Shown: positions 1 to 36,482 of the stretch, piece by piece
Numbering within the stretch: position 1 is the first letter of the stretch
How the letters are laid out: each line of letters opens with the position of its first letter
From: a virus
Direction: 5' to 3' (one strand)
IMG/VR virus record: IMGVR_UViG_3300015360_000015
Coordinates: 1-36,482 of that record
Length of the DNA stretch: 36,482 nt
Notes under the pieces: generated by a model
Databases searched by the model: none
What the model saw: only the letters and a program-made list of their open reading frames with translations
Told to the model about the DNA's origin: nothing
Position numbers and translations under genes: made by a program

Positions 1-123
1 AAGGAAGTCCCAGAGGATTTGGTGAGCCAAGAGGAATTACAAGCTATTCAGGACTTTATTACAAACTGCAAAAAATGTTCCCTAACCCAGAGAAATGCAG
101 ATGCGGAGAAATGGGAAAGCATA
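1..123. repeat. Terminal direct repeat (copy 1) marking circular closure
   Basis: Bases 1-123 are identical to bases 36360-36482. The methyltransferase frame and the nested HNH frame both run through the junction without a break. The simplest reading is a circular (or circularly permuted) molecule of 36,359 bp written with a 123-bp overlap. A true 123-bp terminal repeat of a linear virion genome is less likely, because the ends fall inside a coding region. Confidence 0.9.
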
Positions 124-260
124 AACATCACCCAGATTACAACAAACCTTTTGAAATTGTGTGGTTATGTGTTAAGTGTCACAGACAAGAACACCAGCTT
201 GGACACAAAGGAAAAGGCGGAACAAAAGTCAGAACACGCAAGCTTCGCATATTTCCCTAA
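1..260 (+). CDS. Nested HNH homing-type endonuclease, C-terminal part (gene begins at 36161)
   Basis: This is the 3' part of a 152-residue HNH nuclease gene (36161-36359 plus 1-260) read in a different frame from the methyltransferase that contains it. The visible part holds the nuclease core: CRCG, then HKHHPDY, then WLCVKCHRQEH, the treble-clef HNH pattern with paired metal cysteines and the catalytic HH. The N-terminal part across the junction adds more CxxC pairs. The TAA at 258-260 falls inside the methyltransferase codons for the conserved FPKASK stretch, so the last few HNH codons are made of methyltransferase sequence. Family knowledge suggests a mobile homing nuclease that nicks or cuts DNA. 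Its target is unknown. Confidence 0.85.
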   Translation, partial: GSPRGFGEPRGITSYSGLYYKLQKMFPNPEKCRCGEMGKHKHHPDYNKPFEIVWLCVKCHRQEHQLGHKGKGGTKVRTRKLRIFP

Positions 261-651
261 GGCTTCAAAACGAGATAGGAATGAGGGGCTTGAGGGGTTT
301 GAGGTTAAGCAAACAGGAAGTTTTGAGGGCAACGCAGACATCAATAATACGAATCGTAAAATAGGAGCAAACCCAAGTAAACCAAACGAGCCAAGATTTA
401 ACCATCATCCAACTGTTAAACCTACAGCACTCATGCAATATCTAGTGAGACTTGTTACACCAAAGGGCGGAATAGTTTTAGATTGTTTCATGGGGAGTGG
501 TTCAACGGGCAAGGCTTGTGTACTAGAGGGCTTTGATTTTATTGGAATAGAACTAGACCCGGAATACTGCAAGGTTGCAGATGCAAGGATTAAGGCAGTA
601 AGTTCTTTAGACAAGACAAACACGGGCAACTTGGCAGAAAATTATTTATAG
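1..651 (+). CDS. DNA methyltransferase, C-terminal part (gene begins at 35250)
   Basis: This is the 3' part of a site-specific DNA N6-adenine or N4-cytosine methyltransferase. Across the circle junction the gene runs 35250-36359 plus 1-651, giving 586 residues. This portion contains KASKRDRNEGLEG (about 251-285), the HPTVKP block (about 415-432) and the S-adenosylmethionine motif FMGSGSTG (about 487-510), followed by GIELDPEYC. The catalytic DPPY lies at the other end of the gene, so the motif order (IV before I) is that of the beta class. Residues encoded by about 1-245 look like no methyltransferase and coincide with the HNH gene nested in another frame. The TTG at 19 is not the real start. 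Target sequence and modified base cannot be told. A role in protection from host restriction is inferred. Confidence 0.88.
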   Translation, partial: KEVPEDLVSQEELQAIQDFITNCKKCSLTQRNADAEKWESINITQITTNLLKLCGYVLSVTDKNTSLDTKEKAEQKSEHASFAYFPKASKRDRNEGLEGFEVKQTGSFEGNADINNTNRKIGANPSKPNEPRFNHHPTVKPTALMQYLVRLVTPKGGIVLDCFMGSGSTGKACVLEGFDFIGIELDPEYCKVADARIKAVSSLDKTNTGNLAENYL

Positions 652-665
652 TTGAAAGATCAAAA

Positions 666-920
666 ATGAAAGAGAAAATAATATTTTTTAGGGAAAGTCT
701 AGCGCAGTCCTTAATAGCGGATGCTATTAGTTTTACCGGATTTGTAGGGCTGATGACGCTTAACTATATGTTTTGGGATGGGGCTTGGTATACAACTATA
801 GCGATCCTGATTATATGGGGGTTATGGTCGGCTTCTGTAGCGTTAAGAAACAAGTCAACTGTATTCACTTCTAGGAAAGACTTAATTAAATATCTACAAG
901 AAAATAGCAATCATGACTAA
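666..920 (+). CDS. Small membrane protein with two predicted transmembrane helices
   Basis: This 84-residue protein has a basic N terminus (MKEKIIFFRES) and two hydrophobic segments, about residues 18-37 and 41-61, with short polar ends. It is probably an inner-membrane protein. It starts 14 bp after the methyltransferase stop. Its last 8 nt overlap the next small gene. No family was recognised. The first codons, with the preceding GATCAAAA, are nearly the same as the starts at 1512 and 2236, suggesting shuffled 5' ends. A superinfection-exclusion or host-modifying role is possible but not shown. Confidence 0.7.
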   Translation: MKEKIIFFRESLAQSLIADAISFTGFVGLMTLNYMFWDGAWYTTIAILIIWGLWSASVALRNKSTVFTSRKDLIKYLQENSNHD

Positions 921-1077
921 TGAAGAATGGTTAGAAACATTTTGGAAGACTAAGTTAGCAACTCAAGGTGGTAGTTGCTGGGAATGTTGCGAGTACGAAG
1001 ACATGGTAAACGAAATGCTAGCCTACCTTCAATCAGTTCTTGAGGACAAGGATAAAGAAAATAGCAAAGGAAACTAA
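913..1077 (+). CDS. Small acidic hypothetical protein (54 aa)
   Basis: This short frame starts at ATG 913, overlapping the previous gene by 8 nt, and ends at TAA 1075-1077 just before a strong promoter. The protein begins MTNEEWLETFWKTKL and carries a cysteine cluster (SCWECCEY) in the middle, then an acidic helical tail. Tight packing and the lack of any other frame across the interval support it. The function is unknown. The cysteine cluster could bind a metal. Confidence 0.55.
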   Translation: MTNEEWLETFWKTKLATQGGSCWECCEYEDMVNEMLAYLQSVLEDKDKENSKGN

Positions 1078-1080
1078 TAC

Positions 1081-1109
1081 TTGACATATGCGGACGCGTT
1101 CGCTATGAT
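1081..1109 (+). promoter_or_regulatory. Sigma-70-type promoter (TTGACA-17-TATGAT)
   Basis: A perfect -35 box TTGACA (1081-1086) is followed by a 17-bp spacer and the -10 box TATGAT (1104-1109). Transcription would start near 1116, about 40 nt before the ATG at 1157, leaving a leader with a good ribosome binding site. It probably drives the small genes from 1157 onward. Confidence 0.75.
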
Positions 1110-1156
1110 ATGGGTATAAGGTTGAACAAGTGTTCAATCAGGTTAAGGAGATAATA

Positions 1157-1330
1157 ATGGAAATCCAATTTTACAGAAAAAATGTTTACGGTAGAGAAAT
1201 GATGTATTTGATAAAAAGCCGGGAAACAGAATCTATGCTTAAGCTAATGGGGACACTTACAATCAACAAAGAACAAATTGCTGAATGGAGTAGATTAGGG
1301 TTTGATTTTGAGGAAGTGCTTGCACCATGA
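1157..1330 (+). CDS. Small hypothetical protein (57 aa)
   Basis: The ATG at 1157 is preferred to the upstream GTG at 1130 because an AAGGAG ribosome binding site lies at 1145-1150. The protein begins MEIQFYRKNVYG and reads as a small mixed alpha/beta protein without recognisable motifs. It is the first gene after the 1081 promoter. Its TGA overlaps the next ATG (ATGA at 1327-1330), indicating translational coupling. Function is unknown. Confidence 0.65.
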   Translation: MEIQFYRKNVYGREMMYLIKSRETESMLKLMGTLTINKEQIAEWSRLGFDFEEVLAP

Positions 1331-1515
1331 AATGCCCACACTGTAATCAAAATATAGACATGACCGAACACATGCGGAAACTAGGCAAAAAATCAGGCGA
1401 AAAACGCAAGGGTGACTCAAAATATATGAGTGAGCTTGCGAAGAAAGGCTGGATTAAAAGAAATCTTAATAAAGTTCAAAACATAGATAGTTTGAAACCA
1501 AAGGATCAAAAATGA
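1327..1515 (+). CDS. Small basic protein with an N-terminal CxxC (62 aa)
   Basis: The protein starts MKCPHCNQNIDMTEHMRK. Residues C3 and C6 form a CPHC pair typical of a zinc-binding or nucleic-acid-binding start, and H15 could contribute. The rest is strongly basic and helical (KKSGEKRKG, KKGWIKRN), suggesting DNA or RNA binding. It is coupled to both neighbours by 4-nt overlaps (ATGA at each end). No family was recognised, and a small transcription regulator is only a guess. Confidence 0.65.
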   Translation: MKCPHCNQNIDMTEHMRKLGKKSGEKRKGDSKYMSELAKKGWIKRNLNKVQNIDSLKPKDQK

Positions 1516-1997
1516 CAGAAAAAATAACAAAAAAACAGTTGAAAGCATTGATTGATTTTATACCTAAGGGAGACGTTAGACCTGTTTTGCAAAACTTGCG
1601 TGTTGTTAATTATTTATTAGCAACTTATCTAGTAGCCGTTAACGGGTTCGCTATTGCAATGATAAAGATTAACGATGGATATTTTAAAGAAAACGGTAAA
1701 GTTATCAGCCGCAATGATTTATTGAAATTTCATGCAGTCGCTGGTAAGTATGTTCATATTGAATCTTTAATGGAATCATTACAGCCGTTAGAAGATGACT
1801 ACCCGTCTATAGAGGGGCTTGTACCAAATGACGAAGAAAAACCAGTTGCACAGGAGTCTATAAGCGTAGATCCTAAAATATTGGCTTCACTTGATAATAT
1901 AGCAGGGTATATTCTATCCTATAAATTCTATGAAGGATTTAAGATGGTGTCTGTAGATCAATCGAATATTTATATACTTATGCAACGGAAGGTATAA
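1512..1997 (+). CDS. Hypothetical protein, possible sliding-clamp-like fold (161 aa)
   Basis: This 161-residue protein starts MTEKITKKQLKALIDFIPKG, coupled to the previous gene by ATGA. Its opening is followed by DVRPVLQNLRVVNYLLATYLVAVNGFAIAMIKI, which resembles the first beta-alpha repeat of processivity clamps (a substrate-binding strand followed by a D-G-type turn). The protein is far too short for a bacterial clamp (about 370 residues). The C terminus is rich in beta strands. A truncated clamp-like or clamp-decoy protein is a weak inference. Otherwise the function is unknown. Confidence 0.6.
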   Translation: MTEKITKKQLKALIDFIPKGDVRPVLQNLRVVNYLLATYLVAVNGFAIAMIKINDGYFKENGKVISRNDLLKFHAVAGKYVHIESLMESLQPLEDDYPSIEGLVPNDEEKPVAQESISVDPKILASLDNIAGYILSYKFYEGFKMVSVDQSNIYILMQRKV

Positions 1998-2029
1998 GTT
2001 TATTGAGTTAATTAAAGGGGGTGATGTTA

Positions 2030-2185
2030 ATGACCGAAGTAGAACAGATAAAACAGCTAATCGAAACTTTAAAAAAAGAAAGAGATGTAAACAGAGAATC
2101 TAATCCAGAGAAGGGGAGATTGCTTTCAATTGCTATAACTCATTTAGAGACCGCAATGCTATATACAAAAGAGGCTATTAATTAG
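2030..2185 (+). CDS. Small helical protein (51 aa), parent of a duplicated fragment
   Basis: ATG 2030 follows a purine-rich AAAGGGGGTGA leader and the frame ends at TAG 2183-2185. The protein begins MTEVEQIKQLIETLKKERD and is probably one long helix pair. The last 22 or so codons and the following leader recur at 34829-34953, where only the 3' end of the gene is present. Five of the differences between the copies lie in coding positions, yet the frame is kept, so the full-length copy is probably a real gene. Function is unknown. Confidence 0.55.
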   Translation: MTEVEQIKQLIETLKKERDVNRESNPEKGRLLSIAITHLETAMLYTKEAIN

Positions 2186-2241
2186 TCCTTTCTGCCCTAC
2201 GGGGCAGTTGTGGGTTAATTAATTGAAGGAGCAAAATGAAA
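2112..2241 (+). repeat. Long direct repeat, copy 1 (partner 34824-34953)
   Basis: About 130 bp match 34824-34953 at a constant offset of 32,712 with only a handful of mismatches. The repeat covers the end of the 51-residue gene, a UACG-loop hairpin and a GAAGGAG ribosome binding site up to and including an ATG. Different genes follow the two copies. On the circle the copies are about 3.6 kb apart and flank the methyltransferase segment. Confidence 0.9.
2192..2207 (+). promoter_or_regulatory. Stable hairpin with UACG tetraloop in a gene leader
   Basis: CTGCCC and GGGCAG form a 6-bp stem closed by C-G around TACG, a UNCG-class tetraloop. No T tract follows, so it is not a normal intrinsic terminator. 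It lies 29 nt before the ATG at 2236 and is conserved in the second copy at 34904-34919. It may be a processing or mRNA-stability element. Confidence 0.6.
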
Positions 2242-2307
2242 GAGAAAATAAAATGTCTTGGTCACGACATTAATGTCATTACCTACTTTTTAAATAAGGA
2301 TAAATAA
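2236..2307 (+). CDS. Possible leader or relic peptide (23 aa)
   Basis: An ATG with a strong GAAGGAG site (2225-2231) opens a 23-codon frame ending just before the small terminase. The first residues MKEKI match the start of the gene at 666, and the nucleotide match continues for about 19 nt. It may be a recombination relic carrying a borrowed 5' end, or a short translated leader for the terminase. No functional motif is present. Confidence 0.3.
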   Translation: MKEKIKCLGHDINVITYFLNKDK

Positions 2308-2308
2308 G

Positions 2309-2830
2309 ATGCCAGAAGGACTAGATACAGTAAAATACGACGCGCCGGTCATGTCAGACCAAGAATCACTATTAGAGCTATGCAATGGTGATCGTGAGTT
2401 AGCTTGGTTCATCTCTGAATGGATCAGTAACGGACGGAATGCTACTAAAGCTTACAAGATTATAAGACCTCATGTTACCTATGATTCAGCTAGGGCGTTA
2501 GGATGTATGATGTTAGCGAGACTTAACATGGTTTCAATCATGGCGTATTACGACGTGGGTATCCAAGATTATCTTAATCAGCTAAGAGACGGGATGAACG
2601 CCGATACCGTTAAGATTCTAAGGAAGTACGATAAAGAGGGTAATGTCATCGCAGAGATTGACATGAGCCAACCAGACCACAAAACGCGTAGACCATATCA
2701 CGAAGCCGTGGGCAAGCTATTAGGCATCGAGAAGGATAGGCAACAAGCACCGCCAGTTATTCAATTCAACTTCACACAATTACAACCTACAATAATTAAG
2801 GATCGGCAGGCTAGGGGATTGCCTGTTTAA
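2309..2830 (+). CDS. terS: Terminase small subunit
   Basis: This 173-residue protein resembles the Terminase_2-type small subunits. Its N-terminal half has the characteristic pattern AWFISEWISNGRNATKAYK, then a histidine-containing turn, then SARALGCMMLARLN, which form the DNA-binding helix-turn-helix. The middle is helical and probably oligomerising. The C-terminal stretch QFNFTQL is typical of the part that contacts the large subunit. It recognises the packaging site and regulates the large terminase at 3814. Four other genes lie between the two terminase genes, which is somewhat unusual. The start follows the 23-codon frame almost directly. Confidence 0.75.
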   Translation: MPEGLDTVKYDAPVMSDQESLLELCNGDRELAWFISEWISNGRNATKAYKIIRPHVTYDSARALGCMMLARLNMVSIMAYYDVGIQDYLNQLRDGMNADTVKILRKYDKEGNVIAEIDMSQPDHKTRRPYHEAVGKLLGIEKDRQQAPPVIQFNFTQLQPTIIKDRQARGLPV

Positions 2831-2838
2831 GCTACCCG

Positions 2839-2867
2839 TTGACTAAGCACTACAGTCGTAGTAAATT
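2839..2867 (+). promoter_or_regulatory. Operator-bearing leaderless promoter (site 1)
   Basis: TTGACT (2839-2844), a 17-bp spacer and TAAATT (2862-2867) are followed by exactly 6 nt and then the ATG at 2874, so transcription should start at the start codon. The spacer holds the imperfect palindrome ACTACAGTCGTAGT (2849-2862), which recurs at the same place in the promoter at 32402 and, with one-base variation in spacing, at 29450. A shared DNA-binding regulator is inferred. Confidence 0.7.
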
Positions 2868-2873
2868 AAGAGT

Positions 2874-3107
2874 ATGAATTGCAGGCATTGCGGGTCATCA
2901 GACATAAAAGCATCAAAATTAGTCGGACTATCAAAAGACGGATTGACGACGAGGCATTGTTACCGGGTCTGGTGCCAGAATTGCCGGAAGGGACACCACG
3001 TCAAAAAGACCCTCGATATGTATGAGGTGGTGAAAGATCAAGCGTGGGTATTTTCAAAAAGATATCAGCGATTTTTGCATCAGGAGAAACAAGGACGCTT
3101 GTTTTAG
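2874..3107 (+). CDS. Zinc-ribbon protein (77 aa)
   Basis: The protein starts MNCRHCGSSDIKASK. Cysteine pairs C3/C6 and C34/C37 (WCQNC) form a four-cysteine zinc ribbon, followed by a basic region (RKGHHVKK) and an aromatic basic tail. It is probably a DNA- or RNA-binding protein. No ribosome binding site is present, and the promoter at 2839-2867 would make a leaderless mRNA beginning at this ATG. Its own promoter carries the shared operator, so an autoregulatory or early regulatory role is a reasonable guess. Confidence 0.75.
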   Translation: MNCRHCGSSDIKASKLVGLSKDGLTTRHCYRVWCQNCRKGHHVKKTLDMYEVVKDQAWVFSKRYQRFLHQEKQGRLF

Positions 3108-3189
3108 AGGCTTTTTAATATTGAGTACATTTTAGTACCTATTATCCAACAAAAGAAACTGATAGAAAAGATAAGATTGATATTCTACA

Positions 3190-3330
3190 TTGACCAGCGT
3201 TTTAGGGGAGCAGCAACCCGCATGTGATTGCAAAATCATCGTAATACTGCACGGAACACCTCAAGAACCTAAGGAATACGCTCTGACTTGTAGCAAGATC
3301 TACAAGGCGGGAGAACCAGAATGCACTTAA
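3190..3330 (+). CDS. Possible small cysteine-containing protein (46 aa)
   Basis: A frame opening at TTG 3190 runs to TAA 3328-3330. It contains ACDCKIIVILHGTPQEP and later TCSKIYKAGEPEC, a composition more like a folded metal-binding peptide than random translation. It fills part of a gap of about 390 bp. Its end overlaps the next short frame by 10 nt. There is no clear ribosome binding site, and the start codon is uncertain. Confidence 0.35.
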   Translation: MTSVLGEQQPACDCKIIVILHGTPQEPKEYALTCSKIYKAGEPECT

Positions 3331-3443
3331 AAAAGATAAGCATTCCTAGGGATCGCAGAGGGTGGGACCGGAGGACGAGAGAACCAGACAGGGGGAAGAG
3401 AGTTAGGACTAGAGCTTCCGGGAAGTTAGGTATCACGTCGTAA
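3321..3443 (+). CDS. Possible arginine-rich peptide (40 aa)
   Basis: ATG 3321 lies inside the end of the preceding short frame and the stop is TAA 3441-3443. The peptide is very rich in arginine (RDRRGWDRRTREPDRGKR), as nucleic-acid-binding peptides are. The DNA here is unusually purine-rich, which alone would give such a composition. The stop codon lies inside the left arm of a long inverted repeat. It could equally be non-coding sequence near the terminase genes, for example a packaging signal. Confidence 0.35.
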   Translation: MHLKKISIPRDRRGWDRRTREPDRGKRVRTRASGKLGITS

Positions 3444-3474
3444 TTTCCGGCGTGTGTGGTACAAATTACGACGT
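3435..3474. repeat. Perfect 12-bp inverted repeat upstream of nuclease and terL
   Basis: ACGTCGTAATTT (3435-3446) and AAATTACGACGT (3463-3474) are exact reverse complements separated by 16 nt. No T tract follows, so it is not a standard terminator. It sits 25 bp before the ATG at 3499, at about the -35 position of a possible leaderless promoter, which fits an operator. Its place between the terminase genes also allows a packaging or terminase-binding role. Confidence 0.7.
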
Positions 3475-3498
3475 CTAGCCATATGGTAGATTAGATAC

Positions 3499-3804
3499 AT
3501 GAACAAAGTAGCTAAAGGCAATAGAATAGAACTACTAGTTAGAAAGAAACTTGAAAGTGTCGGCTATCTAGTCGAGAAGAAGAATCGTAACAGGTATCAG
3601 AGTCCAGATTTTTGGGGCATGTTTGATTTAATAGCTATCATGGGAACTGTGGTTAGGTTGATACAGGTAAAGAGTAACGCATCTGATTTTTATAAAGCCC
3701 GGAAAGAGATCCGAACATGGAAGAAAGTTAACCACGTACAGATTCCTTGTGAGGTTTGGCTATGGATAGATCGCAATGAATTCAGAGTCGAAGAGATTGT
3801 ATAA
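3499..3804 (+). CDS. PD-(D/E)XK nuclease, Hjc/VRR-like (101 aa)
   Basis: This small protein has the layout of a Holliday-junction-resolvase or VRR-type nuclease: KGNRIELLVRKKLESVGY with E11, then FDLIAI with D43, then LIQVKS with Q56 and K58, the D...QxK version of the catalytic core. It would cut branched or nicked DNA. Sitting directly before the large terminase suggests clearing of branched replication products before packaging. A TAGATT hexamer ends 6 nt before the ATG and no ribosome binding site is present. Its stop overlaps the TATAAT preceding terL. Confidence 0.7.
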   Translation: MNKVAKGNRIELLVRKKLESVGYLVEKKNRNRYQSPDFWGMFDLIAIMGTVVRLIQVKSNASDFYKARKEIRTWKKVNHVQIPCEVWLWIDRNEFRVEEIV

Positions 3805-3813
3805 TCACCTAAT

Positions 3814-5496
3814 ATGGATTTAATTCTAACGCCACCCTTATTTATTCCAACGCCATCTTTATTTATTCCAAAAGACGAGAAAGAGTTAATGCAGTTAGCG
3901 CATGAAGATCCTAGATTCATTATTGAATCAGCTTTTCAGGTTGTTAATAAAGATAAGCAGGCAGTACCTTTCATCTTTAAGACACTTCAAAATGAGTTCT
4001 ATGAAAATAGGACTACGAGAGACGATATTTTAAAAGCCGGTCAGCTTGGATTCTCCACAATGATCTTGGCTATATTCACTGTTAAGTTCCTACTAGTGCC
4101 TAACGCATGGTGTGTATGTATATCTCATCAAGAAGAGGCGACTCAACGTCTTTTTGAAAGGGTAACTTACTTCCTTGAGAACTTACCGGATTGGTTAAAG
4201 CCTTTCTATGTTCCGGGGAAAACAGCAGAAGGTGACATTGTTAATAAGGCGATGAATTCTAAGTTTTATATTGGTACTGCCGGGGCTAGGGCATTTGGGC
4301 GTGGGGACACAATCCATTATGCTCATTTATCAGAGGTTTCAAGATGGCGAGGATCAGGCGAAGTTGCAACCGGAATAATCCGTGCGGTTCCTCTTAATGA
4401 TCCAAACACTTGGATCGTAAAAGAAACGACTGCTAATGGCGTCGGGAATTATCACCACACTGAGTGGAAACGCGAGCGTGACGAGAAGTCTGATTTTCGA
4501 CCACATTTTGTACCCTTTTATAAACAGGAAGAATACCGGATGATTGGGGTATTGAAAGACAAGACAGAAGAGGAAGACCGTTACCAGAGAAGATTCCCGT
4601 TAATGACTGACGAAGTTCTATTATGGCGCAGAAAGATGATCAATACTCTTTCATCCGAAAACGGGCGGACGCCAGAAGATATGTTCAAGCAGGAATTCCC
4701 CGCGGACGAAACAGAAGCGTTTCTGTTTTCTGGTAATCCTATATTCCCGGTAGAGCAGTTACAAGAATATTTAGCGGATGCTGTTCCACCTGTACTTATT
4801 GGCAATCTACAAGGGGTATCACCTTACGAGAGTTTCGACGCTAATACTAAGGGATATTTCAAAATCTGGGATCCACCGGAGATTAGCTCACAGTACATAG
4901 CATTCGCAGATGTTGGGCAGTTTTCAGATTATTGTGTTTGTACTATTGTTAATAAAAAGACTTGGAAAATGGTTGCTAAATTTAGGGCAGTGATTAGGGC
5001 TGTACAGTTTGGCGATGAACTCAATGTTATCGGGCATTACTATAATAAAATGTTGATTGCAGTTGAGGTTAATAACATGGGACAATCGACGGTAGATAGG
5101 TTGGTAACTTTAAGTTATCCTAGTTTGTATAAACGTAAGCGAAAAGACCAGAAAACAAAAAGATATGTTGATGAGATTGGTTGGAATACTAATCGGGCGA
5201 CGAAGCCATTAATGATTGGTCATATGCAAGAATTGATTAGAACAGAAGCTATTGATTTACCGGACGAAGAAATCTTAATCGAGATGCAAACATTCGTTAA
5301 ACATCAAGATGGATCAATGGCAGCATCCGAAGGTAATAACGATGATCAAGTTATTTCGGTATGTGGTGTCTATTATGTTTTAAAAGAGAATCCATTCATT
5401 GAAAAGTCGAACAAGGTTTCGGCTGCAACCGTTAATAAAGCACAAAAATATAAAGAAATGAGATCCTCAAAAGGAATCAAACGATGGCGTCAATAA
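3814..5496 (+). CDS. terL: Terminase large subunit
   Basis: This 560-residue DNA-packaging motor protein has an N-terminal ATPase with a deviant Walker A, AGQLGFSTM (about residues 75-83), and a motif II region AHLSEVSRW near 170. Its C-terminal RNase-H-like nuclease begins with FADVGQ near 363 and continues through AVEVNNMG, carrying the expected acidic residues. Length is normal. It works with the small terminase (2309) and the portal just downstream. The first 20 residues contain a duplicated PLFIPTP/SLFIPK motif from a short DNA repeat. A TATAAT at 3800-3805 lies 8 nt before the ATG and there is no ribosome binding site. Confidence 0.92.
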   Translation: MDLILTPPLFIPTPSLFIPKDEKELMQLAHEDPRFIIESAFQVVNKDKQAVPFIFKTLQNEFYENRTTRDDILKAGQLGFSTMILAIFTVKFLLVPNAWCVCISHQEEATQRLFERVTYFLENLPDWLKPFYVPGKTAEGDIVNKAMNSKFYIGTAGARAFGRGDTIHYAHLSEVSRWRGSGEVATGIIRAVPLNDPNTWIVKETTANGVGNYHHTEWKRERDEKSDFRPHFVPFYKQEEYRMIGVLKDKTEEEDRYQRRFPLMTDEVLLWRRKMINTLSSENGRTPEDMFKQEFPADETEAFLFSGNPIFPVEQLQEYLADAVPPVLIGNLQGVSPYESFDANTKGYFKIWDPPEISSQYIAFADVGQFSDYCVCTIVNKKTWKMVAKFRAVIRAVQFGDELNVIGHYYNKMLIAVEVNNMGQSTVDRLVTLSYPSLYKRKRKDQKTKRYVDEIGWNTNRATKPLMIGHMQELIRTEAIDLPDEEILIEMQTFVKHQDGSMAASEGNNDDQVISVCGVYYVLKENPFIEKSNKVSAATVNKAQKYKEMRSSKGIKRWRQ

Positions 5497-5518
5497 GTGC
5501 TAATATTGTTTTAAATCT

Positions 5519-7396
5519 ATGGCTATAAAAAAATCTGCATATAACGACGAGACCGCAAAATTAGCGGCTAAAAGATATAAACTTTCAAGTGACTACGTTA
5601 AGCCTTATTTTGACAACTTCATAGACAACTATAAACATTACTTTCAGCGAGTCATCCAAGAATCAGTTGAACAAGACCCAAACGCATATCCATTTTATTC
5701 GCAGATGACTATACCTATTGGCTATCAAGTTGTTGAGACTTTATTGCCTAGGACAGTTTCAAAAGAGCCGACATTCTCTATTAAGACAGAAGAGGAGAAC
5801 GATGAAATGGCAGAACTAAAATTAGCGAGCCTGATTAAATATCAAATGGCGCACCCTTATTTGATTGATGATCCTATATTCTTGCGACTGTCTACAGCAG
5901 CAAAAGAAATGTTTATCACTGGTAATGCTTGGGGTATGGTTCCGTGGACGCAAGAAGAAGCTGAGATCGAAGAGTACCAACCGTACTCAACAGTGTTAGG
6001 TCTTAACGAGCCATCATGGGAGAACATGGAACGTATACGTGAGTATGGTATTAAGCCGCAATGGAAGGTGGTTACAGTTAAGAAGAAAGTTATTGATGCA
6101 CCTGTATTTAGGCATATTTCTATCTTTCATGTATTCCCTGACCCGGCGAAGAAAAGAGTTTCAGACCTTGGATATGCAATTGTTGAAGAGTGGATGACGT
6201 ACGATGAGATTAAATCAATGGTTAAGATATCGGAAGATTCTTATAAGAATATGGAAGTATTCGAAGCCATGAAAGTTGCTAAGAAATTCGGCACGGTTGG
6301 AATGATTGATTATGACCAACAGATTGCAGAGATGTTTGGAAGTGACAACTACGCAACTAAGGGCGAGGGGATGGATGGACAGTTTAAGGTTTGGTTCATG
6401 CTTGAGAAAAATAAGTACTCGATTATTATTAATGGGGAATTGACTATCCGTGACGGTAAGAATCCTAACGGCGATGGAAAGTTAGGGCTTATATTAATGA
6501 AAGACATTCCAATCCCTAACGAACTTTACGCGTGGGGCGAGATTGACCCTATTAAAAAGATCGAAGACGGAATGACTGATCAAGCTAATATGCGTGCTGA
6601 TTCTGTTTTCTATGATCTAATGCGTATCTGGAAGCTTGACCCTACTTCATTAATTGATGGTGAGGAGTTTAGTCCAGAGCCGGGATCTATTATTCAGATG
6701 ACAGACCTAAACGGATTACAACCCGTTGATACAGGCTCAACTAAGGCGTCGGCTTACCGTGAGCATGATGAGTGGAATAGCATAATTCAATCTGTTACAG
6801 GCGTTAATGATTATTCAACTGGTGGTATTGATGGATCGATGAACAAAACTTTTGGCGGGGTGGAGCTTTTACAACAGGCGGCGAACGCTAGATTCGGATT
6901 TAAATTACAATTATTCGAACAGTTGGGGCTTAAAGCTATTGGCACGATGTATGTTCAGAGGAATTTGAGATTTTTTGATTCACCACAGGCTTTAAACACC
7001 GAACAAGGAAAGCTTGTTGTAACTCCTGATGATATCCGGATTATCCGGGGCAATATACATTTTATGGTTGATGCAGGATCGACGCAAATTGGTAATAAGA
7101 ATGCTGATGTAAATAAATGGAAGTTTATTTCCGATCAAGTCGGGGCAAACAAAGCACCGTTTAACGATTTAAGTCAAGCAGCGCAGGACGAAATAGGCAA
7201 GAGGCTTTTATACGCGCTTGATGAGAAGGATGTAGAGAAGTTACTAGAGAGGAAACAAGAATTACCGTTGCCCGCAGGAGTGAATCCCAACGGGGCAAAC
7301 CCATTAGTTCCTAATGATTTAGTTGAAATAAATAATGATCAACAAAGCGCGCCAGATGTACAACAAGATAATGCACAAGCCGTCATTGGAGAATAA
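5519..7396 (+). CDS. Portal protein
   Basis: This 625-residue protein follows the large terminase and has the layout of podovirus portal proteins. It opens with a helical region (YKLSSDYVKPYFDNFIDN), then a segment typical of the portal wing (TIPIGYQVVETLLPR; TGNAWGMVPW), a long stem region, and a glycine-rich loop with GGIDGSMNKTFGGVELLQQ near residue 445. The tail is glutamine- and asparagine-rich. Twelve copies would form the DNA channel at one capsid vertex and the packaging motor's docking site. The ATG is preceded by TTTTAAATCT and no ribosome binding site. The same leader precedes the gene at 10678. Confidence 0.88.
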   Translation: MAIKKSAYNDETAKLAAKRYKLSSDYVKPYFDNFIDNYKHYFQRVIQESVEQDPNAYPFYSQMTIPIGYQVVETLLPRTVSKEPTFSIKTEEENDEMAELKLASLIKYQMAHPYLIDDPIFLRLSTAAKEMFITGNAWGMVPWTQEEAEIEEYQPYSTVLGLNEPSWENMERIREYGIKPQWKVVTVKKKVIDAPVFRHISIFHVFPDPAKKRVSDLGYAIVEEWMTYDEIKSMVKISEDSYKNMEVFEAMKVAKKFGTVGMIDYDQQIAEMFGSDNYATKGEGMDGQFKVWFMLEKNKYSIIINGELTIRDGKNPNGDGKLGLILMKDIPIPNELYAWGEIDPIKKIEDGMTDQANMRADSVFYDLMRIWKLDPTSLIDGEEFSPEPGSIIQMTDLNGLQPVDTGSTKASAYREHDEWNSIIQSVTGVNDYSTGGIDGSMNKTFGGVELLQQAANARFGFKLQLFEQLGLKAIGTMYVQRNLRFFDSPQALNTEQGKLVVTPDDIRIIRGNIHFMVDAGSTQIGNKNADVNKWKFISDQVGANKAPFNDLSQAAQDEIGKRLLYALDEKDVEKLLERKQELPLPAGVNPNGANPLVPNDLVEINNDQQSAPDVQQDNAQAVIGE

Positions 7397-7682
7397 GCTT
7401 GAAGTTATTCAGATTGCAGAAGATTTAGAAAACATGATGAAAACTCAAGGGTGGAAACACTTAAACAAATGGGTTAATGAACAACGTGAGTCAAGCAAGT
7501 TACACATGGAGCGCGAGGCGGTTGTATCTAATTCCATGAACATTTTAGGGATATTCAATAACTACGTTAAGTATATATTTATTGTTGCTGAAAACCGTGC
7601 TTACAACAAACAGCGCACTTTCATCGAGGTAGTAATAGCCAATGGCAAAAAACACAAAGAAGAATTATCAAAAGAAGAATGA
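7335..7682 (+). CDS. Hypothetical helical protein overlapping the portal gene end (115 aa)
   Basis: This frame overlaps the last 62 nt of the portal gene. ATGs at 7335, 7359 and 7374 are all possible starts, and the overlapping portion is the least certain. The body (ENKLEVIQIAEDLENMMK and onward) is mostly helical and charged. Its end overlaps the next gene by 41 nt. It sits where many podophages have a small head-assembly or portal-associated protein, but no family was recognised. Confidence 0.55.
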   Translation: MINKARQMYNKIMHKPSLENKLEVIQIAEDLENMMKTQGWKHLNKWVNEQRESSKLHMEREAVVSNSMNILGIFNNYVKYIFIVAENRAYNKQRTFIEVVIANGKKHKEELSKEE

Positions 7683-7953
7683 GGAACTAGATATCTGGTC
7701 TGTCCTTAAAGAACGAAAGCGAAAAGGTCTAACCGACGTTGAGATTGAAGTTATACCCTTAAAAGAGCCACAGTCACTATCAAAGGGTAAGCATAACTTC
7801 ATTATAGATGATCTAAGGCGAGGCAGTGTCATTTGTACTTCTTGCAAGGTTAGTCACGGCGGAATACTTGAGGCGCATTTATTACATCGGTACAAAGTAG
7901 AAAACGGCATCATATATTTAGACGGGGAGCCTACCAACGAATCAGCTAATTGA
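7642..7953 (+). CDS. Hypothetical basic protein with CxxC (103 aa)
   Basis: The protein starts MAKNTKKNYQKKNEELD, is basic at the N terminus and carries an ICTSC pair near residues 64-68 followed by two histidines (EAHLLHR), a plausible C2H2-like metal site. It overlaps the previous gene by 41 nt. Its TGA stop is embedded in the TTGACA of a promoter (7950-7955), so transcription of the RNA downstream is initiated exactly at its end. Function is unknown. Confidence 0.6.
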   Translation: MAKNTKKNYQKKNEELDIWSVLKERKRKGLTDVEIEVIPLKEPQSLSKGKHNFIIDDLRRGSVICTSCKVSHGGILEAHLLHRYKVENGIIYLDGEPTNESAN

Positions 7954-7977
7954 CAGTTGGCAAAAAGGATTTAGTAT
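7950..7977 (+). promoter_or_regulatory. Promoter for the 7984-8125 RNA
   Basis: A perfect TTGACA (7950-7955) overlaps the stop codon of the preceding gene. TAGTAT (7972-7977) lies 16 bp downstream as a 4-of-6 -10 box; TATTTT at 7975 is an alternative with a 19-bp spacer. Transcription would begin near 7984, upstream of a structured region that ends in a terminator. Confidence 0.55.
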
Positions 7978-7983
7978 TTTAAT

Positions 7984-8125
7984 CAGATATTAGTTTACCG
8001 GGCAGGAAACTTTTAAAAATTCAATAACAGCTTACACGTTTAGGGCATGCGTCCGTTATTTGTAGTTTTACGTAAGCTGTTAGCTACAAGTATCGGACGG
8101 ATGTTCATGAGAACAACCGTTTTTT
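7984..8125 (+). ncRNA. Candidate small RNA with hairpin-loop pseudoknot and own terminator
   Basis: No frame of useful length covers this interval. The main hairpin pairs 8050-8066 with 8083-8099 over 17 positions with one U-U mismatch and two G-U pairs. Its 16-nt loop contains GTAAGCTGTTA (8072-8082), the exact complement of TAACAGCTTAC at 8025-8035, giving a pseudoknot. A terminator hairpin follows at 8099-8118. The loop (8071-8082) is also perfectly complementary over 12 nt to 20220-20231, the leader of the tail adaptor gene. A promoter at 7950 completes a stand-alone transcription unit. A trans-acting antisense RNA is inferred. A cis-acting leader for the scaffold gene is the main alternative. 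Confidence 0.6.
8099..8125 (+). terminator. Rho-independent terminator of the small RNA
   Basis: TGTTC (8102-8106) and GAACA (8111-8115) pair around ATGA. The stem is extended by GG/CC across an A-A mismatch and followed by a run of six T at 8120-8125. Confidence 0.7.
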
Positions 8126-8161
8126 ATTTATTTAGCCTCATAAAGAGACACCTAAAAAAAT

Positions 8162-9079
8162 ATGGATAACACACAAGACACCACAGCCGCTAAGACTGCT
8201 GATTATGATCCTACGACTGGATACACTAACGTAGATCCAGATATGTTTCTATCAGAAGACGACGCACAAGCTGAAACCTCAGAAGGTGGTAATTCTGACA
8301 ACGAAGAGCAATTAATAACTGCGGAACAGAATGAAAGTGAATCTACGGATACACAAGAGCAAGAAACGCAAGCACCTGAATTGTTTGCCGGAAAATTCAA
8401 GTCGGTTGAAGATCTTAAGACTGCTTTTGCAGAATTAGGCGGAAACCCTGATAAGTTCAAAGATCCTGCAATGCTTGAAGAAGCATACGAAACTAGACAA
8501 CGGGAATTTTCTCGAAGTCGGAATCATATTGCTAATCAGGAGAGGCTAGATCAAGAACCAGAAGTTCCGGACCAGTCATTGGATACAGAATCAATAATGA
8601 GAGAAATCAGAGAATCGGGCGCACTCGACAAAGTGGAGTCCACCGAAGACTTGATGAAGGTTGTTATTGAGGCACTTGTACCAAAACTGACATCACAAAA
8701 CGGCATGATGACAAGAGAAGATGTTCAGAAAATTGTTGTTGAAAGTGCAGAACGCGAAGTTAGATTAACTGAACTTCACAGCCTTGAAACAGAGGTTCCC
8801 CGTCTGAAAACAGATACGGAATTTAGAAACGTATTCGGTCTTTATGTTAAACAACAAAAAGACTCAAACGATTATGTTGATCTTAAGACCTCTTTAAAAG
8901 ACTTTGTGAAGATAGGTCAATCACTTGGCGATGAATACGCAAGACAGAGTCAACGAAGTGCCGCAGATAAAAATGCGAGTACAGCATCAACTGATAATGG
9001 GTCTTTTATAGATTCACCAAAAGATGAGGTTGATGATATTTTGGGAGCATATCAAGCAAAGCGAAATATATTTGGTTAA
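8162..9079 (+). CDS. Scaffold-like head assembly protein
   Basis: This 305-residue, very acidic, low-complexity protein lies directly before the major capsid gene, the usual place of the scaffolding protein. It is rich in D, E, Q, S and T with almost no hydrophobic core in the first 100 residues. Helical segments follow (VEALVPKLTSQNGMMTRED; VESAEREVRLTELHSLET), and it ends with a short helical tail (DDILGAYQAKRNIFG) of the kind that binds coat protein. It would guide capsid assembly and leave before maturation. No ribosome binding site is seen: the ATG follows an A-rich run. Confidence 0.75.
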   Translation: MDNTQDTTAAKTADYDPTTGYTNVDPDMFLSEDDAQAETSEGGNSDNEEQLITAEQNESESTDTQEQETQAPELFAGKFKSVEDLKTAFAELGGNPDKFKDPAMLEEAYETRQREFSRSRNHIANQERLDQEPEVPDQSLDTESIMREIRESGALDKVESTEDLMKVVIEALVPKLTSQNGMMTREDVQKIVVESAEREVRLTELHSLETEVPRLKTDTEFRNVFGLYVKQQKDSNDYVDLKTSLKDFVKIGQSLGDEYARQSQRSAADKNASTASTDNGSFIDSPKDEVDDILGAYQAKRNIFG

Positions 9080-9096
9080 TTAAGAAATAAAATACT

Positions 9097-10236
9097 ATGA
9101 TTACGACTGTAAGAAATACAAGTAATGTCACGGCTATTCGTAGAATAGTGGACATTTCAAACAAGATCGACGTACTTGAACCAGATTCAGCACCACTTAC
9201 TCAATTAATGAAAAAAATTGAAAAAAGAGTAGCTGTAAATCCAGTGTTCAATTGGATGGAAGAAGCGTCATTAACTAAAACTGATCAAGTAAACAATAGC
9301 GGCGGATATACGTCAGGCGCACTTTCCGTTATTGTTGATAATGGATCAAGATTTAGAGCGGGTGATGTTGTTAAAGTTGTAGCTACTGGTGAACAAGCAC
9401 TAGTAACAGCTGTATCAACTAATACACTAACGCTAACTCGTGCATGGGGATCTACTGCTGCGGGAGTACTTGCAGATGATGGGGTATTACTGATTGTTGG
9501 TAATGCTAATCAGGAGCATGCAGAGAAGAGATTTATCAAAATCGCAGACCAAACACCGAAAACAAACTACACACAGATTTTTAGGACGCCTTTTGGTATC
9601 TCAAGAACTGCTGATAATTCAGAAATGTATGGTGGTAAAGATATGAAACATATCCGTATGATGCAATTAATAGAGCATCAGAAAGAAATGGAACGTGCAT
9701 TCTGGTTTGGAGAGCCTAAAGAAGACACTACTGGAACACACCCTATAAGGGCTACAGCTGGAGTTGACTTCTTACTTTCCACAAATGCAACTGATGCAGG
9801 TGGAACATTAACAGAAGCGGAATTTGAATCATTCTTAAGAACAGGATTCAGATTTGGCGGAAAAACAAAATGGTTATTCTGCGCGCCGATTGTTACCTCT
9901 GCTATTTCGTACTGGGCTAAGGCTAAATTACAGACAGTTTCTAAAGATAAAACTTATGGAATTGCTGTTAAGGAATACTTAACACCATTCGGAACACTTA
10001 ATATCGTAAACATGAATCTATTCTCAGAAACCACAGTTTTTGCGGGATATGCTTACTTATTAGATTTAGATGGTCTAGCTTATAGATATCTTGCTAATAG
10101 CGATACTAAGTTAAGAACAAACATTCAGGATAATTCTGCTGATGGACAAGAAGATGAATACTTGTCAGAGGTAGGATTACAACTAAGTCAGGAAAGAAAG
10201 GGAGCCGTTTTATTCAACGTCACCGACTTTTCGTAA
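9097..10236 (+). CDS. Major capsid protein, SU10/DUF5309 type
   Basis: This 379-residue protein resembles the SU10-like coat family (DUF5309). It has an N-terminal arm (TVRNTSNVTAIRRIVDISNKI), the block PLTQLMKKI, an inserted beta domain with alternating V/T strands (about residues 65-125), and EHAEKRFIKIADQTPKTNYTQIF followed by FGISRTADNSEMYGG. A helix rich in EHQKEMERAFWFGEPK follows, typical of the spine helix and following loop. The protein forms the HK97-fold shell. A strong hairpin terminator follows the stop, suiting very high expression of this gene. No ribosome binding site is present. Confidence 0.9.
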   Translation: MITTVRNTSNVTAIRRIVDISNKIDVLEPDSAPLTQLMKKIEKRVAVNPVFNWMEEASLTKTDQVNNSGGYTSGALSVIVDNGSRFRAGDVVKVVATGEQALVTAVSTNTLTLTRAWGSTAAGVLADDGVLLIVGNANQEHAEKRFIKIADQTPKTNYTQIFRTPFGISRTADNSEMYGGKDMKHIRMMQLIEHQKEMERAFWFGEPKEDTTGTHPIRATAGVDFLLSTNATDAGGTLTEAEFESFLRTGFRFGGKTKWLFCAPIVTSAISYWAKAKLQTVSKDKTYGIAVKEYLTPFGTLNIVNMNLFSETTVFAGYAYLLDLDGLAYRYLANSDTKLRTNIQDNSADGQEDEYLSEVGLQLSQERKGAVLFNVTDFS

Positions 10237-10242
10237 AGTCTA

Positions 10243-10275
10243 TAGCGGGTGGGAACACCCGCTAATTTAATTAAA
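10243..10275 (+). terminator. Strong hairpin after the capsid gene
   Basis: TAGCGGGTG (10243-10251) pairs with CACCCGCTA (10256-10264) around GGAA, a GNRA tetraloop, giving a perfect 9-bp stem followed by a T/A-rich tail. It could act as terminator or as a 3' stabiliser of the capsid mRNA. The GTG at 10249 sits inside it, which argues against that codon as a start for the next gene. Confidence 0.7.
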
Positions 10276-10287
10276 TTGAAACTATAT

Positions 10288-10653
10288 ATGAACAAAAAAA
10301 CAGGAATCAAGACTAGCGAGATGGGAGTACAGATATTCCCGGAGGGCGAACACCCTAGAACTATAAGGAAGTATGCTAACGAAGATGTTAAACCTTATCT
10401 TAAATCCGCTTTTGAAGAATTTTTAAAAACAGTTTCTAAGGAAAATGTAGGAGCTTTAAAGGCTGATGGAGATAGAGCAGCAGCAGCATTCCAGAATTTT
10501 GTGTCAAGCATGCCCGTTGAAAAATTGGCTGGATTACTTGGGCTTAAGTCTTCAAGTGTCGTTGATGAATCACAAGACGCTAATAAATCACCTAACGCAA
10601 TGAGTACCGGAGAAAAAAACGATGCTAGCGATAAGGGTAGTAAATCCGAATAA
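10288..10653 (+). CDS. Small virion-region protein (121 aa)
   Basis: The ATG at 10288 is chosen over GTG 10249 because the latter lies in the terminator stem. The protein (MNKKTGIKTSEMGVQIFPEG) has a folded N-terminal part, a helical middle and a polar serine/asparagine/lysine-rich tail of about 30 residues. It sits directly after the major capsid protein, where head-completion or minor capsid proteins are common. No family was recognised. Confidence 0.65.
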   Translation: MNKKTGIKTSEMGVQIFPEGEHPRTIRKYANEDVKPYLKSAFEEFLKTVSKENVGALKADGDRAAAAFQNFVSSMPVEKLAGLLGLKSSSVVDESQDANKSPNAMSTGEKNDASDKGSKSE

Positions 10654-10677
10654 GGACGTAATTTATTTTTAAAATCT

Positions 10678-11058
10678 ATGAAATTTGTATCAACAAAGTA
10701 TAGCCAACTAAGGGTAGTATTAGATCCAAAGAGTCAAATGGAAATACAGGGTAAACGTGTGACTAAGGGACTTTATGACCTGTTCCCTAATGGTAAGACC
10801 GTTGAGTTTAACGACGGCGAGTATGAGACCAAAGATAAAGCAATCATAAATGCCCTTAAGTCATCATCAGGTTACGCCGTTGATTTTGTAACAGACGAAA
10901 GAGAAGCAGACCAACCTAATGATGAAGCGTTACTAAAGAAAAATGAAAAAAAAGAATTTGCAGATGAGATAGCCTCAGTATGTCCTAAGTGCGGGGCAAA
11001 GTATAGAAAACCAATTGAACTCGAAGCACACATGAAATCGGTTCATTCAGAAGGATAA
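10678..11058 (+). CDS. Virion-region protein with C-terminal C2H2 zinc finger (126 aa)
   Basis: The protein ends with a clear C2H2 finger: C102-x2-C105-x12-H118-x4-H123 (CPKCGAKYRKPIELEAHMKS and two further residues to H). The N-terminal part is a small beta-rich domain (STKYSQLRVVLDPKSQMEIQ). The position after the capsid gene suggests a head or head-tail component, and the finger may bind packaged DNA. C2H2 fingers are less usual in bacterial virion genes than in eukaryotic ones. The leader TTTTAAAATCT before the ATG is shared with the portal gene. Confidence 0.75.
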   Translation: MKFVSTKYSQLRVVLDPKSQMEIQGKRVTKGLYDLFPNGKTVEFNDGEYETKDKAIINALKSSSGYAVDFVTDEREADQPNDEALLKKNEKKEFADEIASVCPKCGAKYRKPIELEAHMKSVHSEG

Positions 11059-11060
11059 AT

Positions 11061-12311
11061 ATGACAACAACAGACCCAAGAACAGGTAAGCCAGTTAGTT
11101 ACAGTAATAAGTCATTAGAGCTGGAAAAATCTCGAATGCTACAGCAACAGTTTCCGGGCGGATTTAAAGATCCTTCTAGTGGGAAACAGGTTATTCAGGC
11201 TTCCGGGTCTGCGCCTATGTCGTCTAGTTCTGGTGGGTCTTCTAGTAGGTCTTCTTCTTCAAGGAGAGATAGTCTAACTGATGCTGTTTCATCGGCGAGA
11301 AGATCCCAAGAAGAAGCAGCCTCAAGAGCCGCAGAAGCAAGCCGTCAGGCAGCTAAGAGATCCTATGAGGGTAAAGTTACGATTGCTAACTCAGCGAAAG
11401 AAAGTGCTGGACAATCCTACAACTGGATCATTGATACATTGGGATCTAATAAACAAGACCTTTTAAATCAGATTGCAACGAGTGAGTCTACAGGACTTCA
11501 AAACTACGATACCCAAAAGGGGGATACCGTTAAAAATTACGATAAATCTAAACAAGATATTCTTTTTACTTATAGAGATCTTGGGGTTCAACAGGAAAAA
11601 ATCTTGAGAGGTTCAGGCGCGGGTTTTTCATCTTCAAGGTCACAAGAGGCATTATTGAAACTTAATAATTTCATGGGGAAGGATTTATCAGAAGTCACTA
11701 CAAATGAAGCTGATTCATTAGCTTTAATTGGTAACGCTGTGACTACATTCAAGCAAAAAACACAAGACGCCAGAATTTCAGTTGAGAGTGAAACAAAAAG
11801 TAAGCTAGACAAGGCTGGAATTGATTACAACGCCTCAGTGAGGGCTATTGATAATAATTTAACCCTAGCCGGGAATGCTAGAGAAGACGCTTACGCTAAT
11901 GCTCAGGTTGCACTTGCGCAAGCTACAGCGGGTATTCAAAACTGGGCTTTACAGGCTAAAGTATCTCTTGAATCACAGATAGCATCGGCGAAAGGCATAC
12001 TTGATAATTACGTGGTTGATGCAGCTGATTACAATGGTGGTCTTAATAGAGACCTTCAATCTAAACAGGCAGCAGCACAAAGTGCTATCGGGGCTATTGA
12101 TAACTCTCTTCTTATTAATCCGGGTGGTGGAAACGAGGGAGATTTAAATACGAGTCGTGATCTAGCATTCAAAGCTGGTCGAAAAACATACGGTTCAAAA
12201 GACGAGTTAGATGCGGCTTTACAACGCGGGGAAATCAACCAAGGGCAGTATTCCACCTTGGCTTCACAGTTCCAGTATTCAGATCCTTTAATGAGTGCGG
12301 CATTAGCTTAA
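11061..12311 (+). CDS. Coiled-coil internal virion protein (416 aa)
   Basis: This 416-residue protein starts 2 bp after the previous stop. It has a serine/glycine-rich linker (about residues 50-75), then a very long alanine-, glutamine- and serine-rich helical region (RRSQEEAASRAAEASRQAAK onward) and a C-terminal helical domain. The composition and position just before the giant polyvalent protein match internal core or ejection proteins of short-tailed phages, which leave the virion with the DNA. No enzyme motif is visible. Confidence 0.65.
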   Translation: MTTTDPRTGKPVSYSNKSLELEKSRMLQQQFPGGFKDPSSGKQVIQASGSAPMSSSSGGSSSRSSSSRRDSLTDAVSSARRSQEEAASRAAEASRQAAKRSYEGKVTIANSAKESAGQSYNWIIDTLGSNKQDLLNQIATSESTGLQNYDTQKGDTVKNYDKSKQDILFTYRDLGVQQEKILRGSGAGFSSSRSQEALLKLNNFMGKDLSEVTTNEADSLALIGNAVTTFKQKTQDARISVESETKSKLDKAGIDYNASVRAIDNNLTLAGNAREDAYANAQVALAQATAGIQNWALQAKVSLESQIASAKGILDNYVVDAADYNGGLNRDLQSKQAAAQSAIGAIDNSLLINPGGGNEGDLNTSRDLAFKAGRKTYGSKDELDAALQRGEINQGQYSTLASQFQYSDPLMSAALA

Positions 12312-12333
12312 TTCGTTTACAATAGGGTTATAT

Positions 12334-15300
12334 ATGGCTAAAGATTTACTCAGAGATATTCTGAACTTGGGAGATAACGCAAGAGATTTTGTTGCTAACA
12401 AAGTATCGCAATCTAGACCTGTTCAGTATTTCAATCCCGTCTCAAATAAAGGCAAAAATTTCTGGTCATCAGGGGTTGCTGATCAATTGGCAAAAACACA
12501 ACGGTTTGTTGAAAGTGCCGATACTGCTAAACCATTTGAAACATTTGTTCCTAACATTCCTAAACCAATAAGAAACATTCCAGTGGTCGGTCAGACTGCT
12601 AATTTTGTCAGGACTGTAGGAATAAATATTGGAGACACGTTGGCAGCCGGGCTTCTAAACGATCCTATAAATATAGGGAAAACCATAGGCAATATTGCAA
12701 GTGGTGGCATTGGGTCTGAATATGGGCAACTAAAGCCGGGCGGCATGAAGGCTGCTTATAACTTACGAAGTTATGTCAATCCGGGGTTTGCTAGAGATTA
12801 CAAAGTCGAGTCGGACTTTAAAGGCTTGCTTGCTGATATTGCAGAGGCGGCTATGCCGATAGCTTCAGCGCACGTTGGGGCGTCTATGCCGGCGTTAGCT
12901 AAAGGCGCAGTTAAGTTTGGAGCGAAACAAGGTCTTAAAACAGGAACAGGTTTCGCAGTATTAGAGGGCTTAAGAAGTGGCAGAAATATTAAAGATAATT
13001 TTGAATACGCTAAACACCTAGCTATTACAACGGCTGTAGGGGCGGCTTTGGGCGTTTTAGTCGGCACGTCTATTCCACTTCTTGTCAGGGTTGGGCATAA
13101 ATTAGTAAATATTACTAAGGCTAGTATTAAAACTAGAGCTGTAAAGAATGCTATTAGGGAATCCGACGGCTTCTTGGCTTTAAAAGATAAAACCATTAAG
13201 ACCAAGAATGTTAATGATCTTGTCCCGGCGTCTGATGATATTGATCGTGGTCAGGTAGCAATTTATAAAAGCAAAATCAAGAAGGGCGAAAAACTTGATC
13301 CTATATATGTAACTAAGAGTGGGGACAAATTTAATATTGAGGATGGCAAAACAAAGTATCAGGCTTTTAAAGAAAGTGGCTTTAATGAAGTGCCTACAGT
13401 TGAGCTTGTAAGCCATAGAGAGATTACAAAATCCACGGCACTAGAAATCTCTAAGAAGCCAGATGGCAAGCTGAAATCAAATTTGCGTACTAAGTTAGAT
13501 TCACGTCCATTAAACCAGATTGAAATTGAAGACGCTTTTAATGCAGGTGACAATAATAAAGTTAAGCAATTGATAGCTGCCATGTCAGACGATGATCCTT
13601 ATAAAGGATCTATGCAATCCTTGTTTGGCGATGATATTGCAGAAGAAGCTATTGTAAAGCCTTTAGTCAAGACTAACGATACATCAGAAATACAAGAAAT
13701 CAGAAATAGCATTATAGAGGGAGAGAACATATTGAGAACTGGAATGAGGAGTGGGCGAAAAATATCCCCGACAGAGAGAATCATTGTTTCTAAGTCAGTC
13801 GAGAATGCAAGATCTAAGATAGGGATAGAATCTAAAAGAACAATGGGTGGTGATGATTATAAAGTTCAGGAGTTTTCTTTTGATGAGTTAATGAACATGG
13901 GTGAGACCAATAAGGCTAAACCAACCGTGAGTCAGTCTGTACCCGTGGTAAATAACGCCTCATCAGCGCAACCAGTACCCGGCTCATTGGCAATGCCTGC
14001 ACAGGGACCGGCTGTTATACCGGGCATTACAGGATCTAATGGTGACTCAATATTGTCTGACGCTAAAAAAGAAATAACAACGGCTGCTAAATTAGAATCA
14101 AGCAGGGCTGCTGACCAAACAGTAGTGAAGGGTTGGAAAAAGTTTTATACAGGCTTTGTAAATAGGTTCCAACCGTTTGAAGATGTTGTAGACAAGATTG
14201 AGAGAGAGACCAACTCAAAAATCATTCCTTCACAAAATCCGACCTACACAGTAAACCAATTACTTGGAGCAGGTGGCAGTGCGCGTTTAAGACATCAAAA
14301 GAAGCTCACGCCAATCCTTGATATGCTTGATGAATTTAAAATAGATAAAGAGGATATGGATGTTTTCTTGAAAGCCTCAAGAGATATAGAACTTTCAGGA
14401 AGAGCGGGTGGGATTCTAGGATCAGATGCTGGGCTTGCTCAATCAAGAATTGACGTTTTATCTCAGAGGTACGATCCAAAAATTTTGAAAGATATTAGTA
14501 ACAAGTTTTATTCTTATCTAGACGAAGGATTACAGATGCTAAGGGATTCTGGGTTCATTCATGGTGCCGGGTACGATTCAATCAAGGGAGCGAACCAAAG
14601 CTATGTCCCTTTCGAGAGGGTTATGGATGAGGTTGATAATTACCTTGGTTTGCCCGCTAAAACAGCGATGGTTGGGACTCAGCCTATAAATCAAATTAAA
14701 GGTTCAGAGAGACAGATTTATTCACCGATTGAATCAATCATCGCGGATACATACAAGATTGAGTCTGCCGTTGCAAGAAATCGTGTAGCAACATCGTTAG
14801 TAAACTTACGAAAAGTTGCGCCAGAGTATAACGATATGTTTAAGGTAACGGACAAGTCTAGCTCATCAACCATAACTGTTTGGGAAGGTGGCAAAAAACT
14901 CTATTATGAGGTTGGGGAAGATATTGCGAATGCCGCAAAAGGGATGAATGAAGAGAGTATGGGAACTGTTCTTAAGATTTTATCTGCGCCGGCTAGTTTA
15001 ATGAGACAAGGGGCGACAGGGCGAAATATAGATTTTATGATTCCTAATGCAGTCAAAGACCAGTTTGATGCGGCAGTAGCTTCTAGGTATGGCTATAGAC
15101 CTTTTATTGATTACATTCGTGGTCTGTCCCATTTAATAAGATATGAACGTACTGGTTCAGATGAAATTATGGAGGGTTGGCTAAGTAATGGTGGAAGTAT
15201 GTCATTCGAGAATCTAAGCGGAAGGAAAGCTGTATCGGAAGAGATATTAGACGCAACCGCAAAGAGATCGATACTGGGTAAGCTGAAAAACTGGGTAATT

Positions 15301-17415
15301 GGCGGACTTGATACATTCGGGAAATACTCAGAGACACCTACCCGTTTAGGTTTATACCAAAGAGCCTATGAGAATACAGGAAACACGCTATTAGCAGCCG
15401 CAGAATCTAGAGACGGAACTCTTGATTTCGCTAGGATGGGTAACAAAATGGTCGTCATTAATTCGATAGTCCCGTATTTCAATGTTGGTGTTCAAGGGTT
15501 TGACAGAATGATCAGAGCCGCAAAAGAGAATCCTGCAAAGTTTAGTATTAATATGACTTTATACGCCGCGCTTCCTGCGACTGTGACCGCAGTTTACAAC
15601 AACCTCATGTATCCAGAAGAGTATAAGGAAATTGCGCAATATGAAAAGGACGTCAACTTATTGATTGTAACTGGTCGCGATGATGAAGGCAGACCAACCT
15701 TTGTAACACTGCCAAAGGGAAATATAGCACCGCTGATAATGAATCCGGTAGAAGACTTTGTAACTTATCTAGCAGGTAATGATCCAAGATCATTTAAAGA
15801 GTTAGCTTTCAATCTGTTCGGGGATACATTGCCAATATTACAAGGTGGCGACAATTTTAGTCAGGTTGCATCAAGGACGGTCGGGGCAAACTTACCACAA
15901 TTTATAAAGCCTACTATTGAAGATATGACAAATTATAGTTTCTTTAAGAACAGAAACATTGTAAGTCCATACGCTTTAAACAAACCGCCAGAGGAACAAG
16001 TCAAAGATGATACAGCATCCCTATATAAGTATGCTGGAAATGTTTTAGGAGTTTCCCCGTTGCGAGTCGAGAACTTTGCAGTGGGTACATTAGCTGGGTA
16101 TATAAAGACACCATCGAACATCTATGAAACTTTGAAGAACAAAGCGGAAGGTGAGCGGGTTAATATTAACGCTGTTCCAGTAGTCAGTAGATTTGTAGGG
16201 TCTGGTGGGCTTCCAGAAGACACGGAGAGGTATAGGTTACGTGACGAAAAGAGGGAGCTTGAGGCAGAGCTTAAGAATGAGGGCAAGCCTAATTTAATCC
16301 AGAGAATACTCGGCATTGAACCTAGTTCTGCGGCTTCCGGAACTCCGAACATAGCAGCTACTAAAGAAGTTAAGCTTTACGCCATTGATAAAGGATTTAC
16401 TGATTATCTGAAACCTAATCCATATAAGGATGAAGATCAGGCTAAAAAGTGGGAAACAGCCAAGCTAAAAAAAGCAGAACAGATTCTTAATGATGTAGAT
16501 CCGAAAATAACTGAACAAGTCAAAATGAACGCTTTAAAGGCTATGGGGGTTACCATACCGGGGGCTAGTAGCGATGCTGACGGGCAAAACATGTCAGACA
16601 ATACCAAAGTAGAGGAAATCCCGGATATATATAGCTATTGGGACGGCACAGATTTAAAAACTATTGATTTTAATAAATACAAAGCTAAGGATTCCGGGAA
16701 TAGAACAGAAGCTGTTAAGGTAAAACGGGATGTATACACGAAAGCTTTGCAGACTTATAGAGAGGATCTACCAGACGGAGAGAAAGACAAAATATTGTCT
16801 AAGCTGGGCGTAAGCCGTGAGGACATGGAATACTACGATTTAGCATCGGATGTTGAGGAAGTAAGACGCACCGTTGTTGATACTGCGGTAGAAGGATCGG
16901 GGAATGATCGAAAGACGTTAATGCTTGATTTATCGAATCTTAAGCAAGAAGTTAACGGCAAAGCTATATTAACTAACGGAATAATTGACGATCTTTACAA
17001 GGAAGAATTAATAACAAAGCCTGAAAGAAATTATTTAAAAAGCATTACTTATAAGGGTGGTAAATTTGCGATTAAAAAATCTAAATCTAGAAAGGGATCA
17101 TCCGGCAAGAAGCTTGCAGCCGCATTAAAACAAGTGTTGTCTTCTCAACCGGATTTACCGAAGGTTAATATTGATTCCAGTATCGGAGATAATCAGGATT
17201 ACCAGAAAGTGCCGGGTATTCAGGTTGACACATTGTTTAAAACTAAGGTTCCTGATGTTCAACCTTTAAGCATTAGCCAGTTAATTTCTAACTCGAAAAA
17301 GAAAAACAATATAAGTGCAGAAGCGTTTAAAGCCGTGAATGCTGTTAGAGGTGGTGGCGGCACACAAAAGCGAACACCGATGACATTTACAAAGAGTAGA
17401 GCCGGAAGGCGTTAG
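12334..17415 (+). CDS. Giant polyvalent ejection protein with ParB-like and LPD38-like regions (1693 aa)
   Basis: This is the largest gene of the window. The N-terminal third has glycine/alanine-rich hydrophobic segments (about residues 190-255) that could insert into membranes. Residues about 293-352 (IDRGQVAIYKSKIKKGEKL, then FNIEDGKTKYQAF and VPTVEL) match the ParB/sulfiredoxin-like N-terminal fold. The region about 880-1150 (NIDFMIPNAVKDQFDAAV; PTRLGLYQRAYENTGN; IVPYFNVGVQGFDRM) resembles the LPD38 domain of phage polyvalent proteins. The C terminus is helical and basic. Such proteins are injected with the genome and act in DNA entry or early takeover. Whether it is processed cannot be seen. 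Confidence 0.8.
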   Translation: MAKDLLRDILNLGDNARDFVANKVSQSRPVQYFNPVSNKGKNFWSSGVADQLAKTQRFVESADTAKPFETFVPNIPKPIRNIPVVGQTANFVRTVGINIGDTLAAGLLNDPINIGKTIGNIASGGIGSEYGQLKPGGMKAAYNLRSYVNPGFARDYKVESDFKGLLADIAEAAMPIASAHVGASMPALAKGAVKFGAKQGLKTGTGFAVLEGLRSGRNIKDNFEYAKHLAITTAVGAALGVLVGTSIPLLVRVGHKLVNITKASIKTRAVKNAIRESDGFLALKDKTIKTKNVNDLVPASDDIDRGQVAIYKSKIKKGEKLDPIYVTKSGDKFNIEDGKTKYQAFKESGFNEVPTVELVSHREITKSTALEISKKPDGKLKSNLRTKLDSRPLNQIEIEDAFNAGDNNKVKQLIAAMSDDDPYKGSMQSLFGDDIAEEAIVKPLVKTNDTSEIQEIRNSIIEGENILRTGMRSGRKISPTERIIVSKSVENARSKIGIESKRTMGGDDYKVQEFSFDELMNMGETNKAKPTVSQSVPVVNNASSAQPVPGSLAMPAQGPAVIPGITGSNGDSILSDAKKEITTAAKLESSRAADQTVVKGWKKFYTGFVNRFQPFEDVVDKIERETNSKIIPSQNPTYTVNQLLGAGGSARLRHQKKLTPILDMLDEFKIDKEDMDVFLKASRDIELSGRAGGILGSDAGLAQSRIDVLSQRYDPKILKDISNKFYSYLDEGLQMLRDSGFIHGAGYDSIKGANQSYVPFERVMDEVDNYLGLPAKTAMVGTQPINQIKGSERQIYSPIESIIADTYKIESAVARNRVATSLVNLRKVAPEYNDMFKVTDKSSSSTITVWEGGKKLYYEVGEDIANAAKGMNEESMGTVLKILSAPASLMRQGATGRNIDFMIPNAVKDQFDAAVASRYGYRPFIDYIRGLSHLIRYERTGSDEIMEGWLSNGGSMSFENLSGRKAVSEEILDATAKRSILGKLKNWVIGGLDTFGKYSETPTRLGLYQRAYENTGNTLLAAAESRDGTLDFARMGNKMVVINSIVPYFNVGVQGFDRMIRAAKENPAKFSINMTLYAALPATVTAVYNNLMYPEEYKEIAQYEKDVNLLIVTGRDDEGRPTFVTLPKGNIAPLIMNPVEDFVTYLAGNDPRSFKELAFNLFGDTLPILQGGDNFSQVASRTVGANLPQFIKPTIEDMTNYSFFKNRNIVSPYALNKPPEEQVKDDTASLYKYAGNVLGVSPLRVENFAVGTLAGYIKTPSNIYETLKNKAEGERVNINAVPVVSRFVGSGGLPEDTERYRLRDEKRELEAELKNEGKPNLIQRILGIEPSSAASGTPNIAATKEVKLYAIDKGFTDYLKPNPYKDEDQAKKWETAKLKKAEQILNDVDPKITEQVKMNALKAMGVTIPGASSDADGQNMSDNTKVEEIPDIYSYWDGTDLKTIDFNKYKAKDSGNRTEAVKVKRDVYTKALQTYREDLPDGEKDKILSKLGVSREDMEYYDLASDVEEVRRTVVDTAVEGSGNDRKTLMLDLSNLKQEVNGKAILTNGIIDDLYKEELITKPERNYLKSITYKGGKFAIKKSKSRKGSSGKKLAAALKQVLSSQPDLPKVNIDSSIGDNQDYQKVPGIQVDTLFKTKVPDVQPLSISQLISNSKKKNNISAEAFKAVNAVRGGGGTQKRTPMTFTKSRAGRR

Positions 17416-17419
17416 TCAA

Positions 17420-17448
17420 TTGACTGTCTATGATGGGCGGTCTATTAT
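17420..17448 (+). promoter_or_regulatory. Leaderless promoter (TTGACT-17-TATTAT-6-ATG)
   Basis: TTGACT (17420-17425), a 17-bp spacer and TATTAT (17443-17448) are followed by 6 nt and the ATG at 17455, so the transcript would start at the start codon. The spacing equals that of the promoters at 2839 and 32402, but the palindromic operator is missing here. Confidence 0.7.
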
Positions 17449-17454
17449 TAAACT

Positions 17455-17742
17455 ATGAATACAGATTACAATACAGACGACGAAACTACAGAAGAATATA
17501 AGGGCGAAATGTTTGATACTGAACAGATACCAGACCTTGAAAAATATAAGGTCGGAGATACCTTAAACTTGGTCTTGGATGCGGAAGTTATTGGCATCAG
17601 AAGATGCGAGGATGGCAAATTAAAATATGAGCTTAAAATTAATGATGGTAGCGTCAAAAGCGAACCGAAAGAGAAAGCCTCTACTAAAGATTTAAAAAGT
17701 GTATTTAATAAGAAAAACGACAGCTTAACACAAGAAAAATAA
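17455..17742 (+). CDS. Small acidic hypothetical protein (95 aa)
   Basis: The protein has an acidic N terminus (NTDYNTDDETTEEYKGEMFD), then a beta-rich segment (VGDTLNLVLDAEVIGIRR) and a polar lysine-rich tail. There is no ribosome binding site, and the promoter immediately upstream predicts a leaderless mRNA. Its stop overlaps the next start (TAATG at 17740-17744). It heads the decoration/tail module, so a small virion component or assembly factor is plausible. No family was recognised. Confidence 0.65.
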   Translation: MNTDYNTDDETTEEYKGEMFDTEQIPDLEKYKVGDTLNLVLDAEVIGIRRCEDGKLKYELKINDGSVKSEPKEKASTKDLKSVFNKKNDSLTQEK

Positions 17743-18143
17743 TGCCAAAAGTTAACAACACAACAGGTAACCAAATTGTTGAAATCAGTGGATCCGTTTC
17801 AGCACCACAGACCATTGATATTATTATCGCCGGGGTTTCTTACCCACAGATAAAAGCCGTAATAGCTGCCTCTTCAAGTGGAAACAATGTAATGGTCGCA
17901 GCGCACGCCACTAAAAAGACCGTATTAGTTTCGTTGTTCATGGTTGTAACGGCGGACGTTACAGTAAAATTCCAAAGAGCTACTACAGATATAACAGGTG
18001 CTATGCCTATATTAGCTAAGTCTGGGCTTGTCTTAAATCCCAACGCGGCAGGATGGTTTGAGACTGGAACTAACGAAGCTTTAAATATTAATTTAGGCGG
18101 GGCTATAGTAGTCGGCGGAGCTATCAATTATATACAAGTTTAA
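17742..18143 (+). CDS. Decoration- or head-fibre-like beta protein (133 aa)
   Basis: This protein is rich in V, A, T and G with alternating strands and nearly no charged residues. It ends in NINLGGAIVVGGAINYIQV, a pattern common at the C terminus of small capsid-decoration or tail-adhesin modules. It is translationally coupled to the previous gene (TAATG). The next gene begins with a strong AAGGAG site that overlaps its stop codon. A capsid surface protein is inferred from composition and context only. Confidence 0.6.
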   Translation: MPKVNNTTGNQIVEISGSVSAPQTIDIIIAGVSYPQIKAVIAASSSGNNVMVAAHATKKTVLVSLFMVVTADVTVKFQRATTDITGAMPILAKSGLVLNPNAAGWFETGTNEALNINLGGAIVVGGAINYIQV

Positions 18144-18152
18144 GGAGCTACT

Positions 18153-19379
18153 ATGCAAAGTAGAGTTTTCGGCGCAGAGGATACAGCACCTAATACAGGG
18201 TTAGCACAATTTGGCGGTATATCCACAGTCTTTTCTGGTTCTTGATCTTCAACTGAAAACAATAGATCGCAAGTCTGTCCGTGTGCTTTTGACTTATCTG
18301 ATTTTTATGTTGAATCTACAACCGCGCCGGGCGTCGGTAAATCTTACGCATTCACCATAGTGAAAAATGGCGTAGCAACCGCGCTGGAAGTAGTTTTGTC
18401 AGAGTCTAATCTAACAGCGTCTAATGCGTCTGATAGCGTTTCATTTGTTGCAGGCGATACGATATCTGTAAGAACAACGCCTACTGGAACACCTGATGCA
18501 ATTGGTAGACATTACTGGAACGCTTTAATAACTACTGCTGGTGTTATTACGCCTATATTCGGGGCAGGTAATGCATCGGCTTCTAATACAGCAGTAAATT
18601 TCATATCTTCGATGGGCAGCCATAATACCGCTTGGTCGACGACCGAACTTGATTATCAGATAGTTGTTCCTACAGCTGGAACACTCCATAGGCTTTATGT
18701 AAAACTAAACGGCACTCCGGCTTCTAGTAAATCCTACGACATTACTTTGATGAAAAACGGAGTCGCAACTCTTTTAACAGTAAACATTGCAAACGCTGCA
18801 ACGACTGGAAATGATGTAGCCGATGACGTATCTGTTATTGCCGGGGATGTTATCACAATAAGATCAACACCAAATAATACTCCAACAGCTAGGGCTGTTT
18901 TTTGGGGTATGCAATTCACGCCGACAGTTGATGGTGAGTCCTTTTTTGGGGCTGGGTCTGCACAAGTCCCGTCTGCCTCTACTACTAATTTTGAGCAAAT
19001 TCTTTCAGCCGGTAGTCACCTATACAATACATCGGAAAATGTAAGGTACATGGTTTTAGGTGGAACAACTTTAAAAAAGATCGATGTAAAACTTGGAACT
19101 GCGCCTTCCGTAGGACATTCAAGGGCTTTTATGATTAGGCGAAACCTAGCTGATACTTTGCTTGAAGCAAGTATTGCCGGGGCGGCAACCACAGGGAGCG
19201 ACACGGATGATGTAACCATCGCGCAAGGTGACAAGCTAGTGTTTAGATCAACTATTACTGGGACACCTGCGGCATTAACTGGTGGGGTTCATATGGGCGT
19301 GTTGATGTACATCGCGCCGACTACATCCATTGTGAGGGACATTATCGGCGGGAAAGGCGTAGTCGTAGCATTGAGATAA
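18153..19379 (+). CDS. Three-repeat beta-sandwich virion protein with in-frame TGA at codon 31
   Basis: ATG 18153 with AAGGAG at 18142-18147 opens a frame that meets TGA at 18243-18245 and then stays open to TAA 19377-19379. The frame downstream continues the same repeat. Three tandem units of roughly 130 residues each begin VFGAEDTAP, IFGAGNASA and FFGAGSAQV and contain SYAFTIVKNGVA, SYDITLMKNGVA and SRAFMIRRNLA. The TGA aligns with the tryptophan of AWSTTEL in unit 2. Without readthrough, only a 30-residue peptide or a GTG-started protein from 18360 (339 aa, no ribosome binding site) would result. It may be a recent nonsense mutation, leaky TGA readthrough or a sequencing error. A capsid or tail adhesion role is likely. 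Confidence 0.7.
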
Positions 19380-19405
19380 GAATACAAATTGTACTCAATA
19401 ATGAT

Positions 19406-19490
19406 GTTTGGAGTGTCAAACTATGACAGAGGTTAAGCAATCAAGTATGTGCTTTGATAGGTTTTTTTTCTGCCTCTCATAGCAACCTAT
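19406..19490 (+). ncRNA. Structured intergenic RNA with interleaved helices
   Basis: This 190-bp gap lacks a useful frame. GTTTG/CAAAC (19406-19421) forms a hairpin. CTATG-AGAGG (19421-19432) pairs with CCTCT-CATAG (19473-19482). GATAGGTT (19456-19463) pairs with AACCTATT (19484-19491), and its left strand lies in the loop of the second helix. The two long helices therefore form either a pseudoknot or a two-state switch. A run of eight T follows GATAGG (19462-19469), so termination within the region is also possible. It lies before the glycosyltransferase gene. Confidence 0.45.
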
Positions 19491-19536
19491 TTTAGATATT
19501 TAGTTAATACAAGAAATCTTTTCGTAATAATTGGGA

Positions 19537-19565
19537 TTAAGAATTTTCATTATTTATAGTAAGAT
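19537..19565 (+). promoter_or_regulatory. Possible leaderless promoter (TTAAGA-17-TAAGAT-6-ATG)
   Basis: TTAAGA (19537-19542) and TAAGAT (19560-19565) are 17 bp apart, and the -10 ends 6 nt before the ATG at 19572. Both boxes match only 4 of 6 consensus positions in A+T-rich DNA, so support comes mostly from the spacing shared with the stronger promoters at 2839, 17420 and 32402. Confidence 0.4.
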
Positions 19566-19571
19566 AATTAT

Positions 19572-20222
19572 ATGCAAAATCAGATATTAATTGGCGTACC
19601 TTGTTTAGATTTTATAAGATCCGAAACGGTGGCTTCACTTTTTCAAGCTACAGCGGGTATTGATTGCCCGGCTAAGTTAGCTATCCATAAAAGTTGTTAT
19701 ATCCATGATGCAAGAAATAAGATTGTGGAAAACGCGATCGATAATAAAGCGACTCATGTTATGTTTATTGATTCTGATATGCAATTTGGGATGGATTCAA
19801 TCGCTAGATTGCTTGCGCACGATGTTGATATTGTGGGCGGGCTATACTATAGAAGGCAAGCACCACATTTACCAACGATAAGCCAGTTAGTTGACGAGAA
19901 AATTGTAGTTCCCAATAAATTCCCGAAGGACAAATTATTCAAAGTGTGGGCAATAGCAACAGGTTTTCTACTTGTTAAAACAGAAGTATTCAAAAGCTTA
20001 ACGCCGCCGTATTTCTTTTTTGGCAATTATAAAACTAATGTTATGGGTGAGGACACATATTTTTGTTGGAAAGCTAACAAGAAATTTGATATCTGGTGTG
20101 ATCCGACTATAGATCTTGGTCATGTTGGTGAAGAAACTTTTACGAATCAGCATTATAATCTTTATAAAGATCCGAAAGATAAAAAATTAACAGAAAATAG
20201 TTTTAATGGTGAACTCGAATAA
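19572..20222 (+). CDS. Family 2-type (GT-A) glycosyltransferase
   Basis: This 216-residue protein has an N-terminal strand (ILIGVPCLDFIRSET), HDARNKIVENAI (about 45-56), then THVMFIDSDMQF with the metal-binding DSD at 67-69. It continues with VGGLYYRRQAPH and, near residue 160, MGEDTYFCWKA with a likely catalytic acidic pair. These are hallmarks of a GT-A fold using a nucleotide sugar. Phages use such enzymes to decorate DNA, virions or host surface sugars. Its place inside the tail module suggests virion or receptor glycosylation. No ribosome binding site is present. Its stop codon lies within the sequence complementary to the small RNA of 7984-8125. Confidence 0.78.
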   Translation: MQNQILIGVPCLDFIRSETVASLFQATAGIDCPAKLAIHKSCYIHDARNKIVENAIDNKATHVMFIDSDMQFGMDSIARLLAHDVDIVGGLYYRRQAPHLPTISQLVDEKIVVPNKFPKDKLFKVWAIATGFLLVKTEVFKSLTPPYFFFGNYKTNVMGEDTYFCWKANKKFDIWCDPTIDLGHVGEETFTNQHYNLYKDPKDKKLTENSFNGELE

Positions 20223-20231
20223 CAGCTTACG
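20220..20231 (+). promoter_or_regulatory. Candidate target site for the 7984-8125 RNA
   Basis: TAACAGCTTACG is the exact reverse complement of the small RNA loop at 8071-8082. It occupies positions -23 to -12 before the adaptor ATG at 20243, across the stop of the glycosyltransferase gene. The upstream arm of the pseudoknot (8023-8035) shares 13 identical nt with 20218-20230, so target and internal arm may compete for the same loop. Confidence 0.45.
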
Positions 20232-20242
20232 CAACTAAATAA

Positions 20243-20899
20243 ATGAGCGTATCAGTAACTACAGCGTTAAGTGATTTAAGTAAAGAGCTTGGGGAGTCTC
20301 AAATTGTTTCCAATACATTACGACTGGGGCATTATAACGATGCTTTAATTGAGTTCTACAATGCGAGGAGATGGACATTTGCACTCAAGAAGAACGTGAC
20401 CCTTTCAACCGTAGCTAATACCCAAAGCTATAGTATATCAGCGATAACTGACATGCGTGAGCCTGCAGCGATCAAAGAGATATTTCTAGGGACTACTGGA
20501 GAGGCTATTGTTCCGATTGATTATGAGCGTAGGTTTGACATTGCATACTCAGGTGGTAATTATTTTTATTTAGACCTTGAATTATCGCAAGTCACTTTTT
20601 TAGGGGCTATCACATCTGTACAAACGATAACTATCTGGTACTACTATATTCCCCAACGAATAACAGACCTTGCATCCCTTTCAACATTCCCGACGCCTGA
20701 TAGATATAGAAAACTAGTGGCGATTCTTGCCGCAGCCTATGTTCAGTGGTCAAGGTATTTAGAAAGTCCGGGTAATAGGCTTTACAATCTTTACAACAAA
20801 ATGCTTGGCAGCGTGATATTACAGCAAAGTGAGAGATCTCCGGGAAATCCTAAGCGACTTACACATTTCCTTGCGTGGAGAGGTTTCAGAAGGGTGTAA
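20243..20899 (+). CDS. Head-to-tail adaptor (tail tubular A-like)
   Basis: This 218-residue protein has the features of podophage adaptor/tail-tubular-A proteins. It has an N-terminal helical stretch (TTALSDLSKELGESQIVSNT; LRLGHYNDALIEFYNARRW), a central beta region with the motif NTQSYSISA, an aromatic IWYYYIPQRITD segment, and C-terminal helices (DRYRKLVAILAAAYVQWSRY). A ring of these joins the portal to the tail nozzle encoded next. There is no ribosome binding site before the ATG. Its leader contains the 12-nt complement to the small RNA loop. Confidence 0.75.
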   Translation: MSVSVTTALSDLSKELGESQIVSNTLRLGHYNDALIEFYNARRWTFALKKNVTLSTVANTQSYSISAITDMREPAAIKEIFLGTTGEAIVPIDYERRFDIAYSGGNYFYLDLELSQVTFLGAITSVQTITIWYYYIPQRITDLASLSTFPTPDRYRKLVAILAAAYVQWSRYLESPGNRLYNLYNKMLGSVILQQSERSPGNPKRLTHFLAWRGFRRV

Positions 20900-20901
20900 A
20901 A

Positions 20902-22842
20902 ATGATAGATACAAGTCCAATGCCACAAGGCAGACAGTTACCAACCCAAGGATGGGAGTTCGACGGGTTTAATCTTGGCGTGAACAATTTTTCATTAGCA
21001 ACTGAATTACGTGGAAATGAGCTTGCCTCGGCTACAAACGCGGAACTTTTCGGCAAAAAATCTCTAAGACCTAGAAGGGGTGGTTTGACACTTGGTAACG
21101 GCGTAGGGGGAGACCGGATTGATGCACTGTTCCAGTATAAAGAAGATGCGATTAACGATCTGTTATCTGTATCAGGTGGGCTTTTAAAGAAATATGATAG
21201 CTCAACTGGTAACTGGGGTGCTATCAGCGGCGGTACTTTCTCAAGCGGTTCAAGGGTAAGAGGGGTCAAAGCACAGGGGAATCTGTATTTTGGTAACGGG
21301 ATTAATGATTTTGCAAGATATAACGGCACTATTGTCCAATCGTTTGCTGCAGTGGCAGCACCTACAGGATTAGCCGTATCACCTCAAGGCGGAACTGCGA
21401 CATCAGAATATACTTACCAGATAACAACGGTTACTGATAAAGGACAGTCTCTACCAACGGCAGAGGTTGCAATCAGCAATGGAAGCGATACGTTAAGTGG
21501 CTCACTATTCAATAGAGTTACCTTTACGAGAAGGACAGAAACACAAGTTATCGGCTACAACATTTTTGGTCGGGCTAAAACAGGGCTTGGTTTGACATTG
21601 ATGATTTTCATCGATCAACCGGCATCCGGGGCAACTATCACGTTTGATGATTCAGGTGTTGTTGCACCACAGGTTTGGTTGCCGCCAGAAGGCGATTCCA
21701 CCGACGGACCGGTACTTACCATGTGGGAACAACTAAGAGGTTCTTTAGTCGGGGCTGGAGATCCTACAGCGCGCCACAGGCTTTATTATTCTGGTACTGG
21801 TGCTAGATATGAGTCATTCTCACCTTCACATAACGGCGGATGGATAGACGTGCGCCCGGGTGACAATGACTATGGTATCAATGGTTTGGCACCTTTTGAA
21901 TCTAAGATAATGATAGGTAAGCAGAATTCCATACATCAATTCTTTTTCTCTTCAACTGATGGCGAAGCTTTGATTCAAGAAGTCATTTCCTATGTGGGAG
22001 TTGGGGCAGCTGGATCGATGGTTGTTATGGAAAATGATATCGGGTTCATAGATTCAGAGTCCAAATTCAGGATACTCGGATATGAGCCAAATTTTGCCGC
22101 AGTCAGAACAGCGTCATTATCAGAGGGCAGAGCGCAAAGCTTGCTTGATCAGGTAGACCCTAGTTATATAGATAATTGTGAAGCCGTATATTTTGAAGGC
22201 AGATATTATTTAGCTATTACTACCGCCGGGCATACTCAGAACAATAAGGTTATTGTTTACGATAGAAAATACCTAGCCTTTTTAGGGGACTGGTACGGCT
22301 CAGACTGCGAAGTCAGATGTTGGATTATATATGATGGTATAGATCGAAAACGTAGACTTTATGCGGGGTCGTCTACAAGTGATTCAGTTTTTGAATTTGA
22401 GAAGGAAGGCTATATTGCTAACCATGACGGTACAGAAATTATCACAACCATTAGGACGAGAAACGAGGATATAGGAAATTCAGGTCAACAGAAATTGTTT
22501 AAATGGGCTGACCTCAGACTTTATAGGGTACAGGGATCGGTTGAGGTTAAGACTATCATTAATGGGGCTACTATTTTAGATACTGAATCGTTTTCAAACG
22601 TCGTAAATTCTGGATGGGGGATTGCTAGATGGGGAACTATGAAGTGGGGTATTTCGTCGGGAACTCCTGCTGCTGCCTCAGACTATGACAAGACTTACAG
22701 AAAAGAAATTTATGAAATTGCAAACTCACTACAATTTGAGGTTACAAAAAGAGGGACGCAATCAGATTTTGTGCTGGTATCTATGCGAGGCGAAGCACTG
22801 CTACTACCTACAGAGGTATTCGATACAGCGAATGTTATTTAA
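20902..22842 (+). CDS. Tail nozzle (tail tubular B-like) protein
   Basis: The ATG at 20902, 2 bp after the adaptor stop and preceded by GAAGGGTG, is preferred to GTG 20875. The 646-residue product opens with WEFDGFNLGVNNF and an LRPRRGG segment typical of nozzle proteins. It continues with repeated beta-rich blocks (DLLSVSGGLLKKYDSSTGNW; VKAQGNLYFGNGINDFARYN) suggesting a beta-propeller, and an immunoglobulin-like insertion (PTGLAVSPQGG to about residue 265). It would form the end of the tail tube beneath the adaptor. Confidence 0.8.
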   Translation: MIDTSPMPQGRQLPTQGWEFDGFNLGVNNFSLATELRGNELASATNAELFGKKSLRPRRGGLTLGNGVGGDRIDALFQYKEDAINDLLSVSGGLLKKYDSSTGNWGAISGGTFSSGSRVRGVKAQGNLYFGNGINDFARYNGTIVQSFAAVAAPTGLAVSPQGGTATSEYTYQITTVTDKGQSLPTAEVAISNGSDTLSGSLFNRVTFTRRTETQVIGYNIFGRAKTGLGLTLMIFIDQPASGATITFDDSGVVAPQVWLPPEGDSTDGPVLTMWEQLRGSLVGAGDPTARHRLYYSGTGARYESFSPSHNGGWIDVRPGDNDYGINGLAPFESKIMIGKQNSIHQFFFSSTDGEALIQEVISYVGVGAAGSMVVMENDIGFIDSESKFRILGYEPNFAAVRTASLSEGRAQSLLDQVDPSYIDNCEAVYFEGRYYLAITTAGHTQNNKVIVYDRKYLAFLGDWYGSDCEVRCWIIYDGIDRKRRLYAGSSTSDSVFEFEKEGYIANHDGTEIITTIRTRNEDIGNSGQQKLFKWADLRLYRVQGSVEVKTIINGATILDTESFSNVVNSGWGIARWGTMKWGISSGTPAAASDYDKTYRKEIYEIANSLQFEVTKRGTQSDFVLVSMRGEALLLPTEVFDTANVI

Positions 22843-22878
22843 TATTGTATTTATTTGTAAAGGAACTAATATTTAATC

Positions 22879-24462
22879 ATGGCGGATACAAAACTTTTCA
22901 AACCGGAAAACAATAAAAGCGGAACTTTCAGCAGCACATTATCAGCCGTTGGAACATCTGCTATTTTAGTTACACCAATTCCTACGGTTGCACCCGGGGT
23001 TATTGTTGCCGAAGCCGGGACAACTAAAGAAGAACACATTTATTACTCAGTCAGAGATACAGGTACAAACACAATTTCGGGATTGATTAGAGATATAACA
23101 AGTTTAAATGGTGGGGTTGGTTTCGAACATTTGGCAAATTCACCGTGGGAAGTGCTACAAGCAGCGGAATATGTAACTAATATTATTGACTCGATCCAAG
23201 AAGGCTATCAGCAGGAGATGCAAGCGATAGCAAGAGTCAATGCAACAAGCTTCACAGTTTTTAGCAATAGGATAGCGTACTATACAAAAGGCAGACTAGT
23301 TAGATCAAACAGAGACGATGCGAAAATTTCTAGGGTCACAGGTTCTTCATATAATGCCGGGACAGGGCTTACCACTGTAACCATCGATCTCTTGGATATT
23401 CCTTCACCTCTAACTTACATCGAGTACGATAACGGTACACGAGGATTCACGGACGAAACTTTAGCCTTTTTTGCCGCAGATACAGGAGTCGCAGACGCGT
23501 ATGCAGTAACACTACCATTTACACTGGGAAATTATGTTGAGGGGCTTACGATCGCATTCAAAGCGGTTAACGCAAATACCGGAGCAGCTACACTAAATGT
23601 TAATGGTTTGGGTGTTAAAGATATTAGGAAGTCGGGAGCCGCAGTTCTTGCTTCTGGAGATATCGCGGCAGGTCAAATAATCGAACTTGTCTATGATGGT
23701 GCTAGGTTTCAGTCAACAAGTGGTGTTTCTAGCGCGGCTATAACTAAAGCAACTTCTGCTGAAATAAATACTGGAAGTAACGACGCAAAATTTGTTACTG
23801 CGCTTGGACTCAAGGGTAGTATTTTATGGGATGCGGAAGGATGGGCTACGGATGGGGTGACTTGGACACGGACAGGCAATCATACGTTTACAATACCAAC
23901 TGATTTAACGGCTAGATACCAAAAAGGAACTAAGGTTAGATATAAAGACGGCGGGGCATTCGAGTATGGAGTCGTTGCTTCATCTTCTTATAGTAATCCG
24001 GATACAACTGTTACCCTTATAACGAACACTAGCCATACTATGTCGGCTGTAGACATTACGGAAAACGCCTACAGTTATGCAGAAAATCCACAGGGATTTC
24101 CTGATTGGTTTATTTATGCAGCTACTCCTTCATGGAACGGTACGGCACCATCAGGGACAACAACTACATTAGCTAGATTTTCGGTAAAAGGTAGGCAATG
24201 TTTTGTTTATGCAGAACAAAATAATACAGTGGCAGGTGCAAGCAATTCGCAGGTGACCTTTAATGGTCCGGTTGCAGCTGATATTACAGCATCTTTTTAT
24301 CATGCGTTTGGTAGCGGAGTAGGTAGTACTGCACAACAGGATTCACTACCGACGACAAACGGAAGATGCGTCCTTTACCATGGAACGCCGCAAATATACT
24401 TATTTTTAGACGCTACGATAGCGGCAAGGTCGTTTATTTTATCGGGTAACTATCCAATCTAA
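22879..24462 (+). CDS. Tail fibre or receptor-binding protein
   Basis: This 527-residue protein begins with a tail-attachment-like region (FKPENNKSGTFSSTLSAVGT). The middle (about residues 200-280) carries the common fibre module FKAVNANTGAATLNVNGLG followed by IRKSGAAVLASGDIAAGQ, seen in many phage fibres. The C-terminal part is beta-rich and low in charge (about 375-527), the likely receptor-binding end. It lies after the nozzle and before the lysis genes. An AAAGGA site lies about 20 nt upstream, rather far for efficient initiation. Confidence 0.8.
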   Translation: MADTKLFKPENNKSGTFSSTLSAVGTSAILVTPIPTVAPGVIVAEAGTTKEEHIYYSVRDTGTNTISGLIRDITSLNGGVGFEHLANSPWEVLQAAEYVTNIIDSIQEGYQQEMQAIARVNATSFTVFSNRIAYYTKGRLVRSNRDDAKISRVTGSSYNAGTGLTTVTIDLLDIPSPLTYIEYDNGTRGFTDETLAFFAADTGVADAYAVTLPFTLGNYVEGLTIAFKAVNANTGAATLNVNGLGVKDIRKSGAAVLASGDIAAGQIIELVYDGARFQSTSGVSSAAITKATSAEINTGSNDAKFVTALGLKGSILWDAEGWATDGVTWTRTGNHTFTIPTDLTARYQKGTKVRYKDGGAFEYGVVASSSYSNPDTTVTLITNTSHTMSAVDITENAYSYAENPQGFPDWFIYAATPSWNGTAPSGTTTTLARFSVKGRQCFVYAEQNNTVAGASNSQVTFNGPVAADITASFYHAFGSGVGSTAQQDSLPTTNGRCVLYHGTPQIYLFLDATIAARSFILSGNYPI

Positions 24463-24475
24463 TTTAACTAATAAT

Positions 24476-25213
24476 ATGTTTATAAACTTGCCTATACTTT
24501 CACAACGGGATCCAAGATGGAATAAAATTTTACTTGGGTTTAATACGAATACGTACACGATAGGTAGCCACGGTTGCCTAGTTACTTGTCTAACAGCTAT
24601 TGCTAATTATTTTGGAGCGAATGACACACCGGATACAGTCAACTCAAAACTTAAAGCCGTCAAAGGTTTTGCTAATGGTGGTTTTTACAGATGGGGTTCT
24701 ATTGAACAAGTTTTCCCTATGCTTGATGAAGTTTGGAAGGGTCGATACCCTAATGTTTTGTCTGATGGTGACATTAAGCTTATCAAGGATTCTATAGACG
24801 CCGGAAAGCCTGTTATGTGCGAAATTGACATGTCACCCGCAACGGCAGTTCCGGATCAACACTTTGTTGTTTTTATAGCTTACAACCGTAGGGACGAGAA
24901 CGATTTCACAATCATGGATCCATGGGATGGCAAGATTAAATCCTTAAAAACGTATCTATCCGGGACTAAGCCTACAGCCAGAAAAACAATACTGCAGGTC
25001 ATTATTTATGCTTGGTCTATACCTACTGATAACTCAGGAACAGAGGCTTTGAGGAAACAGATCGAAGTTCTATCAGCTGCTAATAAAAGCCTTGAGTCAG
25101 AAAAGGAAGTATTCCGGGATAGGATTACTAAATCCGAATCAGAATATAATCAAAAACTTACAGACTTTAGGAATAATGTAATTAAAGCCGTGAATAGTGT
25201 TTCCACGCAATGA
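24476..25213 (+). CDS. C39-like peptidase with coiled-coil tail (probable endolysin)
   Basis: This 245-residue protein has the papain-like C39 layout. LPILSQRDPRWNKILLGF is followed by the catalytic SHGCLVTCLTAIANYFG (C34 or C38), then DQHFVVF with histidine near residue 127 and MDPWDG with aspartate near 147. The first 175 residues are the peptidase. The remainder is a charged coiled coil (SLESEKEVFRDRITKSES). Its place at the head of the lysis genes suggests a peptidase that cuts cell-wall peptide links. A virion-associated or protein-processing peptidase is an alternative. The stop overlaps the next start (ATGA). Confidence 0.75.
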   Translation: MFINLPILSQRDPRWNKILLGFNTNTYTIGSHGCLVTCLTAIANYFGANDTPDTVNSKLKAVKGFANGGFYRWGSIEQVFPMLDEVWKGRYPNVLSDGDIKLIKDSIDAGKPVMCEIDMSPATAVPDQHFVVFIAYNRRDENDFTIMDPWDGKIKSLKTYLSGTKPTARKTILQVIIYAWSIPTDNSGTEALRKQIEVLSAANKSLESEKEVFRDRITKSESEYNQKLTDFRNNVIKAVNSVSTQ

Positions 25214-25506
25214 CAGATTATTTCGGGGAAGTAGCAAAACAGGGACTAGGATATCTTCTTTTTATTGGGTCTCTTTCAATCAACATTTACTTGTATAAAG
25301 AGAAGTCTAAAGTAGATAAGGTCGTGATAGATTTAGCGGACAAAAGATTAAATGATGTTAAAGAAATGAAGGATTCTTATTTCAATCAGATTGAAAGTGT
25401 TAAGACTAATTTTCTACAAAGCGTAACTAAATCTCAAGATTTGGCACAGGCAACTTTAAGTATTGCCCAAAATTTGCAAAGTATTCTAAATAGTAGGGAA
25501 AAATAA
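25210..25506 (+). CDS. Small protein with N-terminal membrane helix and coiled coil (98 aa)
   Basis: One hydrophobic segment (LGYLLFIGSLSINIYLY, about residues 13-29) is followed by a long charged helix. It overlaps the endolysin gene by ATGA and is followed closely by another coiled-coil protein. This is the layout of spanin-like or holin-associated proteins. No lipobox or typical holin pair is seen, so its exact role in lysis remains open. Confidence 0.6.
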   Translation: MTDYFGEVAKQGLGYLLFIGSLSINIYLYKEKSKVDKVVIDLADKRLNDVKEMKDSYFNQIESVKTNFLQSVTKSQDLAQATLSIAQNLQSILNSREK

Positions 25507-25507
25507 G

Positions 25508-25744
25508 ATGATTAATTTAAATGGTGTCTGGTCTAAAATAACGTGTAAGCATCATAAGGTGCAGTCAGTGCTAGAACAGAACAGGGATGAAATCCGTAGT
25601 CTCAAAGATGAAATAACGAATAAAAAACTAATGATACAAAAAGAGATGAAAGAGGCTACTATTGATAACGAAAGGGTATTTGACAAGATCAACAAGCAGT
25701 TAGTAGATGTTGCCCGAAGTGTGGCAATGGCAGCTGGTCATTAA
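25508..25744 (+). CDS. Small coiled-coil protein (78 aa)
   Basis: The protein starts MINLNGVWSKITCKHHKVQ and then forms one continuous charged helix with heptad-like spacing (QNRDEIRSLKDEITNKKLMI). There is a 1-bp gap after the preceding stop. No membrane segment is present. It probably partners with its neighbours in the lysis cluster, but no family was recognised. Confidence 0.6.
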   Translation: MINLNGVWSKITCKHHKVQSVLEQNRDEIRSLKDEITNKKLMIQKEMKEATIDNERVFDKINKQLVDVARSVAMAAGH

Positions 25745-25750
25745 TTTAAC

Positions 25751-26125
25751 ATGAATTATTTAACAGAACTTGCGAACTACATATATCGCTACGAGGAGAC
25801 CTTCATTTATCTAGGCGTTATATTGAGGGCTGGGGCATTTTTAGGGTTCCTAGTTACAATCATCCCGAAGCAACTAAGAGAAGTCAGGGTGCAAGATGAC
25901 ATAGTTTTGATACGAAGGTCTTTGCTATTGATAAGCCTCTTAATTGAGGTTATGTTTTTGTACTCAATTTATCTAACGTACTGCCAAGTCGTAATGTGCG
26001 GAGGTTTATACTCTGACGGATTGAGGGTATTTTTGTACTCAATAGGATCTTTCCTGATATATGTGATGGTGCATTTAATTTATAAGCAAAAGGGAACAAG
26101 TAATGGAGCAGAAGATAAAATATGA
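25751..26125 (+). CDS. Three-helix membrane protein, holin candidate (124 aa)
   Basis: Three hydrophobic segments are visible at about residues 18-38 (LGVILRAGAFLGFLVTIIPK), 52-76 (SLLLISLLIEVMFLYSIYLT) and 88-112. Short charged loops separate them and a charged tail follows the last. Size and topology fit a class I holin that permeabilises the inner membrane for the endolysin at 24476. The next gene begins 23 nt before its end. The assignment rests on topology and position only. Confidence 0.6.
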   Translation: MNYLTELANYIYRYEETFIYLGVILRAGAFLGFLVTIIPKQLREVRVQDDIVLIRRSLLLISLLIEVMFLYSIYLTYCQVVMCGGLYSDGLRVFLYSIGSFLIYVMVHLIYKQKGTSNGAEDKI

Positions 26126-26303
26126 ATGTATGACATTGAAGGACAAAGTGATAATAACGGCGACACTCAAACTCTTGAAACATTTCAGAGGTCTTGAGCA
26201 AGCAGGGATATTACCGGAAGCAGCAGCCGCATCATTTATCGGGTGCGTGAAAAAACTTTCTGCGATTGCAAAAGGTGAAGAGGTTTCAGCAAAAGTAGGC
26301 TAG
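26103..26303 (+). CDS. Small hypothetical protein (66 aa)
   Basis: ATG 26103 overlaps the end of the putative holin gene by 23 nt. A GGGAACAAGTA stretch upstream gives a weak ribosome binding site. The protein is helical, with a central alanine-rich stretch (AGILPEAAAASFIGCVKK). No motif was recognised. The last position in the lysis cluster suggests a late accessory function. Confidence 0.5.
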   Translation: MEQKIKYECMTLKDKVIITATLKLLKHFRGLEQAGILPEAAAASFIGCVKKLSAIAKGEEVSAKVG

Positions 26304-26463
26304 GTCTTACTTGCTTTACTGTGATGGGAAACGGTTTACCGCTTTTGGCGATAATAAGTTTTCCATTTTCAGTTCTAAAAGGTATTGATTATTATTCTGG
26401 ATTGTGTAAATTATTAGGTAATGAGATCCCGTATTTATTTCTTAACAAATTTAGCATAGCAAC

Positions 26464-26501
26464 CCGCCAACGACGTGGTCTCATAACTCAAATGTTGGCG
26501 G
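26464..26501. repeat. 8-bp inverted repeat between lysis and replication modules
   Basis: CCGCCAAC (26464-26471) and GTTGGCGG (26494-26501) are exact reverse complements with a 22-nt loop, followed by ATTCTTG. It may work as a weak terminator for the lysis cluster, as the replication genes start just after it. The 220 bp between 26304 and 26522 otherwise hold no gene I can support. Confidence 0.45.
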
Positions 26502-26522
26502 ATTCTTGTGCTGAAAGTGTTT

Positions 26523-27014
26523 ATGTCTACCTATTCAGAAAAACTAAGAGACCCAAGATGGCAAAAGAAGCGTTTAGAAATCCTTGAAAGGGATGGGTGG
26601 CAATGTAAACTTTGTTTATCTAAAGAGAAAACTTTGCATGTACATCATCTCCTGTACCTGAAGGGCAGCCAACCGTGGGACTATGATTCTAATTCGCTTA
26701 TTACCCTTTGTGAAGTATGTCATCAAAAAGAACCAGAAGAAGTTAAAAGAGCAACTTCCACCTTAATTGGTGTAGTTGAAGCGTATGGAATTAGATCTGA
26801 TGAAATAGACGAACTTTCACATATCGTAAGTTCTATACTTGATCGTGCAACAGACAAAAGTTCTCGGGGAAGATATGCCTTTTTTTGTAATTTAACTATG
26901 GCTTTTCAATTAAGAGGGGTACTCGATAAGACTGTGGCTAAAGGTGCGAAGGTATGGGCTGAAATTGATAGACGGGACAAGTTGAATAGTTCAACCCCTG
27001 CCCATGACACATAA
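26523..27014 (+). CDS. HNH endonuclease (163 aa)
   Basis: ATG 26523 is preferred to GTG 26508 because MSTYSEKLRDPRWQKKRLEI is the usual N terminus of this phage HNH family. The nuclease core follows: ERDGWQCKLC, then LHVHHLLYLKG with the catalytic histidines, then LITLCEVCHQKE with the second metal-binding cysteine pair. The C-terminal half is helical and of unknown role. Such proteins may act as free-standing homing nucleases or as local regulators of neighbouring genes. The start of the initiator gene overlaps its end by 11 nt. Confidence 0.82.
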   Translation: MSTYSEKLRDPRWQKKRLEILERDGWQCKLCLSKEKTLHVHHLLYLKGSQPWDYDSNSLITLCEVCHQKEPEEVKRATSTLIGVVEAYGIRSDEIDELSHIVSSILDRATDKSSRGRYAFFCNLTMAFQLRGVLDKTVAKGAKVWAEIDRRDKLNSSTPAHDT

Positions 27015-27912
27015 CTACGGCTGGAAACAACCCATATCAACAAATCTAGATCATGTTTTTGGCGATAATACTATGGCTAAATGGATCTATATTCTTTTAC
27101 TTTTAAGGGCGAGGAATTCAGAAGAGGAAAAAGAGTTTGCGGGGGCATTACATTTCTTGAAGAGAGGTCAGTGTGTCTGTGGTCGTGCTGATATTGCAAA
27201 AGAATTTCGAATCGGTGAACAAATTGTGCGATCTCAACTCAAAAAACTCGAAAAAGTGTACAACAAAATAACCATCGAAACAACACCGAAAGGTACTGTA
27301 GTTACAATCTTAAACTATGATGAGGTTGTATCGTTTAACCAACAGTTTAACCAACAGGCAACCAACAGGCAACCAACAGGCAACCAACAGGCAACCACTA
27401 ACAAGAGTGATAAGAGTGTAGAGAATGTAAAGATTGATAATATATCAGAAAATAAAATCAACTCAGAAAAGCCAGAAGACAAGCCAACAAAGAAAAAAGA
27501 TAAAGTATCCCAAACAAAAAGAATAGCCAGATTGTCAGATGATGAAGAATTGAAGGAAGCCGTAAAACATTACAACCTCACGTATTCAAAGCGGATGCTT
27601 CCTCTTGCAGAGCTTGACACCAATTTCAGGTATTGGAGAGGGGTTTATTCCGTTGAACAAATTAATGAGGCTATTTCTAAGGCGTACCATGACCCATACT
27701 GGAAGGAAATAATAACTCCAGAGATTTTGTTTCGCAGGAAAAATGTTAGGGATGAAGAGGTAAACAGGATCGATGAGTTTTTAGGCATGAAAGAAGTTAT
27801 TGAGCTTACTCCGATGGATCAGTTCATCCTTGAAGAATTAAAGGTAACTGACCCGCAAAAGTATAAAGACTTCATGGATAGGCATATAGTTAAGGTTAAA
27901 AATAATGGATAA
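27004..27912 (+). CDS. Replication initiator with internal origin iterons
   Basis: This 302-residue protein has an N-terminal winged-helix region (FLKRGQCVCGRADIAKEF; VRSQLKKLEKVYN), a low-complexity glutamine/asparagine linker (about residues 110-175) and a C-terminal helical domain (YSVEQINEAISKAYHDPYWK) resembling the DnaD/replisome-organiser region that recruits helicase or loader. The linker is encoded by five 11-12-bp DNA repeats (27337-27398), whose length is not a multiple of three, so selection is on DNA rather than protein. This is the layout of lambda O-type initiators with the origin inside the gene. The following genes encode priming and ATPase functions. Confidence 0.72.
   Translation: MTHNYGWKQPISTNLDHVFGDNTMAKWIYILLLLRARNSEEEKEFAGALHFLKRGQCVCGRADIAKEFRIGEQIVRSQLKKLEKVYNKITIETTPKGTVVTILNYDEVVSFNQQFNQQATNRQPTGNQQATTNKSDKSVENVKIDNISENKINSEKPEDKPTKKKDKVSQTKRIARLSDDEELKEAVKHYNLTYSKRMLPLAELDTNFRYWRGVYSVEQINEAISKAYHDPYWKEIITPEILFRRKNVRDEEVNRIDEFLGMKEVIELTPMDQFILEELKVTDPQKYKDFMDRHIVKVKNNG
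27337..27398 (+). repeat. Iterons, probable replication origin
   Basis: Four perfect AACCAACAGGC units (27349-27392) follow a 12-nt variant AACCAACAGTTT (27337-27348) and end with AACCAC. The 11-bp period places units on one face of the helix. The next 60 or so bases are very A+T-rich, as expected of an unwinding element. The location inside an initiator gene supports an origin. Confidence 0.75.
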
Positions 27913-28462
27913 ATATTTATTAGCGGACATAGAAATATTCAGAGATGCTTTACCTGAAATAATAGCGAACAAGAAGCGTGATTTATTGCCTAAAGAAGCG
28001 TATTTAACTAAAGCTTTATCGGATTGGGAACATGTAGCCAAGGGCAGAGCAAGGCATGAAACGGAAGGCAAAACGAAAGAGCATCGAGAGTTTTTATGGA
28101 ATGTTATTTCGAAACTATCAAACATGGATGCTAAGCGAGAACTAGCACAGGTCCGGGCAGAACTGGACAGGATTTTGTTTATCGAGCGCGCTTTGTCGGG
28201 GTCTTCTATGCCTATTGATTTCGAACGGATGAAGCAAATACCTATCTCAACTTTCTATTCAGGCGACTTAAAGACAAAAGGGAATAAGAGTTGGGGACGC
28301 TGCCCATTTCACAAAGAGAAAACACCGTCATTCACGATCGATGGAAACAACCGTTTCATATGTTTCGGTTGCGGGAAAAAAGGTGACGTGATCGATTTTT
28401 ACATGATGCTTAACAATGTTGAGATCAAGGAAGCCATAAAAAGTTTAGTTAGGTTTATATAA
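27905..28462 (+). CDS. Stand-alone CHC2 zinc-finger (primase-type) protein
   Basis: The C-terminal 75 residues of this 185-residue protein are a CHC2 zinc domain of DnaG-type primases: GRCPFHKEKTPSF with C133 and H136, then RFICFGCGKKGDVIDF with C153 and C156. The preceding 110 residues are helical and unrecognised. The TOPRIM catalytic domain of a full primase is absent. The protein may therefore guide priming on single-stranded DNA for another polymerase or for the host primase. It overlaps the initiator by 8 nt and precedes the RecA-like ATPase. Confidence 0.8.
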   Translation: MDKYLLADIEIFRDALPEIIANKKRDLLPKEAYLTKALSDWEHVAKGRARHETEGKTKEHREFLWNVISKLSNMDAKRELAQVRAELDRILFIERALSGSSMPIDFERMKQIPISTFYSGDLKTKGNKSWGRCPFHKEKTPSFTIDGNNRFICFGCGKKGDVIDFYMMLNNVEIKEAIKSLVRFI

Positions 28463-28465
28463 ATT

Positions 28466-29434
28466 ATGAATTACGAAAATCACTTAAAACAAATAAACGA
28501 AACAATGCCACTTGTTGATGGCGATAAGCTTGCGGATAATTTCAGCCTCGAAGACACAAAGAACTTATTAAATCCATTACGGGTTAAAGGTTACGGTACG
28601 CAATTTCCAGACTTGAATATTGTTGGTGGTTTAAAGGAAGAGAGCCTTATCGTAGTAGTGGCAGATTCAGGCGTAGGGAAGAGTATATTCACAATTGGCT
28701 TGGTACTTCACCAACTTGATCGAGGTCTTGGGTGCGTCTATCTTGACCTAGAAAACGGCAAGTCTAGAACGGTTGAAAGGTTTTTAAGAGTCAAAGGACA
28801 ATATGATCAAGATACCCTACTGGGGCTAACAGAAGAGGATGTTATGCAGCAGGTGCAATCCCTCGGTAAACTTGATTATCTTTCACCCATACAAATTTCA
28901 GGATTAACGGCAGAGTTGAAAAAGACCGATGAAACTATTCGAGTACGAGATGTACTCAAAAGAAAGATAATTGAGAAAGTAAAAGCCGGGTATAAGATAT
29001 TCGTGATCGATCCATTTTCTAGGGCTTGCGAAGACAATGCCGGAACAGAGTTTTTTGATGAAGGTACCCTTGCTGGTGAGCTTGCCGATATGGCAGAGAA
29101 CTTGAAGATAGTTATCATTGCTGTTCATCATATGCGTAAAGGCAATAGAACTGTTTATATTAAAAATCAGGATGAACTAGAAGAAAAATCCTACGTAATG
29201 CCTACCGGGGAATCAGTTAAGGGCAGCGCAAAAATCCTTCATCGGGCAACGGATGTTTGGGGGATTGTGAGGTTTAGGGAAGAGAACAACCCGATAGAGG
29301 GTGCAATTCTTGCAATTCTTAAAAGCAGGACTGGAGAATTGCGTAATATCAAGCTTGAGTTTGACAAGCCGGCATTGACGTTTAATCCTTATCGGTACAC
29401 CTTTCTGGATCGGGTCTTTGACCATAGAAATTAG
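28466..29434 (+). CDS. RecA-like (RepA/DnaB-type) replicative ATPase
   Basis: This 322-residue protein is of the RecA/KaiC fold. Walker A is ADSGVGKS (about residues 66-73), a CVYLDLENGK strand lies near 95, and Walker B is FVIDPFSRA near 180, followed by VIIAVHHMRKGN as sensor region. The size and layout match phage and plasmid RepA-type helicases (AAA_25), which lack the DnaB N-terminal domain. It probably unwinds or remodels DNA at the origin with the CHC2 protein encoded just before it. The start has no ribosome binding site. Confidence 0.75.
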   Translation: MNYENHLKQINETMPLVDGDKLADNFSLEDTKNLLNPLRVKGYGTQFPDLNIVGGLKEESLIVVVADSGVGKSIFTIGLVLHQLDRGLGCVYLDLENGKSRTVERFLRVKGQYDQDTLLGLTEEDVMQQVQSLGKLDYLSPIQISGLTAELKKTDETIRVRDVLKRKIIEKVKAGYKIFVIDPFSRACEDNAGTEFFDEGTLAGELADMAENLKIVIIAVHHMRKGNRTVYIKNQDELEEKSYVMPTGESVKGSAKILHRATDVWGIVRFREENNPIEGAILAILKSRTGELRNIKLEFDKPALTFNPYRYTFLDRVFDHRN

Positions 29435-29437
29435 TAG

Positions 29438-29477
29438 TTGACGGATGTTATGACTGGTACTACAGTAGTAGTAAAGT
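29438..29477 (+). promoter_or_regulatory. Operator-bearing promoter (site 2) before the annealing gene
   Basis: Two overlapping promoter readings exist: TTGACG (29438-29443) with TACAGT (29461-29466) at 17 bp, and ATGACT (29450-29455) with TAAAGT (29472-29477) at 16 bp. The palindrome ACTACAGTAGTAGT (29459-29472) is identical to site 3 at 32412 and differs by one base from site 1 at 2849. The ATG follows 20 nt after the second -10 box, so this member is not leaderless. Confidence 0.6.
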
Positions 29478-29497
29478 AATTAATTTAATTTAAGTTT

Positions 29498-30310
29498 ATG
29501 GAAGATACAACAAACACTTTAAACCTTATCGGCACGTCAACAGCTAGTGCGGATAATAAGCCTATTGAGAAGGCGACGGAAGCTGCTGTTCCTAGAGAAA
29601 AGCCAGTGGGGCTAATGTCTACAACCTCGTTTCTCGATCCGACTGTATGGTCACAGATGGGGATTATGGCGTCAGCTTTTAGGCGTTCTAACGCATTAGG
29701 TTCAAACGAAAACGAGTTCACTTTAATGATGAAGTTTCAGGCAGGTATTGAAATGGGAATGTCCCCGATTGAATCAATCAAGTCTTTTTATTTCGTAAAT
29801 GGAAATATAAATATTTTTGGTGCGGCATTAATGAAGAGATTAAGAACATTTGGATGGTCGATATCTTATGTGGATGAAAATAATAAATGCACGGTAACCG
29901 TAACTACCGATGAAGGATCGAAACAATATTCAGACAGTTTGACTTTTGAAGAGGCTGAACAATCTGGATGGACTAAAACTAAAACTGGTGCGGTAAAAGA
30001 CAACTGGTTACCGGGAGCAAACCGAAAATTGAAACTTAGATATGGCGCGGTTTCAATGTTGATTAAATCTTATTTACCGGAAGTTCTAGGTTCCGCGACA
30101 GATATTGCCGAAGTGGCTATGGATTATTTGCCTACTGAAAGCGGACGGGCTTCAATTCCTGAGGCTGCAGACGCTAATGAGCCGATTAACGACACATTGT
30201 TTAAGACCTTGGCAGCTATGGGCGGGAACATGGATCGGGACTATACCAACGACGAAGCAAGAAAACTTATTCGTGAATTAGGTCCTAAAAAGGCGGTGAA
30301 AAATGTATAA
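29498..30310 (+). CDS. RecT-family single-strand annealing protein
   Basis: This 270-residue protein matches the RecT-like family seen in many Gram-positive phages. It has an acidic N-terminal tail, then WSQMGIMASAFRRSN, LMMKFQAGIEMGMSP followed by KSFYFVNGNINIFG, an ALMKRLRTFGW strand-helix, and a C-terminal helical domain. It anneals complementary single strands during replication and recombination. It is transcribed from an operator-bearing promoter and followed by a small coiled-coil protein and a RecB-like nuclease, the usual annealing-protein plus exonuclease set. Confidence 0.8.
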   Translation: MEDTTNTLNLIGTSTASADNKPIEKATEAAVPREKPVGLMSTTSFLDPTVWSQMGIMASAFRRSNALGSNENEFTLMMKFQAGIEMGMSPIESIKSFYFVNGNINIFGAALMKRLRTFGWSISYVDENNKCTVTVTTDEGSKQYSDSLTFEEAEQSGWTKTKTGAVKDNWLPGANRKLKLRYGAVSMLIKSYLPEVLGSATDIAEVAMDYLPTESGRASIPEAADANEPINDTLFKTLAAMGGNMDRDYTNDEARKLIRELGPKKAVKNV

Positions 30311-30698
30311 CCTTGATGGTATTACTAAACCTGAACTAGAGCGATTGGCAGTTGATAAAAAGGTATTTGAGCTAGAGCAATTAGCCGGGGATTACCACAA
30401 AGCCAGTGTGGAAATTGAGCGATTGACAGCTGATAAAAAGGTATTAGGCATGGAGATTATCGAAAGGCTTAAAGCTGAAAACATGGATGGTCGAGTTGTT
30501 GGAAAATATGCTGTATCAATTATCCGAAAAGAGATTTGCAATACAACAATCGAAGACGCGGCACAATTTGGGGCGGTCATTACTGAAGAAAAGGTAAACA
30601 CGGCTATCCTTAGAAAAATCAAAAAATCTGGAATGGATGTACCGGGGTTTAATATTCGGGAAGAAGTTAGGGTTAAGCTGGGAGCAGCAGATGGATAA
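30303..30698 (+). CDS. Small recombination-module coiled-coil protein (131 aa)
   Basis: The protein has a long charged helix with an internal repeat (RLAVDKKVFEL and RLTADKKVLGM, about residues 14-50), followed by a compact basic domain ending in a beta segment. It overlaps the annealing gene by 8 nt and the nuclease gene by 8 nt. The position and shape resemble small partner proteins (Gp157- or Gam-like) found between annealing proteins and nucleases. The family match is weak. Confidence 0.6.
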   Translation: MYNLDGITKPELERLAVDKKVFELEQLAGDYHKASVEIERLTADKKVLGMEIIERLKAENMDGRVVGKYAVSIIRKEICNTTIEDAAQFGAVITEEKVNTAILRKIKKSGMDVPGFNIREEVRVKLGAADG

Positions 30699-31323
30699 AA
30701 TCCATTTTTCTTATTCAAGCATCAACTTGCTTTATACGGCAAGTCACAACTGGATTAATAAACAGCTTGGGATTAAACAAGAGGACAAGCCGTATTTCAC
30801 AGCAGGAAAACACGGTCACCAGATTATTCAGGATCATGTATCGGGCAAGTGTAAAGATGCGAGGATTGACTACATCAAGGATTACTTTCCGATTGTAGAG
30901 CGATATGATTTCGACCCACAGTGCAAGTTTAGCTTTGATGTTGATGGTTATGATTTCATCGGGTTTTTTGATGGTAAGAACTACGAGGATAAAAAATCGC
31001 TAGAAATTAAACTGTCAGGCACTCCGTGGACGCTTAAAAAGTTTCAGGATTTGATGCAGAGAAAAATATATTCAATTGCTCAACCGGACTTTACGGAAGC
31101 CATACTTTTAACGGGATCTTTGAAACCTGATGATTGGGCGACTACTAGACTTAAACGCTACGCCGTCGAGTTAACCGAAAGAGACCGTAAGGACGCGCTT
31201 GAGTGGATCAGAGGTGGATTACAAATTTTCGAGTCTGGGGACTTCTCCGGGGGGCTTACGGATGGTGTGTGCTTAAACCCTAGGTGTAACTGGGGTAGTA
31301 ACTGTAGTTTTAAATTAGGATGA
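30691..31323 (+). CDS. RecB-like PD-(D/E)XK exonuclease
   Basis: The ATG at 30691, just after GGAGCAGCAG, gives a 210-residue protein. Catalytic pattern: H41/H43 in GKHGHQIIQDH, D94 in FFDGK, then E105-I-K107 in LEIKLSG. Three cysteines at the C terminus (C194, C199, C205) resemble the iron-sulphur cluster ligands of the RecB/Cas4-type group, though a clear N-terminal fourth cysteine is missing. It would resect DNA ends for the annealing protein at 29498. Overlaps link it to both neighbours. Confidence 0.78.
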   Translation: MDKIHFSYSSINLLYTASHNWINKQLGIKQEDKPYFTAGKHGHQIIQDHVSGKCKDARIDYIKDYFPIVERYDFDPQCKFSFDVDGYDFIGFFDGKNYEDKKSLEIKLSGTPWTLKKFQDLMQRKIYSIAQPDFTEAILLTGSLKPDDWATTRLKRYAVELTERDRKDALEWIRGGLQIFESGDFSGGLTDGVCLNPRCNWGSNCSFKLG

Positions 31324-31583
31324 CAAATTTTTTTACTGTCCTATCAAGGTCAAGAGAATTGATTCATATAGTTGTTGATAAGGGTTCTAGTGATTGGAGC
31401 TGTACATGCGAAAGCTATTCGATCCAGAAAAATATTAATTGTTATCACATCCTTATGGCTAAAGCAGGCAAAGCTAGGATGGTGACATTAGGTCAAGTCA
31501 ACGAGTTAATGAAAAATAACCGTATTTTAGTTAAGGTTAAAAAGAATGCACAACCTCAAAGGGATATCAACGAGACTAGTTAA
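31320..31583 (+). CDS. SWIM zinc-finger protein (87 aa)
   Basis: The protein carries a SWIM pattern, CxCx(10)CxH: C28 and C30 (WSCTCESY), then C41 and H43 (NCYHI). A short basic tail follows. SWIM domains bind DNA or proteins. In the recombination module it may recruit partners to single-stranded or branched DNA. The start overlaps the nuclease stop (ATGA). The next small membrane gene starts 38 nt before its end. Confidence 0.72.
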   Translation: MTNFFTVLSRSRELIHIVVDKGSSDWSCTCESYSIQKNINCYHILMAKAGKARMVTLGQVNELMKNNRILVKVKKNAQPQRDINETS

Positions 31584-31689
31584 TTGCATTCTTATGTTAT
31601 CTTTAATGCCTTTTATTGGCATAGTAGTTATTTTATTTATTTCAATAGTTGAAGCGTTTCGACTTGCGAGAAAGAAACTTTTACGATGA
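31546..31689 (+). CDS. Single-pass membrane peptide (47 aa)
   Basis: This short frame starts inside the SWIM gene at ATG 31546 and ends at TGA 31687-31689 in an ATGA overlap with the following gene. The peptide has one strong membrane segment (LMLSLMPFIGIVVILFISIV) and a basic tail ending EAFRLARKKLLR. Overlaps at both ends and the clear topology support a real gene. Function is unknown. Confidence 0.6.
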   Translation: MHNLKGISTRLVNCILMLSLMPFIGIVVILFISIVEAFRLARKKLLR

Positions 31690-31910
31690 AAAAATTTGCA
31701 TTTCTTAAGAAACTTAAAATGGTGGAAGTATCACCCGGCTGTAGTGCTTATTCATTACTGGATATTGCGAAATATTTAACAGTTGGTCAATTGAGAGAGT
31801 ACAGAGAATGGCGCAGAGGCGCAGTCATAATGTATCAGGGTGAAATCATGGTGTTTGAAAGTAGTTTTAATTTTTTTCTAGAAAGTCGTGAAGATTGGGG
31901 TAATATATGA
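31686..31910 (+). CDS. Small hypothetical protein (74 aa)
   Basis: This basic and aromatic protein (MKKFAFLKKLKMVEVSPGCS) is coupled to the previous peptide by ATGA and to the SSB gene by another ATGA at 31907-31910. It has a middle helix (YLTVGQLREYREWRRG) and a short hydrophobic segment at the C terminus. No family was recognised. Its strict coupling with SSB suggests a replication accessory role. Confidence 0.6.
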   Translation: MKKFAFLKKLKMVEVSPGCSAYSLLDIAKYLTVGQLREYREWRRGAVIMYQGEIMVFESSFNFFLESREDWGNI

Positions 31911-32374
31911 AATTCAGCGTTAATGAAGCAAAATTGCTTGGTAATGTAACCCGTGCTATTGAGCTTAAGTTTACACCTAGCGGGAATCAGGTTGCTAGTT
32001 TTTCTATGGCTACCAACCGTAGTTATATGGACAAACAAACTAATACGTGGACTGATATAGGGACTTTCCACAATATTGTTGTTTGGGGAAAGCTTGCAGA
32101 GTTTATCGCAAAATCTATTAGCAAAGGCGATAAAGTCTACGTTAGTGGAAGAATTGAGAATAGAAGTTATACAAACAAACAAGGTCTTAAAGTGTATATA
32201 AGCGAGATCGTTGCAGAGGATGTAATTTCTTTAAACAAGAAGAAGTCTGTTTATGATGAGTCGCCACCATTAGTTGAGGATGTAGGGTTCGACGCATTCG
32301 AAGCTACGTTTGGAGAGCATCCGGGCGGAGAGCCTATTGAAGAGCCTGCCAGAGAGAATCCGACGCCATTTTAG
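31907..32374 (+). CDS. ssb: Single-stranded DNA-binding protein
   Basis: This 155-residue protein has a classical OB fold over residues 1-110: NEAKLLGNVTRAIELKFTPS, then VASFSMATNRSY, WTDIGTFHNIVVWGKLAEF and KGDKVYVSGRIENRSYTN. The acidic proline/glycine-rich tail ends in TPF, close to the bacterial protein-interaction tip that ends in IPF. It protects single strands during replication and would work with the RecT-like protein and the priming set. ATGA links it to the upstream gene. Confidence 0.93.
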   Translation: MKFSVNEAKLLGNVTRAIELKFTPSGNQVASFSMATNRSYMDKQTNTWTDIGTFHNIVVWGKLAEFIAKSISKGDKVYVSGRIENRSYTNKQGLKVYISEIVAEDVISLNKKKSVYDESPPLVEDVGFDAFEATFGEHPGGEPIEEPARENPTPF

Positions 32375-32401
32375 CTATTCACAGACACAAAAAGGTGCTT
32401 A

Positions 32402-32430
32402 TTGACTAGGTACTACAGTAGTAGTAAGGT
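32402..32430 (+). promoter_or_regulatory. Operator-bearing leaderless promoter (site 3)
   Basis: TTGACT (32402-32407), a 17-bp spacer and TAAGGT (32425-32430) end 6 nt before the ATG at 32437. The palindrome ACTACAGTAGTAGT (32412-32425) lies in the spacer at exactly the same offset as in site 1 (2839-2867). A repressor bound there would block both boxes. Confidence 0.7.
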
Positions 32431-32436
32431 ATACAT

Positions 32437-32649
32437 ATGCCATTTAATGCAAAAAAACAAAAACAATTAGAAGATAAATATCTAAACAAGAGAGCTATTA
32501 TCGAGAAAAACGGGTTATCCATTTACGTGGTTATATCCAGAGTCAGCCAAATGTACGGACATGTTAGATTCCTCGTTAAACCTGATGCAGGCGCGGGTAT
32601 GATTTGGGTCACTAATATTGAAATATTGAAAGAATCAGATGAACAGTGA
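32437..32649 (+). CDS. Small basic protein (70 aa), leaderless
   Basis: The protein starts MPFNAKKQKQLEDKYLNKRA and is basic with a beta-rich C-terminal half (IYVVISRVSQMYGHVRFLV), possibly a small SH3-like or tudor-like barrel. It has no ribosome binding site and is the first gene after the operator promoter. It overlaps the next small gene by 11 nt. Function is unknown. An early host-takeover or regulatory role is suggested by the promoter type alone. Confidence 0.65.
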   Translation: MPFNAKKQKQLEDKYLNKRAIIEKNGLSIYVVISRVSQMYGHVRFLVKPDAGAGMIWVTNIEILKESDEQ

Positions 32650-32800
32650 AACTAAAAGACAGATAAGACAAAGGGAATTCAGAAAACTTAAATTATATCT
32701 TAAGAAAAATCTGCTGTATTGGGTGATCGTGATATTTTCTATGTCATTTTTCGTAAAATCTATAGTGGACGCGTTTTTCGCTAGTCATTATTTTAATTAA
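32639..32800 (+). CDS. Small single-pass membrane protein (53 aa)
   Basis: ATG 32639 overlaps the end of the previous gene by 11 nt and the stop is TAA 32798-32800. The first 25 residues are strongly basic (KRQIRQREFRKLKLYLKK), followed by one hydrophobic segment (LLYWVIVIFSMSFFV). This is a typical small type II membrane protein. It shares its 3' flank TTAATTAATTGAAGG with the leaders at 2216 and 34928. Confidence 0.55.
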   Translation: MNSETKRQIRQREFRKLKLYLKKNLLYWVIVIFSMSFFVKSIVDAFFASHYFN

Positions 32801-32816
32801 TTGAAGGTAAAGCCAG

Positions 32817-33311
32817 ATGAATAAAAAAGAAGCGTTAAGAGAAATATTATGTAGTTTGAACCTTGCGGTAGATGTAGATAGTTTGGATCTATCACCCGCG
32901 GAACTTAAGTTTTATGAAGACAGATTATCAGGCATAAAGACTAAGGGTTCGATGACTAACGGCGAAGAAGTAGTAGAAGAAATTCTAGCACTATTTAAAT
33001 CAGGGAGTTCTGAAACAGACGAAGAGCTAAGAAATCTATTGCGTCCTATAATTGAAGTTGTGATGTTCCTTCAATTGAGTTTAGTTATGTTTGACAGAGT
33101 GGACATGGACGACAAGAGAATTATTAAATCCATTGGTACAGTAGCGAAAATGTTGCATACTTTGCATTGCGATAAAGAAGATCATGCAGAAAGTAGACGT
33201 TCTATGCCTTCTGTGCTTAAAGCATTTTCGGATGAGTTTGTGAAACCGGGCGCGTTTGATGCTGGTGTTGAAGAAGCTATAGATGGTTATTTGAGAATTA
33301 ACCGGACATGA
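32817..33311 (+). CDS. Hypothetical helical protein (164 aa)
   Basis: ATG 32817 follows GAAGGTAAAGCCAG, a good though slightly distant ribosome binding site. The protein is almost fully helical and acidic (NKKEALREILCSLNLAVDV; GEEVVEEILALFKSG), with hydrophobic stretches but no membrane span. There is no recognised domain. The stop overlaps the next start (ATGA). Confidence 0.65.
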   Translation: MNKKEALREILCSLNLAVDVDSLDLSPAELKFYEDRLSGIKTKGSMTNGEEVVEEILALFKSGSSETDEELRNLLRPIIEVVMFLQLSLVMFDRVDMDDKRIIKSIGTVAKMLHTLHCDKEDHAESRRSMPSVLKAFSDEFVKPGAFDAGVEEAIDGYLRINRT

Positions 33312-33766
33312 AAGAAATTCCTGCCGAAATAAAATTAATAGTTGAGGAAATGTCAGTTCAAGGTAATCATTTCCCTTTATACATGGTTCAAGAAGATTTA
33401 CGGCTTTATGTCGGGTATGACGGGGACTGGACACACACTGAAAGAATGAGGTCAGACGTTGTTAAAGAAAAATATCTATGCACTAAATGCAAGAGGTTTA
33501 AAGCTAAAGATGAAGAACTTCCAAAAGATTGTGGCAAATGCAAACCAGAGGCTTTTTATCACTATAAAATTATGGAGTTTAATAATTCTAGGGCAGGGGT
33601 ATTCCTAACGGAGAAAGCTTGTCAGGAACATATTGATCGAAGCCAGTATTTCTACAATAACCCTAGACCGTGCGGGGTCAGAATATGGCGAAACCCGGAA
33701 ACGCAAAGGGTCACAAAGTTTTTATTTGAGGCGGCAGGAATTTCGGTTCCACCACATTATCTATGA
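33308..33766 (+). CDS. Zinc-binding hypothetical protein (152 aa)
   Basis: Four cysteines C58/C61 (LCTKC) and C75/C78 (DCGKC) make a zinc knuckle or ribbon in the middle. The N-terminal 50 residues are helical. The C-terminal part is aromatic and ends FLFEAAGISVPPHYL. Similar proteins of this shape occur in phage early regions without known function. It is coupled to both neighbours by ATGA. Confidence 0.65.
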   Translation: MKEIPAEIKLIVEEMSVQGNHFPLYMVQEDLRLYVGYDGDWTHTERMRSDVVKEKYLCTKCKRFKAKDEELPKDCGKCKPEAFYHYKIMEFNNSRAGVFLTEKACQEHIDRSQYFYNNPRPCGVRIWRNPETQRVTKFLFEAAGISVPPHYL

Positions 33767-34035
33767 CAATAGACGAGAAGAAGAAAATAATAGCAGACGA
33801 GTTATTTGAAGTTTATATGCATGGGGCTTCTGATAGCTACCATAGCCGGATTATTGACGATACGTATCAACCTTATCTAATGGAGAAAGCGGACGGTATC
33901 GCAAGACTCGATGGAACTCTAAGCACTGCTGAAACGGCATGGTCTAGTATGGACGGGAAGGCTAAAATTATTGTATTTGCTATTGTATTTGGATACATAG
34001 CTACCTGCCTAATATTATTTAGTATGGTCTTTTAG
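33763..34035 (+). CDS. Protein with C-terminal membrane anchor (90 aa)
   Basis: A polar, acidic 65-residue domain is followed by one membrane segment at the C terminus (IIVFAIVFGYIATCLILFSM). This is a tail-anchored layout. It is coupled by ATGA to the previous gene, with 7 bp to the next. No family was recognised. It may bring a cytosolic function to the inner membrane. Confidence 0.62.
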   Translation: MTIDEKKKIIADELFEVYMHGASDSYHSRIIDDTYQPYLMEKADGIARLDGTLSTAETAWSSMDGKAKIIVFAIVFGYIATCLILFSMVF

Positions 34036-34042
34036 GAACAAA

Positions 34043-34444
34043 ATGACAAAAACACTTTCTGAACTAGTAAACCTAAGAAATATTATTTTTTACGGACTTA
34101 ATGACAATGAAGCGCAAGTGTTTCAAGGAAAATTTGTTGAAGTTTTAGCGATTAACGCTGATTTATCACAGGTAATACCACAATTTATGATTTGGTTGTT
34201 AAGCGATAAGAAAGATGGCGTTATTCAATACATGAAGGAGGGCGATAAAAGAGCAATGAAAATAGTTGTCGGTCTTTATAAGAAAGAACTTGAAGGGCTA
34301 GAGGTTACCAACGAAGAACGGTCTAAAGCTCTCGCTGGTTCTTTTCATGCTTTTTTTGTCGCTGATGCTGCCAAAGAAACTCATTACAAAAAAATTGCTG
34401 ATAAGTTGATTGAGTTGATTGAAGGGGCAAATTGGAGTAATTGA
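34043..34444 (+). CDS. Hypothetical helical protein (133 aa)
   Basis: This is a helical protein without cysteines or membrane spans (MTKTLSELVNLRNIIFYGLN). ATG 34043 follows GGAACAAA, a weak ribosome binding site. It is the last gene before the non-coding locus, and the tRNA-like 3' half starts within 10 nt of its TGA at 34442-34444. Function is unknown. Confidence 0.6.
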   Translation: MTKTLSELVNLRNIIFYGLNDNEAQVFQGKFVEVLAINADLSQVIPQFMIWLLSDKKDGVIQYMKEGDKRAMKIVVGLYKKELEGLEVTNEERSKALAGSFHAFFVADAAKETHYKKIADKLIELIEGANWSN

Positions 34445-34449
34445 AGGTT

Positions 34450-34489
34450 GAGGCAGGGGGTCACACAGGTTCGATTCCTGTACGCCTGA
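34450..34489 (+). tRNA. tRNA-like 3' half (T arm and acceptor strand), upstream of its 5' half
   Basis: ACAGG-TTCGATT-CCTGT (34465-34481) is a perfect T arm with the conserved TTCGA loop. It is followed by ACGCCTG and A as a 3' acceptor strand and discriminator. Upstream, GGGGG (34456-34460) and a 4-nt TCAC variable loop fit the 3' strand of an anticodon stem. No matching 5' half lies upstream, where a protein gene ends. A fitting half lies 70 nt downstream instead. An attachment-site-like tRNA fragment is the alternative reading. Confidence 0.5.
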
Positions 34490-34559
34490 TAAAATTTAGC
34501 CTTATGAGTATATAAAGGAAATCCGGAATTACTTTATAGGTAGTAAAGCAGATTTTTTG

Positions 34560-34593
34560 TTGGTGTTCGTCTAGTGGTCAGGACGTCCTCCGT
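34560..34593 (+). tRNA. tRNA-like 5' half (acceptor strand, D arm, anticodon stem strand)
   Basis: TTGGTGT, TC, then GTCTAGTGGTCAGGAC forms a near-perfect glutamate/aspartate-type D arm with U8 and both loop guanines. GGTGT pairs with ACGCC of the upstream half (five consecutive pairs including one G-U), but position 2-71 is a U-U mismatch. CCTCC or TCCTC can pair with GGGGG of the upstream half. The anticodon cannot be fixed, because the usual loop pattern is broken where the structured domain begins. Confidence 0.5.
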
Positions 34594-34760
34594 CTGAGTC
34601 TTGAATCAAAGATTGAAAGTGGTGGGGGTGTTTAGTGCTAGCGAAGTGCTTTGAGGGTACCTACATGATAAGCCACCTCTCGCAGCAAGGCGGGGATACC
34701 TACTAGCAGGGTTTGTTAAAGCCCCTTTAGACCCACCACTTTGAGTCTTTGAATGACTCA
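34594..34760 (+). ncRNA. Structured RNA domain attached to the tRNA-like 5' half
   Basis: AAAGTGGTGGG (34616-34626) and CCCACCACTTT (34732-34742) form a perfect 11-bp closing stem. Inside it, TGCTAG (34636-34641) pairs with CTAGCA (34703-34708). A CTCGC/GCGGG hairpin (34679-34694) and a GGGTTT/AAGCCC hairpin (34709-34724) follow. TTTGAGTC/GACTCAAA (34741-34763) makes a final 8-bp hairpin. TGAGTC at 34595-34600 could instead pair with GACTCA at 34755-34760 and enclose everything. Core motifs of group I or II introns, tmRNA and RNase P RNA were looked for and not found. It is an unrecognised RNA family. Confidence 0.5.
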
Positions 34761-34789
34761 AAAAGCACATTGTTTTGTTCGTGGTCATT

Positions 34790-34814
34790 GCCAACTCGGC
34801 AGTGGGCTTTTTTT
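34790..34814 (+). terminator. Rho-independent terminator of the tRNA-like/structured RNA locus
   Basis: GCCAAC (34790-34795) pairs with GTGGGC (34802-34807) with one A-G mismatch around a 6-nt loop, followed by seven T (34808-34814). It ends the non-coding locus just before the duplicated gene fragment. Confidence 0.7.
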
Positions 34815-34823
34815 GATTGGGGA

Positions 34824-34953
34824 AAGGAAGATTGCTTTCAATTGCTATAACTCATTTAGAGGCGGCAATGTTATATACAAAAGAGGCTACTAGTTAGTCC
34901 TTTCTGCCCTACGGGGCAGTTGTGGGTTAATTAATTGAAGGAGCAAAATGAAA
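34824..34953 (+). repeat. Long direct repeat, copy 2 (partner 2112-2241)
   Basis: This segment matches 2112-2241 at constant offset with few mismatches, including the UACG hairpin (34904-34919) and the GAAGGAG site before ATG 34948. It begins 10 bp after the terminator, so the duplication seems to have joined directly behind the RNA locus. Confidence 0.9.
34829..34897 (+). pseudogene. 3' fragment of the 51-aa gene at 2030
   Basis: The frame RLLSIAITHLEAAMLYTKEA ends at TAG 34895-34897 and corresponds to the last 22 codons of the gene at 2030-2185. It has no start codon or upstream coding part. Changes relative to the parent (for example TA to AA and IN to TS) are few. It is a carried-along remnant of the duplication. 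Confidence 0.7.
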
Positions 34954-35253
34954 ACAACAAAGTTAAGATCATTGTTAAATAACTTTCTACAGGATATTGA
35001 TACCGAAGCTCAGATAGACACTAAGACCGCAAACGCCATAGTGGATGCTCACTTGAGACTATTTCAGGCTTATTCTGGAAAAATCCGGAGAGAAACTGCT
35101 AAAGAAATTGTAGAGTTTCTGGATGGTCTTGAAATAAACCAACCATTTGATTTGAAAACTGATAATTGGCGGAACTGGAAGTATATAAAAAACTCGATTG
35201 TTGATGAATACGGCGTTCCAAGTCAGGCGGATAGTTTAGAATCAAATGGATGA
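34948..35253 (+). CDS. Hypothetical helical protein (101 aa)
   Basis: ATG 34948 is preceded by the strong GAAGGAG of the duplicated leader. The protein (MKTTKLRSLLNNFLQDIDTE) is helical and acidic, with a tryptophan-rich stretch near residue 75 (NWRNWKYIK). Its end overlaps the methyltransferase start (ATGA at 35250-35253), so the two are translationally coupled. It may be an accessory of the methyltransferase, but no family was recognised. Confidence 0.65.
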   Translation: MKTTKLRSLLNNFLQDIDTEAQIDTKTANAIVDAHLRLFQAYSGKIRRETAKEIVEFLDGLEINQPFDLKTDNWRNWKYIKNSIVDEYGVPSQADSLESNG

Positions 35254-36482
35254 AAATAATACAGGGAGACAGTTTGGTAAAGCTAAAAGAGCTACCAGAA
35301 AACAGCGTTGATTCCGTTGTCTGTGATCCACCGTATGGTCTTTCATTTATGGGTAAAAAATGGGATTACAATGTACCTAGCGTAGATTTATGGAAAGAAG
35401 TATTAAGAGTATTGAAACCGGGTGGACACTTACTTTCATTTGCAGGCTCACGGACTTACCATAGAATGGTGGTGAACATTGAGGACGCTGGATTTGAAAT
35501 CCGTGACCAAATTATTTGGGTTTACGGGTCGGGGTTTCCAAAATCGCATAACATAGGCAAGGCAATTGATAAGTTGCAAGGAAATGAGAGGGAAATAATA
35601 TCAGAAACATTTAGGGGCGAAAATGCAGGAAAACAGTCAGGGATCATGGGGAAAACTGTATCCAGAACAGATACTTTGTCCAAAGGAACATCACCCTATG
35701 AAGGCTGGGGAACTGGTCTAAAACCTGCTCATGAAGATATTGTTCTAGCTAGAAAGCCACTATCCGAAAGCACTATTGCGCAAAACGTACTCAGGTGGGG
35801 GACTGGTGGGATAAATATAGATAGGTGTAGGGTGAGGACAGAAGAAAAACTAGAAATAGTACAAGGTAATAATAAAGAAACAAGTACACCTAATGCTCCC
35901 AATAATGGTTGGAAAAGTGAGCCACAAACTCAAGGTAGATTCCCCGCAAATTTCCTGCATGACGGAAGTGATGAGGTGGTAGGGTTGTTTCCTGATAGTA
36001 CAAGCGGTTCAATCAAAGAAGGTACGAAGCAAGGGTTTGCTGGCACTGGTATTTATGGGAACAGCAATGGTGTTACAACCGAGAGGAACGCCAGCAAAGG
36101 CTCTGCCTCACGCTTCTTTAAGACCTGTAAAGATACGCAAAAGCATGCTATAATGAGTGTATGCAACGATATAAATGTAAACAATGTGGGAAGCAATTTG
36201 ATGATTTCCCAGCTAACAGAAAAAATCGTAAAAATACATTCTGTTCTAAAAAGTGCAACGCCCAATTTAGATTTGCTAAACCAAAACCTAAATGCCTTGT
36301 TTGTGGAACAGAGTGCAAAAAACACAGGAATAGATTTTGTAGCAAAACTTGTAGTAATCAAGGAAGTCCCAGAGGATTTGGTGAGCCAAGAGGAATTACA
36401 AGCTATTCAGGACTTTATTACAAACTGCAAAAAATGTTCCCTAACCCAGAGAAATGCAGATGCGGAGAAATGGGAAAGCATA
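35250..36482 (+). CDS. DNA methyltransferase, N-terminal part (continues at 1-651)
   Basis: The frame is open to the window end and continues at base 1, for 586 residues in total. Visible motifs are IIQGDSLVKLKELPENSVD, catalytic DPPYG (residues 28-32) and VLRVLKPGGHLLSFAGSRTY, which mark the N6-adenine/N4-cytosine methyltransferase family, beta order. The conserved core runs to GSASRFFKTC (about residue 290). After this the sequence stops looking like a methyltransferase for about 145 codons, because the same DNA encodes the HNH nuclease in another frame. The conserved KASKRDRNEG then resumes beyond the junction. The frame stays open through the insertion, so a full-length enzyme with a large inserted loop is possible. 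Confidence 0.88.
   Translation, partial: MKIIQGDSLVKLKELPENSVDSVVCDPPYGLSFMGKKWDYNVPSVDLWKEVLRVLKPGGHLLSFAGSRTYHRMVVNIEDAGFEIRDQIIWVYGSGFPKSHNIGKAIDKLQGNEREIISETFRGENAGKQSGIMGKTVSRTDTLSKGTSPYEGWGTGLKPAHEDIVLARKPLSESTIAQNVLRWGTGGINIDRCRVRTEEKLEIVQGNNKETSTPNAPNNGWKSEPQTQGRFPANFLHDGSDEVVGLFPDSTSGSIKEGTKQGFAGTGIYGNSNGVTTERNASKGSASRFFKTCKDTQKHAIMSVCNDINVNNVGSNLMISQLTEKIVKIHSVLKSATPNLDLLNQNLNALFVEQSAKNTGIDFVAKLVVIKEVPEDLVSQEELQAIQDFITNCKKCSLTQRNADAEKWESI
36146..36154 (+). promoter_or_regulatory. Extended -10 promoter inside the methyltransferase gene
   Basis: TGCTATAAT is a perfect extended -10 element. Its last base is 6 nt before the HNH ATG at 36161, predicting transcription start at the start codon. 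The -35 region at 17 bp (TGTAAA) is weak, as is common with extended -10 promoters. It would let the nested nuclease be expressed apart from its host gene. Confidence 0.65.
36161..36482 (+). CDS. Nested HNH homing-type endonuclease, N-terminal part (continues at 1-260)
   Basis: ATG 36161 opens a 152-codon frame, offset by two bases from the methyltransferase frame, that runs across the junction to TAA 258-260. The N terminus MQRYKCKQCGKQFDDFPANR starts a series of cysteine pairs (CKQC, FCSKKC, CLVCGTEC, FCSKTC) that form zinc knuckles before the HNH core encoded at 75-260. The start has no ribosome binding site but lies exactly where the TGCTATAAT promoter would begin transcription. Such multi-zinc HNH proteins are typical phage homing nucleases. 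Confidence 0.85.
   Translation, partial: MQRYKCKQCGKQFDDFPANRKNRKNTFCSKKCNAQFRFAKPKPKCLVCGTECKKHRNRFCSKTCSNQGSPRGFGEPRGITSYSGLYYKLQKMFPNPEKCRCGEMGKH
36360..36482. repeat. Terminal direct repeat (copy 2)
   Basis: This segment is identical to bases 1-123. It should be removed when the circle is closed. Confidence 0.9.

Follow-up and report, generated by a model that had tools for sequence, protein, structure and literature searches.

A candidate permuted tRNA-like RNA with a second, stem-closed domain in an accessory cassette of a small podophage

The DNA analysed here (the window) comprises the 36,482 nucleotides of the IMG/VR virus record IMGVR_UViG_3300015360_000015, which represents an uncultured phage. 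Its ends carry an exact 123-base repeat (positions 1-123 are identical to 36360-36482), and it is therefore a complete contig, circular and 36,359 bases long; a DNA methylase gene spans the contig junction, and a circular relative, G005, also has a terminal repeat, of 127 bases. The record is listed among linear ones despite its circular appearance. The capsid, portal and adaptor proteins match SU10 families and the genome encodes a DnaB-like helicase, a primase and an SSB, while neither a Phage_integrase nor a Resolvase domain was found in it.

The RNA locus described below is bordered by genes on both sides (Table 1). On the 5' side, similarity to the end of a paralogous gene in the near-identical sister contig L011 ends near 34432, and on the 3' side similarity to another part of the window, 2110-2241, begins with the truncated gene at 34822. 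The full copy of that gene lies at 2030-2185 and matches the Acb2/Tad1 hairpin domain (PF24729, E=8e-7) of a family of anti-CBASS/anti-Thoeris sponges. L011 has no Acb2/Tad1-like gene at the place of 2030-2185 and carries instead about 300 extra bases 3' of the RNA. Its RNA, 100% identical over 364 bases, was the only true second copy in a pattern search of viral contigs and, being identical, leaves a single independent sequence; the 11 other matches to the 16-mer pattern were coding regions of unrelated phages. No whole-RNA homologue was retrieved by blastn in phages and plasmids or by a scan for neighbouring proteins, no copy was detected by blastn in twelve terminase relatives and G005 (some terminase relatives have tRNA arrays elsewhere), and a terminase scan of bacterial genomes found no host. 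The RNA is an accessory (moron) cassette of the phage, since no copy is detectable in relatives and a 95% identical copy of the end of the Acb2/Tad1-like gene follows directly after it.

Table 1. Features of the RNA locus (window coordinates)
Feature	Position	Strand	Description and basis
RNA cassette, limits inferred	34433-34816	+	Between the 3' end of ORF 34043-34444 and the truncated Acb2/Tad1-like gene copy
Closing (anticodon-like) stem, 5' strand	34451-34460	+	AGGC-A-GGGGG; pairs with 34587-34595, probability 0.82-0.91
T arm	34465-34481	+	ACAGG-TTCGATT-CCTGT; perfect 5-bp stem, consensus loop TTCGATT; sequence and model R1
3' acceptor-like strand	34482-34489	+	ACGCCTG (34482-34488) and A34489 at the discriminator position, no encoded CCA; pairs with 34562-34566
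Linker	34490-34559	+	Spacer of about 70 nt separating the two acceptor strands; in a constrained fold it can lengthen the acceptor helix (34488-34494/34555-34561)
5' half	34560-34586	+	Acceptor TTGGTGT, T8, C9, D arm GTCT-AGTGGTCA-GGAC, then GT; sequence and model R1
Closing stem, 3' strand	34587-34595	+	CCTCCGTCT; pairs with 34451-34460
Second domain	34596-34759	+	Outer helix GAGUC/GACUC, 9+11 bp closing helix, 105-nt interior
Intrinsic terminator	34785-34814	+	Hairpin 34785-34805 and T run
95% identical copy of 2110-2241	34822-34953	+	3' part of the Acb2/Tad1 hairpin gene and downstream leader; truncated gene beside the RNA

A preliminary description of this locus, made from the sequence, had noted two tRNA-like halves in reversed order, and this arrangement is borne out: an intact T arm and 3' acceptor strand (34465-34489) lie about 70 nt upstream of an equally intact Glu/Gln-type 5' half (34560-34586) resembling the Glu-type 5' halves of phages. 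The elbow nucleotides all agree with the consensus (T8-A14, G15-C48, G18G19 with T55C56, T54-A58). Both halves are orphans, because the upstream sequence is coding and holds no matching 5' half, while no T arm is found downstream. The five acceptor pairs claimed between them form one contiguous run (34482-34486 with 34562-34566); the U2-U71 mismatch, regarded as a weakness, is present, but a constrained fold also allows U34487 to be a single bulge within a 12-bp helix that runs into the linker. The anticodon stem is better than had been thought, with 9 bp and one bulge (AGGC-A-GGGGG/CCUCCGUCU, i.e. GGGGG/CCUCC and AGGC/GUCU around bulged A34455). The anticodon loop had been called unclear; the strands of the anticodon region pair straight through and leave no loop open, so that the locus does not have the normal-order cloverleaf with an open anticodon loop that defines a tRNA. 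Fold probabilities are 0.9-0.99 for the T arm and about 0.5-0.6 for the acceptor and the D arm (for the closing stem see Table 1). The full cloverleaf lies 1.1 kcal/mol above the free minimum, with no tertiary bonus counted; the slightly more stable alternative at that minimum is a hairpin formed by the acceptor strand and the D arm. The linker alone folds no better than its shuffles (z -0.8).

In shuffles of the flanks that left both arms unchanged, at least 5 contiguous acceptor pairs arose with p=0.036, a closing stem of the observed energy with p=0.007, and both together with p=0.00035 (0.035% of the trials). The last value bears on the main and serious rival explanation, namely that the locus consists of two truncated neighbouring tRNAs from a decayed array: the first would have kept its 3' end and the second its 5' end, the partner halves having been lost by recombination at the cassette borders, and the complementarity would be due to chance. 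Such a history would agree with the gene-cassette breakpoints on both sides of the RNA, with the arrays, including odd tRNAs, that related phages carry upstream of the terminase gene, and with the fact that tandem tRNAs fit a permuted model about equally well (see below). However, a chance origin has to contend with a joint pairing probability of about 3.5e-4, with halves that are pristine at all tertiary positions, with a closing stem that extends past the anticodon stem, and with a 5' half that continues directly into a domain closed by a stem and then a terminator. We regard a decayed array as unlikely, though clearly worth reckoning with.

Conventional searches give no sign of a tRNA: ARAGORN called 0 genes, neither tRNA nor tmRNA, and Rfam yielded no tRNA or tmRNA and, even at permissive E-values, nothing apart from one chance match. 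If the halves are rearranged into the normal order, a weaker test than the flank shuffles, ARAGORN does call a tRNA-Gln(CTG) with an intron, as it also does for 10% of shuffled controls (p ~0.1). This call, together with the TCTGA in the 5' half that resembles a Gln anticodon loop, would fit a true permuted gene for tRNA-Gln (CUG) or a Glu-like tRNA, in which the linker is excised by RNase P and 3' processing and the anticodon ends are joined, via a circle or a permuted intron. That the halves make a working tRNA in this way we consider improbable: the closing stem contains the anticodon bases, pairs 1:72 and 2:71 are weak, there is no evidence of splicing or processing, and no group I or other intron was matched. 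A group I intron or PIE reading was likewise discarded for want of an Rfam match, and also because the second domain is too small and there is no upstream intron half, the ORF preceding the RNA extending to 34444.

A degenerate or divergent permuted tmRNA would account for the succession of T arm, acceptor, intervening segment, acceptor, D side, P2-like stem and coding-like domain, and permuted tmRNA genes have an order and a linker length similar to those in the window. On the other hand, neither the tmRNA nor the tmRNA_permuted model of Rfam matches even at E<=10, ARAGORN reports no tmRNA, reading of the sequence revealed no tag with an ALAA-like end, and the D arm is canonical whereas tmRNA lacks one; this origin seems very improbable. 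Still less credible is the possibility, raised in the preliminary description, that 34450-34489 is an attachment-site copy of a host tRNA end, here the 3' end, through which the phage would integrate. A T arm with a 3' acceptor end is typical attP content and L011 ends at 34467, inside the T arm, but the lack of integrase and resolvase domains argues against integration, no exact 24-base copy occurs in 84,980 species genomes (a test of exact matches only), and an attachment site would leave the 5' half, 70 nt downstream, unexplained.

The 5' half is followed by what had been described as a compact domain closed by a perfect 11-bp stem. The stem is exact (34616-34626/34732-34742) and is extended by nine further pairs (34606-34614/34744-34752), the closing helix being significant (z -4.0, 0/200 shuffles); the interior (34627-34731), in contrast, folds no better than shuffles (z +0.31). 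Interpretation of the inverted repeat as a MITE was rejected, as its flanks are inverted (GAGTC/GACTC) and not direct target repeats. The terminator proposed at the end is present, while no sigma-70-like promoter was found.

A search for similar modules, started from the 5' half of the window, revealed the same order of arms in unannotated regions of the phages Phosso, phiM12, Trina, Magritte, A3Wally, Moogle and JLBYU28 and of several IMG/VR contigs; such modules are numerous in phages, Felixounaviruses among them, and mostly unannotated. Sinorhizobium phage Phosso has two of them (L019 500-700 and 745-910), whose closing stems differ (TTGCAGG/CCTGCAA versus TGTGAGC/GCTCACA), phiM12 has one with a 17-bp closing stem (L023 455-607), and Rhodococcus phage Trina has two (L024 280-395 and 482-614), just upstream of a Ro-like gene. 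The modules of these three phages belong to the Y RNA type; their closing stems covary, and they are unannotated or labelled 'tRNA-OTHER'. Covariation among the phage modules is in part a matter of construction, since they were picked by acceptor pairing. The Rfam YrlA model matches some of them below its gathering score, with E values of 1e-4 to 1e-6. In a covariance search with a permuted model, as had been proposed for the locus, model R1, built from the phage modules, has a full-length match in the window at 38.2 bits, but does not discriminate, since ordinary tandem tRNAs reach 36.6-49.6 bits. A literature search returned no paper describing permuted tRNAs as a phage feature, its coverage not extending to the key Y RNA papers.

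In the search for long linkers, one possible second example emerged where about one such match is expected by chance, a candidate permuted Glu-type module with a 55-nt linker, 6/7 acceptor pairs and a GCGGG/CCCGC stem (L118 9257-9360). Two further candidates were dismissed, L110 because an ordinary tRNA-Glu stands there next to an orphan T arm, and L086 because it likewise contains an ordinary tRNA. A recurring element, in which nnCAGCAA follows a short hairpin, interrupts the anticodon loop of normal-order phage tRNA genes as an insert about 45-60 nt long (L017 516-770, L053 ~328-446, L059 at 6574 on the minus strand, L084 ~8954 and 9186, L120 ~4392, L157 at 1303 on the minus strand). It also flanks permuted modules in other phages, including coliphages (L052, L055, L056, L088, L120, L123), and may correspond to stems of Y RNA kind located within tRNAs, or else to small introns. 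A related phage carries a tRNA-like gene with the anticodon arm CGATGA/TCATCG and an enlarged loop of about 19 nt that ARAGORN does not call (L003 11515-11605).

The preliminary description had left the choice between a permuted tRNA and a tRNA-mimicking RNA. The architecture, and the presence of the same permuted module in many phages, speak for a mimic, whereas a decoding tRNA is not supported because no anticodon loop is left open. The explanation we prefer, and to which we give an even chance, is that the accessory cassette specifies a noncoding RNA of about 370 nt, composed of a permuted tRNA-like module, a second domain and a terminator, which acts as a decoy or scaffold. The cassette would be transcribed into this RNA, whose 5' part would fold into the closing stem, T arm, capped acceptor helix and D arm with their elbow contacts, sharing its topology with the module by which bacterial Y RNA/YrlA mimics tRNA; the stem-closed second domain and the terminator would follow. 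The tRNA-like elbow might then be exposed to host tRNA-binding proteins, such as nucleases, modification enzymes or PNPase-type degradosomes, and the RNA, rather than decoding, would serve as a decoy or scaffold, plausibly in anti-defence. We infer this role from the suggestion that YrlA is a possible competitive inhibitor of anticodon nuclease (PMC7790460) and from the neighbourhood of Acb2. More specifically, and more tentatively, the locus may represent a Ro-independent two-domain phage RNA, in which an autonomous domain closed by a stem is joined to the permuted module and which is directed as an anti-defence decoy or scaffold at tRNA-targeting host proteins.

Among known systems, the permuted tRNA genes of algae and archaea also encode the 3' half before the 5' half, but the window belongs to a bacterial virus and has neither evidence of a splice junction nor an open anticodon loop. 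The permuted two-piece tmRNA (RF04321) has in common with it the T arm and acceptor upstream, the intervening segment, the 5' acceptor strand and a P2-like stem, from which the window is set apart by its canonical D arm, the absence of a tag reading frame and the absence of a model match. The modules of the seven phages named above share the arm order, the intact elbow and the outer closing stem, and in the case of phiM12 and Phosso also the Glu-type 5' half TTCGTCTA; however, they have linkers of 4-13 nt instead of about 70, mostly perfect 7-bp acceptors, and no second domain identified. Bacterial Y RNA has been described as a circularly permuted tRNA mimic (PMC11472068), and Ro proteins and YrlA have been reported from phages (PMC7765460; PMC7824862). 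The YrlA-type Y RNA (RF02553; structure 6CU1) and the window have in common the permuted module of T arm, self-closed acceptor helix and D arm that typifies Y RNAs, in a non-decoding topology and, for the window, with the pairing read from a single sequence; in both, a stem of the outer strands of the RNA replaces the anticodon stem. Nevertheless, the YrlA model gives no match at E<=10 in 34300-35000, neither of the Ro-binding stem motifs (GCCGA..GGTTATC and nnCAGCAA) flanks the module upstream of the T arm, and no Ro60/Rsr (TROVE) gene (PF05731) was found on the phage side, in the window genome and five related records. For these reasons, and because of its longer linker and its added 3' domain and terminator, we do not file the RNA as a Y RNA, although it looks like a Ro-independent variant of one; should it function at all, it would do so as Y RNAs do, mimicking a tRNA with a stem on the anticodon side. 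If real, it would extend the range of the known permuted tRNA mimics, the Y RNAs, to a small podophage that has no Ro and to an RNA with an additional domain. It also suggests that the tRNA arrays of phages, E. coli laboratory phages among them, hold many permuted tRNA-like RNAs, most of them without annotation.
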